64,000 nt of DNA from Succiniclasticum ruminis DSM 9236 (GTDB lineage Bacteria > Bacillota > Negativicutes > Acidaminococcales > Acidaminococcaceae), in the NCBI RefSeq assembly GCF_900112895.1, contig NZ_FONL01000013.1, forward strand, positions 1-64,000, in the 5' to 3' direction. The notes under the pieces were generated by a model. That model was given only the letters and a program-made list of their open reading frames with translations, made no database searches and was not told where the DNA came from. Of the stretch, positions 1-64,000 are shown piece after piece. A program made the position numbers and the translations under genes. Positions within the stretch are counted from its first letter, which is position 1, and the number at the start of each line of letters is the position of its first letter.

Positions 1-98
1 AAACGCAATTGGTTATAAATGATTTTTCTTCTGTATTTTGGTGTAAATACAATGTGATATTTGCATACCCACTTGGTATGTGCTAAACTATTTGCCAT
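1..98 (-). pseudogene. tnpA: IS200/IS605-family transposase TnpA, N-terminal part (cut by window edge)
   Basis: Reading the minus strand from the ATG at 98 gives about 32 residues that match the start of the IS200 transposase at 53443-53910: both carry a KW-CKYHIVF-PKYRR core. The HUH motif and catalytic tyrosine would lie outside the window, so whether the copy is intact cannot be judged. A GGAT-type ribosome binding site just upstream is buried in an inverted repeat. The two copies differ at many residues and are not recent duplicates. Confidence 0.75.
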
Positions 99-99
99 A

Positions 100-165
100 G
101 GGCAACATCCTTTCTTGTTTTAGTGACGGCTTGAACACTATCATTATACAAGAAGGATGTTGCCC
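100..165 (-). repeat. Inverted repeat over the tnpA leader
   Basis: A stem of about 17 bp pairs 100-117 with 149-165 (GGGCAACATCC / GGATGTTGCCC) and covers the ribosome binding region of the TnpA fragment. In IS200 a 5' leader hairpin is known to hide the ribosome binding site and keep transposase low. The copy at 53443 has an equivalent hairpin. Confidence 0.6.
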
Positions 166-178
166 TTTTGCTTAAGCA

Positions 179-250
179 TTAATCCCACCTGCGTAGCAGG
201 TGGTTTTTGAGCCAAATCCCCTTGAGGGATTCGGCTCCCAAGCTAAAGCC
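179..250. mobile_element. Probable end of the IS200-like element
   Basis: A short palindrome (CCACCTGC / GCAGGTGG, 185-205) followed by a GAGCC-AAATCCCC-GGGATTCGGCTC hairpin resembles the subterminal palindromes at the ends of the second IS200 copy near 54007 and 53302. IS200/IS605 transposases recognise such hairpins. The exact end is not defined. Confidence 0.4.
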
Positions 251-255
251 ATAAT

Positions 256-290
256 AAAAACTCCCTGAACGGTACGTCAGGGAGTTTTGT
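256..290 (-). terminator. Terminator downstream of ftsH
   Basis: The stem ACTCCCTGA / TCAGGGAGT is flanked by A and T runs on both sides, so it could work in either direction. It lies about 45 bp past the ftsH stop codon. Confidence 0.75.
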
Positions 291-332
291 ATTTTCACTT
301 TACGCCGTATACGATTCACCGTAACGGCAATC

Positions 333-2387
333 CTATTCTTCTTTTTTCTCTTCTTCCGCCGGGCGGAATTCGGCATCTGTCGCCCCGTCTTTCACTTCTT
401 TGCCCAGAGCGCCGCTTTCCATGCCGGCCGCAGCCGAAGCCGCCGTCCACTGGGCCTGTTTGGCCGCCAGTTCTTCCGCTTCCCTGCGGGCTTTTTCCTC
501 ATCCTTCACCCGCTGTTCCGCATTGCGGGATTCGGCCTCTTCCGCCGCTCTGCGCACGGCTTCCACCGGATCTTCGTTATTCAGGACCGCCATGAATTCC
601 ACGCCGGTAATGGTTTCCTTTTCCAGCAGGTAACTGGCCAGACGGTCCAGTTCCTCCCGGTGTTCCTGCAGAATAGCCAGCGCCTTCTGGTGCGCTTCTT
701 TAATAATCTCCATGACCTTTACGTCCACCTTCTCCAGGGTGGCTTCACTGCAGGTCAGGGTGGCGTCGCCACCCAGATACGCGTTGTGGATGGTCTCCAT
801 CCCCATCATGCCGAACTCTTCCGTCATGCCGAACCGGGTCACCATGGCCCGGGCCAGACGGGTCGCCTGTTCAATATCGTTGGACGCCCCCGCAGTCATG
901 TGGTTGAACACCACTTCTTCCGCAGCCCGGCCGCCGGTAAAGGTCACAATCTTGGTAAACAGGTCTTCCTTCGTGTAATTCAGTTTTTCCTGTTCATCCA
1001 CCTGCATGGTGTACCCCAGGGAACCGTTGGTATGGGGAATGATCGTAATCTTTTCCACCGGGGCGCTGTGGGTCTGGCTGGCAGCCACCAGCGCGTGCCC
1101 GATTTCATGATACGCCGTATTTTTCTTTTCCTCTTCGGAAATGACCATGTTCTTGCGCTGGTATCCGGCGATGATGATATCCACCGCCTGCTCCAGGTCG
1201 GCGTTGGTCACCTTATCCCGCTTATTGCGCACGGCGCACAGGGCCGCTTCATTAATAATATTGGCCAGTTCCGCGCCGCTGGCGCCGGGAGTGGAACGGG
1301 CAATCTTCTTCAGGTCCACATCGTCACGCATCTTCACGTCTTTGGCATGGACTTTCAGAATCGCCTCACGGCCGTTCACATCCGGCAGTTCCACCGGGAT
1401 CCGGCGGTCAAAACGGCCCGGGCGCAGTAACGCGGCATCCAGGGATTCCGGACGGTTGGTAGCCGCCAGGATGATGACGCCCTTGCTGCCGTCAAAACCG
1501 TCCATTTCGGACAGCAGCTGGTTCAGGGTCTGCTCCCGTTCATCGTTGCTGCCGAAGGCGCCGCTGTCACGCTTTTTACCGATGGCATCGATTTCGTCGA
1601 TAAACACGATACAGGGAGCCTTTTTCTGGGCTTCCTTAAATAAATCACGGACACGGGCCGCGCCCATGCCGACGAACATTTCAATAAATTCGGAACCGGA
1701 AATGCTGAAGAAAGGAACCTTCGCTTCCCCGGCGATGGCCTTGGCCAGCAGGGTCTTGCCGGTACCGGGAGGCCCTACCAGCAGCGCGCCCTTCGGCATG
1801 GTGGCGCCGATTGAGGAATACTTGCCGGGGTTATGCAGGAAGTCTACCAGTTCCACCAGCGCTTCCTTAGCTTCATCCTGACCGGCTACATCCGCAAAGG
1901 TGACGCCGGTCTGGGCCTGCATGTAAACCTTGGCATTGCTCTTGCCGAAATTGCCCATGCCGCCAAAGCCCTTGCCGCCCATATAACGCATAATGAGCTG
2001 GCCGATCACGATAAAGAATATGATAGGAAGAACCCAGTTATAGATCAGGCTTTCCAGCGGACCGCTCTCTTTGGGGATGACCTGGGAAAACGTCACCTTG
2101 CTCTTCATCAGCTTCTCTACCAGCTGATTGTCCTCCACCCGGCCGGTCACGTAAATCTTCTTATCCTCCGGGTCCTTGGCCGTGGCCGCGATCCGCTTGT
2201 CACTGATCTCCACCTTGGCGAACTTGCCTTCGTCCACCATCTGGATAAAGGAATCGTACGACAGGTCCGTGACCTTGGTCTTGAACATGGACGGGAACAC
2301 CGACGTGTTCAGGAACATCAGCACTACCAGAGCCAGTATGTAGTAATAATAAAGCGGCCTCCTGCCGTTATCGTTGTTGTTATTCAT
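333..2387 (-). CDS. ftsH: ATP-dependent zinc metalloprotease FtsH
   Basis: Membrane-anchored AAA+ protease that unfolds and degrades membrane and short-lived cytosolic proteins. From the chosen ATG there is a membrane segment near residues 11-27, an extracytoplasmic domain, a second membrane segment near 116-136, and then the AAA module. Visible motifs are Walker A GPPGTGKT (205-212), Walker B FIDEID (262-267), the arginine-finger region LLRPGRFDR and the zinc site HEIGH (427-431). The C-terminal tail is rich in E, K and A. A GTG four codons upstream lies inside the GAGGTG ribosome binding site, so the ATG at 2387 is preferred (684 aa). The gene appears monocistronic. Confidence 0.97.
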   Translation of the reverse strand: MNNNNDNGRRPLYYYYILALVVLMFLNTSVFPSMFKTKVTDLSYDSFIQMVDEGKFAKVEISDKRIAATAKDPEDKKIYVTGRVEDNQLVEKLMKSKVTFSQVIPKESGPLESLIYNWVLPIIFFIVIGQLIMRYMGGKGFGGMGNFGKSNAKVYMQAQTGVTFADVAGQDEAKEALVELVDFLHNPGKYSSIGATMPKGALLVGPPGTGKTLLAKAIAGEAKVPFFSISGSEFIEMFVGMGAARVRDLFKEAQKKAPCIVFIDEIDAIGKKRDSGAFGSNDEREQTLNQLLSEMDGFDGSKGVIILAATNRPESLDAALLRPGRFDRRIPVELPDVNGREAILKVHAKDVKMRDDVDLKKIARSTPGASGAELANIINEAALCAVRNKRDKVTNADLEQAVDIIIAGYQRKNMVISEEEKKNTAYHEIGHALVAASQTHSAPVEKITIIPHTNGSLGYTMQVDEQEKLNYTKEDLFTKIVTFTGGRAAEEVVFNHMTAGASNDIEQATRLARAMVTRFGMTEEFGMMGMETIHNAYLGGDATLTCSEATLEKVDVKVMEIIKEAHQKALAILQEHREELDRLASYLLEKETITGVEFMAVLNNEDPVEAVRRAAEEAESRNAEQRVKDEEKARREAEELAAKQAQWTAASAAAGMESGALGKEVKDGATDAEFRPAEEEKKEE

Positions 2388-2592
2388 AAACTCATTCACC
2401 TCGCAAAAGAATGTTATCAGAAAATGCCGGCCGTATTAACCGGCAATACCATCCATCTGTTTAATACGGAATTATAACTATAATAATATGATATCTCATT
2501 CTATCGCGAAACGATATCTATGACAAGTGAAATAATTGAAAAATCAAAAAGTCAATCTTTTGTATGACAATCATTATTTAAAGTTTATAATT

Positions 2593-2640
2593 AAAAACAA
2601 ATCGTGCAAGGACTTGAAGCCTTGCACGTAATTGTTTTTA
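2593..2640 (-). terminator. Terminator downstream of pyruvate carboxylase
   Basis: The stem GTGCAAGG / CCTTGCAC (2604-2627) sits between T-rich and A-rich runs just after the pyc stop codon. The rest of the gap up to ftsH is AT-rich and should contain the ftsH promoter. Confidence 0.8.
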
Positions 2641-2653
2641 AATTATTTATACT

Positions 2654-5600
2654 TTAATTCTTCGAATCAATCTCCAGCAGGCAGTCCCCGCTCTCAATAC
2701 GGCTGCCGGCCTGCACATGGATCTGACCGATGATGCCGCCGATGGGCGCCGCGATGGTGGTCTCCATCTTCATGGCCTCGGTGACCAGAAGCGGCGTTCC
2801 CTTGGTTACGCTCTGCCCTTTTTCCACCATCAGTTTTACCACGGAACCGGACAGGGTAGCCCCTACTTCGCCCGGATTGCTCTTATCCGCTTTCTTGCGG
2901 GCCACGTTTTCCGTCTTCACGTTTTTATCGAAGATTTCCAGTTCACGGGGCATGCCGTTGAATTCGAAGGACACGGTGCGCTTGCCGTTTTCGTTGGGTT
3001 CGCTGATATGGATCAGCTTGATGATGACCACTTTGCCCTTTTCAATTTCCACGTCCACTTCTTCGCCGATAGTCATGCCGAAGAAGAAGGTCGGGGTATC
3101 CAGTACGCTTACATCACCGTATTCCTCACAGCGGGTCACCCACTGCTTGAACACATCGGGATAGAGGCAGTACGAGGAAACCGCTTCGTCCGTAGTAGGC
3201 GCGTTCATGTTTTCCAGCTTTTTCCGCACTTCTTCAAAGTCAACCGGGGGCAGTACGGCGCCCGGACGCTGGGTAATGGGTTCTTTCCCTTTTAGCACAA
3301 TCTTCTGCAGGCGTTTCGGGAAGCCGCCGTAGGGCGTGCCGATGCGGCCTTCAAAGAACTCGATGACGGATTTCGGGAAGTCCATGGTATCCCCGTTTGC
3401 ATACACATCTTCTTCCGTAATTTCGTTCTGCACCATGTACAGGGTCATGTCGCCGACGACTTTGGAAGACGGCGTAACCTTAATCAGATCGCCGAACATC
3501 ATGCTGACGCGGTGGTACATATCCTTAATATCTTCCCAGCGGTCCAGCAGTCCCAGGGCAGCGGCCTGCTGCTTCAGGTTGGTATATTGCCCGCCGGGCA
3601 TTTCGTGAATATAGGTTTCCGGATTGGGGAAGTTCTCGGTCTTGTCCGCCGCTTTGTAATACGGACGGATGGTCTCCCAATACCGGGAGAATTCATTCAG
3701 GGCGTCCACGCTCAGCTTGGGCTGACGGGGATGTCCCTCCAGCGCATAATACAGGCTGGCGGCGGAAGGCTGGCTTGTCCCGTTACTCATGGCGCTCATG
3801 GCCACGTCTACGATATCCACCCCGGCGTCGATGGCCCGGGCATAGGTGTAGATGGTGTTGCCGCTGCCTTCGTGGCTGTGCAGGTGGATAGGCACCGTCA
3901 CCGCGTCCTTCATGGCGCTGATCAGTTCGTAGGCAGCCTGGGGTTTCAGGAGGCCTGCCATATCCTTAATGGCGATGATGTTGGCGCCGGCCCGTTCCAG
4001 TTCCTTCGCCATATCCACAAAATACTTCAGATTATATTTATCCCGTTCCGGATCCAGAATGTCCCCGGTGTAACACAGGGCCGGTTCCGCCACTTTGTTG
4101 CATTCCCGCACCGCTTCAATGGACAGGCGCATGTTGTCAAGACTGTTCAGGGAATCGAAGATACGGAACACGTCCACGCCGTTTTTGGCAGACAGGCGGA
4201 TAAACTCTTTTACCACGTTGTCCGGATAGCTGGTATAGCCAACCGCGTTGGCGCCGCGCAGCAACATCTGGAACAGCACGTTGGGCGCCGCTTCCTTAAA
4301 TGCCTGCAGGCGCTGCCAGGGACTTTCGTCCAGGAACCGGTAAGCTACGTCGAAGGTCGCGCCGCCCCAGCATTCAAAGGAGAACAGTTCCGGCAGCTTG
4401 CCGGCGGTATCCCGGATGACCCGCAGCATATCTGCCGTACGCAGGCGGGTGGCGAACAGGGACTGGTGGGCGTCGCGGAAGGTGGTATCCGTCAGCAGCA
4501 CTTCCTTCTGCTCCTGTACCCACTTCGCCAGCCCTTCCGGTCCTTTGGCGTCCAGGATCTGCTTCGTGCCGGAAGGCAGTTCGCCGGTAAAGGGTTTCGG
4601 CAGATTCATGGGCGCGAATTCCGGTTTGGGCACCACGCCCACATTGGCATAGCCGTTTACCGTAATGTCGCCAATATAATGCAGCAACTTTGTACCGCGG
4701 TCCCGGCCTTCCGGGAAATGGAACAGTTCCGGCGTCTCATCCAGGAAATTGGTGGTATAGGTGCCGTTGATAAAATGCGGATGCTGCAGCAGGTTTTCCA
4801 AAAATGCGATATTGGTCTTCACGCCGCGGATACGGAACTCTTTCAGGCAGCGCAGCATCTTGGTCACCGCGATGGTATGGTTCAGGCCCCAGGTGGTGGC
4901 CTTAACCAGCAGGGAATCGTAGTACGGGGTGATGACGGAACCCGTGAAGGCATTGCCCGCGTCCAGACGGATGCCCATGCCGCCGCCGCTGCGGTAGGCG
5001 ATGAGCTTGCCCGTATCCGGCATGAAATTGTTCAGCGGGTCTTCCGTAGTGATACGGCACTGGATGGCTTCGCCCCGGATGCCGATCTTGTCCTGTTCCG
5101 GAATGCCCACTTCCGGGCTGTGGATGCCGTAGCCCTCCGCAATGCGGATCTGGCTCTGGACGATATCGATCCCCGTGATGGCTTCCGTAACGGTATGTTC
5201 CACCTGGATACGGGGGTTTACTTCAATAAAATAGAACTCGTCGTCGGCGGTAACCAAAAATTCCACGGTGCCGGCGCTGATGTAATCCACGTTTTTCATC
5301 AGCTTCACCGCCGCGTCGCAGATGCGCTGCCGCAGTTCCGGCTTCACGAAGGTGGCCGGAGCCATCTCCACTACCTTCTGGTGACGGCGCTGCACGGAGC
5401 AGTCGCGCTCGTACAGGTGCACGATTTCACCCTGCTCGTCGCCCAGGATCTGTACTTCAATATGTTTCGGGTCTTTTAAATATTTTTCCAGATAAATCTC
5501 ATCGTTGCCAAAGGCCTTCAGCGCTTCGGACTTGGCCAGGGCATACGCGGTTTCCACTTCCTCCGGGGAGTTGACCGCGCGCATGCCGCGGCCGCCGCCA

Positions 5601-6094
5601 CCGTTGACTGCCTTGATCAAAAGCGGATAGCCGTACTTTTCGCCGAACGCCCGCACGTCTTCCACGGAAGAAATGGGACCGTCGCTGCCGGGAATCATGG
5701 GAATTTCCGCCAGTTTCGCCTGGGCGCGGGCATTGACCTTGTCACCGAACATAATCAGATGTTCCACCCGGGGACCGATGAAGATGAACCCTTCTTCGGC
5801 GCAGCGCTTGGCCAGCTCGGCGTTTTCCGACAGGAAGCCGTAACCGGGATGGATGGCGTCCACGTCATGTTCATGGGCGATCCGCATAATATCCTCAATA
5901 TCCAGATAGGCTTCCACCGGGCCCTTGCCCCGGCCTACCAGATAGGCTTCATCGGCTTTATTGCGATGCAGGGATAAGGTATCCTCTTTGGAAAAAATCG
6001 CAATGGTGTGGATCCCCAGCTCGTTACAGGCGCGGAAAACGCGGATGGCGATCTCGCCCCGGTTCGCAACTAAAACCGTCTTAATTTTTCTCAT
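2654..6094 (-). CDS. pyc: Pyruvate carboxylase
   Basis: Biotin enzyme that makes oxaloacetate from pyruvate, bicarbonate and ATP. At 1146 aa it has the full single-chain form: biotin carboxylase with ATP-grasp (about 1-450, including the glycine-rich GGGGRGMR loop and the RDCSVQRRHQK stretch), a pyruvate-type carboxyltransferase (about 530-800, starting at LLTDTTFRDAHQSL), the PYC/OADA domain, and a C-terminal biotinyl domain. The EAMKM motif puts the biotin on Lys1109. The start has an AAGGAGGAG ribosome binding site 7 nt upstream. With malic enzyme further along, it fits a fermentative or succinate-linked C3/C4 metabolism. Confidence 0.97.
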   Translation of the reverse strand: MRKIKTVLVANRGEIAIRVFRACNELGIHTIAIFSKEDTLSLHRNKADEAYLVGRGKGPVEAYLDIEDIMRIAHEHDVDAIHPGYGFLSENAELAKRCAEEGFIFIGPRVEHLIMFGDKVNARAQAKLAEIPMIPGSDGPISSVEDVRAFGEKYGYPLLIKAVNGGGGRGMRAVNSPEEVETAYALAKSEALKAFGNDEIYLEKYLKDPKHIEVQILGDEQGEIVHLYERDCSVQRRHQKVVEMAPATFVKPELRQRICDAAVKLMKNVDYISAGTVEFLVTADDEFYFIEVNPRIQVEHTVTEAITGIDIVQSQIRIAEGYGIHSPEVGIPEQDKIGIRGEAIQCRITTEDPLNNFMPDTGKLIAYRSGGGMGIRLDAGNAFTGSVITPYYDSLLVKATTWGLNHTIAVTKMLRCLKEFRIRGVKTNIAFLENLLQHPHFINGTYTTNFLDETPELFHFPEGRDRGTKLLHYIGDITVNGYANVGVVPKPEFAPMNLPKPFTGELPSGTKQILDAKGPEGLAKWVQEQKEVLLTDTTFRDAHQSLFATRLRTADMLRVIRDTAGKLPELFSFECWGGATFDVAYRFLDESPWQRLQAFKEAAPNVLFQMLLRGANAVGYTSYPDNVVKEFIRLSAKNGVDVFRIFDSLNSLDNMRLSIEAVRECNKVAEPALCYTGDILDPERDKYNLKYFVDMAKELERAGANIIAIKDMAGLLKPQAAYELISAMKDAVTVPIHLHSHEGSGNTIYTYARAIDAGVDIVDVAMSAMSNGTSQPSAASLYYALEGHPRQPKLSVDALNEFSRYWETIRPYYKAADKTENFPNPETYIHEMPGGQYTNLKQQAAALGLLDRWEDIKDMYHRVSMMFGDLIKVTPSSKVVGDMTLYMVQNEITEEDVYANGDTMDFPKSVIEFFEGRIGTPYGGFPKRLQKIVLKGKEPITQRPGAVLPPVDFEEVRKKLENMNAPTTDEAVSSYCLYPDVFKQWVTRCEEYGDVSVLDTPTFFFGMTIGEEVDVEIEKGKVVIIKLIHISEPNENGKRTVSFEFNGMPRELEIFDKNVKTENVARKKADKSNPGEVGATLSGSVVKLMVEKGQSVTKGTPLLVTEAMKMETTIAAPIGGIIGQIHVQAGSRIESGDCLLEIDSKN

Positions 6095-6338
6095 CTCGTG
6101 ACTCCTCCTTGGAATGATCAGGCTTTCGGGTAAAACCGGCGGAACAGGAAACGCGCGTCCGATTACGCAAAAGTATAAAACCGGTCGTCCCCCGGATATG
6201 TGGCTCTATTGTATTATAAGAAGTTTACAAATTCAACCGTTCAAAGCTATGTATACATTATTCTTGTAATGTGCTATAATGTACCACACATAAAAACTCC
6301 GCAATACTATCTGCTTCCATAAAACATATGAGGTTACC
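6095..6338. other. Divergent intergenic region
   Basis: This 244-bp gap separates pyc (minus) from the unknown plus-strand gene at 6339 and should carry both promoters. It is AT-rich from about 6200. I see no clear operator or riboswitch. Confidence 0.4.
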
Positions 6339-7943
6339 ATGTCTTCTGAAAACAAAGTTACCAATACAACTGCAAACTACAACAGCCTCTTCCTGTTCGT
6401 CGTCGACCACCTGGACGGCAAGGGAAACTACGACGGTTCTCCCCTGCCTGACAACCTGATGCGGGAATATACCTACGGCGCAGAAGACGCCGCCATGTTC
6501 CAGCCCAAAGTCAACGAGAGCACCATGGAAGAAGCCAAAGATATCTATCTGCTTCTGAAAAAGTGGCTGAAACATCCTACCCAGATTAATAAAAACAATC
6601 TGTACGAGAAAATCTATACAACGCCCCAGATCACCGTATTCTTTGCCCTGGCCGGCCAGCTGCGTGGCGAAAAGCTCAGCTACGACCTGCTGAATTTAGC
6701 CCAGGAATGGTTCTACACCGCCAAGGACCGGGAAGCGGTCAAGTTCGCCTATCTGATCTGCGGCCTCATCGGGCTGGATCAGGTCCGCAAGTCTTTTTCG
6801 GAACATCTGTACAACGATCTGTTCACCATGGCCCGCTGCGAAGAATTTACCATTTTCCTGTGTATGGCCTGCCAGTTAAGCGAAACGCGGCCCCAGAAAG
6901 AGTTATGGTTCCTGGCCCGGCACACGGAAGGCTGGGGCAAGGCCATCACCCTGCTGATGCTGCAGTACCGCACCCCGGCCCAGAAACGCTGGCTCCTGAA
7001 GAAAGGGCTGGAACTGCGCATCTTCTGGCCGCCCCTGGCGCCGGTCATCATCAAGGAAAGCGACCTGCCCCGGACGCTGCAGCAGGCGGAAATACCGGAA
7101 GATATCTATCTCGCCGCGTCCAACGTCATCATCAACTATATGATCTTCCTGATGCCCAACCAGACACCGGCGGAAAATCCCTTTGAGAATTCCCTGATGG
7201 TGCCGGTACATATCGCGCTGGAGCCGCTGCTGCGGGACTTCCTGCGCCACGCGGAAACCTATGCCAAAACGCCGAAACAGCTGCTGACCATCTTTGCCAT
7301 CAAAGACCGGCTGGAAGTGCTGGCGACGGAAAAGAAAGGCGCCGCCCTCTCGGCCAACGCGGCCCAGCTGCTCATCGCCGGGTGCGACGCCCTGATCTAT
7401 TACAAAGACTGGGAGCCGGAGATCCGCGCGTCCCTGTTCGATAAAAACGGAAACCTGAATTCGGAGATCGTGGATTTCGCCGCCGACCTGAACATCGACA
7501 TCTGGCCGGACGTAATCCGTTTCTACAACGAACGCCCGAAAGATCACGCGGCGCTGCGCTACCTGATGTTCGCGGACGCGGGAGGGGACGAAAAACGAAT
7601 CGATACCCGGCGCCATCTGTTCCTGGACTGCGCCGAAGCCCATTTGAAACAGTACATGGACAATGAAGACCTGCTGATCAATTTCGCCCATTACCTGAAA
7701 GATTATCCGGGGGAAGGGGAACCGCTGCTGCAGGCCTGCCTGACCTCCATTTACGAGCATGCCATCGGCATGGCCGCCCTGTCCGTGTCCGCCTGGCCCC
7801 GGGACAAGGTGCCCGTGACATTAAAAAAGGCTGTGATCCAGGCAATGAAGCTGAACCACAACCCTTTTATCGACCTGGTGCTGAAGTCGATCATCGACGA
7901 ACGGATTCCCGCGCCGGTGGATTTTGATTTCGGGGATTTGTAA
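6339..7943 (+). CDS. Hypothetical protein, helical, 534 aa
   Basis: I do not recognise this protein. It has no signal peptide or clear membrane span and no nucleotide-binding or catalytic motif that I can name. The sequence is rich in L, A, E and K with regularly spaced hydrophobics, as in helical-repeat proteins. An N-terminal segment through about residue 60 (LFVVDHLDGKGNYDGSPLPDNL) looks like a separate globular start. Codon use and GC match the neighbours, so it looks resident. A GAGGT ribosome binding site precedes the ATG. It is transcribed alone and ends at a strong terminator shared with the convergent autotransporter gene. Confidence 0.8.
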   Translation: MSSENKVTNTTANYNSLFLFVVDHLDGKGNYDGSPLPDNLMREYTYGAEDAAMFQPKVNESTMEEAKDIYLLLKKWLKHPTQINKNNLYEKIYTTPQITVFFALAGQLRGEKLSYDLLNLAQEWFYTAKDREAVKFAYLICGLIGLDQVRKSFSEHLYNDLFTMARCEEFTIFLCMACQLSETRPQKELWFLARHTEGWGKAITLLMLQYRTPAQKRWLLKKGLELRIFWPPLAPVIIKESDLPRTLQQAEIPEDIYLAASNVIINYMIFLMPNQTPAENPFENSLMVPVHIALEPLLRDFLRHAETYAKTPKQLLTIFAIKDRLEVLATEKKGAALSANAAQLLIAGCDALIYYKDWEPEIRASLFDKNGNLNSEIVDFAADLNIDIWPDVIRFYNERPKDHAALRYLMFADAGGDEKRIDTRRHLFLDCAEAHLKQYMDNEDLLINFAHYLKDYPGEGEPLLQACLTSIYEHAIGMAALSVSAWPRDKVPVTLKKAVIQAMKLNHNPFIDLVLKSIIDERIPAPVDFDFGDL

Positions 7944-7984
7944 GAAAGTCGCGTTGGCGGGATATTTTTGAACTGTAATAAAAA

Positions 7985-8030
7985 CTAAAAGCGTGCACGG
8001 GTTTGTAAAACCCTGCACGCTTTATTTTTT
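7985..8030. terminator. Bidirectional terminator
   Basis: The stem GCGTGCACGGG / CCCTGCACGC (7991-8020) has an A run on one side and TTTATTTTTT on the other, between two convergent genes. Confidence 0.85.
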
Positions 8031-8082
8031 ACTGCACTTTTTTTCAGTCGGTTATAATTCATAACCAACTCATTTACCTTTC

Positions 8083-11000
8083 TTACCACATTCTCTTTAC
8101 GGTAATACTGCACGACCAGTCTTTATCGTGGGAACCACGCTGGAAGGTTGCGTCGCCGCCTACCGTCCAGCCTTTGGCTACTTCGGCCTCCCCGCCGATA
8201 GACAGCACAAAATGGGTTTTGTCCTGCACGTTCCGCATGTCGTAGGTGTTAGCCGCATTGCCCATGTAACTGTACCGCAGTTTCGGCTCCGCTCCCGCAA
8301 AGGCGTGCTTCACCCCGGCCCGGATTGCATAGCTGCCCCCCGCCAGATACCGTTTGAGCTCTACCCCGGCGCCCATGCCGAAGTAGTCGCTGTGCTTGCT
8401 GTCTACAACCTGATTATATATGCCGGCCCCATCTTCGCGGTAACTGTTCTGCCATAATCTTGACAGCTGTGCATTCACATAGGGCCGCACATGCCAGGGC
8501 ACATTTTTCTCCGCCTGCAGATCGTATAAATACTCCCCGCCTAATTCCAGGATGCGGCTGTGGTAATCCGCAGCGGCCGTCCTGCCCGCTACGCCACGGC
8601 GCAGCTTGTTCCGCAGCCAGCCGTAGTCCAGATAGACTAAACCTTCACTCCTGCCTTTGCTGTATCCGCCGTACAAACCGAACCGCACATCCCGCAGTTC
8701 ATTGCTGGCAGTGTTGTCGGAAAAACCGGTTTTTCCGTAACCGGCGAACACTCCGGCCCGCCAGTTTTTGCCATAAGCCTTGTCCCAGCCTAACAGGGTC
8801 GCGGTGCTGTGGTAATCCATATCGTCCCGCATATCGCCCCAGTTCTTGCCGAACTTCAGCCAGATGTCGTTATCCGCCGGTTCCAGGGTTCGCAGGGGCA
8901 CCGGCACGCCCTCATCGCTGCTGTCATCCAGATGCTGCACGGGAATGTTAGCTTGCGCCTCCTTCGCCGTAAACGCCTCTGTCAGCCGGGAAGACAGAAG
9001 ATGCCGGATCACCGTGCTGCGCTGGGCCAGCGCCATGCTTTTCGCCGACGCATTGGAAGCAATGGAAGACAGGGTTTTCTTTGTTTCTTCAGGCGTCAGG
9101 GTGAACAGGGGCCGCATCTCATTCCGGCGGGCGTCACCTTTGGCCGTCAGGGTATCAAACATCTCCATCATGGCTTCGTAGGTTTCTCCCTGCACCGCAT
9201 CGACGGCTCCCAGATTGTTGGCCTCTTTACCGGTCACGACCACCGTGTTCCCTTCCACCGCGCCGATTTCATCCAGCATGCCAAACTTATAGGGCGCGTT
9301 TTCCGTATTCTTTACAGGACCATAAACCCCATCTGCCTGCACTACGGCAAATTTTTCATCCGGCAGCAAATTCTCAGCAACGATCTGGGCATTATCGAGC
9401 ATCGCCAGCCCGCTTACCCGGATTGTACCTGCGCTGCCGCCTGCCACACCCTTCAGGATGCCGTCCGAGAGCAGATTGCCGTTAATGGTCATGGCACTTT
9501 CACTGTTGAGCGCCCCTGCCGTGCCGCAGTTAATGAAAAAGCCTTTATCCGTCTCGTTCAACCCGGATGCAAAATCCGGCGCCGCCATACTGCTCATATC
9601 ATGGACTGTATAGCTGCCGCCCAACAGCGCAGCGCCCCGGGCCACATATACGCCCACCACATCGGCCTTGCCGCCGTAGGCCAGCGTGCCGCCTGTTATA
9701 TACAGTTTCATATTGTCCGGACCGGTGATTTTCCCGTTGTATGCCATGTCCGCCGCAAAATTCAGGTTCGTCACCAGGTCGGGAATGTAGGCATCATAGG
9801 CGTAGCCGTTCTCCCCGGTTTTCCCGTTGTACTGGATACGCAGCGGGGATTTTTTCCGGGTAACGATCTTTACATTCGGGTCGCTTTGATAGGCAGACGT
9901 AATTTCCTGTTGCTTTTCCGCAGGCCAGTCTATAAATTCACTCAGCTTGACCTGCGGATAGTGCTCTTTCAGCCAGTCAGCAAACTCCGGAACTTTTCGC
10001 GACTGGGTCAGCCCGTCATAACTGCCGTCCGTATTGAAATGTTTCCAGTCGCTGGTGATATCCCCGCGGATGGAAGCGCCTTCTGAGACGTTAATGTTCT
10101 GCACGAAGGCGTTTTTGCCGATATAGATTGCGTTCTCCGAGCCGGACAGGGAACCGGACAGATTGAATTCTTTTACCTGCGGCCCGTTCAGTTCATCCTT
10201 CCCCGCATTGTACACATCTTCACCCATATCCGTCAGGTCCAGATTTTGTGGCATGATAATCCGGCCGGTGTCCTCATCCGCGCCCCGTTTGTAACGGATA
10301 TAGGAGCCGCGGTATTCATCAAAGGCGCCGTTCGTGCTGGAGCCGAAATCAAACCGGATGCCCGTGCCGCCCCGGCCGTTGGCGGTCACCGTCCCCGCCT
10401 GGTCCACCACCTGGTCCCGGCCGTAGGCAATCAGGACGCCGTTGCCCCGGAGACCGTCCGCATGGATGTTCGTGGCAGCCGGAATCATCACCTTGTTCTG
10501 CATGCCGTCTACCCGGATGCCGGTGGCGCCCGTACCGTTGGTCAGTATATCCGCTGCCTGGGTCACCGTATTGCGGGACCCGTAGATGTGCAGGCCGATG
10601 CCCAGCGGAACCGTGCCGGGTTTGCCTTCAATATACGCCGTACCGGCTTCATTCCGGGCAAAAAAGCCCTGGGTATTGGTAATGGTTTTATCGTCCCCGT
10701 AAACGGAATGACCGAAATACGCCTCCCGGTCGATATCGTATCCCATGTCCTGCATCACGGCCAGTTCCACTTCCATAAAGGACGTGTAGTTGCTGTAAGC
10801 GCGGTGGCTCATCATGCCGGCCGTCTGCAGATGGGAGCCTTCAAACATTTCACTTTCCCAGCCATTGACGGGAACGCCGTTAACACCGAAGAACGTAGCC
10901 CCCGCCAGGGCGTCCGTTACATGTTCCCCGACAAAAAATGCTTCCCCTTTTCTCCCCGTATCGTCTTCCTTTTTAAATTTATTGTTCACAATAAAGAAAT

Positions 11001-11871
11001 CGCTTTCTTTCACGGCGGGATTCGCTTTCTTTTTTTCTGCAAACCCCTTCGCCGACAGGATTTCCATCCCCGGTTTCGCTGGGTTCAGGTTCTGGTCCAC
11101 CAGGTGCAGGTTCCAGGACTTCGTATCGGTTACTTCGGTACTGAACCGCATCATCGCTTCCCCGGTTGCTTTGGAATTCTTTACCTCTGAAGGATTCCTG
11201 GGTTCATAAACATTTCCTGCTTCGTCCAGGTAGTCCACGGCTTTACCGATGCCCAGGGCATGGCCCAGTTCATGGCGGAAGGTGCCTGTAAAATCCGCCG
11301 CCTGCTCGTTGGACGGCAGCACCGTATCCGTGTCCACCCACCAGCCGTCCACCGTTCCCTGGCGGGCCGCCCCCACATATTGGCCTATGTAGATGACGCT
11401 ATACCCATAATCACCCGGAGTCAGTTTACCTTCGTCTTCCTGCATCCGCAGCAGCGATTTTCCGTCCTGCAGCTGCCGCGCCACAAAATTAACTTCGGTT
11501 CCCTTGAGTTTTCCCTTTTCCGGCTTAAACGAAAAAGTGTTCGCGTAGGCATTCTGCACTTTTTCCTGCGTGGCCACAAAAATCTGCCAGGGCTGCCCGT
11601 TTTTCGCTTTCGGTCCAAGCAACCCCGTCCAATAGGCCGTTCCGGATTTTGCCGGTTCAATCAGAGAGGGATCCAGCGGAAAATCGGATTTGCCCGGCAT
11701 GTCTTTAACCCCTTCGCTTTTGACCAGAAACTGTATTTCCACCATCGGTTTTCCATTGTAATACACATATTCCGGTGCTTTTACAAACGCATGGCCGTAG
11801 GCGGGCATGGCCAGCAGTGCAGCCAGAATGGCTGCTGTCAGCTGCTTTTTTTGTTTTCTGTGCGTGTTCAT
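8083..11871 (-). CDS. Autotransporter with zinc-metalloprotease-like passenger
   Basis: This 1262-aa secreted outer-membrane protein has a signal peptide (MNTHRKQKKQ, hydrophobic core, cleavage near AYGHA). The passenger carries HELGHALGIG at 200-209, which gives the HExxH zinc and base residues plus the metzincin glycine. The usual third ligand at position 210 is Lys, not His or Asp. A Met-turn-like GMMSH occurs later, followed by an ELAVMQDMGYDID segment. A beta-helix-like stretch (about 400-900) leads to a C-terminal beta-barrel (about 998-1262) that begins DNDIWLKFG and ends in an aromatic residue (KRMW). It lies 96 bp downstream of a dipeptidase gene in the same direction, with AAGGAG before the ATG. 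It probably acts on host or dietary protein. Confidence 0.88.
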   Translation of the reverse strand: MNTHRKQKKQLTAAILAALLAMPAYGHAFVKAPEYVYYNGKPMVEIQFLVKSEGVKDMPGKSDFPLDPSLIEPAKSGTAYWTGLLGPKAKNGQPWQIFVATQEKVQNAYANTFSFKPEKGKLKGTEVNFVARQLQDGKSLLRMQEDEGKLTPGDYGYSVIYIGQYVGAARQGTVDGWWVDTDTVLPSNEQAADFTGTFRHELGHALGIGKAVDYLDEAGNVYEPRNPSEVKNSKATGEAMMRFSTEVTDTKSWNLHLVDQNLNPAKPGMEILSAKGFAEKKKANPAVKESDFFIVNNKFKKEDDTGRKGEAFFVGEHVTDALAGATFFGVNGVPVNGWESEMFEGSHLQTAGMMSHRAYSNYTSFMEVELAVMQDMGYDIDREAYFGHSVYGDDKTITNTQGFFARNEAGTAYIEGKPGTVPLGIGLHIYGSRNTVTQAADILTNGTGATGIRVDGMQNKVMIPAATNIHADGLRGNGVLIAYGRDQVVDQAGTVTANGRGGTGIRFDFGSSTNGAFDEYRGSYIRYKRGADEDTGRIIMPQNLDLTDMGEDVYNAGKDELNGPQVKEFNLSGSLSGSENAIYIGKNAFVQNINVSEGASIRGDITSDWKHFNTDGSYDGLTQSRKVPEFADWLKEHYPQVKLSEFIDWPAEKQQEITSAYQSDPNVKIVTRKKSPLRIQYNGKTGENGYAYDAYIPDLVTNLNFAADMAYNGKITGPDNMKLYITGGTLAYGGKADVVGVYVARGAALLGGSYTVHDMSSMAAPDFASGLNETDKGFFINCGTAGALNSESAMTINGNLLSDGILKGVAGGSAGTIRVSGLAMLDNAQIVAENLLPDEKFAVVQADGVYGPVKNTENAPYKFGMLDEIGAVEGNTVVVTGKEANNLGAVDAVQGETYEAMMEMFDTLTAKGDARRNEMRPLFTLTPEETKKTLSSIASNASAKSMALAQRSTVIRHLLSSRLTEAFTAKEAQANIPVQHLDDSSDEGVPVPLRTLEPADNDIWLKFGKNWGDMRDDMDYHSTATLLGWDKAYGKNWRAGVFAGYGKTGFSDNTASNELRDVRFGLYGGYSKGRSEGLVYLDYGWLRNKLRRGVAGRTAAADYHSRILELGGEYLYDLQAEKNVPWHVRPYVNAQLSRLWQNSYREDGAGIYNQVVDSKHSDYFGMGAGVELKRYLAGGSYAIRAGVKHAFAGAEPKLRYSYMGNAANTYDMRNVQDKTHFVLSIGGEAEVAKGWTVGGDATFQRGSHDKDWSCSITVKRMW

Positions 11872-11967
11872 AGGAACGAATCTCCTTAGAATAGGTTTTA
11901 CGTTGCCGTTCTTTTGCAGCGTTTTAAGTTTGATTTATAATTTTAATATTTATCGTTCACTTGCGCT

Positions 11968-12915
11968 TTACAACACTTTCTCCAAGTACGCGATACAGTT
12001 TTTATACGCCAGCTTTTCGATGGTTTCGTCGCTGAACTTTTTGCCCAGATAGTCAAACAGGGGCACAAAATCCTGCACGCCCTGCAGATTATACGGCGGA
12101 TGGCTGATGCCGTCAAAGTCGCTGCCGAAGCCCAGCTGGTCGTCATTTCCCATAACGTCCATCATATAGGCCAGATGCCGGTACACGCTTTCAATGCAGG
12201 CGTCGTTATAGTCCTTTTCCAGGAACTGGCCGGCAAAGTTAATACCCACAAAGCCTCCTGTTTTCACCAGCGCCTTTAACTGGTCGTCCCGCAGATTGCG
12301 GGGATGGTCGCACAGGCTGTAGGCGCAGGAATGGGTGGCGATGATGGGTTTTGTGCTGTGCTCCAGCACATCCCAGAACCCGTAGGTGGAAATGTGGGAT
12401 ACGTCCACCGCGATGCCCAGCCGGTTCATCTCCGCCACTACCTGCCGGCCGAACATGGTCAGCCCGCTTTTGCTGCATTCTTCGTTGACGCCGTCGGCAA
12501 TATCGTTGCGGTTGCTCCACACCAGGGTCATGCAGCGCACGCCCAGTTCGTAATAGACGCGCAGCACTTCCAGGCTGCCGTCCAGCGCGCCGCCTTCTTC
12601 AATGGCCAGCAGCGTATTGAATTCCCCGTTGGGAAGCTTCTTCAGGTCTTCTCTGGACAGAATGCGGGTAACGTGCAGCCCTTTCTGCTCCAGTTCCCTG
12701 AGACCCCGCAGGTAGGTGTCGATAAGCTTCAGCGTATAGGTCGCCCCTGCCCCGGCACGGAAAACATCTGTCGGGATGAACATGGCCATGAACTGGAGAC
12801 CGCCGCCATTTTTAATGATCCGTTCCGCGTCCAGCATTAGGTCGTTGGCGTATAAACTTTTATTCTGCTTGTACAGTTCGCTCAGTGTGTCGCAATGACA
12901 ATCTGCAATAAACAT
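11968..12915 (-). CDS. Membrane-type dipeptidase, peptidase M19 family
   Basis: This 315-aa zinc dipeptidase belongs to the renal dipeptidase family, which releases amino acids from dipeptides. Visible motifs are the metal-binding start DCHCDT, the central EEGGALDGSLEVLRVYYELGVRCMTL region, DVSHIS and ATHSCAYSLCDHPRN near the second metal site, and GSDFDGI near the C-terminus. No signal peptide is seen, so it is probably cytosolic. It is third in a minus-strand run after a PepT-like peptidase and a DcuC-family carrier, which suggests a shared role in peptide use. Confidence 0.9.
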   Translation of the reverse strand: MFIADCHCDTLSELYKQNKSLYANDLMLDAERIIKNGGGLQFMAMFIPTDVFRAGAGATYTLKLIDTYLRGLRELEQKGLHVTRILSREDLKKLPNGEFNTLLAIEEGGALDGSLEVLRVYYELGVRCMTLVWSNRNDIADGVNEECSKSGLTMFGRQVVAEMNRLGIAVDVSHISTYGFWDVLEHSTKPIIATHSCAYSLCDHPRNLRDDQLKALVKTGGFVGINFAGQFLEKDYNDACIESVYRHLAYMMDVMGNDDQLGFGSDFDGISHPPYNLQGVQDFVPLFDYLGKKFSDETIEKLAYKNCIAYLEKVL

Positions 12916-12945
12916 AGGTGGTTACCTCGTCTTCCTCATATCAGA

Positions 12946-13001
12946 AAACACTGATTCCCGCGCCTGCGCAGTACTTGCGCAAACGCACGGAATCAGTGTT
13001 T
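12946..13001 (-). terminator. Strong hairpin between the DcuC-family gene and the dipeptidase gene
   Basis: A 13-bp perfect stem (AAACACTGATTCC / GGAATCAGTGTTT) encloses a second stem TGCGCA / TGCGCA. On the minus strand it is followed by only four T residues. It may be a partial terminator or an mRNA-stabilising element inside the operon. Confidence 0.55.
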
Positions 13002-13010
13002 CGTTCATTT

Positions 13011-14384
13011 TTATCCGCGATAGTAATAGAAGAAGGTCATAGCTACGTTGACGATCATGGCGCCGCACATGGGGATGAAAGTGCGCTTAATCAGGTCAAA
13101 CGGAGAAACGTTACCCATACCGGAGGCTACTACGATAACTGCCGTAATGGGGGAACAGGTACGGGCGATGGAGGCCGCGAAATGCATCGGCAGCAGGAAC
13201 AGCACCGGCGCGATACCGCTGGCTTTGGCAACGGCCGGGGTCAGGGCCGCGAAAGCGAAGAACGGCGCGTTGCCGGAACCCATTACGATAGAAGATATGG
13301 CGATAATGGCAACCATGACCACCATCATCATCATGGGGGAGAAACCGGCGCTCTGGCTGCCTTTGATCAGGGTGTTGATGACGCCCATGCTCATTAAGCC
13401 CTGGGCAAATACCTGACCGGCTACGATCAGGGTTACCACGTTGGCCATCTGCATGCCCATGCCGTCGAAGAAAGCCTGTACGCCTTCAAATACAGTCTTC
13501 AGGTTGCGGGTGCGGATGAATTCCGCAATCATGCCCACGGACAGACCGATCATCATGGCGTTGATGATGTTGACTTTGATCCAGGTAATCCACAGGGGGC
13601 TGAAGCTTAAAATCAGAGCCAGGGGAACGATAGGCAGCAGGGCGTAAATAGCCGGCGCATTATCCGCCGGGTCGTCGGACTTGGCATGATCCACGTCCAT
13701 GGGAACCACAACGTGCCCGTCTTTTTTATCCAGATATTTCTGAGAGAAGAAGAACAAAGTGCCTACTACAAAGAAGGCTACGATAACAATGGGAACCTGA
13801 TAGTTGGTCCAGTAGATAACGGGATCCAGCCCTGCGGTTTCCGCGGACAGGATGGTACCGGTGTCACTGGGGCTCCAGTCAAAGCAGAGGGTGGAAGCTA
13901 CCGCAGCGGTGGCAGCCAGACGGCTTACGCCCAGACCAACCAGGATGGGGAATACCGTAACCATCAGCAGCATGGCCAGACCGGAAGCGGAGTTGATGCA
14001 GAGGCCGATGCACAGGCCCAGCACCCAGCTCAGGGATAATACCAGATAAGGCGATTTCAGTTTCAATAACGGTTTAATAGTCATGCGGACCAGAGCCCGG
14101 GAGGCGCCGATCCGGTCCATGTACCTGGCAAACGCGCCGACGCACATGATGTTCAGGCCCAGTTTAGCCGCGCGGGAAGACAGGGTCTGGCTCATGAACT
14201 GGAACGTATCAAAGAGGATGGAACCGGTGCTGGCTTTGGGAGCCAGGATCTGTCCGTAACCCAGGATGACGGCGGTGTACATGAGGATGAAGCCGCCGAC
14301 TACCAAAACCGGCTGGGGTTTGTACTTTTTGTAAATCAGGTACGCAACCCAGAATGTAATAAGAAATGAAATAACTAACGCCAT
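13011..14384 (-). CDS. DcuC-family anaerobic C4-dicarboxylate-type transporter
   Basis: This 457-aa inner-membrane carrier has about 12 hydrophobic segments. The length and features such as the CINSASGLAML and FDWSPSDTGTILSAET regions match the DcuC family, whose E. coli member moves succinate and fumarate under anaerobic conditions. It sits between two peptidase genes, so an amino-acid or peptide-linked substrate is possible. The start follows AGGAGG. The gene begins 22 bp after the PepT-like gene ends, which points to one operon. Confidence 0.78.
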   Translation of the reverse strand: MALVISFLITFWVAYLIYKKYKPQPVLVVGGFILMYTAVILGYGQILAPKASTGSILFDTFQFMSQTLSSRAAKLGLNIMCVGAFARYMDRIGASRALVRMTIKPLLKLKSPYLVLSLSWVLGLCIGLCINSASGLAMLLMVTVFPILVGLGVSRLAATAAVASTLCFDWSPSDTGTILSAETAGLDPVIYWTNYQVPIVIVAFFVVGTLFFFSQKYLDKKDGHVVVPMDVDHAKSDDPADNAPAIYALLPIVPLALILSFSPLWITWIKVNIINAMMIGLSVGMIAEFIRTRNLKTVFEGVQAFFDGMGMQMANVVTLIVAGQVFAQGLMSMGVINTLIKGSQSAGFSPMMMMVVMVAIIAISSIVMGSGNAPFFAFAALTPAVAKASGIAPVLFLLPMHFAASIARTCSPITAVIVVASGMGNVSPFDLIKRTFIPMCGAMIVNVAMTFFYYYRG

Positions 14385-14405
14385 AAAACAAATACCTCCT
14401 GATTC

Positions 14406-15533
14406 TTACTCTTTTGCTGCCAGGCAGAGGATGTCCAGCGCCCACTGGCAGGTCATGTACAGATCTTCTTCCAGCAAAACCTCGTCTACCGTATGCACGT
14501 TGGTCATGCCGGTGCCCAGCACGGTGCAGGGGATGCCGAAACCGTTGAAGTGGCTGCTGTCGCTGCCGCCGCCGGTAGCGGTGATGTCAACCTTCAGTCC
14601 CAGATTTTCCGCTGCTTTGGCAGCCAGTTGGATCACCTTGCTGTCTTTGTCCAGGCAGTACGGTTTGTAGGAAGGTTTCACTTCCACGTCAACGGGAACG
14701 CCGGCTTTTTCGCCACCCTTTTTGTAGGCTGCCACAATGTCGGCCGTCAGTTTTTCCAGCTTTTCCGGATTGCGGCTGCGGCAGTCCATGGCAATCTCCA
14801 CCAGATCCGGCACGATGTTGGTGGCAGAACCGCCGTGGATGATGCCGATGTTGCAGGTGGTCTCTTCATCGATGCGGCTGGTGGGCACGTCCATTAAAAT
14901 CTCCGCCGCTTTTTTGATGGCGTTGATGCCTTTTTCCGGCGCTACGCCGCCGTGGGCGGTTTTGCCGTGGACTTTGGCGAAGATCTTATTCTGCCCGGGT
15001 GCCGCGAAAATAATCTTGCCGGGACGTCCGCTGGAGTCCAGCGCGTAACCGATATCGGAATGCAGCAGACCGGTGTCCAGATTCTTCGCGCCGGCGCAGC
15101 CCTGTTCCTCGCTGACAGAGAAAACAACCTGGATGTCACCGTGGGGCAGATTCTGCTCTTTCAGGCAGCGCAGGGCTTCCAGAATAGCAACCACGCCGCC
15201 CTTGTCGTCGCCGCCCAGAATGGTGGTGCCGTCGGATTTGATGACGCCGTCTTCGATGTGGGGCTTAATGCCGGCGCAGGGATTGACGCAGTCCATGTGG
15301 GCATTCAGCAGGATGCGGGGAGCGCCTGCCACGGTGCCCTTAAAATCCGCCACAAGGTTGCCGGCCGTGCCGTTCAGGGCTTTGGCAGCCTGCATGTCTT
15401 CCGTCACCTTACCGCCTAATTCTTCCAGCCGTTTTTTCAGCAGATCGGCCACTTCCCGCTCGCCCAGAGAAGGACAGGGAATGCTGATCAGTTCAAAAAA
15501 TTCATCGAGTACACGTTGTTTGTTGATGTTCAA
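14406..15533 (-). CDS. M20-family peptidase, PepT-like
   Basis: This 375-aa zinc exopeptidase resembles tripeptidase T and related M20 enzymes. Metal-site signatures are visible: NAHMDCVNP, GGDDKGGV (bridging Asp), SEEQGCAGAK (catalytic Glu pair) and ALDSSGRPG. A dimerisation domain follows, and the final metal region is near the C-terminus (GGGSDSSHFNGFGIP, TNVHTVDE). The start is a TTG placed 9 nt after GGGAGG, with no better ATG nearby. It is first in the peptidase-transporter-dipeptidase run. It is cytosolic. Confidence 0.9.
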   Translation of the reverse strand: MNINKQRVLDEFFELISIPCPSLGEREVADLLKKRLEELGGKVTEDMQAAKALNGTAGNLVADFKGTVAGAPRILLNAHMDCVNPCAGIKPHIEDGVIKSDGTTILGGDDKGGVVAILEALRCLKEQNLPHGDIQVVFSVSEEQGCAGAKNLDTGLLHSDIGYALDSSGRPGKIIFAAPGQNKIFAKVHGKTAHGGVAPEKGINAIKKAAEILMDVPTSRIDEETTCNIGIIHGGSATNIVPDLVEIAMDCRSRNPEKLEKLTADIVAAYKKGGEKAGVPVDVEVKPSYKPYCLDKDSKVIQLAAKAAENLGLKVDITATGGGSDSSHFNGFGIPCTVLGTGMTNVHTVDEVLLEEDLYMTCQWALDILCLAAKE

Positions 15534-15663
15534 TGAAAACTACCTCCCGTTTATAATACTTTTTTCGTATGATTGTTGTCATAACACAAATAACGCTACC
15601 TATTATTTTACCTTATTTTCTGTTTTATGCAACATATACTTTTTTATTACTGTTTTAAAAGAA

Positions 15664-15700
15664 AAACCCGGAGTTATTCCAAAGGCACACTCCGGGTTGT
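15664..15700 (-). terminator. Terminator downstream of gnd
   Basis: The stem AACCCGGAGT / ACTCCGGGTT (15665-15698) is followed on the minus strand by a T run. It separates gnd from the peptidase operon. Confidence 0.8.
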
Positions 15701-15710
15701 TTTACAGTTA

Positions 15711-17165
15711 TTATTCCGTCCACTCCCTGTGGAAGCTGCCCTCTTTGTCCACACGCTGGTAGGTGTGGGCGCCGAAGTAGTCCCGCTGGGCCTGCAGCAT
15801 ATTGGCATTGCCGTTGGCAGTACGGTAGGCGTCGAAGTAGGACAAAGCGCTGCTCAGCGCTACTACCGATACACCCCGTTCCGCTGCCAGGGCCACCACA
15901 CGGCCCCAGCCGGCCCGGGCTTTTTTCAGGGCTTCCGCGAAAAAGTCGCTGAACAGCAGGTTCTTCATGCCTGCCTGCTTCGCGAAGCTGTCGCTGACAT
16001 CGTCCAGGAAACGGGCCCGGATGATGCAGCCGTTCCGCCAGATCTTGGAGATCTTATCCATCTGCAGATCCCAGCCGTAGGTCTCGCTGGCGGTCCCCAG
16101 CAGGTTGAAACCCTGGGCATAGGCGCAGATCTTGGCCGCATATAAGGTATTACGCAGGTCTTCCAGCATCTGCGCTTTTTCTTCTTCCGTAAAAGCTGCT
16201 TTCCGGCAGCAGGCCGCGGCTTCCAACGCCTCCGGCAGGTCCGCGTACACCTTTTCCAGCGCGATCCGTTCTTCTTTATAAACGCTCATGTTGCGGGCAA
16301 ACACCGCCTCCGTAATGGTGGGGGTAGCCACGCCCAGTTCCAGGGCGCTCATGCTGGTCCAGCGGCCGGTGCCTTTCTGTTTCGCCACGTCAAGGATCAC
16401 ATCCACCATGGCCTTGCCGGTTTCCGCGTCTTTCTTCTTTAAAATGTTGGCAGTAATCTCGACCAGATAGGAAGAAAGTTCCCCCTTGTTCCACTCGTCC
16501 CAGACCTTCGCCATTTCTTCCGGCTCCAGGCCCAGCACCTGGCGCATGATGGTGTACACATCGGCGATGAGCTGCATGTCCGCGTACTCGATGCCGTTAT
16601 GGACCATCTTCACATAATGGCCGGCGCCGTCCGTTCCGATATAAGTAACGCAGGGTTCCTTGCCGCTCTCCCCGGCTTTGGCGGAGATCGCCTGCAGCAT
16701 GGGTTCCAGCTGCACATAGGCCTTCCGGCTGCAGCCCGGCATCAGGCTGGGTCCGTTCAGGGCCCCTTCTTCGCCGCCGCTGACGCCCATGCCGACAAAT
16801 TCCATCCCCAGTTCCGCCAGCTTCGCGCTGCGCCGCCGGGTATCTTCAAAATAGGAATTGCCGCCGTCAATGACGATATCCCCTGACTCCAGCAGCGGAG
16901 TAAGTGTATCCAGCATGGCATCCACAGCCGGCCCTGCCTGGATCATCATGATGATCTTCCGGGGCCGTTCCAGATTCTGCACCAGTTCTTCCATACTGTA
17001 TGCCGCCTGCAGGCAGGGATTGGAACCGAAATCACGCATGAACTGCTCTGTTTTGGCAGCCGTACGGTTGAACACCAGCGTCTGAATGTTGTTGTTTGCC
17101 AGATTACGGGCCAGGTTGGCGCCCATAACCGCCAGTCCGATTAAACCGATTTTCGCTTTCTGCAT
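15711..17165 (-). CDS. gnd: 6-phosphogluconate dehydrogenase, decarboxylating
   Basis: Pentose-phosphate enzyme that converts 6-phosphogluconate to ribulose 5-phosphate with NADP reduction. At 484 aa it is the long form. The N-terminal Rossmann fold starts GLIGLAVMGANLARNLA. The substrate region VSGGEEGALNGPSLMPG and the catalytic HNGIEYADMQLIADVY stretch are both present, followed by the helical C-terminal domain with a KQKGTGRWTS motif. The start has AAAGGAG. It is flanked by terminators and appears monocistronic. Confidence 0.96.
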   Translation of the reverse strand: MQKAKIGLIGLAVMGANLARNLANNNIQTLVFNRTAAKTEQFMRDFGSNPCLQAAYSMEELVQNLERPRKIIMMIQAGPAVDAMLDTLTPLLESGDIVIDGGNSYFEDTRRRSAKLAELGMEFVGMGVSGGEEGALNGPSLMPGCSRKAYVQLEPMLQAISAKAGESGKEPCVTYIGTDGAGHYVKMVHNGIEYADMQLIADVYTIMRQVLGLEPEEMAKVWDEWNKGELSSYLVEITANILKKKDAETGKAMVDVILDVAKQKGTGRWTSMSALELGVATPTITEAVFARNMSVYKEERIALEKVYADLPEALEAAACCRKAAFTEEEKAQMLEDLRNTLYAAKICAYAQGFNLLGTASETYGWDLQMDKISKIWRNGCIIRARFLDDVSDSFAKQAGMKNLLFSDFFAEALKKARAGWGRVVALAAERGVSVVALSSALSYFDAYRTANGNANMLQAQRDYFGAHTYQRVDKEGSFHREWTE

Positions 17166-17195
17166 ACTCGTACTCCTTTTATAATATCTGTTAAA

Positions 17196-17306
17196 GCATC
17201 GGGCATAGCCCTCCCTCCCCCGCTACGCTTCGGCAGCATCCCGCAAACCTGCGGTCGCTGCCTGTGCTCCGCGACGGGGCGAGCCCTTCCGGGCTATGCC
17301 CGGTGC
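17196..17306. repeat. Long palindromic intergenic repeat
   Basis: The 16-bp arms GCATCGGGCATAGCCC (17196-17211) and GGGCTATGCCCGGTGC (17291-17306) enclose GC-rich inner arms including GCAGC-ATCCCGCAAA / TGCGGTCGCTGC. The whole 111-bp unit could fold into a branched hairpin. It lacks an ORF and resembles a REP- or MITE-type repeat. I see no second copy in this window. Confidence 0.6.
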
Positions 17307-17319
17307 CTTATACATTTTT

Positions 17320-17353
17320 AAAAAAGGCGCACGCAACACGCATGCGCCTTTTG
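17320..17353 (-). terminator. Terminator downstream of the ABC importer operon
   Basis: The stem AAAAGGCGCA / TGCGCCTTTT has runs of A and T at either side. It lies about 60 bp past the last gene of the operon. Confidence 0.7.
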
Positions 17354-17415
17354 ATGTTCCAGCATTTTTACGTATTGCGGTTCACGAGGCGGCGCAACAC
17401 GTCTCAACACTTATA

Positions 17416-18471
17416 TTATTTCTTAACAGCCTTGTTCCATGCTTCCAGCAGGCGGGCGCGGTTGTCGCCGGACCACTGGAAATCATATTTCAACAATTTG
17501 GAATCTTTGAAAGCCAGGGCTTCTTTCGGCGGATTGGCTTCCGGATTAGTCAGGAACTGATAAGAGTTGTTGTTCTGGCCGATTTCCTGGGCTTTCTTCG
17601 TTAAGCACCAGTCGATGAACTTCTTGGCAGCTTCCTTCTGGGGAGCATTTTTGATCATGGCAACGGCGCCCAGTTCGTACGCAGTGCCTTCTTCCGGCAG
17701 GGACAGAGCCACGTTCTTGTTGCCTTCCTTCATCAGGCGGATGCCGTTATGCAGGTAGGTGATGCCGATGGCGCATTCGCCCAGGGCAGCGGAACGTGCA
17801 GGAGCCGCGCCGGCTTTGGTGTACTGTTTAACCTGTTTGTCCAGTTTGGCCAGGTAGTCCATGCCTTTTTCTTCGCCCAGGCGCTGTACGGTCGCGGAAA
17901 CCAGCACATAACCGGTGGAAGCGGAACCCGGGTTGCCCATAACGATCTGGCCCTTGAATTCCGGTTTCAGCAGGTCATCCCAGGATTTCGGGGGCTGCGC
18001 TTTGTGTTCCTCAAACCAGCGTTTGTCCAGGATAAAGCCCAGATAGCCCTGATAAATGCCGGTCCAGAATCCTTCCGGATCCTTGAATTCTGCTTTGATC
18101 TTTTCCGCATTGGGGGATTTGTAAGCTTCCAGCAGGCCTTCTTTTTTAGCCATGATGAAGCTGTCGGCGCTGCCGCCGTACCACAGGCTGGCCTGGGGAT
18201 TGTTCTTCTCCGCGCGGATACGGCTCAGGGTCTCGCCGCCGGACATACGCACGAATTTTACTTTGATGCCGGTATCTTTTTCGAACTCGGAAGCCACAAC
18301 CTTAGCCGCCTGTTCTACGATACCCATGTACATAACCAGTTCTTTGTCGTTGCCTTTGGGAGCCGCTTTCTTGTCGTCAGCTTTTTTGTCTCCGCCGCCG
18401 CAGCCTGCAAAAGAAACGGTCAGTGCTGCCATTGCTGCAAACGCAGCTGCTTTTTTCCAGGTAAATTTCAT
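17416..18471 (-). CDS. ABC transporter substrate-binding lipoprotein, ferric-iron type
   Basis: This 351-aa exported protein has a lipoprotein signal (MKFTWKK, hydrophobic core, lipobox SFAGC) and a charged linker of K, D and A. The mature part starts KELVMYMGIVEQAAK and matches the FbpA/AfuA-type binding proteins (COG1840), which bring Fe3+ or related ligands to an importer. It is last in a three-gene run with its ATPase and fused permease. A stable hairpin precedes it. Other members bind thiamine, phosphonates or sugar phosphates, so iron is likely but not shown. Confidence 0.85.
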   Translation of the reverse strand: MKFTWKKAAAFAAMAALTVSFAGCGGGDKKADDKKAAPKGNDKELVMYMGIVEQAAKVVASEFEKDTGIKVKFVRMSGGETLSRIRAEKNNPQASLWYGGSADSFIMAKKEGLLEAYKSPNAEKIKAEFKDPEGFWTGIYQGYLGFILDKRWFEEHKAQPPKSWDDLLKPEFKGQIVMGNPGSASTGYVLVSATVQRLGEEKGMDYLAKLDKQVKQYTKAGAAPARSAALGECAIGITYLHNGIRLMKEGNKNVALSLPEEGTAYELGAVAMIKNAPQKEAAKKFIDWCLTKKAQEIGQNNNSYQFLTNPEANPPKEALAFKDSKLLKYDFQWSGDNRARLLEAWNKAVKK

Positions 18472-18536
18472 CCTTTTTTCCTCCTTAGATTAAATTAATT
18501 AAAAGTAGTAAATCCGTTTTTCTATCCGCACTTCTG

Positions 18537-18593
18537 CCACCGGACGCGTCCTTCCCTGTTACTGCAATGCAGGAAACGCGCCCCGGACAGAAA
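18537..18593 (-). other. Intercistronic hairpin in the ABC operon
   Basis: Interrupted pairing of CCGG / CCGG, CGCG / CGCG and TTCCTG / CAGGGAA gives a long GC-rich hairpin between the ATPase and binding-protein genes. It could shield or process the mRNA so that the binding protein is made in larger amounts. Confidence 0.45.
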
Positions 18594-18606
18594 AGCAAAA
18601 CCGTTT

Positions 18607-19734
18607 TTATTTCTTAATCGCATGCAGGCTGTCACGCTGGATGCGCAGATACACCGTATCGCCTGGGTTGTAGACCTTCTTGCTGCTGGGGTTGTAGGTC
18701 TGGGTCACCAGTTCATGGCCGTCCACCTGCACCACATAGTCCTGCATCTGGCCCATGTAGGTGGAACTTGTAACTTCCGCTTTTACGTCGCCGTCATCCG
18801 CCAGCTCGATGGCTTCCGGACGGATTACCACTTCCACTTCATCGCCGGCAGCCAGCTCGCCCTGGATGCATTTTGAAGTGAATTCCTGGCCGAACATTTC
18901 CACTACCGCCGTACCGATCTCCATGCCGGGGCCCGCCTTGCTTTCCAGCTTCGTGCCCTTGCTGCTGACGCTCTTCACCTTCGCCGGCACAAAGTTTGCG
19001 CTGCCAATGAAGTCCGCCACAAAGTGGCTGGCCGGATACTGGTAAATTTCCGTGGGGCTGCCCACCTGTTCGATTTTGCCGCCGTTCATGATGATGACCT
19101 TGTCGGACAGGGCCATGGCCTCGCTCTGGTCATGGGTTACGTATACGCTGGTGATGCCGATGCGCTGCTGGATTTTGCGGATCTCCGTACGCATGTACAC
19201 ACGCAGCTTGGCGTCCAGGTTGGACAGGGGTTCGTCGAAGAGCAGCACCGCCGGTTCCATAACCAGGGCCCGGGCTAACGCCACACGCTGCTGCTGGCCG
19301 CCGGACAGCTGGTTGGGCATCCGGTGTTCCATGCCTTTCAGACCGACCAGGTCCAGCATGTTCATAACCTTTGTTTCGATGGTCTTCTTGTCCATCTTCT
19401 TATTTACCAGGCCGTAGCCTACGTTATCAAACACATCGTAATGGGGGAAAAGCGCGTAGCTCTGGAACACCATGCTGGAATCCCGCTTGTCCGGGGTCAG
19501 CTCGTTGATGCGCACACCGTCCAGGAGAATCTCCCCGTCGCTGATGCCTTCAAAACCCGCGATCATGCGCAGGGTCGTGGTCTTTCCGCAGCCGGAAGGT
19601 CCCAGCAGGGTCACGAACTGGCCGCTGGCGATATCCACGTTGATGTGGTCCACCGCTAAAAACGTGCCGGTCCCTTCATGGGTCACATATTCCTTGGTCA
19701 GATTTTTTAACTGGATGCTTGCCTGTTTTGCCAT
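18607..19734 (-). CDS. ABC transporter ATPase, FbpC/PotA type
   Basis: This 375-aa importer ATPase has Walker A GPSGCGKT, the signature LSGGQQQR, Walker B VLLFDEP and the switch VTHDQSEAMALSD, followed by a C-terminal TOBE domain. That layout is typical of ferric-iron, spermidine and sugar importers. It lies 17 bp after the permease gene and has an AAAGGAG ribosome binding site. Confidence 0.93.
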   Translation of the reverse strand: MAKQASIQLKNLTKEYVTHEGTGTFLAVDHINVDIASGQFVTLLGPSGCGKTTTLRMIAGFEGISDGEILLDGVRINELTPDKRDSSMVFQSYALFPHYDVFDNVGYGLVNKKMDKKTIETKVMNMLDLVGLKGMEHRMPNQLSGGQQQRVALARALVMEPAVLLFDEPLSNLDAKLRVYMRTEIRKIQQRIGITSVYVTHDQSEAMALSDKVIIMNGGKIEQVGSPTEIYQYPASHFVADFIGSANFVPAKVKSVSSKGTKLESKAGPGMEIGTAVVEMFGQEFTSKCIQGELAAGDEVEVVIRPEAIELADDGDVKAEVTSSTYMGQMQDYVVQVDGHELVTQTYNPSSKKVYNPGDTVYLRIQRDSLHAIKK

Positions 19735-19751
19735 TTTGTACTCTCCTTTAT

Positions 19752-21443
19752 TTATGCCTGACTTTTCTGCGGGTTGCTGCCCAGACGGTTCAGCATCAGC
19801 TTAATGATTACAATTGCCACATATACGATAAGGATCAGGATGGTGGAGAAGGCCGAAGCCACACCGAACTGGTTGTCTTCCACCTGGTCCAGAATCAGGA
19901 CCGTCAGCAGGCTGTAGTTGGCGGACACCAGGAAGATGACCGCGCTGATACTGGTCATGCTGCGGATGAAGGAGTAGATCAGGCCGCCGAAGAAGGCGCT
20001 CTTGATCAGGGGCAGGGTCACCGTGGTGAACACCCGGCTGGCGTTGGAGCCCAGGTCCGCCGCCGCTTCCTCGATACTGGGATCGATCTGCTGCAGGCTG
20101 CTTTCACCGGCCCGGATGCCGATGGGCAGGGCCCGGATGACGAAGGCCGCGATGAGGATGGCCGCCGTGCCGGTCAGCTGTAAGGGCGGCTCGTTGAAGG
20201 TCAGGATGTAGCCGATACCGATTACGGTGCCCGGTACCGCGATACTCAGCAGGGACGAGAAGTTGATGAAGCCCCGGCCGATGAATTTTTTCCGTACCAC
20301 CAGGTAGGCGATGATCATGCCCAGGATACCGGCAATCGGAGTTGCGATAATGCTCAGCAGGGTGGTGTCCTTGATGGCGTCCATGCCGACTTCCAGCGCA
20401 TATTTGTAATGGGCCGTGGTGAAACTGTAGTCAACGCCCCACATCTTAATGAAGGAAGCGATAGGAATCAGGATGTAGATGGCCAGCACGATGGCGGTCA
20501 CCAGGAAGCAGAAGCCGCCCACCAGACCCACAATCTGGGGATCGTCGATCATGGTGCGTTCCCGGGAAGCCTTGCCGGTTACGGTAATGTAGGTCTTCTT
20601 TTCAATCCAGTATTTGGACAGGATGAAGAGGATGATGGCGATATCCAGCAGCACCACCGCTACCGCAGCGCCGCCCTGTACGTCGTAGCTGCCGATGGCC
20701 TGCAGGTATACCTGGGTGGCCAGGGTGGAGAAGTTACCGCCGATGGCCATGGGGTTGGCGAAGTCGGCAACCGATTTGATGAACACCAGCAGGAAGGCGT
20801 TGGCGATGCCGGGCCGTACCAGGGGAACCGTCACCGAACTGAAGGTGCGCCACTTGGAGGATCCCAGGTCACGGGCCGCGTCTTCAATGCTGGGGTCGAT
20901 GGACTGCAGCATGCCCGCCAGCAGCAGGAACGCGATGGGGAAATAGGAGATTGTCTGTACGAAGATCAGGCCTTTCAGCCCGTAGATGTTGGTGTTGCTC
21001 CAGCCCAGGAGGCTGTAGGTCACGAGACCGCGGCTGCCGAACAGCATGATGATGGACAGGGCCACCGAGAAAGGCGGCGACACCATCGGCAGCAGCGCCA
21101 TCAGGTTGAACAGCTTTTTACCCTTGATGGCAAGGTGAGAAGAACAGTAGGCGAAGAGGAAACCGACCGAAGTGGCCAGCACTCCTACGATGATCGCCAG
21201 CATCAGGGTGTTCACCAGCGCCTGATACGTCTCGCTCATGGTCACGATGTTGACGTAGGCCTGCAGGCTGAAGTTGCCGTCCAGATCCGTGAAGCTCTGC
21301 TTCACCACCATCAGCAGCGGCCACACCACAAAGACAAAAAGAGCCAGGACCATACCCACCGCGACCGTCGCAATGATCGGATCCCGGAACGTGTTCCTGG
21401 TTGTCTTAATCTGATTCGATATGTAAGTACCCAGCTTTCCCAT
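19752..21443 (-). CDS. ABC transporter permease, fused two-domain FbpB type
   Basis: At 563 aa this protein contains two BPD_transp_1 permease units in one chain, as in ferric-iron importers of the FbpB/SfuB type. Each half has an EAA-loop motif that contacts the ATPase: EDAARDLGSSKWRTF in the first and EEAAADLGSNASRVF in the second. About 12 membrane helices are predicted by eye. It is the first gene of the operon and its start follows a GGGAGG site. Confidence 0.93.
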   Translation of the reverse strand: MGKLGTYISNQIKTTRNTFRDPIIATVAVGMVLALFVFVVWPLLMVVKQSFTDLDGNFSLQAYVNIVTMSETYQALVNTLMLAIIVGVLATSVGFLFAYCSSHLAIKGKKLFNLMALLPMVSPPFSVALSIIMLFGSRGLVTYSLLGWSNTNIYGLKGLIFVQTISYFPIAFLLLAGMLQSIDPSIEDAARDLGSSKWRTFSSVTVPLVRPGIANAFLLVFIKSVADFANPMAIGGNFSTLATQVYLQAIGSYDVQGGAAVAVVLLDIAIILFILSKYWIEKKTYITVTGKASRERTMIDDPQIVGLVGGFCFLVTAIVLAIYILIPIASFIKMWGVDYSFTTAHYKYALEVGMDAIKDTTLLSIIATPIAGILGMIIAYLVVRKKFIGRGFINFSSLLSIAVPGTVIGIGYILTFNEPPLQLTGTAAILIAAFVIRALPIGIRAGESSLQQIDPSIEEAAADLGSNASRVFTTVTLPLIKSAFFGGLIYSFIRSMTSISAVIFLVSANYSLLTVLILDQVEDNQFGVASAFSTILILIVYVAIVIIKLMLNRLGSNPQKSQA

Positions 21444-21703
21444 TTAGGAGCCCTCCCTGCTCATACACATTGAATAGTTTATTTCTTTTTTTAATTTTAT
21501 TTTGACTAATTTATTTCTTTTCTTCATTCTAACTATGAAGGACTATTCTGTCAAGCGATAAACGAGGGGATTTTTACACTTATAACACATTTTGCAAAAT
21601 TGTGTGAAAATTTCTTCGGAACTGTTTTATTGTCGCTATTGACGTGTAATTATGAATATTTCTACCTTATTTAAATAAGGCATGTATATCGGGCCTTCTT
21701 TCT
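21444..21703. other. AT-rich promoter region of the ABC importer operon
   Basis: The 260-bp gap upstream of the permease contains several T-rich runs and should hold the operon promoter and the 3' end of the fic transcript. A short inverted sequence TTATTTAAATAA lies near 21668. I see no convincing Fur box. Confidence 0.35.
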
Positions 21704-22618
21704 TTATGAATGCGGTATTTCCAACGTATCCAGCAACCGGATAAACGTATCCTGTCCGTCAAGGCAGGTATCCGTCAGCCAGCCTTTTTCCCTGCCCCAT
21801 TCAGACAGACCCCTGTAATAAAACAGCTTTTTGGAATCTTCAATGATGAACGGAATGATTCCGTGACGCAGGCACTCTTTCAACGCAACCAGACGCCCCA
21901 CTCTGCCATTTCCGTCCTGGAACGGATGGATGGATTCAAAATCAGCGTGAAACGCGATTACATCATTCACCGTGACGTTTGTTTTCGCATTATAGGCATC
22001 CAGCAGTTCCTGCATTTTCCCGGGCACGTCTTTCGGCCGGACGGTTTCCCGCCCACCTATCATATTGGCGCGTTTCTTGTATTCGCCGACCGCAAACCAG
22101 GGAAGCCGGGAATCCGCCGTATCGTGTTCCAGAATGTAATGCAGATGTTTGATGAATTCCCCGGTCAATTCTGTCTCCGCCATATCAATCACATAGTCGA
22201 TGGCCCGGAAATGGTGAACCGTTTCCAAAATATCATCCACAGGGATCCCGTCTCCCACATCAACAGTATTTGTCTCAAAAATCAGCCTTGTCTCAGCCTC
22301 CGTAAGCCTGCTGCCTTCCATATGATTGGAGTTGTAGGTCATCCGAACCTGAAGCTCATGGTAAAGCCCGCCGGAGATCTTCGCGCTCTTTTCATCCCGC
22401 AAAATCTGTAAAACCGCGTTGGCTGCAATTTCTCTGCACAGCAGCGACGGATCACAACCGAGATACTCCGCCATCTTCCGAAGCGTTACGGCTCCAATCT
22501 TTTCTCCCTTTGCAATTTTTGCTATCGTCCGGGAAGAAATCCCCAGTTCTTTTGTTAAGTCAGTCTTTGTGATCCCTTTTTCCCGGAGCCGGACAAGCAA
22601 ACCTTCATAGGAAACCAT
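21704..22618 (-). CDS. Fic-domain protein with N-terminal DNA-binding (XRE) domain
   Basis: This 304-aa protein carries a helix-turn-helix (about residues 1-60: ITKTDLTKELGISSRTIAKIAKG) and a Fic core (HPFQDGNGRVGR, 231-242), which in active members transfers AMP to target proteins. Before the core is SNHMEG (97-102), matching the (S/T)xxxE(G/N) inhibitory motif of class II Fic proteins, where the Glu blocks ATP placement. The ATG at 22618 sits 8 nt after GGGAG and is preferred over a TTG just upstream. Inverted and direct copies of AAGTAAAGG upstream suggest self-regulation. No separate antitoxin is present. Confidence 0.9.
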   Translation of the reverse strand: MVSYEGLLVRLREKGITKTDLTKELGISSRTIAKIAKGEKIGAVTLRKMAEYLGCDPSLLCREIAANAVLQILRDEKSAKISGGLYHELQVRMTYNSNHMEGSRLTEAETRLIFETNTVDVGDGIPVDDILETVHHFRAIDYVIDMAETELTGEFIKHLHYILEHDTADSRLPWFAVGEYKKRANMIGGRETVRPKDVPGKMQELLDAYNAKTNVTVNDVIAFHADFESIHPFQDGNGRVGRLVALKECLRHGIIPFIIEDSKKLFYYRGLSEWGREKGWLTDTCLDGQDTFIRLLDTLEIPHS

Positions 22619-22636
22619 CAAACCATCTCCCTTTCA

Positions 22637-22711
22637 AAACCTTTACTTATTTTACCTTTTTTACCATAAAAAGTAAAGGTTTTTGAGGGTTATCCGTAAT
22701 AAAAGTAAAGG
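22637..22711 (-). promoter_or_regulatory. Candidate operator of the fic gene
   Basis: AAAACCTTTACTT (22637-22649) and its inverted partner AAGTAAAGGTTTT (22672-22684) flank a T-rich core. A third AAAAGTAAAGG copy lies at 22701-22711. The cluster starts 19 bp upstream of the Fic start codon, and the Fic protein itself has an XRE domain that could bind it. Confidence 0.55.
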
Positions 22712-22766
22712 CCGGCGTTTGCGTTCCCTTTTTTAATAGAATTCTTGCTAAGTAACCATAAAATAT

Positions 22767-22806
22767 AGCGCCACCACTTGATAATTAACAAGGGTGACGC
22801 TTTTTA
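22767..22806. terminator. Probable terminator after mutY
   Basis: The stem AGCGCCACC-ACTTG / CAAG-GGTGACGCT lies just past the mutY stop codon. The T run is on the plus-strand side, so its strength on the minus strand is uncertain. Confidence 0.45.
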
Positions 22807-22811
22807 TAAAA

Positions 22812-24020
22812 CTATTTTGTTGTTAGTTCATCCTCTTCACGAAGGATACGGTTATGGGGCCCGGCCAGGTTATAATCCGCCAGTTCCGTCCCCGGAACCC
22901 AGCGCCAGCCGGAAGGAAGCACCGTCTTCAGTTCAGCCTTGCTTTTCGTCAAAGCGCACTCTGCTTCAGGACCATTCTCTTTAACATGGATTCCTGCAAC
23001 TTCTGCTTCATATATATACATGTTCCATATTTTATGGGAAAACACATGCCGGATCTGTTTTACGGGACCGGAAACCTTCTTCACCCCTACACCAAGGGCC
23101 GCCAGTTCCGCTGTCAGCGCTTCTTTCCCCTGCCTGCCTTCCCCTGTACAGTTGGGAAATTCCCACATACCGGCCAGCAGGCCTTTAGACGGGCGGCGGT
23201 GAAGGAGATAAAGAGCTGCAGCATCTGCCGGAACGTCTGCCTTACCCCCGCGTTTATCGCAGCAACGTTGTACAGGTTCTTCCTGTCTCAGTTTCACCAC
23301 AAACACTGTGACCGGTTCTACCGGTACTTCTTTCTTCGTGACCCGCAGCGGAATCTCTGCTTCCTTCCCAGCGGCCTTTGCTTCGCACACAGAGGACAAA
23401 GGGCAAACCTCACAGCGGGGCTGCCCCGGAATGCAGACCGTGGCCCCCAGATCCATCAGCGCCTCATTGAAATCGCCGGGTCGCGCGGCGTCCTGCCTCA
23501 CGCGAACCAACGCTGTTATTTCCTTTTTCACTTTGGCGGAAAGAATGTTTTCTTCAATATTATAAATACGCGCAAACACCCGCAGCACATTCCCGTCCAC
23601 CGCCGTTTCCCGTTTCCCGTAGGCCATGCTGAGGATAGCGCCAGCCGTATAGTCACCGATGCCTTTCAGTTTGCGGATTTCCTCCCGTGCCTCCGGTACC
23701 CTGCCGCCGTAAGTCGCCATAACTTCCCGCACTGCCGTATGCAGATTCCGGGCGCGGCTGTAATACCCCAGACCCTGCCACTGGCGCACTACATCCTCTT
23801 CTTCCGCAGATGCCAGCGTGGGAATATCCGGGAAATGTTCCATCCAGTTTGTATAATAAGCCTTTACCGCTTCCACCCGGGTCTGCTGCAGCATGATCTC
23901 CGAGACCCATACCTTGTAGGGGTCTCGGGGCGATTCGGTCCGCCAGGGCAAGTCACGTTTATGGGCATCGAACCATTTCATCAGTAAAGGAGTCCAGTCT
24001 GAATCCAAACAGTTTTTCAA
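22812..24020 (-). CDS. mutY: Adenine DNA glycosylase MutY
   Basis: Removes adenine mispaired with 8-oxoguanine. At 402 aa it has the HhH-GPD glycosylase fold (PWR near residue 26, MLQQTRVEAVKAYY with the catalytic Glu, LKGIGDYTAGAI helix-hairpin-helix, VDGNVLRVFAR with the catalytic Asp). The iron-sulfur cluster cysteines are spaced C-x6-C-x2-C-x5-C (CIPGQPRCEVCPLSSVC), and a C-terminal NUDIX-like domain recognises 8-oxoguanine. That last domain has a short extra loop (QRCCDKRGGKADVPAD). The start is TTG, 7 nt after GGAGG. Confidence 0.94.
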   Translation of the reverse strand: MKNCLDSDWTPLLMKWFDAHKRDLPWRTESPRDPYKVWVSEIMLQQTRVEAVKAYYTNWMEHFPDIPTLASAEEEDVVRQWQGLGYYSRARNLHTAVREVMATYGGRVPEAREEIRKLKGIGDYTAGAILSMAYGKRETAVDGNVLRVFARIYNIEENILSAKVKKEITALVRVRQDAARPGDFNEALMDLGATVCIPGQPRCEVCPLSSVCEAKAAGKEAEIPLRVTKKEVPVEPVTVFVVKLRQEEPVQRCCDKRGGKADVPADAAALYLLHRRPSKGLLAGMWEFPNCTGEGRQGKEALTAELAALGVGVKKVSGPVKQIRHVFSHKIWNMYIYEAEVAGIHVKENGPEAECALTKSKAELKTVLPSGWRWVPGTELADYNLAGPHNRILREEDELTTK

Positions 24021-24095
24021 ATATTTGCCTCCATTAACTATTCTTTTTGACTAAATTTATTGTAACGCATTTATGAATTTTTGAAAACAAACTCC

Positions 24096-24142
24096 GTTAG
24101 CGAAGGTGTTTTTTACTTTTTTTCAAAATCACCTTCGTTAAC
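24096..24142 (+). promoter_or_regulatory. Inverted repeat upstream of the AAA_14 ATPase gene
   Basis: GTTAGCGAAGGTG (24096-24108) and CACCTTCGTTAAC (24130-24142) form a 13-bp near-perfect dyad with a T-rich loop. It directly precedes a possible promoter (TTGAAA at 24143 and an ATAAGAT-like -10 near 24166). It could be an operator, or a terminator insulating the gene. Confidence 0.4.
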
Positions 24143-24196
24143 TTGAAAAACGGTGTGATTCTATGATAAGATAGGCATGTATGGGAGGTGCCGGAA

Positions 24197-25426
24197 ATGA
24201 AACTGTATCCGAGAGAACATTATCTCCGTAAAATACGCGGGTTTTATCACGCAGCAGATTTGATAAAAGTGATTACAGGTGTTCGCAGATGCGGAAAATC
24301 CTGCCTGATGGAAACCATTGCCGGGGAACTGCGTGAAAGCGGAGTTCCGCATGACCGAATCATTTATCTGGATTTAGACAGGAAAGAATACAATAAAATA
24401 ACAGAAGCCGCTCAATTGGAAGAACTCATTAATAAATCCTCTAAAACAAAGAACCTGAAATATCTGTTCATTGATGAAGTGCAGAATGTGGCCGGATTTG
24501 AAATAATGTTGAACGGGCTTCGGACGACCGGCGAGTGGTCCATTTTTATAACCGGTTCCAATTCCTATCTCCTGAGCGGAGAAATAGTCACCAAACTGAC
24601 AGGGCGCTATTTGGAGTTTGAAATGTTTCCCCTGAGTTTTGATGAATACGAAAATATGAAAGAGTTTTACGGCAAAAAGACCGGCAGCAACCCGGCAAAG
24701 GAATTGCAGGATTATATACTGGAGGGCGGTTTTCCCAGAGCGGTTTTTTTAGACGACGTGGCTGACAAACGTACTTATGTCCGCGGACTCATCGCAGAAA
24801 TATTTGAAAAAGATATTCGCAGACGCTTGAAAATCCGCAACAAATCCACCTTTGAAACCGTCCGGACCTATATCGTCAACAATTTCGGGGCAACAACCAG
24901 CCTGAACGGGCTTCGCAACGCGCTGGTGAAAAATGGCACCCCTGTCACTGAAGCTACTGTATCCAGATACATAAAGGCCCTGACAGATGCCAAAATCTTA
25001 TATGAATGTCCCCGTTTTGATCTGAAATCCAAAAGATTGCTGAACGGCGAAAAGAAATACTATCTGGCCGACCTCAGCTTTTATTTTACCCAGAATACGG
25101 ATAACCGGATCAATTATGGACCGGTACTTGAGAATCTGACTTATATTTACGCCCGGGCACACGACTATGCTGTCAGTGTGGGCAGAATTGGAAAGCTGGA
25201 ATGTGATTTCATTCTCAGGGACAGCGCTATGCAATACTCGTATGTGCAGGTGGCATATACTATCGCACTGTCCAAAGAAACAGAGGATCGTGAATACAGA
25301 CCGTTGGAAGCCATCAGAGACAACTATACAAAGTATGTTGCCACGTTAGATCCGCTTCTGCAGCAGCGAAACGGTATCAGGCATATTAACCTTATCGATT
25401 TTATGAAAGACGGAAAACGGTTCTGA
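24197..25426 (+). CDS. AAA_14/DUF4143-family ATPase
   Basis: This 409-aa protein has a P-loop ATPase domain (GVRRCGKS near residue 30, Walker B-like YLFIDEVQN, sensor ITGSNSYLL) and a C-terminal DUF4143 winged-helix and nuclease-like domain. The family is common in anaerobes and archaea, is often solitary, and has no settled role. The ATG at 24197 is chosen because GGGAGG ends 8 nt before it. A GTG three codons upstream overlaps that site. It runs opposite to its neighbours and is more AT-rich, which suggests an acquired gene. Confidence 0.85.
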   Translation: MKLYPREHYLRKIRGFYHAADLIKVITGVRRCGKSCLMETIAGELRESGVPHDRIIYLDLDRKEYNKITEAAQLEELINKSSKTKNLKYLFIDEVQNVAGFEIMLNGLRTTGEWSIFITGSNSYLLSGEIVTKLTGRYLEFEMFPLSFDEYENMKEFYGKKTGSNPAKELQDYILEGGFPRAVFLDDVADKRTYVRGLIAEIFEKDIRRRLKIRNKSTFETVRTYIVNNFGATTSLNGLRNALVKNGTPVTEATVSRYIKALTDAKILYECPRFDLKSKRLLNGEKKYYLADLSFYFTQNTDNRINYGPVLENLTYIYARAHDYAVSVGRIGKLECDFILRDSAMQYSYVQVAYTIALSKETEDREYRPLEAIRDNYTKYVATLDPLLQQRNGIRHINLIDFMKDGKRF

Positions 25427-25463
25427 CAACGAAACTAATAATCGTTTTAACAGATAAAAATGC

Positions 25464-25505
25464 AACAAAAATGGCACTGTACGTACAATACAGCGCCATT
25501 TTCCA
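25464..25505. terminator. Bidirectional terminator
   Basis: The stem AAAATGGC-CTGTA / TACAG-GCCATTTT lies between the convergent AAA_14 and rpiR-type genes, with A and T runs at either end. Confidence 0.75.
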
Positions 25506-25510
25506 TTTCC

Positions 25511-26368
25511 TTACATCTTCTGGCTTGCGATCGCTTTCCGCACCTGCTTCATATTATCAATATAATCATCCATGCGGCGCTGCATCACACCCGTATACAG
25601 ACAGTCCAGAATGGCCAGATGCACCAGACGGGACGCCATGGCTTCACTGCGGTAGCTTGTCTCCCGGGCCAGCCCCGTCAACACCACGTCCGCCAGCTTG
25701 GTGGCCGGGGATTTCACATAACTGGTGATCAGGATGATCTTGCTGCCCCGGGACCGGGCCATCTCCAGCACCTTCAGCAGGTCAATGCTGGCACCCGTGT
25801 GGGAAATGGCGATCACCACATCCTCCGGTTTTAAGAGGGATGCCGACGCAATCTGCAAGTGGGGATCACTGTAAGCATGCACGTCCAGCCCGAACCGCAT
25901 AAACCGGTGGGCGATATCCTGGGCGATATTGCCGCTGCCCCCATACCCATAGGCATCGACCCGCTCCGTTTTCGACACAAGGTCAATCGCCTGCTCCAAC
26001 GCCTTGTAATCCAGCATCTTCTGAGTCTCCTGCAGGGCGTCGATCATATCCTGAAAGACCTTCCGGGTAATATCCCGGGGGGTGTCGTCCGCGTTCACTT
26101 CCTGGGACAGAGATTCCGCCGGGGAAAACAGATCCCCCGCCAGCGCCTGCTTCATGCCCTGGAAACCGCTGAAACCCAGTTTATGGCAGAAACGGAACAC
26201 CGTTGCGTCCGCGCTGGAAGTCGCGTCCGCCAGTTCGCTCATGGTCATGTGCATCACATCAGACGGATTTTTTAAGATATAATCAGCCAGTTTCTGTTCC
26301 GATTTGGTCAGTCCGTTATAGCTGCTGCGCAATAACGGAAGACAGGTTGTCTGCTTAAAGTTCTCCAT
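25511..26368 (-). CDS. MurR/RpiR-family transcriptional regulator
   Basis: This 285-aa regulator has an N-terminal HTH_6 domain (TKSEQKLADYILKNPSDVM through ATVFRFCHKLGFSGFQGMKQ) and a C-terminal SIS sugar-phosphate-sensing domain (AYGYGGSGNIAQDIAHRF, AISHTGASIDLLKVLEMAR). Such proteins control carbohydrate genes. It lies 130 bp downstream of a phosphoglucomutase gene in the same direction, behind a terminator, so co-control of sugar-phosphate flow is possible. The start follows AGAGGGG. Confidence 0.92.
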   Translation of the reverse strand: MENFKQTTCLPLLRSSYNGLTKSEQKLADYILKNPSDVMHMTMSELADATSSADATVFRFCHKLGFSGFQGMKQALAGDLFSPAESLSQEVNADDTPRDITRKVFQDMIDALQETQKMLDYKALEQAIDLVSKTERVDAYGYGGSGNIAQDIAHRFMRFGLDVHAYSDPHLQIASASLLKPEDVVIAISHTGASIDLLKVLEMARSRGSKIILITSYVKSPATKLADVVLTGLARETSYRSEAMASRLVHLAILDCLYTGVMQRRMDDYIDNMKQVRKAIASQKM

Positions 26369-26442
26369 AATTATCCCCTCTTCTATAATGAAAAAACCAG
26401 TTCAAAACAACATATCTCTTTGAAACTATTATATCATAAATG

Positions 26443-26478
26443 AAAAAGCAGCCGCAACCATCCGGAGCGACTGCTTTC
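26443..26478 (-). terminator. Terminator downstream of phosphoglucomutase
   Basis: The hairpin AAAGCAG / CTGCTTT, with further inner pairing, is followed by a T run on the minus strand just past the stop codon. Confidence 0.7.
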
Positions 26479-26497
26479 TTATCAGGTATGTTTATAT

Positions 26498-28195
26498 TTA
26501 TCCGTTAATCCGTTTCTTCAGATCTTCCACAATCTTCTTTTCAATGACTTCTGCCGCCGCTTTATCCGGCGCGCTTACGGTCACATAGGTCTTCAGCTTC
26601 GGCTCGGTGCCGGACGGACGCACAACGACAGATCCATGGCCTTCCAGCAGGAACTTCAGCACGTTTTCTTTCGGCAGCCCGTCGATGCCGGTGTTGTAGT
26701 CCAGCAGCGTTTCCACTTTCCGTCCGCCGAATTCCGTAATTCCCGCGGTCTGGAAATCTGTCATAATCTCCTTCATCTTCACAAAACCGGCCGCACCCTC
26801 AAACTGATAGGAGTACAGCGTGTTCAGGCAATAACCGTGGCGCTTGTACAGTTCGTCCAGCTTGTCCAGCAGGCTGATGCCCCGCGTCTTATAATAACAG
26901 AACATCTCGCAGATCAGGAAAGCGGCGTCCACCGCGTCCTTGTCCCGCACATAGGAACCGCTCAGGTATCCGTAACTTTCTTCAAAACCGAAAATATAGG
27001 AGTCGGCTTTCCCCTGTTTTTCCAGCAGGCCGATCTGCTCGCCGATGTATTTGAAGCCGGTGAGCACGTTCACCGTGCGCACACCGTAATGGCCGGCAAT
27101 CTGTTCCACCATGTCCGTGGTCACAATGGTCTTGATCACCACCGGGTCTTTGGGCATGGTCCCGTTTTCCGTGCGGCGGGCGCAGACGTAATCCGTCAGC
27201 AGCATGCCCGTCTGGTTGCCGGAAAGCAGCTGGTAGTTGCCTTCTTTGTCTTTGACTGCAATGCCCACCCGGTCCGAGTCCGGATCCGTGGCCAGCAACA
27301 GGTCCGCGTTGTATTTCGCTGCGTATTCCATGCCCAGGGCCATGGCTTCATGGATTTCGGGGTTGGGATAAGGGCAGGTGGGGAAGTTGCCGTCCGGCTG
27401 TTCCTGCTCTTTTACTACCGTAATATTGGTGTAGCCTGTTTCCTTTAAGGTACGCAGCACCGGTTTCAGGCCCGCCCCGTTCAGGGGTGAGTACACAATG
27501 GCTACGTCTTTATTGATTTCCGCATCGCCCACTACCGACTGCTTCTTCACCTCTTCCACGAACGCAGTATATACTTCGTCCGGGATCCAGGCAATGCTGC
27601 CGGCTTTCAGGCCCTCTTCAAAGGCGATCCGTTTGCTGTCCGCGAACAGATCCAGCTTCTCGATTTCACCAAGCACTTCGTTGGCTGCCGCGGTAGTCAT
27701 CTGGCACCCGTCGGCCCCGTACACTTTATAGCCGTTATATTTGGACGGATTGTGGGACGCGGTCACCATGATGCCCGCCGCGCATTTCAATGTCCTTGTG
27801 GCATAGGAAACACAGGGAACCGGCATCAGTTCTTTAAAAATGTACGCCCTGATCCCGTTGGCCGCAAACACCTCCGCCGCAATCTTCGCGAACACATCGC
27901 TCTTGATACGGCTGTCGTAGCTGATGGCGATGCTGCGTTCTTCCGCAGGGAAATGATTGATCACATAATTGCTCAGACCCTGGGAAGCCCGGGCCACGAT
28001 ATACACATTCATGCGGTTGGTACCGGCTCCGATGACACCCCGGAGGCCTGCCGTTCCGAACTCCAGATCCTTGTAGAACGCATCCTCGATTTTCGCTTCG
28101 TCACCGGCCATGGCCTCCAGCTCCGGTTTCAGATCCGGATCCGCCACCGCCTTCTCCAGCCAGATTTCATACTTTGCTTTTAATGCACTGTCCAT
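26498..28195 (-). CDS. Phosphoglucomutase/phosphomannomutase
   Basis: This 565-aa alpha-D-phosphohexomutase interconverts glucose 1- and 6-phosphate (or mannose forms) and supplies precursors for sugar nucleotides. Seen are the phosphoserine loop TASHNPSKYNGYK, the metal site ATDPDSDRVG, the sugar-binding FGFEESYGY and the phosphate-binding RPSGTEPKLK. The ATG at 28195 has GAGGTG just upstream. A TTG five codons earlier overlaps that site and is less likely. The length matches the Firmicutes PgcA type. Confidence 0.93.
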   Translation of the reverse strand: MDSALKAKYEIWLEKAVADPDLKPELEAMAGDEAKIEDAFYKDLEFGTAGLRGVIGAGTNRMNVYIVARASQGLSNYVINHFPAEERSIAISYDSRIKSDVFAKIAAEVFAANGIRAYIFKELMPVPCVSYATRTLKCAAGIMVTASHNPSKYNGYKVYGADGCQMTTAAANEVLGEIEKLDLFADSKRIAFEEGLKAGSIAWIPDEVYTAFVEEVKKQSVVGDAEINKDVAIVYSPLNGAGLKPVLRTLKETGYTNITVVKEQEQPDGNFPTCPYPNPEIHEAMALGMEYAAKYNADLLLATDPDSDRVGIAVKDKEGNYQLLSGNQTGMLLTDYVCARRTENGTMPKDPVVIKTIVTTDMVEQIAGHYGVRTVNVLTGFKYIGEQIGLLEKQGKADSYIFGFEESYGYLSGSYVRDKDAVDAAFLICEMFCYYKTRGISLLDKLDELYKRHGYCLNTLYSYQFEGAAGFVKMKEIMTDFQTAGITEFGGRKVETLLDYNTGIDGLPKENVLKFLLEGHGSVVVRPSGTEPKLKTYVTVSAPDKAAAEVIEKKIVEDLKKRING

Positions 28196-28284
28196 GTCGC
28201 ACCTCGCCAAAACATATTTAAAAATCTAAACAACAGGTTACTAACATACTATAATAATTAATTATAACAAATAACCGCGCGAAA

Positions 28285-28318
28285 TAAAAGGAGCTGTGAC
28301 AAAAGTCACAGCCCCTCA
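28285..28318 (-). terminator. Terminator downstream of malic enzyme
   Basis: The perfect stem GCTGTGAC / GTCACAGC with an AAAA loop is followed on the minus strand by CTCCTTTTATTT. Confidence 0.75.
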
Positions 28319-28362
28319 CTCTGTTTCAATATGCTGTAAACCGCTTAAATACTTTCAACGCA

Positions 28363-29598
28363 TTAATAGCCTGCCAGCAGCTCTTCCGTATGTTTGTAAA
28401 CATCTGCCGGATCCATGATCTTCCGGGCAACGCCGGTCTCGATAGCCGCTTTGGCAACCGCTGCCGCAACAGCCGGGGCCACGCGTTTGTCAAAGGCATC
28501 GGCTACTACGTAATCTTCCCGCAGATCCTTGTCGTCGATCAGGTTGGCGATGGCATAGGTTGCCGCAATCTTCATCTGCTCGTTGATTTCCCTTGCCCGC
28601 ACGTCGATAGCGCCACGGAATACGCCCGGGAATACGTTTACGTTGTTAACCTGGTTGGGAGCATCGCTGCGGCCCGTGCCGGCCACCCGCGCGCCTGCCG
28701 CTTTGGCAAAGTCGTACATGGCTTCCGGAACCGGATTGGCCAGCGAGAATACGATGGAATCCGGCGCCATGGATTTAATGATCTCTTCCGTGAATACGCC
28801 GGGGGAAGAAGCGCCGATCAGAACATCTGCGCCTACTGCCACGTCTTTCAGTTTACCGCTGATCTTATTCTTATTGGTAGTCTTAGCCAGCATTTCCTGG
28901 ATGCGGTCCAGGGGTTTGCCCCAGTTGCAGCCTTCGTACAGGGTATCGTTGCGGCCTGCCATGATGAGGTTTTCCGCGCCCATTTCCGCCAGCAGACGGC
29001 CGATGGCCGTGCCTGCGGCGCCGCAGCCGTTCATGATGATCTTGGCAGTCTTGAGGTCTTTCTTTACGAAACGGAGAGCGCCCAGTACCGCGCTGACCGC
29101 CGCAATGGCCGTGCCATGCTGGTCATCGTGGAATACGGGGATATCCATGATTTCTTTCAGTTTGTCTTCAATGTCGTAGCATTTCGGGGAAGAAATATCT
29201 TCCAGGTTGATCGCCGCAAAAGAGGTTTCCAGCGCTTTTACGATCGCCACAAACTTATCGGGATCTTTTTCGTTGATGCAGACCGGGATCGCGTCCACAC
29301 CGCCGAAGCGTTTGAACAGGACAGCCTTGCCTTCCATTACCGGCATGGCAGCGGCAGCGCCGATGTCGCCCAGACCCAGCACGCGGGTGCCGTCGGTGCA
29401 GATGCCGGCCATGTTGCCGCGGCAGGTGTACTCAAAAGCCATATCCGGCTGTTTTTTAATCTCTTTGCAGGGTTCCGCCACGCCGGGGGTATAGGCAACC
29501 GCCAGGTCATGCCGGTCATTCAGAGGCGCTTTGCAGCGGATCTCCATCTTGCCGTGATTCTCCAGATGCATTTTCAAGGACTCTTGCTGTAAATCCAT
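28363..29598 (-). CDS. NAD(P)-dependent malic enzyme
   Basis: Catalyses oxidative decarboxylation of malate to pyruvate. At 411 aa it is the short bacterial form. The tyrosine motif AVAYTPGVAEPCKEI, the metal-binding FHDDQHGTA and the nucleotide-binding NGCGAAGTAIGRLL are seen, with the C-terminal ANPVPEAM segment. The start follows TAGGAGGG. With pyruvate carboxylase it can link C4 acids and pyruvate. Confidence 0.95.
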   Translation of the reverse strand: MDLQQESLKMHLENHGKMEIRCKAPLNDRHDLAVAYTPGVAEPCKEIKKQPDMAFEYTCRGNMAGICTDGTRVLGLGDIGAAAAMPVMEGKAVLFKRFGGVDAIPVCINEKDPDKFVAIVKALETSFAAINLEDISSPKCYDIEDKLKEIMDIPVFHDDQHGTAIAAVSAVLGALRFVKKDLKTAKIIMNGCGAAGTAIGRLLAEMGAENLIMAGRNDTLYEGCNWGKPLDRIQEMLAKTTNKNKISGKLKDVAVGADVLIGASSPGVFTEEIIKSMAPDSIVFSLANPVPEAMYDFAKAAGARVAGTGRSDAPNQVNNVNVFPGVFRGAIDVRAREINEQMKIAATYAIANLIDDKDLREDYVVADAFDKRVAPAVAAAVAKAAIETGVARKIMDPADVYKHTEELLAGY

Positions 29599-29752
29599 GT
29601 ACCATCCCTCCTAAATTAAATTATAACCTTTTGCACGTTCTTATACTTTATAATACAGAACAGTATACACTAATTTCTATATTATGTTATATTACTATCA
29701 TACTATATTTAAGCAGAATAAGCAATATTCCGGCAACTGATTTACGCAAAAA

Positions 29753-30136
29753 TTATCCCCGCACCGCTTTGCGTTTCATCACATAGTTCCAGAACATGAC
29801 GATGAAGGTGGCGCCGATTTTCGCCAGCATGTAATGCAGTCCGAATTTTTCCACGAACAGCCACATGCAGACCTGGTTGATCCCCAGCCCCACGATACTG
29901 GAACCGATGAACAGCGCCGCCTGCCTGCCGGTCTGCTTCCCCGCGCCTGTAAACACGAAGATTACACACAGCCAGTAGTTGACGATCACCGACACGGTGA
30001 AGGAAATCGCTGCGGAATACAGGTAATGGATTCCCAGCCATTCCGTACAGATATAAAGCAGCGCGTAGTCTACTATAAAGGAGGCCCCGCCCACGATGGC
30101 AAAGCGCACTATCTCAAAAAGCTGATCCCGTTTCAT
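29753..30136 (-). CDS. GtrA-like membrane protein
   Basis: This 127-aa protein has four membrane segments and the GtrA pattern (FAIVGGASFIVDYALLY at the start, FIGSSIVGLGINQVCMWLFVEKFGLHYMLAKIGATFIVMFWNYVMKRK at the end). GtrA-family proteins are thought to help move lipid-linked sugars across the membrane. It begins 9 bp after a phosphoethanolamine-transferase-like gene, so the pair probably modifies an envelope glycan or lipid. Confidence 0.85.
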   Translation of the reverse strand: MKRDQLFEIVRFAIVGGASFIVDYALLYICTEWLGIHYLYSAAISFTVSVIVNYWLCVIFVFTGAGKQTGRQAALFIGSSIVGLGINQVCMWLFVEKFGLHYMLAKIGATFIVMFWNYVMKRKAVRG

Positions 30137-30144
30137 GATGGTTG

Positions 30145-31968
30145 TTATCTTCTATCCTCAACTAAACTTTTTTTACGGTGCAACGTCTTCAGTTGCTTCC
30201 GGTCCATATTGTACTTATCTGAAGCCAGATTCAGATTGTCAGCACCATTGGGCGCGTTTTGTATACCCATAATTACCACAAGGGCATTATACAACAAATC
30301 GTTTGTCCAGTATTTTTCTTTATTTGCAGATAATGCTTGAAAAACAGGGCCGGAATCCCGGACAAATGAGTCTGACAAAAACATTACCAACGGAATCCGC
30401 GCCATCTGCCAGGTAAACTTGCTCGCCTCATGGCCTGTTCCCTCATCAGGATTTTCACCATGGTCCGACAAATAAATCATGGCTTTAAAATTCTTGTGTC
30501 CGGAAACTGTTTCGTATATTTTTTTCAATACATAATCGTTATAATAGACACTGTTATCATACTTTATAACTGCATCCCGGGACTTTTCGCCTTTAAACTT
30601 CTCAAATTTTCCAGGGTACCTGTCAGAATACAAACCGTGGCATCCCATTAAATGACAAACTATAAATATGTTCCCGTCTTTTTCAAAATCAATTTCTTCA
30701 ATTCTCTTTGCTATCTCTTCGTCGTAATACTGGGTCAGATTCGATTTCCCGACATTGCCATTCAGCCAAATCTCCCGGTTGGCCGTACTAGCCATTTCCG
30801 CCGTAGGCGTATCCCAGGCGCTGTATTTTATCTGATTGCTGATCCAGTATGTTTTATATCCGGCTGCTTTCGCAACTTCCATCACAGAATATGCCTTAGA
30901 TAACTGCATGTCATTATACTGGTTTTTTTCAGAAAGCGCATACGTTAATACGGGAACTGTATGCGTATGATTTGAATAGGCATTCCTGAAAAGAATGGTT
31001 CCCCTGTCTTGTATTGCAGCAGAAAGCCAGGGGGTATTCTCTCTATTATAGCCATACGCCTCCATATGGTCTCTTGTTTCCGATTCGCCGATTACAAGCA
31101 CATACACTCCGCCCTGCCCGGGTTTAACAGCAAGTCCCGTAAGCTGTTTTAATGCCTTCATGCGCTTTTCTTTCGCTTTTCCGTATTCTTTATATTGCTT
31201 TAAAACACCGCCAGTCTGTTTATATACTGCAACAGAGTGGACGTTGTCCACCATGTCTGAGCCGACTCTACAGCCCAACACCATAACGATAACGGAAAGA
31301 ATACATAAAACGATGTTTTTGCTCTCTTTATCCGGGTTAAAACGGGTCCGGTTTATATAATATACGATTCCCCCGACTGAAAGCAGCGCGAGTAAAATGC
31401 CCCCGCCCCACAACAGTACGCCTCTGTCTCTGATATAAGCAGCCGCTTCAGAAAAATTAGTCTGGAATAATGTTAAAACAATCGTTGCCGATAACAACTG
31501 TCCGCTTAAAAAATAATACCCGATGCAGGCAACCGGCGGCAGCAAAGCCGCAACGAGGAGAATATCGAATAAAAGACAGCAGAATCTTTTTATAAAAATA
31601 TTCCTGATCGAATGAAGAAACCGCAACACACACATAAGGACAGCACAGATCAGATTGGCAAAGCAAAAAGCATCGACAATTTCCCTGCCGCTTAAGGGCA
31701 TGTTAACAAAAAGTTTTATACAAGCTGCAAAAACATACAAAAAAGAAAAAATCGCAAAAGATTTTACTGCTTTTCTGTCAAAATCCCAAATTTGTAAAAC
31801 GAGGCTGACGCAAAGAGCCGTTTTGAAAACATCGCCATAATGAGAAAACAAAAGCCTGGAAGAATTAGCAAAAAAGCGAATAAGGAAGGATATAAAAACA
31901 AATGCAATCACGCTTAATACTACATGTATTACGGTCATCATTCGGGAACGGTTATCTGTCCTGGGCAT
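30145..31968 (-). CDS. Phosphoethanolamine transferase-like (sulfatase superfamily) membrane enzyme
   Basis: This 607-aa inner-membrane enzyme has an N-terminal part with five or more membrane segments, followed by an external alkaline-phosphatase-like domain. Seen are GESETRDHM (294-302, nucleophile region), a CHLMGCHG segment, and SDHGENPDEGTGHE near the C-terminus for metal binding. EptA/CptA-type enzymes move phosphoethanolamine to lipid A or LPS core. CptA-like proteins have Thr directly after GES; here that site is Glu and the Thr is one residue later. The ATG at 31968 has GGAGG six nt upstream. It has a homologue at 56286. Confidence 0.82.
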   Translation of the reverse strand: MPRTDNRSRMMTVIHVVLSVIAFVFISFLIRFFANSSRLLFSHYGDVFKTALCVSLVLQIWDFDRKAVKSFAIFSFLYVFAACIKLFVNMPLSGREIVDAFCFANLICAVLMCVLRFLHSIRNIFIKRFCCLLFDILLVAALLPPVACIGYYFLSGQLLSATIVLTLFQTNFSEAAAYIRDRGVLLWGGGILLALLSVGGIVYYINRTRFNPDKESKNIVLCILSVIVMVLGCRVGSDMVDNVHSVAVYKQTGGVLKQYKEYGKAKEKRMKALKQLTGLAVKPGQGGVYVLVIGESETRDHMEAYGYNRENTPWLSAAIQDRGTILFRNAYSNHTHTVPVLTYALSEKNQYNDMQLSKAYSVMEVAKAAGYKTYWISNQIKYSAWDTPTAEMASTANREIWLNGNVGKSNLTQYYDEEIAKRIEEIDFEKDGNIFIVCHLMGCHGLYSDRYPGKFEKFKGEKSRDAVIKYDNSVYYNDYVLKKIYETVSGHKNFKAMIYLSDHGENPDEGTGHEASKFTWQMARIPLVMFLSDSFVRDSGPVFQALSANKEKYWTNDLLYNALVVIMGIQNAPNGADNLNLASDKYNMDRKQLKTLHRKKSLVEDRR

Positions 31969-32005
31969 TTTTTCCTCCAACTGACAACTAGCTGTAACTA
32001 ACAGT

Positions 32006-33082
32006 TTACATTATTTTGTACTTTTTCTGCAAGGAAGCAAAGCGATAATCCCCATATTTAATTTTGCCGTCATTTTGTAAACGACCGAGCACGATTCCAG
32101 GATCCCGATCTATCAACCTGGCGAAATGCAAAACATTTTGCAACGTAAAATGATGATCGTTTTCACTTAAAAACTGATGATAAGCATCTTCCGGAATCAA
32201 TTTGTTTTCCGCAAATATATCAGCTTCATCTTCAGCATGATACTCCTTACCCTCAAACGTAATACCCATATCCCCATTAATTATATGACCTATCTCATGG
32301 AATAATGTAAACCAGAAAGTATCAGCATTTAGTCTGCGGTCATTGACCATCAGCATGACATTGTTTTTAATCTTTTTAGTTGCTCCATTGATTTTTGACC
32401 CAGGCATATTGGGAAGTATCACAAAATTCACACCCGCATCATAAAATGCTTTCTTAAGAAGCCTGTAGAATTCCTGATGCTTGCCTGTCAACGTAAGAGC
32501 ATAATCCACAGTTTTATTAAACCGGGATCTGTCAAATTTAGGCGCAGGGTTATTTAGTGCCTGGTTTGTAGCTATCTGTACCATTATATTGGCTTTCACG
32601 ATATTGGCCTCAGACAACTTATCCGTACTACTTCTAAAGTTGACAGCCATGTTTCTTTCTTTAAAAACAGAAAGAGTGGCAACCTTGAGGAATTTTCTTA
32701 CCTGCTTAATCTGACAATCTATCTTTCTGGGAAGAGAAGGCAAACCATAATAGCTTTGAAAATATTTGTAATCCAAATAAGCGAACACCCGTCTTTCTTC
32801 CTCTAAAGCTTCTTCAGATTTGATTTCGGCACTTACCGTATCATAAGCGCTTTGAAGGTTCAGCCAATATTCAACACTTGTATCCAACATCCTCGCTAAC
32901 TTCATGGCGATATCTGTAGACAGGTTTTGTTCTCCATTAACCAGGCAACTGATATTCTTCGGCGTTGTATCCAGCCGTCTCGCAAAATCGTATTGAGTCA
33001 GCCCGCTTTCTTCAATTGCCTCACTGATATAGTATCCGGGATGAAATGCTATTTTGTCATTATATTTAATATAATTACTCAT
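32006..33082 (-). CDS. XRE regulator fused to ImmA/IrrE metallopeptidase domain
   Basis: This 358-aa protein combines a HigA-like helix-turn-helix (about 15-75: HPGYYISEAIEESGLTQYDFARRL) with a C-terminal Peptidase_M78 domain carrying HEIGH (262-266) and a downstream EDEADIFAENKLIP metal-ligand region. Such fusions act as regulators that cleave themselves or a partner after a signal, often in mobile elements. No small toxin gene is next to it. It lies beside a phage-like element and has two strong dyads upstream. GGGAGG lies about 12 nt before the ATG. It could be part of the element or a separate stress regulator. Confidence 0.88.
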   Translation of the reverse strand: MSNYIKYNDKIAFHPGYYISEAIEESGLTQYDFARRLDTTPKNISCLVNGEQNLSTDIAMKLARMLDTSVEYWLNLQSAYDTVSAEIKSEEALEEERRVFAYLDYKYFQSYYGLPSLPRKIDCQIKQVRKFLKVATLSVFKERNMAVNFRSSTDKLSEANIVKANIMVQIATNQALNNPAPKFDRSRFNKTVDYALTLTGKHQEFYRLLKKAFYDAGVNFVILPNMPGSKINGATKKIKNNVMLMVNDRRLNADTFWFTLFHEIGHIINGDMGITFEGKEYHAEDEADIFAENKLIPEDAYHQFLSENDHHFTLQNVLHFARLIDRDPGIVLGRLQNDGKIKYGDYRFASLQKKYKIM

Positions 33083-33151
33083 AATGTTTGCTGACCTCCC
33101 TTATTTCCACAATATCAGCTATTTCAATTATTCCCACCAAACAATTTTCTG

Positions 33152-33195
33152 GCAACCTCCAAACTGGTACATTGTTTGTAAACTTTGGAGGTTGC
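33152..33195 (-). promoter_or_regulatory. Inverted repeat upstream of the XRE-ImmA gene
   Basis: The perfect 12-bp arms GCAACCTCCAAA and TTTGGAGGTTGC are separated by 20 bp. On the transcript they would form a hairpin in the 5' leader; on DNA they could be an operator. Confidence 0.5.
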
Positions 33196-33223
33196 ATAGA
33201 TTATTTCCATATTTTCACCCATC

Positions 33224-33252
33224 AATAAAATTACCTGTCAGGTAATTTTATT
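33224..33252 (-). promoter_or_regulatory. Perfect 14-bp palindrome, candidate operator
   Basis: The arms AATAAAATTACCTG and CAGGTAATTTTATT flank a single T, giving a 29-bp perfect dyad with an ACCTG-T-CAGGT core. TATACTTGTATAA lies next to it. Its place upstream of an XRE-type gene makes an autoregulatory operator likely. Confidence 0.6.
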
Positions 33253-33288
33253 ATAAAGGTTATACTTGTATAAGTCAATAGATAAACA

Positions 33289-33322
33289 AATCGCTTCCAC
33301 CCTTTTATAGGCAGAAGCGATT
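33289..33322 (-). terminator. Probable terminator of the amidase-YvrJ operon
   Basis: The stem AATCGCTTC / GAAGCGATT is followed on the minus strand by TTTGTTTAT. It lies about 90 bp past the last small gene of the operon. Confidence 0.6.
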
Positions 33323-33410
33323 GCTACATTCGAATTATCGCGAAGACCCCACTGTTTAGCCGACATATTGTCTGGTCCGCATATTCAGTTTTAGTTTCGC
33401 AGCATACTAT

Positions 33411-33584
33411 TTACGCCTGCTTCTTCGGCACATCCCCCCGCAGGGCGGCGATGTTGCAGCTCAGTTCCCCGATGACTGCCGTCAGGCCCGCCAGCTTGTT
33501 TTCCATGCGCACCAGCAGAAACCAGCTCAGCACCATAGGGAAACCGAAATCCTTAATAAAGCCGAATACTTCGGAAACGTCCAT
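33411..33584 (-). CDS. YvrJ-family small membrane protein (holin-like topology)
   Basis: This 57-aa protein (61 aa if the upstream GTG is used) has one membrane segment (FGFPMVLSWFLLV) followed by a KLAGLTAVIGELSCNIAALR helix and a basic tail. It matches the YvrJ family. The topology resembles small holin-like peptides such as BhlA/UviB, but a pore role is inference. The ATG at 33584 agrees with the usual family start, although its ribosome binding site is weak. It is last in the order amidase, DUF1659, DUF2922, YvrJ. Confidence 0.75.
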   Translation of the reverse strand: MDVSEVFGFIKDFGFPMVLSWFLLVRMENKLAGLTAVIGELSCNIAALRGDVPKKQA

Positions 33585-33617
33585 CTTCAGCCACACTTTC
33601 CATGACCGGCTGAAGGA

Positions 33618-33839
33618 TTACTCAGCCACCACGTCTGTGGTGACGGTACGCAGGCGGCCTTCCACCGCTTCCACGATATCGCCGCCGCTGGTGTTGAAAA
33701 TGTTGTTTTCCACCACCACCTGCATGGCGGCGTCAATCTCTGCTTTTTTAATGCCGTTCTTCGGTTCCTCAATCTTGAGGTTAAACTTTTTACCTGCAGC
33801 ATTTTTGAAGACCAGATCCAAATCAGTATCAGAAGCCAC
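33618..33839 (-). CDS. DUF2922-family small protein
   Basis: This 73-aa protein starts ASDTDLDLVFKNAAGKKFNLKIEEPKNGI, the typical beta-rich DUF2922 pattern. The function is unknown. In Firmicutes it is usually next to DUF1659 and YvrJ genes, as here. It has an AGGAGG ribosome binding site and lies 32 bp after the DUF1659 gene. Confidence 0.8.
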   Translation of the reverse strand: MASDTDLDLVFKNAAGKKFNLKIEEPKNGIKKAEIDAAMQVVVENNIFNTSGGDIVEAVEGRLRTVTTDVVAE

Positions 33840-33871
33840 AATAATTTACCTCCTTTTTCCTTATCTTAATC

Positions 33872-34096
33872 TTATTCTTCCGTCAGGGAAGAACGTTCTA
33901 CCACTACAAAGCCGGTGACTTCGTTATCGAACAGGCTGCCCAGGGCCTTGCCTGCCGCCAGCATTTTAGCCGGTTCGGCATCCGGCTTCACATTGGAATA
34001 GGTGTAAGTCTTGCTTACCGGATTCCCGTCCGCGTCTTCACCACGGGCAATGGAAACGTTAAGAGAACGTTTTAATACATTCATAACTGCTGCCAT
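33872..34096 (-). CDS. DUF1659-family small protein
   Basis: This 74-aa protein (LKRSLNVSIARGEDADGNPVSKTYTYSNVKPDAEPAKMLAAGKAL) matches the DUF1659 pattern. The function is unknown. It begins 81 bp after the amidase gene and has AAAGGAGGTG before its start. The strong ribosome binding sites here and on DUF2922 suggest high expression. Confidence 0.8.
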   Translation of the reverse strand: MAAVMNVLKRSLNVSIARGEDADGNPVSKTYTYSNVKPDAEPAKMLAAGKALGSLFDNEVTGFVVVERSSLTEE

Positions 34097-34177
34097 AGTA
34101 TCACCTCCTTTCCGGTCAGAAGCATCAGGAATCTGCTTCTTCCATATGTATCCTTTACACCGCCCACAGAGTTACCG

Positions 34178-34873
34178 TCAGGCGGCCAAAAGAACTTTTC
34201 CCGCCGCCGTCAGGCCGGCATTCTCCTCATAGTGCCTGTCTACCAGGCCCTGCTCCCGCAGATCCCGGTAGAACGCCGCCTTTCCCCGCAGTACCTCACC
34301 GCCGGGCTGCAGTTTGCCGTAACAGGCGCTGTCCGGCAGGAACCAGAGATCCCAGCGCATGTCCGGATCCCCGTCACCGGGGCCGTAGCCGTCTTCAAAC
34401 GCGGCTTCACAGTGGGTCATGACCGTTTCCGGTGTAATGGGAAGATGCAGTTCCTCACAGAGGATCGCCACCACATCGGCCATGACTTCAATCTGGATAT
34501 CCGTAGGCGGCTGCGTACCGTAATCGATCAGGGCGCAGTCCTGCTTCTGCCCATCCGCAATCTCACAGGCTTCTTTCGTCTCATACCCGTCGCAGCCCAC
34601 AGGCAGCCAGCAGCGGGCGTCCGCGCCGCAGCACAGGGCGATGCCGATGGCGCTGTGGTTGCGCATCCAGGTGTGTATCTTGATATCCGTCAGATGCCCG
34701 CAGTTCACATACACCGTGCCGTCCCGGCCGATACACAGATGGTAATCGTCGTACACCTGCCCGTAGCGGCCGGCAGTCCAGTGCAGGTAAATGGTCCGGA
34801 TGCCGCACCCTGCTTCGCGGGCCATTTGCCGCAGCCCGCCTTCCAGAATGACTTCAGGGTTTTGTATCAGCAT
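34178..34873 (-). CDS. N-acetylmuramoyl-L-alanine amidase (Amidase_2), endolysin-like
   Basis: This 231-aa zinc amidase cuts the bond between muramic acid and the peptide stem of peptidoglycan. The first zinc ligand is in YLHWTAG (His31), a second in MTHCEAAFEDGYGPG, and the final region GDGDPDMRWDLWFLP holds the Asp or Cys-type ligand seen in the family. There is no signal peptide, so release would need a holin or other route, and a YvrJ gene lies three genes downstream. The C-terminal tail (DLREQGLVDRHYEENAGLTAAGKVL) is a short helix domain like those of phage lysins. AAAGGAGGTGGTG precedes the ATG. Confidence 0.86.
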   Translation of the reverse strand: MLIQNPEVILEGGLRQMAREAGCGIRTIYLHWTAGRYGQVYDDYHLCIGRDGTVYVNCGHLTDIKIHTWMRNHSAIGIALCCGADARCWLPVGCDGYETKEACEIADGQKQDCALIDYGTQPPTDIQIEVMADVVAILCEELHLPITPETVMTHCEAAFEDGYGPGDGDPDMRWDLWFLPDSACYGKLQPGGEVLRGKAAFYRDLREQGLVDRHYEENAGLTAAGKVLLAA

Positions 34874-34895
34874 AATTCACCACCTCCTTTCCTTT

Positions 34896-34966
34896 CCGTA
34901 AATTTCCCTTGCACTTTAATAAACTCACGACCCCCTGAAAAAACAAATACTTTTTTAAAAAAATAA
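34896..34966 (-). promoter_or_regulatory. Leader of the amidase operon with an unusual promoter sequence
   Basis: Between the XRE terminator and the amidase start, the minus strand reads T-rich, then CAGGGGGTCGTGAG, then TTTATTAAAG. I see no standard -35/-10 pair. This may be the promoter used by the sigma-like factor encoded at 35891. Confidence 0.35.
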
Positions 34967-35013
34967 AAAATGCATCGAAGAGGATCCTGTTACAGAATTC
35001 CTTCGATGCATTT
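34951..35013 (-). terminator. Strong terminator of the XRE regulator gene
   Basis: The perfect stem AAATGCATCGAAG / CTTCGATGCATTT is followed on the minus strand by a long T-rich tract. It separates the regulator from the amidase operon. Confidence 0.88.
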
Positions 35014-35067
35014 GTCACGTTGTCAGGATACATACAGCCTGCTACACGTACACATAAGACAAGGCAG

Positions 35068-35529
35068 CTATATGTTCTTTTCTTTCTCCCGGACAGCCAG
35101 GTACCGTTCTACCTTATCTTCAATGATAGCGTCAACCACCAGTTTGAACGCTTCACTGAAGGGCGGATAGAATAACGAACGGCAGTCCGGGACGGTTCGA
35201 TGATCTTCGGCCTTCCCGGAGTTATCAGCTCCGGCATCCTCTGCCGGACCAGTCCCCTGTTCCGTCAGCTGCCCGCCCTTTTGCGCTTCCCCTGCCTGCG
35301 TAGTACTGCCGGCCAGTTCCGTTAACTTCAATACTTCTACAATCTTGAGCCGGTTCTTTTTCTTTGGGACCAGACGGCCCCGTTCCCAACGGGAATCCGT
35401 TTCCACCGATACACCGACCCTTGCAGAAAACTTGGCCTGGGTCAGGTTTAATTCTTTCCGCCTGTTTCGTATCAATTCAGGCGTAAGGACAATCCCCGGC
35501 TCAACATATACTGCAAAAGTTCCCCTCAT
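35068..35529 (-). CDS. XRE-family repressor-like regulator
   Basis: This 153-aa protein has an N-terminal helix-turn-helix (VLTPELIRNRRKELNLTQAKFSARVGVSVETDSRWERGRLVPKK), a polar linker rich in T, A, G and E, and a C-terminal segment (FKLVVDAIIEDKVERYLAV). Its promoter faces away from the sigma-replication operon, and the gap between holds the TGACGT array. This is the arrangement of a phage-type repressor controlling itself and a divergent early operon. The ATG at 35529 sits 8 nt after GGGAGG; a GTG three codons earlier overlaps that site. Confidence 0.82.
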   Translation of the reverse strand: MRGTFAVYVEPGIVLTPELIRNRRKELNLTQAKFSARVGVSVETDSRWERGRLVPKKKNRLKIVEVLKLTELAGSTTQAGEAQKGGQLTEQGTGPAEDAGADNSGKAEDHRTVPDCRSLFYPPFSEAFKLVVDAIIEDKVERYLAVREKEKNI

Positions 35530-35572
35530 CTGACTCACCTCCCATCATATGGTTTTGACAATCACGTTTTAT

Positions 35573-35600
35573 ATTTTAGAGACTTAACCAAAATTGTCAA
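35573..35600 (-). promoter_or_regulatory. Promoter of the XRE repressor gene
   Basis: On the minus strand TTGACA (35595-35600) and TAAAAT (35573-35578) are 16 bp apart, giving a close match to a housekeeping promoter. Confidence 0.65.
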
Positions 35601-35607
35601 GATACCA

Positions 35608-35802
35608 GACGTCCATTTCCCACATAAATACTTGACGTTTTGAAAAAAAAACTTGACGTGGCGGAAAATATTTCTGACGTATACACGTCAAGCTTCCGTC
35701 CGGTTTTTTTTAATCACCGGAACAGAACGTCAAAAGCGGGATAAACCTGACGTAACCGCGTCTGTTTTACGATTTTTTTGACGTTTCCGGCCCCGGGACG
35801 TC
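35608..35802. repeat. TGACGT iteron/operator array
   Basis: Direct copies of TGACGT lie at 35633, 35654, 35675, 35748 and 35779. The first three are spaced exactly 21 bp apart (two helix turns), and most are preceded by T or C. Inverted copies ACGTCA lie at 35685 and 35727, and GACGTC forms lie at 35608 and 35797. One pair forms the dyad TGACGT-ATAC-ACGTCA. The array fills the space between two divergent promoters and sits beside replication genes, so it could be an operator set, an iteron origin, or both. Confidence 0.8.
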
Positions 35803-35805
35803 TGC

Positions 35806-35835
35806 TTTACAGCTAACGGCGCATTTTGATACAAT
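35806..35835 (+). promoter_or_regulatory. Promoter of the sigma-replication operon
   Basis: TTTACA (35806-35811), an 18-bp spacer and TACAAT (35830-35835) preceded by an extended -10 TG. The GACGTC element at 35797 abuts the -35 region, where bound repressor would interfere. Confidence 0.65.
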
Positions 35836-35890
35836 CATCCATGTTTTCCATGCGTTTAAATCAAACTGACAAAGGAGAGAAAACTGCTTT

Positions 35891-36556
35891 ATGGAATCAG
35901 ATCTTACGAAAACAAAACCGTCACACACTGCCGGTAAGCATGCCAACCCCTGGAAACAATGGATCGCCCGGGCAAACCGGGGCGATGAGAGAGCGGCCCT
36001 GAACTTTTTTGCCAGCGTTGAACCTATCGTCCGGGAATTTTGCCGTATTCCCTATTTCCGTGACAACCTGGGTATAAATGAAATCTGCGGCATCTCCAAC
36101 CATAAGCTGACGGAGTTTCTTAAACGCGCGCCCTACATCCGGACGGACGAAGAAGTGCCCTGCGTGTTAAAGACCGTTCTCCGCAACACACTGTTACGGA
36201 GTGTGAAACAGCACAAGACCCACTGTAAGATGCAGCAGCCATGTATTACAGACACCTGGCAAAAAGAGGCTGCCAACACAATCACCGAGTTACTGCCGGC
36301 AGACAGTTCCCTTGAACCGGAGGCCCTTCTCCTTCGAAACGAACTGACACAGGATGTAAAAGAAGCCCTGAAACAACTGAAACCCCTGGAACAGAAAGTT
36401 ATCCGCGGCCTGTATTATGAAGGCAAAAACAACAAAGCGCTGGCAAATGACATGAATATTACGCCACAGTATGTATCCTTGCTGAAACGGAAAGGGTTGT
36501 CCCGTATGAAGAAACTGCTAAAGATAAAGTATCCTGAGCAGGACATACTGAAGTAA
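35891..36556 (+). CDS. Sigma-70-family-like RNA polymerase sigma factor (phage/element type)
   Basis: This 221-aa protein has a clear sigma region 4 at the C-terminus (about 155-212: ALKQLKPLEQKVIRGLYYEGKNNKALANDMNITPQYVSLLKRKGLSRMKKLL), which in this family binds the -35 promoter element. The N-terminal half (WKQWIARANRGDERAALNFFASVEPIVREF) resembles a divergent region 2. AAAGGAG lies upstream. Similar factors next to YvrJ/DUF2922/DUF1659 genes occur in other Firmicutes. It could direct the amidase operon on the other strand. An activator that does not replace sigma is the alternative. Confidence 0.78.
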   Translation: MESDLTKTKPSHTAGKHANPWKQWIARANRGDERAALNFFASVEPIVREFCRIPYFRDNLGINEICGISNHKLTEFLKRAPYIRTDEEVPCVLKTVLRNTLLRSVKQHKTHCKMQQPCITDTWQKEAANTITELLPADSSLEPEALLLRNELTQDVKEALKQLKPLEQKVIRGLYYEGKNNKALANDMNITPQYVSLLKRKGLSRMKKLLKIKYPEQDILK

Positions 36557-36607
36557 CGGAATCCGCAATACCCACTATGCTATAAGAAAAGGAATGAGAC
36601 ACTTATC

Positions 36608-37537
36608 ATGACCAGACAACTCTTAGCAAACACCTTTGACGCCAAAACCATCGCCGCCGTAGACTATCTGGCAGCAGAAGACGCGGACGCCGTGCTGGCC
36701 GTCTGGTTCCGGATGCTGGCCCTGGCCGTCCACGATCCGGAAGGCAGCGTGCGGCTGACCCCGGGCCTGCAGATGGATACCGAAGCACTGGCGGGGTATT
36801 TCCACTGTACCGCGGAGGCCGTAGAAGCAACGGTCCAGGTCATGGAACAGCTGCAGCTCCTCGCCAGAGACGAAACCGGCAACCTGCGGATACCCGCCTG
36901 CGGCGGAACGAACCGCGGCCGCAAAACAAAAAAAGCCTCTGACTCCAATCTGTTTTCCGGGGAAAAAGAAACAGAGAAAGAGAAACGAAAAGAAGCAAAA
37001 GAAAAGAGTAAAGAGAATAATAAAAAGGCGGATATCGCTGCCGCGATATCTGACGCGCGGCGGCAGACGGAACCGGAAATAAAAAATCAGGCCAAAACCC
37101 CGGATACACCGGTCCGGGCGGCAAAACAGGCAGCACCGCCCCAGCCAAAAGGCACCCGCCTGATCCCCGCCGGGCAGCTGCCGGAGGCGGTACAGAAGAT
37201 TCTGGAGGCCTGGAACAGCCTGCCCCTGGACAACAAGTTCCAGGGCCTCTACCCCGCCATGCTGAAACGACTGGAAGCCCTGCTGGAACAGTACGGGGAA
37301 GAAGCCCTCCACAAAGCCATCCGCAACGTGGCCGGCAGCCAGTTCCTGCTGGGTCACTCCCGGAACAACCGGGGCTGGTCCATTACACTGGGGTGGATGC
37401 TGGCGCCGGAGCATCTGGAAAATATCCTGCAGGGAAAGTATCAGGACAAAAAGCCCCGGGGCGACAGCCTGCTGTTCCAGCCGGGGGACGAAGCGTCCCC
37501 CTACAGCAACGGATTCTACGGAACGGTGGTGAACTGA
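36608..37537 (+). CDS. Phage replisome organizer-like replication protein
   Basis: This 309-aa protein has an N-terminal winged-helix-like domain (about 1-100), a highly charged K/E linker (about 110-150), and a C-terminal segment FLLGHSRNNRGWSITLGWMLAPEHLENILQGKY. That C-terminal pattern is common in phage and plasmid replication initiators that recruit helicase loaders (DnaD-like/phage replisome organizer). The gene ends 1 nt before the helicase-loader gene. The obvious binding target would be the TGACGT array about 1 kb upstream. Confidence 0.78.
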   Translation: MTRQLLANTFDAKTIAAVDYLAAEDADAVLAVWFRMLALAVHDPEGSVRLTPGLQMDTEALAGYFHCTAEAVEATVQVMEQLQLLARDETGNLRIPACGGTNRGRKTKKASDSNLFSGEKETEKEKRKEAKEKSKENNKKADIAAAISDARRQTEPEIKNQAKTPDTPVRAAKQAAPPQPKGTRLIPAGQLPEAVQKILEAWNSLPLDNKFQGLYPAMLKRLEALLEQYGEEALHKAIRNVAGSQFLLGHSRNNRGWSITLGWMLAPEHLENILQGKYQDKKPRGDSLLFQPGDEASPYSNGFYGTVVN

Positions 37538-37538
37538 C

Positions 37539-38444
37539 ATGGACAACGATCTGACGCCGGTCGGGGAGATCCTCTCCGGTACTACCGGCTACGACTGGGC
37601 CAAATACGGCTACAGCCTCATCACCGAAGAAACCTTTGAAGGCGGCTACCACGAAGGGGACTACGAAAAGGACGGCGTCATGTACTGCGGCTACTGCCAC
37701 ACGCCCAAGCAGATTCTGCATATGTGGCGGGGGGAGATGCGACCCTTCCCCATCCACTGCCGGTGCCAGCGCGAATGCCTGGCGCGGATCGCGGAAGAAC
37801 AGGAAGAACGGGCCCGGTGGGAAAAGGCGGAACTCTGCCGCCAGCATGCCCTGCCCTACGCCTATATGCACCGGTGGACCTTTGCCAACGATGACGGCGG
37901 CAGCCCCCGGGCCACCCGTTACTTCCGCCAGTACGCGGACAACTTCGAAGAAATGAAAAAAGACGGCAGCGGAATCCTCCTGTTCGGCCCCAAAGGAGCC
38001 GGAAAGACCTACGCCGCCGTCCAGATCGTCAACGCCCTGTGCGACAAAGGCTATCACTGCCTGGTGACCAGCTTCATGGAAATCGTAAAAAACCTGCTCT
38101 CCCTGAACCGGGAGAACAGGCAACAGTATCTGGATGATATATGCAACCACGACCTGCTGGTCTTCGATGACTTCGGCGGGGAGACCAACAGCAACTTCTT
38201 CGACATCAACATGGAAGAGATCGTAAAGACCTGCTACCGGAAATTCATTCCCATGATCGTCATCACGCCCCTGGCCCAGGACGCACTGGAACAGGGCCTG
38301 AACGCCACCCGCCAGAAAGCGGTGGACCGCCTGAAGGAACGCTGCTACTGCCTCACCCTACTCAATACCAGCCGGAACAAACAGCTGACAAAAGAACGGA
38401 AGGAGAAAATGGAAAAGCTGCTGGGGATTGGGAAGAAACTATAA
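37539..38444 (+). CDS. DnaC-like helicase loader ATPase
   Basis: This 301-aa AAA+ protein has Walker A GPKGAGKT (150-157) and Walker B-like LLVFDDFGGE, as in DnaC/DnaI loaders. An N-terminal cysteine cluster (C50, C53, C74, C76, C80) could bind zinc. The start codon lies 1 nt after the stop of the replisome-organizer gene, so the two are probably translated together. The C-terminus meets the convergent aldolase gene within 4 bp, which marks the sharp edge of the element. Confidence 0.87.
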   Translation: MDNDLTPVGEILSGTTGYDWAKYGYSLITEETFEGGYHEGDYEKDGVMYCGYCHTPKQILHMWRGEMRPFPIHCRCQRECLARIAEEQEERARWEKAELCRQHALPYAYMHRWTFANDDGGSPRATRYFRQYADNFEEMKKDGSGILLFGPKGAGKTYAAVQIVNALCDKGYHCLVTSFMEIVKNLLSLNRENRQQYLDDICNHDLLVFDDFGGETNSNFFDINMEEIVKTCYRKFIPMIVITPLAQDALEQGLNATRQKAVDRLKERCYCLTLLNTSRNKQLTKERKEKMEKLLGIGKKL

Positions 38445-38447
38445 TCT

Positions 38448-39032
38448 CTATTTATGTAATAAATATAAATTCCATGCAATCGTGGCGCTGTCTTCCAATT
38501 CTTCCAACCCATAAAAAGCATTCATCAGGTCTTTTCCTCCCACAACAGGGCCATGATGCGCTAACAGAAAAGCATCGCTTTTTTCGATTCGTTCAGCAAA
38601 AAGGCGAAACAACTCCTGACTACCCGGTGCTGCAAAAGGGATCAATCCGACTGTTCCGACCTTCATCTTTAAATACGGCGTATGGCCTGGCATGACATCC
38701 TCTTCATTTTCATGGTGTAAGCATGACCATAACACACTGTATGTACAATGCGTATGAATAACCGCCCCGATATCCGGTGACTTTTTATAAAGCATTTGAT
38801 GCAACGGGAACTCTTTACTGGGTTTTTCCCCTTTTAAAAGCTTTCCGTCAAACGAAACTTCTGAAAAATCTTCAGGTTTCAGACAGCCAAAACATGAGCC
38901 GGATTTGGTTATAACAATACGTCCATTGTGCAAAAAACTCATATTGGCCGAAGAGCCGGAAGCTCTGTTTTTCATGAAAAGCGTCCGGGCGATCCAACAA
39001 GCCGTCTCCAGTTTTTCCAACAGCGTATTCAC
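38448..39032 (-). CDS. Class II aldolase/adducin-family decarboxylase, OtnC-like
   Basis: This 194-aa zinc enzyme has the class II aldolase pattern: SGSSANMSF near the start, the metal ligands HTHCTYS and a final HHGPVVGG. Next to an OtnK-like kinase it probably decarboxylates 3-oxo-tetronate 4-phosphate to dihydroxyacetone phosphate, as OtnC does. The start is GTG, overlapping the stop of the kinase gene by 4 nt (GTGA), so translation is coupled. Fuculose- or ribulose-phosphate aldolase activity is the alternative. Confidence 0.82.
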   Translation of the reverse strand: MNTLLEKLETACWIARTLFMKNRASGSSANMSFLHNGRIVITKSGSCFGCLKPEDFSEVSFDGKLLKGEKPSKEFPLHQMLYKKSPDIGAVIHTHCTYSVLWSCLHHENEEDVMPGHTPYLKMKVGTVGLIPFAAPGSQELFRLFAERIEKSDAFLLAHHGPVVGGKDLMNAFYGLEELEDSATIAWNLYLLHK

Positions 39033-40303
39033 TTTCTTTCACTCCCGTCCGTCAAAAATAACGCCTTTTCAAAAAAATCCTCCTCACCAAAATTCCCGGA
39101 TTTAAGGATAATCCTTACAGAAGGATTTTTACAGGGAATCATGACCGGAACACCGGGCGATATACTTGGACCAATCCAAAATACATCATATCCTAAAGCT
39201 TTTATCACTGCGCCGGATGTTTCCCCGCCTGCCACCACAAAACGCGTATATTGTTTTTGCGTCGCAATGACAGCAATATCCGACATTGTTTTTTCCACTA
39301 TGGACGAATACTCCTGCAAATGGGTTTTGCGAATCGACTCCAGATATTCCGGTGTTTCCGAACTGTAAAACAGAACCGGTGTACCTTTATGAAGTTCTAA
39401 AAACTCTTTTATCCCTTCCAGCGTCTGTTGTCCACACCTGACCGCACCCGGATCGATTTTTAACGAAACACCGCCAGTTTCCTTAAACCGCGCAATCTGC
39501 CGGAGTGTCGCCTGGGAACAGCTGCCGGCAATAAGAAGCGCTTCTCCCGCTGTTTCAGCTGTCAAAGCTTCATCAGGCTTAACTTTTCCTTTTAAAAGAT
39601 GTTTTGCCCATATTTCAAGAATACCAGATCCTCCGGTAAGACATTGGATATGACCGAAACACCTGATTATTTCTTCGCCATCTTCATCTGTTTCATAGTC
39701 CGGCACAAAATAGAAGCATTTCTGACCTGCTGTGTATGTCTCAATTTCGCGGTCCCAGTTTGCCTGCATTTTGTTGAGTTGCTCTCTGGAAAGATTGATG
39801 CAGTTGTACCGGCTTTGCGGTTTCATCAACTGTGATATATCACTTTGCAACATAGGGTTCAGAGGATGAAAACGCATATGACTTTCTGCCAGCGGGGTTC
39901 CGTTGACGTACAAAGTACCCCCCCTCACGGTCCGGCCGTTTACGGGAAGCGAGGGACACAGAAGGGAAAAAGGCTCTTTCAGGTAATCTAACACTGCATC
40001 ACAGACCGGCCCGATATTTCCTTTTTCCGTTGAATCAAATGTGGAACAGTATTTGATGTAAAAATACCCAGCCCCATGTTCCTTAAGCCACTGCACAGCA
40101 TGCAACGATTCGGCTACAGCCTTGCCAGGTTCCTCTGTCCGCGTTTTCAACGCAATCACAACGGCGTCCGCTTTTTCACAAAACAGAACCGCATCATCCG
40201 CCGGTATTCCCGTGCATAAAACAGTCCGCATACCGCCTTTGACAAGAAATGAAGCCGCATCACTGGCTCCGGTAAAATCATCAGCAATACATCCTAAAAT
40301 CAC
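39029..40303 (-). CDS. Four-carbon acid sugar kinase family protein, OtnK/DtnK-like
   Basis: This 424-aa kinase (formerly DUF1537) starts with the typical IADDFTGASDAASFLVKGG substrate motif and ends with the ATP-side motif FVVAGGETSGAVIKALG. Known members phosphorylate 3-oxo-tetronate, D-threonate or erythronate. It is paired with the aldolase gene and lies downstream of a dehydrogenase and a hydroxycarboxylate carrier. The start is GTG after GCGAGGTGG. PdxA2, needed for the D-threonate route, is absent here. Confidence 0.88.
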   Translation of the reverse strand: MILGCIADDFTGASDAASFLVKGGMRTVLCTGIPADDAVLFCEKADAVVIALKTRTEEPGKAVAESLHAVQWLKEHGAGYFYIKYCSTFDSTEKGNIGPVCDAVLDYLKEPFSLLCPSLPVNGRTVRGGTLYVNGTPLAESHMRFHPLNPMLQSDISQLMKPQSRYNCINLSREQLNKMQANWDREIETYTAGQKCFYFVPDYETDEDGEEIIRCFGHIQCLTGGSGILEIWAKHLLKGKVKPDEALTAETAGEALLIAGSCSQATLRQIARFKETGGVSLKIDPGAVRCGQQTLEGIKEFLELHKGTPVLFYSSETPEYLESIRKTHLQEYSSIVEKTMSDIAVIATQKQYTRFVVAGGETSGAVIKALGYDVFWIGPSISPGVPVMIPCKNPSVRIILKSGNFGEEDFFEKALFLTDGSERK

Positions 40304-40341
40304 GTTCCCACCTCGCTTGGTTCCTTGCTATTCCAGATCGT

Positions 40342-40692
40342 TCATTTTGTGTAGAAAATAACTGCTAAATATCGCAGCGGCTCTTCCCCAATGTTTTCAA
40401 TTTTGTGCAAGTGACCGTCAGGACAATAGTTTACATCGCCAGGGCCAACCTCTATTATCTCTGCATCATCTGTAACCCTTCCTTTGCCACTGATAAAATA
40501 ACAAACTTCACTGTCACCATGATGAACATGAGATCCGACTACTCCGCCGACATCAAGGGAACAATCCGCAAATAACCGCCCGACACCGCTCATCTCATCC
40601 TGCGTAATAATGTGTTGTTGTATAAAATTCCCTTTACCGTTGAACATTTCCTGCAAAACAGTTTTCTTCTTTTCCTTTGCTTTCCTCAGCAT
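40342..40692 (-). CDS. Cupin-domain protein
   Basis: This 116-aa single cupin has the metal-binding HVHHGDSEVCYFISGKG box and a second box (GDVNYCPDGHLHKIENIG). It is probably a small isomerase, lactonase or ligand-binding protein. It lies between the transporter and kinase genes in a catabolic operon, where an isomerase step would be expected. The ATG at 40692 has GAAGGAG 8 nt upstream, and an earlier ATG gives an unlikely Cys-rich extension. Confidence 0.85.
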   Translation of the reverse strand: MLRKAKEKKKTVLQEMFNGKGNFIQQHIITQDEMSGVGRLFADCSLDVGGVVGSHVHHGDSEVCYFISGKGRVTDDAEIIEVGPGDVNYCPDGHLHKIENIGEEPLRYLAVIFYTK

Positions 40693-40781
40693 ACAAGATT
40701 CTCCTTCGTTACCCCTAGTACATAATAAGCGGCATTTATAACACAAATGCCGCTTATATCCGTTTCAAATTAATTCTAACA

Positions 40782-42104
40782 TCACTTTGCCAGGAAGTTT
40801 GCGGCAACGAAAGTCAGCCACGCCATATTGATGGCACCGCCGATACGGGAACAAATCGTCAGGAACGGCAATAACTCCATGCGGTTTGCCGCCGAAAGAA
40901 CGGCAACGTCGCCGGTTCCGCCCATATCCGCCAAACCCAGGCCTGCCATAATAGCACCTTCAATAAAGTAAAATCCAAATATGTAACACAAGGTACCCGA
41001 GACAAGTGTTGTTACCACAACACAGAGTATGCAAAGAATCAGGAAAACCGGATCGCCAAAAAGTTTAATTACATTCTTTAACTGCAATACACCCAAAGAA
41101 ATGGCGCATAACGTGCAGGGTGTCATGATTTTAGCCATGAAACTCGTCCAGGCGCCCGAAGCCTGGCAAACATCTTCTTCCAGAACGTCTGCAATCTTCA
41201 GACCAACCGCAATAACGATCATGTACAGATAAAAATGCAGTCCGCCGGGGATATATTTTTCCAGAATCCTCGCCGCCATGTAAATACCGCAGGTCATCAA
41301 AAAGCCGGTTTTTAAAGCGCTAAAGGTTGTTGCGTTGGGATCTTTTGCCAACTGTTCTTTTTCCTTTTCCGAAATATCGACCGTTTCTTCGTTACGGAGC
41401 AATCTGCCGTTGGAACCGGCAAAACCTTTCATCAGGAAATTTGGATGCTTCTTCCCCCAGGCAGCCAGAACACAGGCAATCAGGATCGTACACACGTTAG
41501 CTACCATAACAGAAGATGTCAGTGTTGTCAAAATTGCTTCTTTATTTCCGCCCCCGTATCCTGCGTAAATTTCAGACAGCGGTACGGCAGAAGCACTGAC
41601 ACCGGAGCCGAGAATCGGGCCTGCCACATTCAGCATTGTGTTGACAAACCCATAACCCATGACCGCGCCGACCGCGCCGGAAGCCGCCGTTGCAACAATA
41701 ATCGTCAGAATCATCGGAATGATGAAGCGCATCCCTGCCTTTATCAGGGTTTTGCGATTCATTGCCAGAATACTGCCTACTAAAAGGCCGGGAACCAAAA
41801 ATGAAGTAAAATCATAGCCGCTGAAAAAATTCTTCGCTATTTTTGCAGCAGACTCGGGAATAAGCCCAATATAAACCAGATAGGAAGGCACCAAAACCGT
41901 CAGTATTGTACCTAACCCGTAATCATTCAATACAGGGACACGGTCGCCTATCCACATCAACGCAACCCCTAATACCAGACAGATTGCAAAACCGCCACCC
42001 ATTTTATTGGGCACCAAATTTAACTGCATCGCCGCAATTGTACAAAGCGCAACCGCCAAAAAGACCGATAATGGCATTCCACCGATACGAATCTTGTTTT
42101 CCAT
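40782..42104 (-). CDS. 2-hydroxycarboxylate transporter family (CitS/MaeN-like)
   Basis: This 440-aa sodium-linked membrane carrier for hydroxy acids such as citrate, malate or lactate has about 11 helices. It carries the two family glycine motifs: AGYGGGNKEA in the first half and LADMGGTGDVAVL in the second, which form the re-entrant loops that bind substrate. The ATG at 42104 sits 8 nt after GGAGG; the earlier start is poorly supported. Its operon partners suggest a four-carbon hydroxy acid as substrate. Confidence 0.9.
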   Translation of the reverse strand: MENKIRIGGMPLSVFLAVALCTIAAMQLNLVPNKMGGGFAICLVLGVALMWIGDRVPVLNDYGLGTILTVLVPSYLVYIGLIPESAAKIAKNFFSGYDFTSFLVPGLLVGSILAMNRKTLIKAGMRFIIPMILTIIVATAASGAVGAVMGYGFVNTMLNVAGPILGSGVSASAVPLSEIYAGYGGGNKEAILTTLTSSVMVANVCTILIACVLAAWGKKHPNFLMKGFAGSNGRLLRNEETVDISEKEKEQLAKDPNATTFSALKTGFLMTCGIYMAARILEKYIPGGLHFYLYMIVIAVGLKIADVLEEDVCQASGAWTSFMAKIMTPCTLCAISLGVLQLKNVIKLFGDPVFLILCILCVVVTTLVSGTLCYIFGFYFIEGAIMAGLGLADMGGTGDVAVLSAANRMELLPFLTICSRIGGAINMAWLTFVAANFLAK

Positions 42105-42156
42105 ACTTAAAACCTCCATTTGCACCTAAATACGCGTCGTCGTAGCAATAATCCGG

Positions 42157-43239
42157 TTATAATCTTAATGCTTCCGGTACATTATATTTTTCTGCCAGAG
42201 CCCGGTTTTCCATAATTACTTCCATCGGATAGACAATGCCTTCCGCCTTAGCTTTCTTCAGATTATTGGCTTCGATTTCACCCGGGACAAAAATCTCTTT
42301 CACGCCATCTGCCTTCCGGCCATTCTTTATATAATCAACCACTTCGTCCATGCGCTTCTTGAACGCTTCCAGATTATCGATAGCCTCAATATTGATACAC
42401 TGCATCAGGTGTCCGGAGTTTTGGATTTTTTCCGGTTCTTCATAAAGATCGATCACCTGCGGGCCGAAATAGGAACCGTTCAAAACTGCCGCCAAAACCA
42501 TGTTCATAAAAGTCTGGCAGTATCCTTTATATCCGGCAAAAGGCTGAACTGTACCTAAGTAACCTGCTTCCGGGTCTGTAGTGGGATTGCCGTTCACATC
42601 TTTGGCCCATGTGTCGGGAATGGGAGAATGTGTTTTTTTCGCCATGACAATTTTACCGCGCGCAACAACACTGGTTGCCATATCCATTACAACATTCGGT
42701 TTGGTAGCGCAAGGCACGCTGATTGCATAAGGATTATTGCCCAGCATCCGTTCAGTACCACCGGTAGGAGCCATGATATTTACGGCATTTATAGTCCAGC
42801 AAAAGCCTATCATGCCAGAATTAGCCGCCATTTCTGCGTAGTGGGCGCAAGTACCGAAATGATTACTGCCGGTTATGGAGACTGCGGAAGTACCGAACTT
42901 TTTTGCCAAATCAATCGCAACGTTCATACCGTAGGAAGCAGCAACCATGCCCATGGAATTATGACCATCCACTAATGCCGTCGCGCCAAACTGTTTCACA
43001 ATTTCCGGTTGAGCCGATACACTGGTCCCTCCCTGTTCAAAACGTTTAAAATACAATGAACTTCTCTGGATTCCGTGAGAATATACGCCCCGCGCATCCG
43101 CTTCCACAAGATGCTGAGAAACGCAGTACGCATCTTCCTTACTCATGCCGGCAGCCCGATACAAAGCTTCTTCACATTCTAATACTCTTTCAATTGGCAG
43201 TGTCATTGTTTTGTTAAAATGATAATCCGCATTGCCCAT
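42157..43239 (-). CDS. Ldh-family (malate/L-lactate type) NAD(P) dehydrogenase
   Basis: This 360-aa oxidoreductase belongs to the family that includes AllD, YiaK and MDH type 2, which oxidise 2-hydroxy acids. The GVYSHGIQR, DGHNSMGMVAA, SNHFGTCAHYAEMA, MLGNNPYAISVP and PFAGYKGYC segments are typical. It is the first enzyme gene after the GntR regulator and probably makes the keto acid used by the kinase and aldolase. The start follows GGAGGTAAG. Confidence 0.92.
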   Translation of the reverse strand: MGNADYHFNKTMTLPIERVLECEEALYRAAGMSKEDAYCVSQHLVEADARGVYSHGIQRSSLYFKRFEQGGTSVSAQPEIVKQFGATALVDGHNSMGMVAASYGMNVAIDLAKKFGTSAVSITGSNHFGTCAHYAEMAANSGMIGFCWTINAVNIMAPTGGTERMLGNNPYAISVPCATKPNVVMDMATSVVARGKIVMAKKTHSPIPDTWAKDVNGNPTTDPEAGYLGTVQPFAGYKGYCQTFMNMVLAAVLNGSYFGPQVIDLYEEPEKIQNSGHLMQCINIEAIDNLEAFKKRMDEVVDYIKNGRKADGVKEIFVPGEIEANNLKKAKAEGIVYPMEVIMENRALAEKYNVPEALRL

Positions 43240-43283
43240 AATACCTTACCTCCATGCACATTAATACTTTAAAATCTGCACAT

Positions 43284-44006
43284 TTATTCTACGACCGAAA
43301 CCTTTTTCAATCGCATGCCGGCAGCAGAAATATGTTTTCTCATAGCTTCACAGGCGCCTTCCGCATCACCAAGACGCATGTGTTCATATACAGCTTCATG
43401 TTCTTTTAATGTAATCAGCATAGAAGATTTATCAACAAGAACTTTCTCAATCCAGATTTCTAACAATCTCCGAATCGTTTTAAGCATCTGCACAATCGCA
43501 GCATTTCCGGTTGCCTGAACAATGGTCATGTGGAATTCAACATCGGCAACCGTAAACGCTTTAACATCATTACCTTCTACAGCGTCGTGCATATTGGCGA
43601 TAATCTTATCGAGCTGCTTCATATCCTGATTTCCACCACGCTGGGTAGCCAGTCTTGCAGCTTCGCTTTCCAGAATGACCCGGATTTCAGCAATTTCAGA
43701 AACAGATTTAAAACCTATTATAAGCCCCCAACTCAGAGGAGCCGTATAAAACCCATCATTGCCTTCAGAAATATACGTACCCTGTCCCTGCCGTATCTCC
43801 AGAAGACCAAGCATTACTAGAACTTTAATCGCTTCCCTCAGGGTGGATCGGCCAATCCCTAACTGTTCAGAAAGTTCCCTCTCCGATGGGATTTTATCTC
43901 CCTTGTGTATGGTTCCGTCCATTACACCGCCCAGTATATAATTACATAATTCCTGGATTACATCATTTACAATACTTTTCTTTTGAGAAATTGGTTTTAA
44001 AGTCAT
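43284..44006 (-). CDS. GntR-family (FadR-type, FCD domain) transcriptional regulator
   Basis: This 240-aa regulator has an N-terminal winged helix (GDKIPSERELSEQLGIGRSTLREAIKVLVMLGLLEIRQGQGTYI) and a C-terminal FCD ligand domain with metal-binding His (DVEFHMTIVQATGN). Such proteins sense organic acids and usually repress the operon next to them. It begins the minus-strand catabolic run and probably controls it. AAGGAG precedes the ATG. Confidence 0.92.
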   Translation of the reverse strand: MTLKPISQKKSIVNDVIQELCNYILGGVMDGTIHKGDKIPSERELSEQLGIGRSTLREAIKVLVMLGLLEIRQGQGTYISEGNDGFYTAPLSWGLIIGFKSVSEIAEIRVILESEAARLATQRGGNQDMKQLDKIIANMHDAVEGNDVKAFTVADVEFHMTIVQATGNAAIVQMLKTIRRLLEIWIEKVLVDKSSMLITLKEHEAVYEHMRLGDAEGACEAMRKHISAAGMRLKKVSVVE

Positions 44007-44143
44007 AAATTACTTCTCCTTAAGTGGTATGATGTCTGATGTCCTTATGTCTATTGTAAAAACTTACAGCTTCAAAGTCAATATAAAAATAAATTGTATG
44101 AAAATTGAGTACATTTTCTTCAAAGAATTAAATTTACGAAAAA

Positions 44144-44172
44144 CAAAAGCCCGGCATAGCCGGGCTTTTATC
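44144..44172 (-). terminator. Terminator of the polysaccharide operon
   Basis: The stem AAAGCCCGG / CCGGGCTTT with a short loop has a TTTTGTTTTT run on the minus-strand side, 15 bp past the nucleotidyltransferase stop. Confidence 0.88.
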
Positions 44173-44184
44173 TTTTTCAACTTA

Positions 44185-45090
44185 TTAACAACCTAAATCC
44201 CCGTACAAATCTTCTTTATAAATTTCGTCTGCAATCAGTTTCCGGAAACTGTTTGCCACAGCCGGCTTGTCTTCCTTGTACGTGACACCAAACCACCGGT
44301 CATGAGAAGACAGAACGGTAAACGCCACACCCTCTTTTAACATGCCGTCCGCAATAATGGGAAGCAGGTACTCATCTTTCATGGGATCAGACAGGTTTTC
44401 CAAAAATACAGGGAAGCCTTTTTTCAGTACTTCCATGAACCCCTGCGGATAGCACCAGAAATTCATGGATACCAGGGATTCCGTATCAATCGCACATCCG
44501 TCCGCCTCTGCGCCATCGGCTGTTTTTATGATGTTTTTCGTTTCCTTAATACCAACCAGCTTCCCGTCCTGCACGGAACAAATACCACGGGTCACGCCAC
44601 CGTTATCGGATAAGGTGTTCTTTAACACGTAACCGACCAGGCCGTACTCTTCCTGATCCAGGAACTGTGCGGCCTTTACAAAGCCTTCTTTGCCGTAATA
44701 ATCATCGGCGTTGATTACGCAAAACGGGGAATCCAGCAGACCGTCACAGGCCAGCACCGCATGCCCGGTACCCCAGGGCTTGGTACGGCCTGCCGTTTTT
44801 TCTTTTCCGGCGAAATCAGGGATATCCGACAGTTCCTGAAACGCGTAAGCCACTTCCACCTTGTGGGCAGCGCACACTTTTTCAATCCGGTTGCCAATCA
44901 CCTCACGGAAATCCTTTTCAATGTCATGACGGATGATAAACACAATTTTAGTAAACCCGGCCGCAATCGCATCGTGGATGGAATAATCAATAATAATGTG
45001 ACCGTGGTCATCTACCGGTTCCAACTGTTTGATGCCGCCGCCAAAGCGGGAACCGATGCCCGCTGCCAAAATTGCCAGCGTTTTATTCAT
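44185..45090 (-). CDS. Sugar nucleotidyltransferase (copy 1)
   Basis: This 301-aa NTP-transferase has the nucleotide-binding start ILAAGIGSRFGGGIKQLEPV and the metal/sugar motif INADDYYGK. It should join a sugar or polyol phosphate to a nucleotide for surface glycan synthesis; the exact sugar is not clear. It is the last gene of an operon with DUF4422, rfbB and a deacetylase. A second copy at 54253-55155 differs at only about 25-27 of 300 residues by eye. AAAGGAG precedes the ATG. Confidence 0.87.
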   Translation of the reverse strand: MNKTLAILAAGIGSRFGGGIKQLEPVDDHGHIIIDYSIHDAIAAGFTKIVFIIRHDIEKDFREVIGNRIEKVCAAHKVEVAYAFQELSDIPDFAGKEKTAGRTKPWGTGHAVLACDGLLDSPFCVINADDYYGKEGFVKAAQFLDQEEYGLVGYVLKNTLSDNGGVTRGICSVQDGKLVGIKETKNIIKTADGAEADGCAIDTESLVSMNFWCYPQGFMEVLKKGFPVFLENLSDPMKDEYLLPIIADGMLKEGVAFTVLSSHDRWFGVTYKEDKPAVANSFRKLIADEIYKEDLYGDLGC

Positions 45091-45191
45091 CGTTAGCGTC
45101 TCCTTTTCATATTTACATTATATTAACCAAAAACTGCGTTTCAAAATAGCTTTTAATATTAATATCTCGGAAAGCTAACCGTTCCTCTGCT

Positions 45192-46043
45192 TCACCTGTT
45201 CCTGAAAATTGACTCGATACGGTCGTTCCAGCTGAACACCCCATACCGCTGGAGGGTGTACAGCGTCTGTTTCTTTTCCGGTGCAACGGAGGCCAGGAAG
45301 GCCATTTCATAGTATTTTCCGACCTTGTCCAGAACTGCCTTGTCCACTTTCCCTTCCGGATAGGCCAGGGCATAGACGGGTCTGCCCAGCAGCTTTTCCA
45401 GAGCTTCCCTGGACCGGCGCATTTCAAATTCGATTTCCGTATCGGCCATGCCTGCCAGGCTTTCATGATTCACCGTATGGGAACCGATCGCCATACCGTT
45501 CGCCTGCATCTCCCGCAGCTCGTCCGCAGTCATACGGTTTACGTTACCGACGGTACTGCTTACCACAAAAAAGGTGCCGGACACCTTTTCATCCAATAAA
45601 ATGGGATAGGCGTAGTTATAATTATCCGCATACCCGTCATCAAAGGAAATGAGCAGCGCCTTCTCCGGAAGAGAAGCTTTGCCGGCCAGGCACTGCCGCA
45701 AGTCATCCACATCAATAAAAGTATACCCTGCTTTCTTAAACTCCCGGATATGCCGGCGAAACAGTTCCGGTGACACATTCAGGGGATCGCGCTTCCGGTC
45801 CGGCCGTACTTCATGATAACAAAGGGCCGTAATCCGGGGAATATCCGGTGAAATTTCCTTTACCGCCTGCAACCGGTTCATTTCCTGTCGCACGCTGGGC
45901 CCGTACAGATTCCGCGCCAGATTCCCCAACAGGGAATAATCCTGTTCCAGCCAGCCCATATAATGGGCCATGGAAAACAACCCCGCACATAAACAGATAA
46001 TACCTGTAACAACGATTTCTGACTTGAACTCTTTCAGGGACAC
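45192..46043 (-). CDS. Polysaccharide deacetylase (NodB domain)
   Basis: This 283-aa carbohydrate esterase family 4 enzyme has an N-terminal membrane anchor (EIVVTGIICLCAGLFSMAHYMGWL) and an external NodB domain with the SFDDGYADN metal/base motif and the SHTVNHESL metal motif. It removes acetyl groups from a polysaccharide such as peptidoglycan or a capsule. The start is GTG 8 nt after AGAAGG. It begins 14 bp past rfbB in the same operon. Confidence 0.9.
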   Translation of the reverse strand: MSLKEFKSEIVVTGIICLCAGLFSMAHYMGWLEQDYSLLGNLARNLYGPSVRQEMNRLQAVKEISPDIPRITALCYHEVRPDRKRDPLNVSPELFRRHIREFKKAGYTFIDVDDLRQCLAGKASLPEKALLISFDDGYADNYNYAYPILLDEKVSGTFFVVSSTVGNVNRMTADELREMQANGMAIGSHTVNHESLAGMADTEIEFEMRRSREALEKLLGRPVYALAYPEGKVDKAVLDKVGKYYEMAFLASVAPEKKQTLYTLQRYGVFSWNDRIESIFRNR

Positions 46044-46057
46044 TGATTAAACCTTCT

Positions 46058-47068
46058 TTATAATATTATTGCAGCGCTTTCCGGCGCGCGTTTGATTGCA
46101 TCATCCCACCAATCACGGTTTTCCACATACCAGCGAATAGTCTTTTTTATTCCGTCCGTGAATTCCGTTTCCGGCTGCCATCCAAGTTCATTGCGGATCT
46201 TCGATGTGTCAATGGCATAGCGCCGGTCATGCCCTTTCCGATCAGGAACATAGGTAATCAACGACTCAGGTTTGCCAAGCTCTTTGCAGATCTGTTTTAC
46301 AATATCAATATTATGCATCTCATTGTGACCACTGACGTTGTAAATTTCACCCGCACGGCCTTTGCGGATAATAAGGTCAATTGCCTTACAATGATCTTCA
46401 ACATAAAGCCAGTCCCGGACATTTAACCCGTCCCCATAAACAGGAAGCGGTTTACCGTTTAAACAATTTGTGACCATTAGCGGAATCAGCTTTTCCGGGA
46501 ACTGATACGGCCCATAATTATTTCCGCATCGGGAAATAGTCACGGGAAGTCCGTATGTACGATAATAAGCCATTACCAACAAATCCGCCCCGGCCTTGGA
46601 TGCGCTGTAAGGGGAAGAAGCATGCAAAGGTGATTCTTCCGTAAAATACAACTCCGGCTGATCCAAAGGCAGTTCCCCGTACACCTCGTCCGTGGACACC
46701 TGGTGGTACCGTTCAATTCCATACTTCCTGCAGGCATCCATCAGGACACCGGCGCCAATGATATTGGTTTCCAAAAAAATCCGCGGGTTCTCAATAGACC
46801 GGTCCACATGGCTTTCCGCAGCAAAATTCACCACAATGTCCGGGCGCTCTTCTTCAAACAGCCGGTACACACCCGAACGGTCACAGATATCCCCTTTCAC
46901 AAAACGGAATTTTGGTTGTTCCAACACCGGTCGCAACGTGGATAAATTACCCGCATAGGTCAGCTTGTCCAGGCAGATGATCCGGTATTCCGGGTGAGCC
47001 TTCCGCATATGAAAAATAAAATTTGAGCCGATAAAGCCGGCGCCGCCGGCTATAATAATGCTTTTCAT
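46058..47068 (-). CDS. rfbB: dTDP-glucose 4,6-dehydratase
   Basis: This 336-aa short-chain dehydrogenase makes dTDP-4-keto-6-deoxyglucose for rhamnose or related deoxysugars. The NAD motif GGAGFIGSNF, the active-site STDEVYGELP, YSASKAGADLLV and GNNYGPYQFPEKL segments are all present. rfbA, rfbC and rfbD are not in the window. The start follows a GGGGG site. Confidence 0.95.
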   Translation of the reverse strand: MKSIIIAGGAGFIGSNFIFHMRKAHPEYRIICLDKLTYAGNLSTLRPVLEQPKFRFVKGDICDRSGVYRLFEEERPDIVVNFAAESHVDRSIENPRIFLETNIIGAGVLMDACRKYGIERYHQVSTDEVYGELPLDQPELYFTEESPLHASSPYSASKAGADLLVMAYYRTYGLPVTISRCGNNYGPYQFPEKLIPLMVTNCLNGKPLPVYGDGLNVRDWLYVEDHCKAIDLIIRKGRAGEIYNVSGHNEMHNIDIVKQICKELGKPESLITYVPDRKGHDRRYAIDTSKIRNELGWQPETEFTDGIKKTIRWYVENRDWWDDAIKRAPESAAIIL

Positions 47069-47143
47069 TCAGACCCCCAGTAACCGGGTTCTAAAACTAT
47101 CCATTGTTTTGTTCATGTATAGTGTTTTCTATACTATTCTTTG

Positions 47144-47917
47144 TCATCCAAAAAATTTGCGTTTTAAAAACAAACCGCCCTTTTTCAGCCAGTTCTGCTT
47201 TTCCATAAACGAAACATTCTGTTCTTTATATAGAATCCGGTTCTTCTCCAGCCATACATCCAGCAGCCGCTCGCCCACAAACCCGAAGACGCGTTGATTA
47301 TATGGGTCAAAGGAAGAAACATCCAACCGTTTTTCCAACTCAAATAAAACAGAAAACAGCCACTGACAATAGGCATCAAACAGATCCCGCCGCATGACGA
47401 ACATATTGAACATATGCGCCCAGGTCCGGTTCATCACCTTGGTAAACGCGGCGCTGTATTCCGGATATCTTTCCTGAATAATCCGTTCCGTTTCGTCCAG
47501 CCCGATGGCAGGGTGGGCATGATTATAGTGACTGCGGTTTGTTTCAATGTAATAGTTCCGCTTATCCGCCACCACTACCGGAAAGGCAGATAACAGTTCT
47601 TCCCATTCATCTTTACCCAGAATCTGTGCTTTCTTTTTATCATTATTCCGCACTTCCTTACGGGTAAAATAGCGACGGTAATGCACCAGCCCGACATAAT
47701 CTGATTCCAGATTTTTCCACGCCCAGTACAGACCGGTCAGTTCACAGAACGAAGCATTTTTACCGCTTATATTGTCACCACTGTTATCTCCCAAAAAGCC
47801 AATATCCGGCTTCCCTTCCCGCCCTACATGCAAAGGAAGGTAAACCGGATCCTCGGGAATCCAGTATGGTTTATGAATGGCAATTAATATTTTGATGTTC
47901 ATAGCTGACTGCGTCAC
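47144..47917 (-). CDS. DUF4422 capsular polysaccharide/glycosyltransferase-like protein
   Basis: This 257-aa protein belongs to the DUF4422 family found in capsule loci and probably related to glycosyltransferases. Typical parts are IHKPYWIPEDPVYLPLHVG, FCELTGLYWAWKN, VGLVHYRRYF and MFVMRRDLFDAYCQWLF. The GTG at 47917 is chosen as start because GGGAGG lies 7 nt upstream; the following ATG is 22 nt away, and the longer ORF reads through a terminator hairpin. It is first in the rfbB operon. Confidence 0.83.
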   Translation of the reverse strand: MTQSAMNIKILIAIHKPYWIPEDPVYLPLHVGREGKPDIGFLGDNSGDNISGKNASFCELTGLYWAWKNLESDYVGLVHYRRYFTRKEVRNNDKKKAQILGKDEWEELLSAFPVVVADKRNYYIETNRSHYNHAHPAIGLDETERIIQERYPEYSAAFTKVMNRTWAHMFNMFVMRRDLFDAYCQWLFSVLFELEKRLDVSSFDPYNQRVFGFVGERLLDVWLEKNRILYKEQNVSFMEKQNWLKKGGLFLKRKFFG

Positions 47918-47969
47918 CAGCACGCCTCCCGTATTAATGACGTATCCCTGTATTTCCTTAATTATAACA

Positions 47970-47998
47970 AAACCCTTTGGCTTTGCCAAAGGGTTTAT
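47970..47998 (-). terminator. Terminator hairpin after the glf remnant
   Basis: The stem AAACCCTTTGGC / GCCAAAGGGTTT is followed on the minus strand by TTGTTATAATT. It originally served the now-deleted gene upstream. Confidence 0.65.
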
Positions 47999-48017
47999 GG
48001 CCTTTCCGTTATACATA

Positions 48018-48155
48018 CTAATCTAACACCCTTTTCGCGCAATCAAGCGCGCTTCTTAGTACATCGTCCATATCATAATATTTATACTCCGCCAGCCGGC
48101 CACCAAAAATAACGTCCTTCTCTTTTTTCGCCAGTTCTGCATATTTAGTGTATTC
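48018..48155 (-). pseudogene. glf: UDP-galactopyranose mutase (glf) C-terminal remnant
   Basis: The minus strand encodes EYTKYAELAKKEKDVIFGG then RLAEYKYYDMDDVLRSALDC and a short tail before a stop codon, which is the characteristic end of Glf. Everything upstream in the gene is missing. It abuts a galE-like scrap, so a deletion or recombination fused the two ends. Confidence 0.75.
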
Positions 48156-48188
48156 TCCCCAAAATCTAAAGAGGAAAAACAAAATCCG

Positions 48189-48228
48189 GCATCTGCCAGT
48201 TCCAGCTGTCGCGGCACATATCTACTCT
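48189..48228 (-). pseudogene. galE-like C-terminal scrap
   Basis: In another minus-strand frame the DNA reads DMCRDSWNWQ, matching the end of GalE (compare the intact gene at 55207, which has DMCRDTWNWQ). Only about a dozen codons remain, next to the glf remnant. Confidence 0.5.
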
Positions 48229-48243
48229 ATCAACCGCATAACA

Positions 48244-48855
48244 TTAACCAAACAAAAAGCCTCTAAGTGTATTCTTTGATTTTATTTTATTTTTTTCTTC
48301 TTCAATACATTGTAAGCTCTGTTTAATTAAACCTTTGACCATTGGCAGTTGAAAATCGACAATATTCTTCAAATTTTGTGTATAATTATTAATTAATACT
48401 TCTCTGTATCTTTGCGTAGCATCAACTTCAAACGGAAAGGTTAAGATGCGTTTTGCATAATATTCTAAATCCTTAACATCATCGAACAAGCCTTTAACTT
48501 CAATGTAACATTTGATAATTTGTTCAATAGCATCCTGATTATTTATTAAGCCAAATTTGGATGATATATTATCAAAAACAGAAAAATAGTTAAGCGTTAT
48601 AGAGATATAAGGGAAAAAAATATGTTTATTACCCTCGGAAGCAAATTCCAAATACTGCTCCTCTCTACTGCAAATTAACATATCAAGAGAAGAAAGTTCG
48701 GCATGTAAAGCACTTAACACAGAAATTCTTTCCTCATTCTTTTTTTTAAACTCTTTATATTTGCCAAATACATAAACCAAAATAGCCGGCATAGCTGCAA
48801 ATACAAAGATATCTTTAGTTAAATTGACAACGATTTCATAAGATAACATTTCCAT
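48244..48855 (-). CDS. Hypothetical membrane-anchored protein
   Basis: I do not recognise this 203-aa protein. It has an N-terminal membrane segment (DIFVFAAMPAILVYVFG) followed by a long helical, charged domain that may form a coiled coil. It is AT-rich compared with its neighbours and has a poor ribosome binding site, suggesting transfer. It ends only a few bases from the galE/glf scar. Confidence 0.6.
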   Translation of the reverse strand: MEMLSYEIVVNLTKDIFVFAAMPAILVYVFGKYKEFKKKNEERISVLSALHAELSSLDMLICSREEQYLEFASEGNKHIFFPYISITLNYFSVFDNISSKFGLINNQDAIEQIIKCYIEVKGLFDDVKDLEYYAKRILTFPFEVDATQRYREVLINNYTQNLKNIVDFQLPMVKGLIKQSLQCIEEEKNKIKSKNTLRGFLFG

Positions 48856-48912
48856 AATTTAATTCATTTTGAATTTAATGGCCGGTTCTTATCAAACGCA
48901 AGTTCAATATTT

Positions 48913-49203
48913 TCACGTTTGCGACTCTTTATTCTCTTCGTTTTCTTCCTCTGTTGTTGCATTTGCTTTTTTTATCAAAGTTGCATTAATTAAATCTTGC
49001 ATGATTTCAATAGTTTTTGGTGAAGTTAATGCCATATAGGTTATATCATTCAACTCATTCCTGTTTTTGGCATCGACTATATAACTAGATAAATGAATAA
49101 CATAATAATCCTTCTCAACGGCAGCCGGGGTAATCCTGTTCTGATCGGCAGTAAACAGAACCGCATTTTTGAACTCTTCTCTGTCCTCATGCAACCACGC
49201 CAT
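48913..49203 (-). pseudogene. Truncated AbiEii-type nucleotidyltransferase toxin
   Basis: The first 35 or so residues (MAWLHEDREEFKNAV through VEKDYYV) look like the start of AbiEii/AbiGii toxins, where VEKDYYV is typical. The nucleotidyltransferase core is absent, and an unrelated Glu/Asn-rich tail follows. Its ATG overlaps the end of the AbiEi-type gene, as in real AbiE pairs. Full AbiEii proteins are about 250-300 aa; this one is 96 aa and should be inactive. Confidence 0.6.
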
Positions 49204-49828
49204 TTAACAATCCCACCTCGTACATATTTCTATATAGCCTATCCGGATAATATGGGAAGTACTGTTTTAAGATGTCAAAACTCAAGTCATTTGCCTTCAT
49301 GTACCCGACAAGCCTGTCTGTCAATTCCGTACCATCAATCTCAGCAATGTCTCTGACCTCCTTCATGAGATCAAGGAACTGCAGGATGCTCGCGTTACCG
49401 TCATTAATTTCGACATAAGGACGCCTGATAATAACACGCTGGCTGCCAATGGTAGTGTCGCGATAATCTGTGGTCGCTTTATTAGTGTACACCTCGTAAA
49501 CCACGGGTACCTGCGTCGTGATCCCCAGCTGATTGGCAAACATCATCCCGCTTAGATAACCGCAACGACAGCCATCGTCAACCAGATATTTTTTTCGAAT
49601 CACATCATCTGGCGATAGCATAGACCCGAAACGGAACATAGATTTTCTGGGAAGGTAATAGATGCCCGTATCAAAACGTTTCAGTCTTCCATCTTCCGTT
49701 AGCTTCTTGATCTGCTGGCGTAGTGAAACAGACTTCATATCAGGAATCTTCAGCTCTGACAAAAAAATGGGTTCATTCAAATCGTAGTTCTCTGTCAGAT
49801 AACTATAAACTTTATCAATCTGAGCCAT
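49187..49828 (-). CDS. AbiEi-like antitoxin/DUF6088-type regulator
   Basis: This 213-aa protein has an N-terminal winged helix (FLSELKIPDMKSVSLRQQIKKLTEDGRLKRFDTGIYYLP) typical of AbiEi antitoxins, which repress their own operon, and a C-terminal domain of the same family. The ATG at 49828 has AAGGAGGTG upstream, and the longer ORF start is not supported. The partner toxin gene is broken, so this is an orphan antitoxin-type regulator. Confidence 0.78.
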   Translation of the reverse strand: MAQIDKVYSYLTENYDLNEPIFLSELKIPDMKSVSLRQQIKKLTEDGRLKRFDTGIYYLPRKSMFRFGSMLSPDDVIRKKYLVDDGCRCGYLSGMMFANQLGITTQVPVVYEVYTNKATTDYRDTTIGSQRVIIRRPYVEINDGNASILQFLDLMKEVRDIAEIDGTELTDRLVGYMKANDLSFDILKQYFPYYPDRLYRNMYEVGLLNGVVA

Positions 49829-49955
49829 CTCCGCACCTCCTTTCAAAACATTTAAGAAAGTTCATTTTCTTATTTGTTATTATACTCCCTATAAAGTTTG
49901 ATAACAAGTCCCCAAACTTAACTTTTTTATGAAAACGACCATCTGCGTATAAAAC

Positions 49956-49990
49956 TGCATATTCCGGTCCCTTCGGCATAAAATTCCGCT
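49956..49990. repeat. IS21-like terminal sequence, left orientation
   Basis: TGCATATTCCGG (49956-49967) is followed by TTCGGCATAAAATTCCGCT (49972-49990). The same two blocks occur inverted at 53189-53245. TGCATATTCCGG differs by one base from the TGAATATTCCGG end of the IS21-like element at 58375. Confidence 0.6.
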
Positions 49991-50075
49991 TAAAACGGCA
50001 TAATAATTTAATACGTGTTATAAGTACTTTCGTTGTCAGACTACGTCTAAATGCCGTGCCGTTCCTCCAGAATGG

Positions 50076-51485
50076 TCATGCCTTTCTTGCGGAATTTGCA
50101 GCCGCGGCAAACAATTGCTTCAACACTTCAAAAGCCGCCTGCTTTTTGGCTTTGGTCTTGCCCGGGGCCAGACCCACGCCGCTTATACCGTCGCAGCGAC
50201 AACGGCAGTACCAGTGATCCAGATCCCGCTCTTCAAACTCGTAGACCGGAGCCTGTGCCAGATATTTTTTCTGATACAGCTCCTGTAGCTGGTTAATGCT
50301 GTTCTCCAGCTCCGGCATAATACCCGACTCCTTTAAATTGACCCACAGGCCGTGGTTCATCACAAACCGATACGCATCCCAGGCCGCTTCCTCCCGGGCC
50401 TTGCTGCGGTTCTGTGCCCTGAACACATCCACGCGCTGGTACTGATGAATTTCTTTGTCATTGGCAGGCACGCGGTAACGTAACGTGCAATCATACCAAT
50501 CCTTATACCCATGCACCTCATACTCCGGCATCGTGCCAAAATTCCGCTGATGCCAGGCATTAAAAATGTCGTAATAACTGGCTTTCAAAAACTCATCCGG
50601 CTTCTCCAGTTGCACGCAGATCAGTTTGTCCACCACACCGGTAATGATATCCCAATCCCAGTCACAATCTATTGTCACCGCACCAATAAGAGCCTCCATC
50701 ATATCTTCCCGGCTGCTTTCCGTTGCCTCTTCCCCGGTTCCATACAGAATCAGCCTGTCCAAACCAAGTTCTGCAGCACGAGCCGATAAAAACTCTTTGG
50801 AAACAAAACGGCTGCGTATCTTCGTAAGATCGCCTTCCTGAAAACGCACCATAAACGGCGCCTCGGTCTTTTCCTCCTGTATCGAGGAAAGCTGCTGCAA
50901 CATGTCCCGGGTTACCACCGTGTTCAGCACCGTGTCACCCAGAAACTCCAGTTCCTCGTTACAGCCGGAGAGCCCGTACTCCACTGCAAACGCACGGCGG
51001 GTAAAAGCCTGCCGCAGCAGGTTTTCATTGACAAACTCATACCCGATGGCCTCACGCACCGTAACAACCGGATTCTCCGTAACCGGCACACAATCTATCT
51101 TCAACAGATTCAGGTGGTCCGAAAGATCATCCAACCAAATATCATAATCAAAACACTGTTCCTCTTTATCCCAATACTCTTCGCCCATCTCCGGAGTGAA
51201 CGCTTCTTCCTCCCAGTCATCCGCTTCGTCTTCATCAAGTTCCTCTTCCTCATCATAGTCTTCATTCAGCGTGTAATCGTCGTTCAAACGCCCGATTTCC
51301 ACCAGAGAATCAAAATAGTCCTTGATGTCCACCAGGTCCTGCGCTATTTCGTCCAGAGAATCCGGAATAAAGTCTTCTTCCCAGGCCATACCTGCTCCGT
51401 CTCTGAGTGGTTCGGGCCATGCACAATTTTCCGGCCAGGGCTTATGTTTCACATTATTGCTTCCCTTCAACTTGTTTTCTAACAT
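50076..51485 (-). CDS. Large RNase III-family protein with acidic N-terminus and two dsRNA-binding regions
   Basis: This 469-aa endonuclease-like protein is about twice the usual RNase III length. An N-terminal extension (1-140) is very acidic, with runs of D and E around 75-95. The RNase III domain holds NEELEFLGDTVLN (176-188) and EDMMEALIGAV (260-270). Residues matching the E. coli catalytic set (E38, E41, D45, E65, D114, E117) are all present here (E177, E180, D184, E217, D261, E264). Two dsRBD-like parts follow (about 303-378 and 397-462, the latter ending GKTKAKKQAAFEVLKQLF). The start has GGAGG 6 nt upstream, but that site is paired in a hairpin. It lies in accessory DNA and may be a second RNase III. 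Confidence 0.82.
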   Translation of the reverse strand: MLENKLKGSNNVKHKPWPENCAWPEPLRDGAGMAWEEDFIPDSLDEIAQDLVDIKDYFDSLVEIGRLNDDYTLNEDYDEEEELDEDEADDWEEEAFTPEMGEEYWDKEEQCFDYDIWLDDLSDHLNLLKIDCVPVTENPVVTVREAIGYEFVNENLLRQAFTRRAFAVEYGLSGCNEELEFLGDTVLNTVVTRDMLQQLSSIQEEKTEAPFMVRFQEGDLTKIRSRFVSKEFLSARAAELGLDRLILYGTGEEATESSREDMMEALIGAVTIDCDWDWDIITGVVDKLICVQLEKPDEFLKASYYDIFNAWHQRNFGTMPEYEVHGYKDWYDCTLRYRVPANDKEIHQYQRVDVFRAQNRSKAREEAAWDAYRFVMNHGLWVNLKESGIMPELENSINQLQELYQKKYLAQAPVYEFEERDLDHWYCRCRCDGISGVGLAPGKTKAKKQAAFEVLKQLFAAAANSARKA

Positions 51486-51492
51486 AAAAATA

Positions 51493-51533
51493 CCTCCATG
51501 CATTCCGACATTTGCCGTTAATAAACATGGAGG
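51493..51533 (-). promoter_or_regulatory. Ribosome-binding-site hairpin in the RNase III-like leader
   Basis: The transcript arms CCTCCATG and CATGGAGG (8 bp, 25-nt loop) enclose the GGAGG ribosome binding site just before the start codon. Opening or cutting this stem would be needed for translation. E. coli rnc is known to be controlled by cleavage of its own leader. Confidence 0.6.
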
Positions 51534-51738
51534 ACATGATCTGATTCTTTGTTTTGCGCAAAACACGCATACTGCCACCGGGAGGAAGTTACAGTACGCC
51601 TGTTCCCCGCGCTGATCCATCGAAACCATTGCAACGATTTATCGTAAGCTATCTCTCTGCCTGCCGGCCCCCTTTCCAAAACCGGCAACCAGGATGATAT
51701 ACATACGGCAAAACGCCTCATGCCATCCATGCAATATT

Positions 51739-51767
51739 ATTGTATACGATATTACGTAGGATGACAA
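51739..51767 (-). promoter_or_regulatory. Promoter of the RNase III-like gene
   Basis: On the minus strand TTGTCA (51762-51767), a 17-bp spacer and TACAAT (51739-51744). Transcription from here gives a leader of about 245 nt, which is otherwise without a gene. Confidence 0.6.
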
Positions 51768-51835
51768 GAGGGTTAACAAAAGATTGCATTCTCATACGTT
51801 TTCATCTATCATCCGTCCTCTGATTTACAGAAATA

Positions 51836-51990
51836 GTTTCACACTCTCTTTAATAAATCACCTTCGCAATTCAGTGACTAACAATCCAACATTACTGCCA
51901 ACCTCATTTTTAAGTTTTACTATATCTTCACAGTAAGACTTTTCATTTGCAATTGCAATGTCAATTCTTCCAACAAGCTCTATAGCATTG
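51836..51990 (-). pseudogene. C-terminal scrap of an unidentified gene
   Basis: A minus-strand frame ending at a TGA near 51857 reads NAIELVGRIDIAIANEKSYC followed by about 25 more residues. It starts in the middle of the AAA fragment described next, which suggests a deletion joined two gene ends. I do not recognise the source. Confidence 0.35.
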
Positions 51991-52690
51991 TAACTCGTCA
52001 ATTACATACGTTTTACCCTCCTTTGATAGTAAAACTTCTAATAAGTCCAGTATTCTTAGCGTACCATCAGACTCCTCTGATAATTCAAACAGTATACCAT
52101 CCTTACCATGTGAAAATTCGATTGTCTGACATTCAACTTTTTCATCCTTACTTACCGTTATAGCAAAAAAATCAAACTTACTTCTCATTACCATAATGCT
52201 TTTTTCATTGTCATTATTTTGCCTGTGTTCTACCTGTTTCCGCTCAATGTCTCCTGTAATACGATCACGAAGATTTTTGGGCAGTGTTTCCAGTACTTGT
52301 TCCAACTGCACATCAATCATTTTATAATCAGTTATGCCTGTACCGAATGCAGAAATTACTTTGCATACTTCCTTGACATTATCTGCTCTCGAAAGATAGT
52401 AGTAATCTGAAATAGGCACATCTGGAAAATTAATGTCTAATGCTTGTTTTATCCAATCAAATACATCCTTTAAAATATGAGCTTTTTCAAATTTAAGATA
52501 AAAATTCTTTTTGTTTCGATTCATGACAGTCAAAAAAAGAACCGTACTGTCATCTTTGATATCGCTTGTGTAAACTTCCATTGTTTGCCACATTTGAAGA
52601 ACCGGAATTAAACGTTGCAGAAAATATATTTTTTGTTGGATATCCAAATGATTGATATGATATAAAGAATAATCTGCCTTTAATCCGTTC
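51961..52690 (-). pseudogene. AAA ATPase fragment, both ends missing
   Basis: The open frame lacks a Walker A motif at the start but ends in the late part of an AAA_15-type ATPase: SEESDGTLRILDLLEVLLSKEGKTYVIDEL matches the signature plus Walker B region. The normal continuation after VIDEL is replaced by unrelated sequence. The apparent TTG start at 52647 has no clear ribosome binding site, and the frame continues upstream without a start. It is probably the remains of a defence-type ATPase. Confidence 0.6.
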
Positions 52691-53009
52691 CGGCATGATT
52701 GCCAGTCACCCTAAATTCAACTACAACGGAGAACCTATTTTTATCATTGATGCGCAAGTATTTCCCGGGTCAAGCGGCAGCCCCGTCTATATCGATTTAA
52801 CGTATGAAAATATTAAAAATGGCAAGATAACTCTCGGAATTAAAGAGATAAAACTTCTGGGAATTGTATCTTCTACTATGATTCGAAATAATCGCTTAAA
52901 GGCAATTCAAACGTCCCATTTTGAAGTATGTTCTGAAGAGGTGCTTGGATTAGGAATAGTTTTCAAGTCCACTCTTATTAAAGAATTGATTGATAGCGCA
53001 CCAAAATAA
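52655..53009 (+). pseudogene. Trypsin-like serine peptidase, C-terminal fragment
   Basis: The plus-strand frame reads IKNNLPLIRSGMIASHPKFN and then IIDAQVFPGSSGSPVYID, with the catalytic-serine motif GSSGSPV. The His and Asp of the triad would lie in a missing N-terminal half. The ORF from 52695 has no ribosome binding site. It abuts the AAA fragment tail to tail at a junction near 52660. Confidence 0.6.
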
Positions 53010-53301
53010 ACTACGTTTCTATCAATTACTAACTTGGTCGGGTATTATGACCTTGATAGTTTATAATACCCGTTTTAATTTGTACCAGCTCATTGTCGAG
53101 GCCGATAGCATAGCGCACATAATGTTCAAAATGCTCATGGGGCAGCAACACCATAATGGTCGCATCATCCCTGTACCTTTACGCTTTCAGCGGAATTTTA
53201 TGCCGAACTGACCGGAAGGCGCATGCCGGCCGTCCGGAATATGCACCATAGTCAAACAATTGTTAAAAATTTTTATTTTCTTTATTTTAAGTATAAATCA
53301 A
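53010..53301. other. Scar region with a terminator and an IS21-like end
   Basis: A terminator (CGGGTATTAT / ATAATACCCG, 53039-53072, then TTTTAATTT) is followed by the inverted copies of the left-end blocks: AGCGGAATTTTATGCCGAA (53189-53207) and CCGGAATATGCA (53234-53245). A short plus-strand frame in between is not recognised. Confidence 0.5.
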
Positions 53302-53442
53302 AACCACCCGTTGAACGGGTGGTTTGCTCAGGCCCTATAAGGGCCTAACTCCAGTGGTCGCCCCCTTAAGGGGGCACCGAAACGGCCCGACAATCACACT
53401 TTTATTACTGGCAGCCCCCTACCCGGGGGCTCATTTTATGCC

Positions 53443-53910
53443 TTATTTCTCCGGCTCACCCGTAAACGGGTCAAACAATTCTTTCATACTAATCTGATCG
53501 TTGCTTATATCTTCTTGCAACTGATTGCGTATGTACTGCCGGATCGCCGTCTCATATTTTCCTACGGTATCGACATAATACCCTCTGCACCAGAAATGCC
53601 TGTTCCCGTATTTGTATTTTAAATTTGCATATTTGTCAAATATCATCAGGCTGCTCTTACTTTTTAAATAGCCCATGAACTCTGACACGCTTATATGGGG
53701 AGGGATGGTTACAAGCATATGGATATGATCAGGGCAACATTCTGCTTCCAATATTTCTACTCCTTTTCGTTGACATAAGTCGCGCAGTATTTTCCCAACG
53801 TCTGCTTTGATTTTTCCATAGATTACTTGTCTCCGATATTTCGGTGCAAACACGATATGATACTTGCATCTCCACTTGCTATGTGATAAACTTTTTACAT
53901 CATCTTGCAT
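53443..53910 (-). CDS. tnpA: IS200 transposase TnpA
   Basis: This 155-aa single-tyrosine HUH transposase cuts and joins single-stranded DNA at hairpin ends. The HUH motif is HIH (62-64) in DHIHMLV, and Tyr126 in RQYIRNQ is the likely nucleophile. The length is normal for the family, so it looks intact. The ribosome binding site is hidden in a leader hairpin. Confidence 0.93.
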   Translation of the reverse strand: MQDDVKSLSHSKWRCKYHIVFAPKYRRQVIYGKIKADVGKILRDLCQRKGVEILEAECCPDHIHMLVTIPPHISVSEFMGYLKSKSSLMIFDKYANLKYKYGNRHFWCRGYYVDTVGKYETAIRQYIRNQLQEDISNDQISMKELFDPFTGEPEK

Positions 53911-53913
53911 GAT

Positions 53914-53975
53914 AAAACCTCCTGTGTTTGATAGTGTGGTTGTCAGGCCACACCAATCTTATCACAGGAGGTTTT
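53914..53975 (-). promoter_or_regulatory. Ribosome-binding-site hairpin of tnpA
   Basis: AAAACCTCCTGTG (53914-53926) and CACAGGAGGTTTT (53963-53975) form a 13-bp stem covering AGGAGG. IS200 is known to limit transposase this way. Confidence 0.75.
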
Positions 53976-54109
53976 CTCTTCCGTTTACTAAAGTATTCTT
54001 TACCGACCCCCGGTTGAACCGGGGGTTTATTGGCGCTAAAGCCCCAAAAATATAGAATTGTAGTAAAATTAACTACAATTCTATATTTTATATCTAATGG
54101 GAGATATGT

Positions 54110-54252
54110 CAATAGCCGGCAATGAAAAAATTGGTCTTATCAATAAAACCGGCAACATTTTCAAAGGGTTATTGCTGATCTGACCTTCTTAACATGTATT
54201 GCAGCGCATTCCAGCGCACGCTTCAGGACTCCTGCCGGAAGGAAATGAACTA
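54110..54252 (-). other. Intergenic stretch with a possible glf-like scrap
   Basis: A minus-strand frame near 54160-54230 reads VLKRALECA, which recalls the VLRSALDCA end of Glf at 48018. It is too short to be sure. Nothing else is seen apart from the 3' end of the nucleotidyltransferase transcript. Confidence 0.3.
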
Positions 54253-55155
54253 TCAGTCTAAATCCCCATACAAATCTTCCTTATAAACCCCTTCAGCAAT
54301 CAGTTTTCTGAAACTGTTTACCACAGCCGGCTTATCTTCTTTGTATGTGACGCCAAACCAACGGTCATGGGAGGACAGAACGGTAAACGCTACCCCTTCT
54401 TTTAACATGCCATCCGCAATAATGGGAAGCAAATATTCGTCTTTCATTGGATCAGACAGGTTTTCCAAAAATACAGGGAAGCCTTTTTTCAAGACCTCCA
54501 TAAACGCCTGGGGATAGCACCAGAAATTCATAGACACCAGCGATTCCGTATCAACCGCAAAGCCGTTCGCCTCTGCGCCGTCGGCTGTTTTTATGATATT
54601 TTTCGTTTCCGTAATGCCGGTGAGTTTCCCGTCCTGCACAGCGCAAATGCCCCGGGTCACGCCGCCGTTATCGGATAAGGTGTTCTTTAACACATAACCA
54701 ACCAGCCCGTACTGTCCCTTGTCCAAGAATTGCGCGGCTTTTACAAACCCCTCTTTGCCATAATAATCATCGGCATTGATTACGCAAAAGGGGGAATCCA
54801 GAAGGCCGTCACAGGCAAGCACTGCATGCCCGGTACCCCAGGGCTTGGTCCGGCCTGCCGCTTTTTCCCTGCCGGCGAAATCAGGAATATCCGACAATTC
54901 CTGAAAGGCGTATGCCACTTTCACATTATGGGCGCCACATATTTTTTCAATCCGGCTGCCAATCACTTCACGGAAATCCTTTTCAATATCATGACGGATA
55001 ATAAAAACAATTTTATTAAACCCGGCCTCGATGGCATCGTGAATAGAATAATCAATAATAATGTGGCCGCAGTCATCCACCGGCTCCAATTGTTTAATAC
55101 CGCCGCCAAAGCGGGAACCAATGCCCGCAGCTAAAATTACCAACGTTTTGTTCAC
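54253..55155 (-). CDS. Sugar nucleotidyltransferase (copy 2)
   Basis: This 300-aa NTP-transferase is about 91% identical by eye to the gene at 44185. It has the same nucleotide-binding start ILAAGIGSRFGGGIKQLEPV and INADDYYGK motif. The start is GTG after GGAGAC. It follows galE by about 50 bp and so is in a different operon from copy 1. The two copies are direct repeats about 10 kb apart. Confidence 0.87.
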   Translation of the reverse strand: MNKTLVILAAGIGSRFGGGIKQLEPVDDCGHIIIDYSIHDAIEAGFNKIVFIIRHDIEKDFREVIGSRIEKICGAHNVKVAYAFQELSDIPDFAGREKAAGRTKPWGTGHAVLACDGLLDSPFCVINADDYYGKEGFVKAAQFLDKGQYGLVGYVLKNTLSDNGGVTRGICAVQDGKLTGITETKNIIKTADGAEANGFAVDTESLVSMNFWCYPQAFMEVLKKGFPVFLENLSDPMKDEYLLPIIADGMLKEGVAFTVLSSHDRWFGVTYKEDKPAVVNSFRKLIAEGVYKEDLYGDLD

Positions 55156-55206
55156 AGATAGTGTCTCCTTTACAAATTTTATATTTTTATTAGCTAACCT
55201 AACGAC

Positions 55207-56223
55207 TTAACTATTATACCCGTTCGGATTGTTTTTCTGCCAGTTCCAGGTATCCCTGCACATGTCTTCCAGGGTATGAACCGGTTTCCATTTCAAAACT
55301 TGCTGCGCTTTATCCGAATTGGCCCAGAACTCCGGCAGGTCCCCTTCCCGCCTGGGGCCAAATTCATAGGGTATTCTGACGCCGTTGCCTTCTTCAAAGG
55401 CACGGACAATTTCCAGCACACTGTAGGGAGTGCCGGTTCCCAGGTTAAACACCTCACAACCTTTATGGCTCGCAGCGTATTCCACCGCTTTGCCGTGCCC
55501 GTCCGCCAGATCCATAACATGGATATAATCGCGACGGCAAGTGCCGTCGGGGGTAGCATAATCCTGCCCAAAAATCGTTAAATGGTCACGGCGTCCAACG
55601 GCTACCTGGGCGATATACGGCATTAGGTTATTGGGAATACCCTGTGGATCTTCACCAATACGCCCCGATTCATGGGCGCCAATGGGATTAAAATAACGGA
55701 GTAACACAACGGAAAGATTTTTATCCGCTTTTGCCGCATCCTCCAGAATCTGTTCCATCATGGACTTCGTCCAGCCATAGGGGTTAGAGCAACGCCCCCG
55801 CTCCATGGTTTCAATATAAGGAATGGGATTCTTTTCCCCATATACGGTAGCGGAAGAAGAAAAAACAAAATTATGGACTCCGTTTTCCCGCATGCATTCC
55901 AGCAAAGTCAATGTGGTATCTATATTGTTCCGGTAATACTCAATAGGTTTCTGTACCGATTCCCCTACCGCTTTCAATCCGGCAAAATGAATCACGCAGT
56001 CGATTTTATTTTGCTGCATAATTATATTGATTGCCACATTGTCCTTTACATCGGCATCATACGAAATTACCTTTTTCCCGGTAATTTCTTCGATACGTTT
56101 TACCGCTACCGGACTGCTGTTACAATAGTTATCAACAATAACTACTTCGTGGCCTGAATCCAATAACGACACCGCAGTATGGGAACCGATGTATCCGGCT
56201 CCGCCGGCAAGCAAAATGTTCAT
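55207..56223 (-). CDS. galE: UDP-glucose 4-epimerase
   Basis: This 338-aa enzyme interconverts UDP-glucose and UDP-galactose for surface glycans. The NAD motif GGAGYIGSHTAVSL, the active-site SSSATVYGE and the catalytic YGWTKSMMEQ are present, and the C-terminus ends EDMCRDTWNWQKNNPNGYNS. The ribosome binding site is weak (AGGTGC). It lies 60 bp after a phosphoethanolamine-transferase-like gene. Confidence 0.96.
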   Translation of the reverse strand: MNILLAGGAGYIGSHTAVSLLDSGHEVVIVDNYCNSSPVAVKRIEEITGKKVISYDADVKDNVAINIIMQQNKIDCVIHFAGLKAVGESVQKPIEYYRNNIDTTLTLLECMRENGVHNFVFSSSATVYGEKNPIPYIETMERGRCSNPYGWTKSMMEQILEDAAKADKNLSVVLLRYFNPIGAHESGRIGEDPQGIPNNLMPYIAQVAVGRRDHLTIFGQDYATPDGTCRRDYIHVMDLADGHGKAVEYAASHKGCEVFNLGTGTPYSVLEIVRAFEEGNGVRIPYEFGPRREGDLPEFWANSDKAQQVLKWKPVHTLEDMCRDTWNWQKNNPNGYNS

Positions 56224-56285
56224 ATGTGCGCACCTTAATTTCAGTTTCTATAAATACTAAAAATCAATTAAAATATGTTTTATTA

Positions 56286-58121
56286 TTATTCCGGATCATC
56301 TGAAATCCTTCTTTCCCCATGCATTGTTCTTGCATTTTCTTTTGTCAGAAAATATTCGGCCTGAGTCAAATCGTATTTTTGTTCATAATAATTAGATTTA
56401 CATTGCAATATACCATGCATCATATCAAAAAGCAAATCATTAGTAAAAACTTTATTTCGATTATTGTTTAACCGGTCAAAAGTTTCCGGATATTTGTTTA
56501 CATAATCCGGTGACAAATATATCCATAACGGAATACGAACCATTGAATAAAAGAAAGGATCAGAAACATGACAATATTCCATGTCCTCCCCATGATCCGA
56601 ACAATATACCATTGCTTTCAACGATAATTTTCTATTCGCATATTGAAAGATTTTTTTTAACACTTCGTCTGTATATAATAAGCTGTATTTGTAATCCCTG
56701 TTATCTGACGAATCTGCTATAACACCTTTTTGGCTAAACGCTGCGGGAAAACGTTTAGCATAGTTATGATGACTTCCACTAATATGGATTACGATAAAAT
56801 TATTCCTACTTTTATCGACACTGTTTAATGCTTTTACAACAGCAATGTCATATCCTCTAAGCCATTTTACGTTGTCAGCCTGATTTGCTATTACGGTAAT
56901 GCCAGCATCCCAAATCGAACCCTTCCCCTGAGTGGAAATCCAGTAAGTATCATACCCGTTTTTTTTAGCTATATCCAATATTGTAACTGCCTGTTTTAAT
57001 TCTATGCCATTGTACTGATTCACGTTTGTCAGGGCATGCGATAAGGCCATAACCGTATTTGAAAAGTTCGAATACGCCTTATCAAAAAAAATAAAGCTTT
57101 TGGAACGGCGCATGCTTCGTTCCCAGGGAGTCGTATTTTCTTTTAATTCGCTGTTAAAAGATGACATAAAATCCCGATTTGCGCTTTCTCCAATAACCAA
57201 AATAACCGTTTGTGGTTTCTGACTATCATTTTTCAAAATTTGAACTGTACCCGCATTCCGATGCACATTTTTTTTAAACTCAGAAAAAACATATAATGGT
57301 CCTCCGTCTAATCTGTACAGCGACTTATATCGGTCGAACGGGAAAATTTTCAAATGATAATGGTAAAAAATGCCTGTTGAGGCTAATACACACACTAAAA
57401 AAGTGCCTAAAGCAATTTCAGAATCTGTAACTTTTATTTTGCTAAAATTACTAACCACATAATATAATATAGCAAAGATTCCGCATAACGACACTGCAAA
57501 CATCATTATTTCATTTTGTGAAAATATGGTTAACAAATATTCTTTTGCTTCCGTGAAATTAGTACCTAAAATCGACATAAAAGAAAAATCATCTATAGGG
57601 CGATGATATTTTCTAAAATAAACAAAACATGTAACAGGTGGAAGCGCACAGACAAACAGAAAAATCGTATAACAAAAAGAAATAATTCGTTTAATAAACA
57701 TTTTAACACTAATGCTTCTATAAATGTAACTGAGAGAATAACAAAAAACGAACAACATGTTAGCGCCAAAATAATTATAAAAATAACTCGTGTAATTCTT
57801 ATAATAGCCAAACAGATAAGAATAGATGATAGTCCAAAGCAAAGGAACTAACAATGACGTCAAGAATGCATTTTTTGAATTTTTAAAAGGGTACCCCCGC
57901 CTTAATAATACTATTAGAAAATATGTAAATATGCTGTTTTTACCAAAACTCAAAAGCAATTTTCGATTAATCGAAATAAAATTAATATCTGTAACATAAA
58001 AAGTTACAAACATAGGAATAAACAAAAACAGTAAAACAAAAAAACTCTCTTTCCAAACACCTACATTTTCAAAATGACCTTTTAAATGTAACAAAATGGA
58101 TTTTCCAAGATTGCTAATCAA
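56286..58121 (-). CDS. Phosphoethanolamine transferase-like membrane enzyme, paralogue 2
   Basis: This 611-aa protein has the same plan as the one at 30145: N-terminal membrane helices, then a sulfatase-type external domain. The nucleophile region reads GESANRDFM (311-319), with no Thr or Ser after the GES, and the metal region is SDHGEDMEYCHVSDPFF. Lack of an obvious nucleophile may mean altered chemistry or loss of activity. The start is TTG, overlapping the stop of an upstream fragment (TTGA), with GAGG 7 nt before. It is much more AT-rich than the 30145 gene, so the two arrived separately. Confidence 0.8.
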   Translation of the reverse strand: MISNLGKSILLHLKGHFENVGVWKESFFVLLFLFIPMFVTFYVTDINFISINRKLLLSFGKNSIFTYFLIVLLRRGYPFKNSKNAFLTSLLVPLLWTIIYSYLFGYYKNYTSYFYNYFGANMLFVFCYSLSYIYRSISVKMFIKRIISFCYTIFLFVCALPPVTCFVYFRKYHRPIDDFSFMSILGTNFTEAKEYLLTIFSQNEIMMFAVSLCGIFAILYYVVSNFSKIKVTDSEIALGTFLVCVLASTGIFYHYHLKIFPFDRYKSLYRLDGGPLYVFSEFKKNVHRNAGTVQILKNDSQKPQTVILVIGESANRDFMSSFNSELKENTTPWERSMRRSKSFIFFDKAYSNFSNTVMALSHALTNVNQYNGIELKQAVTILDIAKKNGYDTYWISTQGKGSIWDAGITVIANQADNVKWLRGYDIAVVKALNSVDKSRNNFIVIHISGSHHNYAKRFPAAFSQKGVIADSSDNRDYKYSLLYTDEVLKKIFQYANRKLSLKAMVYCSDHGEDMEYCHVSDPFFYSMVRIPLWIYLSPDYVNKYPETFDRLNNNRNKVFTNDLLFDMMHGILQCKSNYYEQKYDLTQAEYFLTKENARTMHGERRISDDPE

Positions 58122-58311
58122 CGAGGGGCCTCTTTTCTAAATTCAACCAAAATAGAACTATGACTTTTTGAATAGTTTTTTAAAATTCGGGGCAGCTGTT
58201 TTAATTCTTTTTCTTCAAGAAGATACGACAGTGATGTCTGTCTCATTAGTAAACTGCCAAACATTGCATTATTTATGTAGTCAATAAATAACGTTGCCCA
58301 GTCAAAAAAGG
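58118..58311 (-). pseudogene. 3' fragment of an unidentified gene
   Basis: A minus-strand frame reads DWATLFIDYINNAMFGSLL and goes on for about 45 residues to EFRKEAP and a stop that overlaps the next gene's start. No start codon with a ribosome binding site is seen, and a stop lies just upstream. It looks like the end of a gene cut by the insertion events to the right. The family is not recognised. Confidence 0.5.
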
Positions 58312-58524
58312 ATCATCAAAAAATTATGAATCACCTTGGAAACAGCACGGGAAGAAAAGAATTATCCTAAAGTGTGAATATTCCGGTGCGGTGAAACCGC
58401 CTGTCCGGTAAATTGGAAACCAACAGTCCGGCGTCAGGAAACCGGTATTGTATTAATGCGGCGGAGCCGCTGTCCCAGAATAATTATCTCTGAGACAGAC
58501 GGTCGCCAAAATTGGTAAACAGTT

Positions 58525-59265
58525 TTATTCGCTCTTTGCCGGATCCATCCCGTACACTTCTCTCATAGAGCGGTACTGGGTTGCATCGGCAGGAACAATA
58601 TTGATCTTATAAGCATCGTGTTTAATCCTGTCCAAAATTGCTTCTGCCAATGGGCTTTCGTCTCCACCAAGCTGATCGTACCAACCGGCAGGGTCGTATT
58701 GTGAGCAGAAAATTGTTGAAGATCTTTTCCTTCTTTGATGAAGCAGTTCCAGAATATCGTGCTGTTCTGTTTCAGTAGGTTTCAATAGAAGCCATTCGTC
58801 AAGAATCAGCAATACGGATTTGGCATATTTTGCCAACACTTTCTTATAGTTCCCTTCGGAACGAGCCATATCCAGTTCCAGCAACATATCCGGAAGGCGG
58901 ACATATTTGGTCTTGTACCGCTGCTTGCAGGCTTCCATGCCAAAAGCACAGGCCATATAGGTTTTTCCGCTTCCGGTAGCGCCGATAATGAAAATATTCT
59001 GGTACTCTGTAATATACTCGCAGGTTGCCAACCGTTCAATTAAGTTGCGGTTCAGCTTGCGACCGGACATATAGTTGATATCCGAAATATAAGCTTCCGG
59101 CTGGTCGAACCCGACATTGCGGTTAAGGCTTTTCAGCCCGTTGCTTTTCCGGTTATTATATTCAATATCTACCAGAAGAGCGAACCGGTCTTCGAAAGAA
59201 ACCTCTTTCATTTTCGGATCGCTGGTCTGTGTAATATATGCATCTGACATAGAGGTCAGGCGCAT
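58525..59265 (-). CDS. istB: IstB-type transposition ATPase
   Basis: This 246-aa AAA+ helper ATPase of IS21 transposition is related to DnaC. Walker A is IGATGSGKTYMA and Walker B is LLILDEWLL, with the family-typical start RLTSMSDAYITQTSDPKMKEVSFEDRFALL. It looks complete except that the natural start may lie a few codons upstream, in the deletion junction with istA. Confidence 0.9.
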   Translation of the reverse strand: MRLTSMSDAYITQTSDPKMKEVSFEDRFALLVDIEYNNRKSNGLKSLNRNVGFDQPEAYISDINYMSGRKLNRNLIERLATCEYITEYQNIFIIGATGSGKTYMACAFGMEACKQRYKTKYVRLPDMLLELDMARSEGNYKKVLAKYAKSVLLILDEWLLLKPTETEQHDILELLHQRRKRSSTIFCSQYDPAGWYDQLGGDESPLAEAILDRIKHDAYKINIVPADATQYRSMREVYGMDPAKSE

Positions 59266-59279
59266 TTCCAGTAATTTAT

Positions 59280-59990
59280 CTACAGTACTGCCATCTCATG
59301 GTACACCGCGTTGACCTGCTGGTTATACCAGTCGTTGGTATGGATGACTGCGGTTTTGCAGTTGTCCGGTACAAGAATGCGGGTTACGCCGCCAAAATAT
59401 TCATACATATGAACATGGGCGGTAATCCAGGCCTGTTGCTTCTCGTTAAGAAAAGCTTCCACGTAGGGATACTGGCTGTAGGTCATAACGCCTACAAACT
59501 GCCAGGCTTTCGTAATCTCGCCGGTGTCCGGGTCGATGATTTGCGCCGGGTCTCCGGCCCAGTCCACTTCAATCTGCTCGCCCGGTTTGCGGCTGATGTG
59601 CATGGTAGCACGGCGTTTCTGCTCATCTTGTTGGATATGATAGCAGAACTGTGAATACATGAGGGGCGTTTCACCGGACAGCCGGCACTCCTCTAAGTAT
59701 TCTGTCCAGAGAAGTTTTTTGTTGACTCCGTTCCGGAGCAACTCCTTCTGGATGTAGTCGAAGTCCGGCATCTTCTTACCAGAGGATATTTTAACCGGAG
59801 CAGAGGGAAATAATTTCTCTGCAATGACAGCATCTGTTTCGTTTTCATCTAACGGCCAATACAGATTGATTTCTTTGGCATGTTTGAGAATACGGTTAAC
59901 AGTTTTCTTAGAGGCACCGCAGCTGTCTGCAATGCTTTGTTGGCTGAGACCCAGGCTGGCAAGCCTGAGAATCTCACGGTACTTGGTCAT
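59280..59990 (-). pseudogene. istA: IstA transposase, truncated by internal deletion
   Basis: These 236 residues cover the helix-turn-helix (LASLGLSQQSIADSCGASKKTVNRIL) and the first part of the DDE domain (IEVDWAGDP with the first Asp, VPDNCKTAV with the second). The protein stops at YHEMAVL, where full IstA continues for another 200 or so residues with the final Glu. The sequence then runs straight into the istB start, so a deletion of roughly 0.7 kb is inferred. Confidence 0.75.
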
Positions 59991-60149
59991 ATTTCTGACC
60001 CTCCTTAGAAAATATTTACGCGGTTAGCGCATAATATTATTCTAAGGAAAATAATTCATGGTTTCCACTACCGGAACAGCGGTTTCCGTTCTTCCGGAAT
60101 GGCGGTTTCCTAATGCCGGACTACGTGGACACGGAGGCCGGAATATTCA

Positions 60150-60551
60150 TAACGGTAATATCACTGACAAAGTCCATGGACCAGCGGTCATTAGGACCCA
60201 GAAGATGGCTTCTGTCCGGCGTTCCACGTTTTGCATAAATCTTTCGCTTAAGTTTTCGCTTAAGAGCAAGGCCGGCCTTTTTGTAGAGGCGATAAACCTT
60301 TTTATGATTAATATGGATGCCTTCTCTTTGAAGCATCATATTGATACGACGGTATCCAAACCGTTTCCAGCAAGATGCTATCGCTTGCATGGACTCCGTA
60401 ATCTTTTCCTCTTCGGAATTGTCCCTGGGCTCGTAACGCTTCGTGCTGCGAGATATTCCTATCAGCCTGCAAGCTCTGCGTTCGCTGATGTGAAAGTCCT
60501 TTTGGATTCTTTCACATGTTGCACGTTTCGCTGCAGGCGTTACGAGTTTTT
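60150..60551 (-). pseudogene. IS3-family OrfB transposase, truncated
   Basis: The minus-strand frame begins LKKLVTPAAKRATCERIQKD in the frame shifted by -1 from OrfA. It continues through the HTH_21 part (MQAIASCWKRFGYRRINMMLQREG) to LGPNDRWSMDFVSD, which holds the first catalytic Asp. The IS21-like element cuts it there. The remaining DDE residues are lost. Confidence 0.72.
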
Positions 60552-60803
60552 TGAGATAACGTCCTTCAGGATCTTGTTATCCAGCGAAAGATCGGCAACA
60601 AGTTCTTTGAGCTTTGCGTTTTCGGCTTCGAGCTGCTTCAGCCTTTTGATTTCTGAAACGTTCATATCACCGTATTTTCGTTTCCAGTTGTAAAAAGTCT
60701 GTTCAGCGATTCCCAGCTCCCGGACAATGTCGGTAGCTGGCCTGCCTCCCTCATGCTCTTTAAGTGCCTTGATGATCTGCTCTTCTGTGAAACGATTTTT
60801 CAT
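60540..60803 (-). CDS. IS3-family OrfA (HTH_Tnp_1)
   Basis: This 87-aa DNA-binding part of an IS3 transposase starts KNRFTEEQIIKALKEHEGGRPATDIVRELGIAEQTFYNWKRKYG, followed by a leucine-zipper-like helix. GGGGG precedes the ATG. The OrfAB fusion would be made by frameshifting at the A-AAA-AAC heptamer near its end. Confidence 0.88.
   Translation of the reverse strand: MKNRFTEEQIIKALKEHEGGRPATDIVRELGIAEQTFYNWKRKYGDMNVSEIKRLKQLEAENAKLKELVADLSLDNKILKDVISKNS
60546..60552 (-). promoter_or_regulatory. Slippery heptamer for -1 frameshifting
   Basis: On the minus strand the OrfA codons TCA-AAA-AAC contain A-AAA-AAC, a classic -1 slippage site. The OrfB frame continues from it without a stop. Confidence 0.65.
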
Positions 60804-60883
60804 GGCCTTTAATCCCCCTTTGTGGTAATTATACCACAGCCAGACTAAAGTTCAGAGTGGTTCAGTTTTTGGGGAGCAGGTCA

Positions 60884-61169
60884 TACTTACTGATATTTTC
60901 ATATCACTTTTGGAATAAAAAAGTGCGCACACCTAAAGCACGAACTTTTTTAAGAGCTGTAGTTTCGATAATTGTCCTCAATGCAGCTCACGTCTTTGCT
61001 TAGTTTGGAGTTGACTTGCAGTGTTAGCGCGAAATATATTATACGTTATCGTTAGAAAAATTGTTGCCCTGGAGTGAAAAAATAAAATTAAAGACATGTT
61101 TTGCCGACCGGCCAACGCCGGTCTTTTTTCATGCGTCAAGGCAGTATGTTATTAGGTGCTTACGTATAA
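60884..61169 (-). other. Intergenic scar with a repeat of the galU-region sequence
   Basis: A minus-strand frame near 60905-60985 reads IIETTALKKVRALGV before a stop. A related piece (IIEKTDYKKVRALAV) precedes the galU remnant at 63041-63089. The rest is AT-rich and includes a CCGGCCAACGCCGG hairpin (about 61109) followed by a T run. Confidence 0.45.
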
Positions 61170-62780
61170 CTATTCTCGGTGGAAAATTACCCGTTCAAGT
61201 TCTTCATATACCTTCATAGAATTATCAACACACTTAGCCAAATTTCTTTTAAAAACTTCTGGGTTAATACTGGTTCTAATACCGCAAATATTTTTAATAC
61301 GCCCAGTCGCATCTTTAACGTTCTGGTTGACGATATCCGTCACAAAATTATCATATTCGGTTTCATTAAAAACCAATTTATTTAGAGAGCAGTATTTTAT
61401 AAGAACTTCTTTATCATACAAATAATTTTCTAATTCAAATCGTTTAAGTACTCGGTGATTAGAAGAATTATTCTGTAAATAACACTGTCGTTGGCCTTCC
61501 TCAACAATTCTACCCGAAGCCATATCTCTGTCTTTTAAAACTAATATTTCAATATTTGAAAACACTTTTGAAAGAATTACTATTGCAAATTCGCTTCGCT
61601 GATCAAGTTCAGTATTTCCACCACTAGAAACAAATAAGGTCTCTGGATATTTTTCACCAAAAATTGTATTGAAAACATTGGCGTCAAGCCCTTGTTCGCA
61701 CCCCATAGACGATGGTCTGTCCCGTCCTTCGCAATAGATTATTCTTTTAGGTGCAACCAAGTTCGTAAGATCATCTAACGCCGTTTGAAATAACTCTTTC
61801 CAAGTAGACCGACATTTAACCAAAGGTCGTAATTCATATGTCTGTGATGCCCATTTGTTTTCTTCACTAAATTTAATAATTTGCGATTCTGCATTCAGTT
61901 CTTCCTGCAAGGCACGCAAAAAACCAATACTATGGGTCGCAATCCAAATCTGGCAGTTTTTAGGTACCATTTTGTTAATTTCAAACAATAGTTTCCTCTG
62001 AATTGCCGTATTCAAATGTAGTTCAGGTTCATCAATAATATATATTGAGTCAGTATAGACATCTTTCCGAAGATATAAATCCAGTAAAATATCAACTACT
62101 TCCTTCTCACCCGAAGACAGAACATTATAACTAAACGCTTTCGGTGTGTCATCTTTAGAAAAGAAAATTGCGCCTTGTCCCGAATCAATACTTCCAAGAT
62201 TGTCAATTGTTAATGAAATACAATTTTGTATAGCTACATTTAATTCATCAATTACATGCCTTTTTGCCTCTGAAGGACGCACATCATTTTCATCTCTATA
62301 TTTTTCATATTTAATTTTTAAACGCCGGTAATTTTGTTCAATGCGCTGATCCAAATCAGAAGCTGAAGATGCTCCATAATTATTTGTCCGTAAATCACTT
62401 ACTGCTTCTGAGTTTCTAACATCAAGTGTGCCATTATAGCGAAACGAACTCCTAAAAGAAAAAACTATATTTTGTTCACCAGTCTCCTGTTTTCTATAAA
62501 AAACATCCTCAAATGTTCCTTCGTCAAAAACAATCTCAATATTTTGATAGTTATAGCCAGGATTGTTAGTTAGTGAATGGTAAGTATAACTTTTGGAATT
62601 CCCTTGGTTGCCAATAGGGGAAAAATTGTTATTCACAAATAACATGCTGTCAAAAACACTACTCTTTCCACAACCATTCGGTCCGACAAGAGCAATAATA
62701 CGCGCAGGATTTGCACCTAAGTCAATTGTTAAATCGTGAAATCTTTTATACCCTTTTAAATGCAACTTTTTTATCTTCAT
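61170..62780 (-). CDS. AAA ATPase with C-terminal TOPRIM-like nuclease domain
   Basis: This 536-aa protein has an SMC-like AAA domain (Walker A VGPNGCGKSS, 32-41; signature VLSSGEKEVVDILL; Walker B IYIIDEPELHL). The C-terminal region carries IIYCEG and LVLKDRDM, the E and DxD residues of TOPRIM-type nucleases, and a later ELENYLYDKEVL motif. This plan is shared by OLD-family nucleases and by the fused AAA-DUF4435 form of PARIS anti-phage systems. It stands alone in AT-rich, IS-rich DNA. A defence role is inference. Confidence 0.8.
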   Translation of the reverse strand: MKIKKLHLKGYKRFHDLTIDLGANPARIIALVGPNGCGKSSVFDSMLFVNNNFSPIGNQGNSKSYTYHSLTNNPGYNYQNIEIVFDEGTFEDVFYRKQETGEQNIVFSFRSSFRYNGTLDVRNSEAVSDLRTNNYGASSASDLDQRIEQNYRRLKIKYEKYRDENDVRPSEAKRHVIDELNVAIQNCISLTIDNLGSIDSGQGAIFFSKDDTPKAFSYNVLSSGEKEVVDILLDLYLRKDVYTDSIYIIDEPELHLNTAIQRKLLFEINKMVPKNCQIWIATHSIGFLRALQEELNAESQIIKFSEENKWASQTYELRPLVKCRSTWKELFQTALDDLTNLVAPKRIIYCEGRDRPSSMGCEQGLDANVFNTIFGEKYPETLFVSSGGNTELDQRSEFAIVILSKVFSNIEILVLKDRDMASGRIVEEGQRQCYLQNNSSNHRVLKRFELENYLYDKEVLIKYCSLNKLVFNETEYDNFVTDIVNQNVKDATGRIKNICGIRTSINPEVFKRNLAKCVDNSMKVYEELERVIFHRE

Positions 62781-62883
62781 TTTTCATTGACCTTTTGTTC
62801 TTAACTTCCGCCAGCACGTTCATCTTATGGTTGCTAAATTTAAACAGTTTGACAAAAAGGGACTGCAAAAAAGCAACCCCTTA

Positions 62884-63089
62884 TCAAAAACATCTTACCA
62901 CATCTTTTAAATATGCCACAAACTTTTCCCGCAATTCCAGTCTGCGCAGGGCATATTCCACCGTGGCTTCCAAAAAAAACTGCTTGTCACCCACATCATA
63001 CCGGCGGCCTTCAAAATTGTAGGCATTTTCCACCATGTCCGTTACGGCCAAAGCGCGAACTTTTTTATAATCTGTTTTTTCAATAATTT
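62884..63089 (-). pseudogene. galU: galU (UTP-glucose-1-phosphate uridylyltransferase) C-terminal remnant
   Basis: The minus strand reads MVENAYNFEGRRYDVGDKQF, then FLEATVEYALRRLELREKFV and AYLKDVVRCF before a stop, which matches the end of GalU. The catalytic N-terminal part is absent and upstream sequence joins the scar at 63089. It fits a decayed polysaccharide locus. Confidence 0.75.
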
Positions 63090-63090
63090 T

Positions 63091-64000
63091 TTAATTCCAC
63101 AAACTTCTACGCACTCTACACACCTTTCCTCTTTTTTTACCATGTAGTTCCCGTTCCAGATTTCTGACCTTTTTCTTCAATGTCTCCAAGTCAAAGCTCT
63201 CTTTTGACTTTTCTTTTTCAGAAATATCCAGAGAATACATTACGGTAAACTTAACTTCTTTCCCTTTCGTACGTAACAGCAAGGTGTTCCTTAAATGATC
63301 CGCCGGATTGCCAGGCGTCATTGCAGTATAGATTTCGATACCCGGCACATATGGAATATTAATGGTAAGTTTTCTTCCATCATGGTCTTTAAAAACAGCA
63401 CAAAAAGCTTTTTCTGAAACCACTTTTCGTACTTGATAAAACAATTCATAACTTTTTCCCAATGACTCAACAGCCACATTTTCTAAACTGTATTCCGCCT
63501 CTCCTTCGCAGTGGAAAAGCCAATCATATAGATGTTCTGTATCAGATTGTATTTCTAAACAGTCTTTCACGGCATTACTTTCTTCCGTCAGGCTACGTTT
63601 TATATTCCTGATTCCGGGCCAATCTTCGACACTTGCTTCAATTCCGCCGGCAATTTTGGTAATCTTTGTCTTCATTAACTTTTTCGGCTGTCCCCCGTCA
63701 ACGCTTATGGTATTATGGGACAGGGACGCCCTGTACCATGAATCGTTGATTAAAGAGCCATAGCCCGGCGATCCCAAATCTGCCGAAAACGGAGGAATAA
63801 TAACAGACAGGAAATCCCTGTGCATATGGTTTGCAACGCAGGAACCGCTTTTCAGCAGCACGGGGAACGGTTTCTGCAACATTACTATATGATCGTCAAA
63901 AAATAAACGGATATTATTAAAGATTTTGTTTTCATACAATAAGGAAGTCGGTTCGTCAAAAACTTCCGGGAATTTATCTCTGATTACCGCCACCTGATCT
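63091..64000 (-). CDS. Heparinase II/III-family protein, C-terminal part (cut by window edge)
   Basis: At least 303 residues are seen and the frame stays open to the window edge; an apparent GTG near the edge is not needed as a start. The NHMHRDFLSVIIPPFSADLG and WYRASLSHNTISVDG segments match the beta-sandwich domain of heparinase II/III lyases, which cut acidic polysaccharides. The C-terminus is a basic coiled coil (LETLKKKVRNLERELHGKKRGK). The catalytic toroid domain should lie beyond 64000. In capsule loci such proteins often modify or degrade the glycan. Confidence 0.75.
   Translation of the reverse strand, partial: DQVAVIRDKFPEVFDEPTSLLYENKIFNNIRLFFDDHIVMLQKPFPVLLKSGSCVANHMHRDFLSVIIPPFSADLGSPGYGSLINDSWYRASLSHNTISVDGGQPKKLMKTKITKIAGGIEASVEDWPGIRNIKRSLTEESNAVKDCLEIQSDTEHLYDWLFHCEGEAEYSLENVAVESLGKSYELFYQVRKVVSEKAFCAVFKDHDGRKLTINIPYVPGIEIYTAMTPGNPADHLRNTLLLRTKGKEVKFTVMYSLDISEKEKSKESFDLETLKKKVRNLERELHGKKRGKVCRVRRSLWN

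What the first reader, a model, noticed from the sequence alone, without database searches (positions are those of the whole stretch)
33411..38444. Compact sigma-replication-lysis element without virion genes
A central XRE repressor is flanked by a divergent sigma-like factor, replisome organizer and DnaC-like loader on one side, and by an amidase, DUF1659, DUF2922 and a holin-like YvrJ protein behind a strong terminator on the same strand. No integrase, terminase or capsid gene is visible. The set looks like a domesticated phage control, replication and lysis core. Inference: the repressor holds the array, release gives the sigma factor and local replication, and the sigma factor then turns on the amidase operon. 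The outcome could be programmed release of protein or DNA from a few cells.
Basis: partly seen in the sequence, partly recalled or inferred. Interest (0 to 1): 0.85.

Follow-up and report, generated by a model that had tools for sequence, protein, structure and literature searches.

The report
Integrase-less sigma, replication and release element
Rumen bacteria of the genus Succiniclasticum carry several unlike copies of a 5-8 kb gene cassette that joins a phage-type DNA replication start-up kit and its own sigma factor to a short release operon found across half of sampled Bacillota genomes, with no gene for integrating, packaging or a virus shell; how it moves and what it releases are unknown.

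Summary
In detail: YvrJ, DUF2922, DUF1659, amidase and XRE on one strand and sigma, phage-type replisome organizer and DnaC-like loader on the other are where stated, between ordinary metabolic genes. It is not a prophage end. The same order recurs in 18 complete copies in Succiniclasticum, up to three or four per genome, mostly at unrelated sites. No capsid, terminase or integrase gene was seen in them; no tyrosine recombinase lies within 30 kb. Ten copies also carry a DnaB helicase, and about ten have iterons inside the replication gene beside an AT-rich stretch (lambda-type origin); the window copy has neither. Two corrections. The release half is not a phage lysis core: DUF1659-DUF2922-YvrJ is an operon in about half of sampled Bacillota genomes, often with an amidase and either a sigma factor or a ComK-like protein. 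And the release half is conserved (74-84% identity for the small proteins), while repressor and replication genes are only 24-38% identical between copies. Local replication, excision and programmed release are inferred, untested.

The parts
33411..33596 (-). YvrJ-family small protein (61 aa, possible membrane protein)
   Evidence: PF12841 E=1.3e-12; motif GFP..SW.LLVRME conserved across Bacillota
33618..33839 (-). DUF2922 small protein (73 aa, predicted beta-beta-alpha-beta)
   Evidence: PF11148 E=2.6e-20; AF2 pLDDT 78
33872..34096 (-). DUF1659 small protein (74 aa, predicted beta-beta-alpha-beta)
   Evidence: PF07872 E=1.3e-17; AF2 pLDDT 83
34178..34873 (-). N-acetylmuramoyl-L-alanine amidase (Amidase_2)
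   Evidence: PF01510 E=8.1e-11; endolysin phrog_5867 1.4e-26; H31, H154 and D161 invariant in 26 relatives
34903..34946 (-). Candidate promoter of the amidase operon (TTTTTTCAGGGGGTCG...TTTATTAAAGTGCAAGGG); motif core 34903-34924
   Evidence: Held-out site scores 17.3 bits against a background 99th percentile of 11.5; aligned with the other copies
34955..35011 (-). Intrinsic-terminator-like hairpin between XRE and the amidase
   Evidence: Read from sequence: ATGCATCGAAG...CTTCGATGCAT followed by a T-rich tract on the minus strand
35068..35538 (-). XRE-family regulator (candidate repressor)
   Evidence: HTH_3 E=1.7e-8
35555..35800 (.). Array of TGACGT/ACGTCA sites in the XRE-sigma gap (candidate operators), with sigma-70-type promoters 35600-35573 (-) and 35806-35835 (+)
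   Evidence: ACGTCA 7 times in 352 bp; commonest 6-mer of 200 shuffles averages 3.0, maximum 6; same repeats in L106; promoters
35891..36556 (+). Sigma-70-like factor
   Evidence: TIGR02937 E=2.7e-12 above cut-off; Sigma70_r4
36608..37537 (+). Phage-type replisome organizer (DnaD/O-like)
   Evidence: PF09681 8.8e-7; phrog_10469 3e-21
36908..37050 (+). A-rich stretch and palindrome GATATCGC-TGCC-GCGATATC (37031-37050) inside the organizer gene: weak candidate origin in this copy
   Evidence: conserved at the same place in L035; iterons not significant here although significant in about ten other copies
37539..38444 (+). DnaC-like helicase loader; the DnaB gene that follows it in ten other copies is absent here
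   Evidence: phrog_50 2.4e-31; DnaB_C in L033

Best explanation
A family of dispersed, integrase-less chromosomal replicon cassettes in Succiniclasticum. An XRE protein represses the divergent sigma operon at its own operator array. When repression is lifted, a housekeeping promoter makes the sigma factor, a phage-type replisome organizer, a DnaC-like loader and, in ten copies, a DnaB helicase; the organizer opens an origin inside its own gene and the cassette is amplified in place or after excision by host or helper recombination. The sigma factor then reads one dedicated promoter and switches on amidase-DUF1659-DUF2922-YvrJ, a Bacillota-wide regulated operon that the cassette captured, opening the envelope and releasing the small proteins, the amplified DNA, or both. 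Shown: gene content, order, dispersal, absence of visible virion and recombinase genes, iterons in about ten copies, element-specific promoter, wide distribution of the release half. Inferred: repression, the sigma-promoter pairing, replication, excision, release. The window copy, without DnaB and without clear iterons, may now use only the sigma-release circuit.
For: 18 complete same-order copies, two or more in most of the genus's genomes. Same-type copies in different species have unrelated flanks, except at the window's GtrA site; L033/L049 are 92.6% identical over 7.9 kb with different neighbours. No tyrosine recombinase within 30 kb of any copy on its contig; nothing like the L143 serine integrases in the loci. 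In-gene iterons beside an AT-rich stretch exceed 30 codon-preserving shuffles in L033, L037, L042, L045, L046, L049, L051 and L122 and nearly in L039 and L112. DnaB adjacent in ten copies. Promoter: 6 exact matches in 14 genomes, all before element amidase genes; held-out copies including the window score far above background and sigma promoters lack it. Sigma next to DUF1659/DUF2922 without replication genes in other Negativicutes (L181, L183, L184, L185, L189) and other Bacillota points to an older sigma-release pairing.
Against: No circular or free form was found: no terminal overlaps in short contigs, no D2922 match in the phage collection, and among viral contigs only amidase relatives, one beside DUF1659. 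No clean empty site, target duplication or defined ends could be shown, so movement could also be ordinary recombination or transformation; many contigs are short drafts. The window copy has no DnaB and no significant iterons. Some copies lack the promoter motif in my scan (L035, L037, L112, L121). YvrJ is only weakly holin-like. The apparent exclusion of similar replication types within a genome is not significant (P=0.34).
Confidence: 0.5

Rival explanations
1. A host regulatory operon, not a mobile element: the sigma factor (elsewhere a ComK-like protein) controls an amidase-DUF1659-DUF2922-YvrJ operon used in a competence-like or stress state, and the replication genes were added and serve the host, for example in local DNA amplification or repair.
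For: DUF2922 in 205 of 398 phylum genomes and 102 of 120 class genomes, mostly single copy; operon with Amidase_2 and ComK-like or sigma genes; ComK family best E 1.5e-6, 3 of 11 members matching; a staphylococcal-nuclease homologue plus amidase in L134.
Against: In Succiniclasticum the unit is multicopy, dispersed and tied to a phage-type replisome, often with its own origin; repressor and replication genes differ as in competing replicons.
Confidence: 0.25
2. A satellite that needs a helper phage or host recombinase for excision and packaging: its own replication, small proteins that interfere with or join helper particles, and a lysis aid.
For: Size 5-8 kb, phage-type replication, repressor, several unlike copies per genome, Dcm/Vsr-like genes beside several copies; the amidase resembles endolysins of tailed phages.
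Against: No integrase or known packaging gene; the small proteins are Bacillota-wide chromosomal proteins; none found in phage records.
Confidence: 0.15
3. Defective prophage remnants that keep early and lysis genes by chance.
For: Phage-type replication genes and an endolysin-like amidase; some copies are decayed (L036, L050, L121, L280).
Against: Identical order in 18 complete copies with a shared promoter and conserved small genes; no neighbouring virion genes seen; release half not phage-specific.
Confidence: 0.08

Closest known systems
Lambda-type phage replication modules (organizer O/DnaD-like with origin in its own gene, helicase loader, DnaB)
   Same: Organizer, DnaC-like loader and often DnaB in one operon; iterons followed by an AT-rich stretch inside the organizer gene in about ten copies
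   Different: Linked to a sigma factor and the DUF1659-DUF2922-YvrJ operon; no structural, packaging or integration genes
Phage satellites such as PICMI (PMC10803314), P4-like elements, PICI
   Same: Small, own replication genes, repressor control, no capsid genes of their own
   Different: PICMI core is integrase, AlpA and primase at the fis site, never more than one per genome (PMC10803314); here none of these, and several copies per genome
UviA/UviB and TcdR/TcdE type sigma plus holin-like release modules of clostridia (PMC9527704, PMC3369941, seen as titles and abstracts only)
   Same: A sigma factor next to a small holin-like protein, thought to drive release of proteins without a signal peptide
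   Different: Different small protein families, an amidase and a replication module present; sigma relationship not tested
B. subtilis SigO/RsoA (yvrI-yvrHa) region that gave YvrJ its name (own knowledge)
   Same: YvrJ near an alternative sigma factor
   Different: No DUF1659/DUF2922/replication cassette recalled there; not compared here

Membership tests
Ordinary or defective prophage | Integrase and virion/packaging genes nearby | tested here: not met
   Window flanks are metabolic; no PF00589 within 30 kb of any Succiniclasticum copy; no L143-type serine integrase in the loci
Lambda-type replicon | Organizer with helicase loader and helicase | tested here: met
   Met in ten copies; the window copy lacks DnaB
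Lambda-type replicon | Iterons plus AT-rich stretch inside the organizer gene | tested here: inconclusive
   Significant in about ten copies, not in the window copy or L035
Lambda-type replicon | Autonomous or inducible replication | not testable with these tools
   Needs read depth or induction experiments
Phage satellite (PICMI definition, PMC10803314) | Integrase, AlpA, primase, site next to fis | tested here: not met
   None in the cassette or beside the window copy; a short D5_N-like protein only in a few other copies
Phage satellite (general) | Packaging in helper particles | not testable with these tools
   No match in the phage collection, which does not exclude it
Holin-endolysin lysis cassette | Peptidoglycan hydrolase | tested here: met
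   PF01510, endolysin phrog
Holin-endolysin lysis cassette | Holin | tested here: inconclusive
   YvrJ: phrog holin E=0.016, hydropathy maximum 1.5
Bacillota DUF1659-DUF2922-YvrJ operon | The three small genes adjacent, often with an amidase and a sigma or ComK-like regulator | tested here: met

The most novel reading that the evidence does not exclude
A new class of selfish or domesticated DNA cassette: a lambda-type origin and helicase kit, with its own sigma factor and private promoter, that amplifies itself and uses a Bacillota-wide small-protein/amidase operon to leave the cell, spreading without integrase, capsid or conjugation genes (for instance by transformation of released DNA).
Probability: 0.15. 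Interest if true: 0.92.

Novelty: new variant of a known kind. Interest (0 to 1): 0.7.

Why it matters
It links three little-known protein families, present in half of the Bacillota genomes sampled here and named in almost no paper of the library searched, to concrete regulators (a sigma factor or a ComK-like protein), an amidase and, in one rumen genus, a replicon. That makes their function testable: one promoter, one operon, several natural copies per genome. If the cassette amplifies and releases DNA it would be a route of gene spread that integrase- or capsid-based searches for mobile elements miss.

Tried and rejected
Clean empty site at the window locus: the GtrA-side block is conserved in relatives but the other side is not, so no junctions. 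Circular contigs: none. Exclusion of similar REP or XRE types within a genome: 0 within-genome pairs above 50% but not significant (P=0.34 and 0.74), so not claimed. DUF1659 and DUF2922 as sequence homologues: hhalign not significant, though both models are beta-beta-alpha-beta. Structure look-ups of both models: no significant match; weak likeness to phi29 p56. First promoter regexes had the wrong spacing and were replaced by a weight matrix. parS-like palindromes at both ends of L033/L049 were considered as element ends; rejected as a general feature because most copies lack them and each genome has several elsewhere. Literature: no paper found in the library on DUF2922, and one incidental mention of DUF1659.

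Full report
Observation. The eight genes are present as described, with family-level support for each. Between XRE and the amidase lies a terminator-like hairpin on their strand. The neighbours are metabolic or envelope genes.

Recurrence and order. DUF2922 occurs in 49 of 59 family genomes, 1-5 copies each. In this genus the order YvrJ-DUF2922-DUF1659-amidase-(XRE) | sigma-organizer-DnaC(-DnaB) is found in 18 complete copies plus partial or decayed ones; XRE was not recognised in every copy, and in two (L038, L103) the amidase lies after YvrJ. The own genome has three loci: the window copy, a complete copy with DnaB on contig 35 (L033), and a remnant on contig 33 that keeps only the promoter, the leader RNA and a truncated DUF2922 (L280). 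A divergent clade (L044, L048, L052) has the release half without a sigma gene nearby.

Dispersal. Flanks of most copies are unrelated. Same-type copies in different species share no flanks, except type A at the GtrA site (window, L035, L106), where a different type (L038) also sits. L033 and L049 are 92.6% identical over 7.9 kb and differ beyond. Tyrosine recombinases were mapped in all 14 genomes: none within 30 kb of a copy on the same contig, though several contigs are short. No ends or target duplications could be defined, so the mode of movement is open.

Two halves, two tempos. Between copies the release genes are conserved (median identity about 73-84% for DUF2922, DUF1659 and YvrJ, 54% for the amidase) and the control/replication genes are not (XRE 24-27%, sigma 31%, organizer 32-33%, DnaC 37-38%). 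Within a genome the three small proteins are more alike than label permutation predicts (P=0.03, 0.004 and 0.01), as if homogenised; the permutation ignores phylogeny, so this is suggestive only.

Replication. Many organizer genes, though not those of the window copy and L035, hold iterons immediately before an AT-rich stretch, exceeding codon-preserving shuffles in eight copies and nearly so in two. This is the layout of lambda-type origins (own knowledge). The window copy has one palindrome at 37031-37050, shared with L035, and no DnaB, so its competence to replicate is doubtful.

Control. The XRE-sigma gap holds two sigma-70-type promoters (35600-35573 minus, 35806-35835 plus) and an array of TGACGT sites; a close copy, L106, has the same array, others have other repeats. 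The amidase operon has another promoter, roughly TTTTTCGGGGNTCG-N4-8-GATTATATAAGTGAGGGG. A strict version matches six times in 14 genomes, always before an element amidase gene. A weight matrix built from ten copies finds it in held-out copies including the window (17.3 bits), in L052, and in a few other genera (L235, L181), not before sigma genes. This is consistent with sigma acting on the release operon; the pairing itself is inferred.

Origin of the release half. In other Bacillota the DUF1659-DUF2922-YvrJ operon is mostly single copy (205 of 398 genomes have DUF2922; 102 of 120 in the class). It is often followed by Amidase_2 and a protein family with weak but repeated similarity to ComK (3 of 11 members, best E 1.5e-6), or preceded by a sigma factor. 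Other Negativicutes have sigma with the small genes and no replication genes; Phascolarctobacterium has sigma and amidase with the small genes without replication genes, Acidaminococcus has sigma and DnaC. The simplest history is an old regulator-release operon that acquired, or was captured by, a phage-type replicon in this family. Tailed phages carry amidase and organizer relatives, so exchange with phages is likely.

Leader RNA. In most copies, but not the window's, the amidase-DUF1659 gap holds a 74-nt conserved RNA-like element (15-sequence alignment, mean column identity 87%, some paired changes in one stem). A covariance model finds it 18 times in 59 family genomes, only in this genus and in or at element loci, not in the window, and no Rfam family was matched at its place in L034. 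Covariation is limited because most columns do not vary.

Judgement. The claim that it is a domesticated phage control, replication and lysis core is half right: the replication half is phage-like, the release half is a broad bacterial operon. Replication, excision and release remain to be shown.

Noticed in passing
L033:8845-8918, L034:10426-10499, L046:9393-9466, L041:10495-10569 and 14 other places; model R1: Highly conserved 74-nt structured-RNA-like element in the amidase-DUF1659 gap, with a variable hairpin upstream; no Rfam match in L034; found only in this genus.
   Followed up: partly
G000 contig 33, L280:8050-8311: Decayed third copy in the own genome: promoter motif, leader RNA and internally deleted DUF2922 remain.
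   Followed up: yes
L033:2230 and 10001; L049:9445 and 17228; L034:9459; L044:11272: parS-like palindrome GTTTCACGTGAAAC at one or both ends of several copies; each genome has up to about eight in all.
   Followed up: partly
L047:15916-18500, L280:3112, 12400, 14941; also L033, L036, L042, L045, L050: Tandem small genes with a Nif11-type leader (possible modified-peptide precursors) near several copies.
   Followed up: no
L143:2590-6397 (IMG/VR contig): Two large serine integrases end about 200 bp before an amidase gene truncated near residue 50 and followed by DUF1659: a phage may integrate into this amidase gene.
   Followed up: no
L034:8651, L036:5570 and 8289, L039:10032, L033:11134: Dcm-type methylase and Vsr-like genes flank several copies.
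   Followed up: no
L193:9675-10670, L195:2875-3768, L198:9254-10162: Tandem duplication DUF1659-DUF2922-DUF1659-DUF2922-YvrJ in another Negativicutes genus with up to five loci per genome.
   Followed up: no
L037:704-1075; similar short genes after YvrJ in L040, L045, L105, L122: A short gene downstream of YvrJ in some copies resembles the D5_N domain of plasmid/phage primases.
   Followed up: no
PLSDB hits H2-H5: Four Paraclostridium sordellii plasmids carry an annotated DUF2922 protein (36-37% identity).
   Followed up: no

Follow-up and report, generated by a model that had tools for sequence, protein, structure and literature searches.

A long RNase III with two dsRNA-binding domains and a conserved leader RNA that looks like an expression switch in Succiniclasticum ruminis

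The window analysed here, the first 64,000 nucleotides of contig NZ_FONL01000013.1 of Succiniclasticum ruminis DSM 9236, encodes a 469-residue RNase III. By ORF reading, the plus strand of the interval 50076-51485 is closed and the minus strand is the only open one. The gene and its product comprise the following features:

50076..51485, minus strand: coding sequence, 469 aa, with its ATG at 51485 and a strong Shine-Dalgarno (SD) sequence, GGAGG, upstream
Protein residues 1-140: acidic N-terminal region with a WPENCxWPEP motif
Protein residues ~141-290: RNase III catalytic domain
Protein residues ~304-377: first dsRNA-binding domain (dsRBD1), divergent
Protein residues ~396-461: second dsRNA-binding domain (dsRBD2), INQLQELYQKKY

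The RNase III active site is complete, with all six acidic residues in place (E177, E180, D184, E217, D261 and E264), as an earlier sequence-only reading of this DNA had proposed. Pfam places the RNase III domain at residues 153-274 with two models above cut-off (PF14622, 65.5 bits; PF00636, 53.2 bits), and the best structural matches of the catalytic part in Foldseek/VIA are the catalytic domains of RNase III and Dicer. The extra acidic N-terminal stretch of about 140 residues, also remarked on in that reading, contains 46 D/E against 9 K/R and has a pI of 4.05. Towards the C-terminus, the Pfam dsrm model matches residues 397-458 at 20.2 bits, just under its 23-bit cut-off, and the first dsRBD gives no Pfam match in the 469-aa protein. 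An AlphaFold model built on a 12-sequence alignment (mean pLDDT 82) contains, at high confidence, two consecutive α-β-β-β-α units at 304-377 and 396-461; the second dsRBD-like region that had been suspected is thus borne out by two dsRBD folds in the modelled C-terminal part.

Sequence comparison establishes an architecture that differs from those of known bacterial enzymes. Like canonical rnc products, the protein combines a catalytic domain bearing the six acidic residues with a C-terminal dsRBD; unlike them, it is long, carries two dsRBD units rather than one, the extra unit being divergent, begins with the acidic N-terminus, falls under the TIGR02191 cut-off, and belongs to a separate clade whose members are accessory and sporadic. 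Mini-III enzymes have no dsRBD, from which the long protein is set apart by its dsrm score and its two modelled dsRBD-type folds. In budding-yeast Dicer, Dcr1, an N-terminal extension lies ahead of the RNase III domain. The long protein shares with this enzyme a layout in which a lone RNase III domain precedes two dsRBDs; Saccharomyces castellii Dcr1 has one such domain and a pair of dsRBDs (PMC4521922). The window protein is bacterial, however, and the likeness is one of domain layout rather than of proven ancestry or activity as a Dicer. According to a 2022 review there are only the canonical form, with one dsRBD, and Mini-III, with none, among bacterial RNase III enzymes (PMC10989914), and we found no description of a double-dsRBD bacterial RNase III or of its leader in the open-access literature. 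The double-dsRBD enzymes are a third class beside these two, with a clade and an undescribed RNA leader of their own.

A normal rnc of 253 aa is encoded separately in this genome, on contig C25, downstream of and adjoining fabF, which is what the sequence-only reading had suggested looking for. This product scores 241 bits against the TIGR02191 equivalog model, whereas the long protein reaches 113.7 bits and misses the cut-off of 166.25. The long form is absent from the 60 relatives searched, from 13 congeners and from the 219 other genomes of the class that were sampled; this distribution and the presence of the normal rnc run counter to a sole RNase III whose long form is general in the family. 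Full-length homologues are scattered among gut-type Clostridia, with one in an Erysipelotrichaceae; one homologue is plasmid-borne, on pRUMAL01 of Ruminococcus albus. C-terminal profile matches occur in 7 of 397 sampled Lachnospiraceae genomes, three of the seven with the leader described below. Each of the 17 carrier genomes tested also has a normal RNase III. A tree built from 59 RNase III proteins sets the 26 with two dsRBDs on one side of a 100/100 branch, establishing a single clade, and a related second dsRBD is common to the subgroups of about 330-410 aa that lack the acidic tail. It is well supported, on this comparative evidence, that the gene is an accessory, horizontally spread RNase III in a clade apart from the housekeeping enzymes, and the earlier idea of a second, special RNase III fares well on the same grounds: the separate clade, the sparse horizontal distribution and the normal rnc alongside in 17/17. 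We considered a phage or viral origin and rejected it; the viral_contigs search returned no relative, and the phage records matched essentially the catalytic domain alone.

Upstream of the start codon, on the same strand, lies a structured RNA leader behind a promoter-like sequence:

51739..51767, minus strand: sigma-70-like promoter, TTGTCA-17-TACAAT; S1 begins 6 nt past the -10 box
51486..51732, minus strand: structured and conserved 5' leader RNA, extending over 247 nt from S1 up to the ATG
51719..51732, minus strand: S1, putative 5'-terminal strand GCAUGGAUGGCAUG, partner of S2 or of a local strand just 3' of P2
51634..51716, minus strand: P2, long covarying hairpin of ~34 bp (family-wide figure), in which the CCUGG and GCAGAG strands are invariant
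51525..51538, minus strand: S2, anti-Shine-Dalgarno strand CAUGUCCUCCAUGU
51493..51501, minus strand: S3, GCAUGGAGG, including the Shine-Dalgarno sequence, partner of S2
51486..51492, minus strand: U-rich spacer UAUUUUU directly past the S2:S3 hairpin, a possible terminator U-tract

A 5' leader of about 180-360 nt is present at every acidic-tail gene tested. Comparison of these leaders establishes a common structured core, a closing region plus the long hairpin P2, in which 43 consensus pairs were defined, 24 of them changed on both sides. The covariation score of 0.463 compares with 0.227 (sd 0.018) for shuffled controls and 0.09-0.14 with slid partners, and for the window leader the folding energy lies 5.5 sd under that of its shuffles (z -5.5). 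Its 5' ~110 nt are highly conserved in sequence, and S1 starts 6-7 nt past a promoter-like -10 box in 15 of 17 leaders. A covariance model, R1, recovers the leader at every acidic-tail gene tested, and gives 100.6 bits to L065, a leader outside its training set that belongs to the second copy in the L035 genome. No leader scanned matches Rfam release 15 at the gathering score, the sub-threshold matches being at chance level only. A pattern match on a viral contig (L075) received no support from the covariance model. One relative of 689 aa (L043:7671-9737) is extended by a long C-terminal region, and no R1-type leader could be detected at its gene. The leaders of subgroup B (L044:7745-7970, L079-L082) contain a very conserved second hairpin between P2 and S2, GUGCCCGAU...GCGCACGGGAU...GUGGGCUUU.UCGGGC, with nothing alike in the window leader.

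Three strands of the leader compete for pairing. Complementarity of S1 with S2 and of S2 with S3 occurs in all 22 leaders examined, across four subgroups, and in the acidic-tail group, as in most of the others, S2 starts 33-67 nt upstream of the start codon. The same triad is built from different sequences in subgroups B, C and D. The mean S1:S2 energy is -18.1 kcal/mol for native pairs and for swaps within subgroups, against -10.7 kcal/mol for swaps between subgroups and -8.1 kcal/mol with shuffled S2, although in subgroups C and D native pairs are not always stronger than foreign ones. Folding predictions give S1:S2 a probability of 0.99-1.00 in 17 of 17 transcripts that end before the SD; in complete leaders it ranges from 0 to 0.99, with the two states closely balanced in several. 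In consensus folds S1 can also pair with a local partner past P2, a third possible state. A T-rich spacer follows the S2:S3 hairpin in 21 of 23 leaders, and the spacer between SD and AUG has a mean T content of 0.80 compared with 0.31 in 95 control genes (p 2e-10).

From its sequence, the leader looks like an attenuator/SD switch. The S2:S3 hairpin and the T-rich spacer are consistent with a hairpin that both terminates transcription and blocks the SD, S1:S2 being the putative antiterminator. Equilibrium folding did not support the simple view of an SD exposed in every intact leader: the SD stays mostly paired even there, so an ON state would depend on kinetics or on a factor.

Taken together, we favour, at a probability of roughly 0.55, the reading of an accessory dsRNA nuclease under its own repression: by binding or cutting the leader of its mRNA, the enzyme would keep its expression down, and other dsRNA would induce it by titrating the enzyme. 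By analogy with the RNase III family, the enzyme would cut dsRNA as a homodimer with two dsRBDs per subunit. In the ON state, S1 would capture S2 as soon as S2 is transcribed, forming the antiterminator and leaving the SD free. In the OFF state, with S1 lost or locked away, S2:S3 would form, hide the SD and, through its terminator-like hairpin and U-run, stop expression. We propose P2, the neighbour of S1, as the sensor: enzyme not otherwise engaged might bind or cut it and so remove or capture S1, whereas enzyme titrated by other dsRNA, for example from phage or antisense transcripts, would leave the leader intact and more enzyme would be made. We infer these ON and OFF assignments, as well as the sensing of dsRNA, from the arrangement of the strands. 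The sequence-only reading, which overlooked the leader, had offered maturation of a specific RNA as an alternative role; the gene's own leader is a candidate for that RNA. The leader offers a directly testable regulatory circuit, and if dsRNA titration does induce the enzyme, this would be a bacterial dsRNA-responsive nuclease, of a kind known from eukaryotic antiviral immunity.

Leaders that govern the mRNA of an RNase have precedents. In the control of E. coli pnp, a cut by RNase III is followed by the action of PNPase, and we know of no SD/anti-SD triad in the pnp leader. According to work cited in PMC3997798, a double-stranded element in the pnp leader governs the RNase's own mRNA, which is the kind of control proposed here. 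The rncO leader of E. coli is likewise a structured 5' UTR before an RNase III gene, whose counterpart here is the proposed target of the gene product, and cleavage by E. coli RNase III destabilises rnc mRNA (PMC8708148). Unlike rncO, the window leader is predicted to form an exclusive switch between a 5' strand, an anti-SD strand and the SD, with a terminator-like U-run. RNase III of both E. coli and Streptomyces has its own gene regulated at the mRNA level (PMC8708148, PMC3997798), and a conserved long hairpin before an RNase III gene is most simply the target of the enzyme, as in these organisms. P2 may accordingly be viewed as a candidate binding or cleavage site of the encoded RNase III, the normal RNase III being an alternative cutter.

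The wider setting of the gene is a sugar-nucleotide gene region, and an IS200-like transposase and the following genes lie close by:

48913..49203, minus strand: AbiEii-like gene, truncated; the first ~45 residues alone match
49187..49846, minus strand: AbiEi-like gene, downstream neighbour
51961-52647, minus strand: AAA_21/AbiL-like protein, likely a remnant; the front of its models is unmatched
52695-53009, plus strand: apparently 5'-truncated gene for the C-terminal third of a PDC-S45-like (candidate defence) protein

The AbiEi-like gene and its truncated AbiEii-like partner (48913-49846, minus strand) are a decayed AbiE system. The description of this DNA as IS- and scar-rich holds, given the IS200-like and truncated defence genes. 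Elsewhere, homologues neighbour SIR2-like and TIR genes (L038), ThsB-like TIR and caspase-like genes (L036), AbiE-like genes (L040) and a patatin-like gene (L037). The check on whether homologues lie in defence islands came out in favour: 82 PADLOC families were matched among 73 flanking proteins compared with 8 among 70 controls, a count of families rather than proteins, with control stretches that were few and hand-chosen. The enrichment supports a defence-island setting rather than a defence function. With PADLOC 2.0.0, the window RNase III itself matched no defence family, and no constant operon partner was found across the loci examined, where downstream genes vary and defence content is mixed. 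Of the earlier proposal of a special RNase III for antiviral dsRNA cleavage, the special second enzyme stands, and the antiviral role is compatible with the enrichment of defence genes.

Two views of the biological role can be set against this background. The enzyme may serve ordinary RNA processing for mobile DNA or the host, acting on antisense RNAs, plasmid-copy RNAs or element transcripts without a part in defence, a reasonable possibility that we would nevertheless bet against. It draws on the homologue on pRUMAL01, on the resolvases and IS200-like genes near RNase III loci, and on a second cyanobacterial RNase III that affects plasmid copy number (PMC10989914); however, most other carriers have no plasmid signature in the stretch examined, and the flanks match many defence models. 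This view concerns the role alone and is compatible with the proposed autoregulation through the leader. More doubtful is a bacterial minimal-Dicer-like dsRNA immune nuclease, whose production would be turned on when foreign dsRNA titrates it off the leader hairpin.

The leader might instead answer to another ligand, such as a metabolite, a host protein or a stress signal, as a riboswitch or protein-binding attenuator, the RNase III being simply the regulated gene. Riboswitch-type attenuators work through mutually exclusive antiterminator, terminator and SD helices. The succession of S1, its local partner, S2 and the SD/terminator has that classical layout, and the invariant CCUGG/GCAGAG core within a covarying P2 helix is what a ligand pocket would require. 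We consider such a ligand unlikely, as the leader was found with this gene only whereas riboswitch classes usually precede several genes, the sensing element is a hairpin with ~34 bp of dsRNA, the natural substrate of RNase III, and matches no Rfam family, and the leaders, sequence-diverged yet related, follow the protein subgroups in their divergence.

A function in trans, in which the leader or a fragment processed from it would join the RNase III in a ribonucleoprotein, for example as a guide or decoy in defence, is very unlikely. The conserved 5' ~110 nt would suit such an RNA, a possible terminator before the AUG would release an RNA of ~230 nt, and leaders and genes come one to one, also for the two copies in the L035 genome. 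Against this, S2 and S3 change in step with the SD of the gene itself, a mark of action in cis, and a leader without the gene was not found in the Lachnospiraceae, class genomes, phages and plasmids searched. Among 397 Lachnospiraceae genomes R1 detects the leader in three, all carriers, with no orphan leader in the other 394; among 220 genomes of the class it detects the window copy only, 219 being negative. No DNA-level match to the leader was found in phages or plasmids, the plasmid search being insensitive, as the R. albus leader, which the covariance model detects, escaped it. The weakest alternative, that the gene is the housekeeping rnc of the lineage in a long form, has the RNase III domain and dsRBDs in its favour and is excluded by the separate rnc beside fabF, the relatives without the long form, the 100/100 split of the tree and the missed TIGR02191 cut-off.

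Two further observations concern individual loci. Genome G063 (Lachnospiraceae AC2029) has two diverged double-dsRBD RNase III copies, L035 and L093, each with its own leader. At L040:6836-7591 and L038:6895-7623, similar small proteins without a Pfam or PADLOC match are encoded just upstream of RNase III and share a closely related motif (KECCFNKKMA and KECSFNKKMA, respectively).
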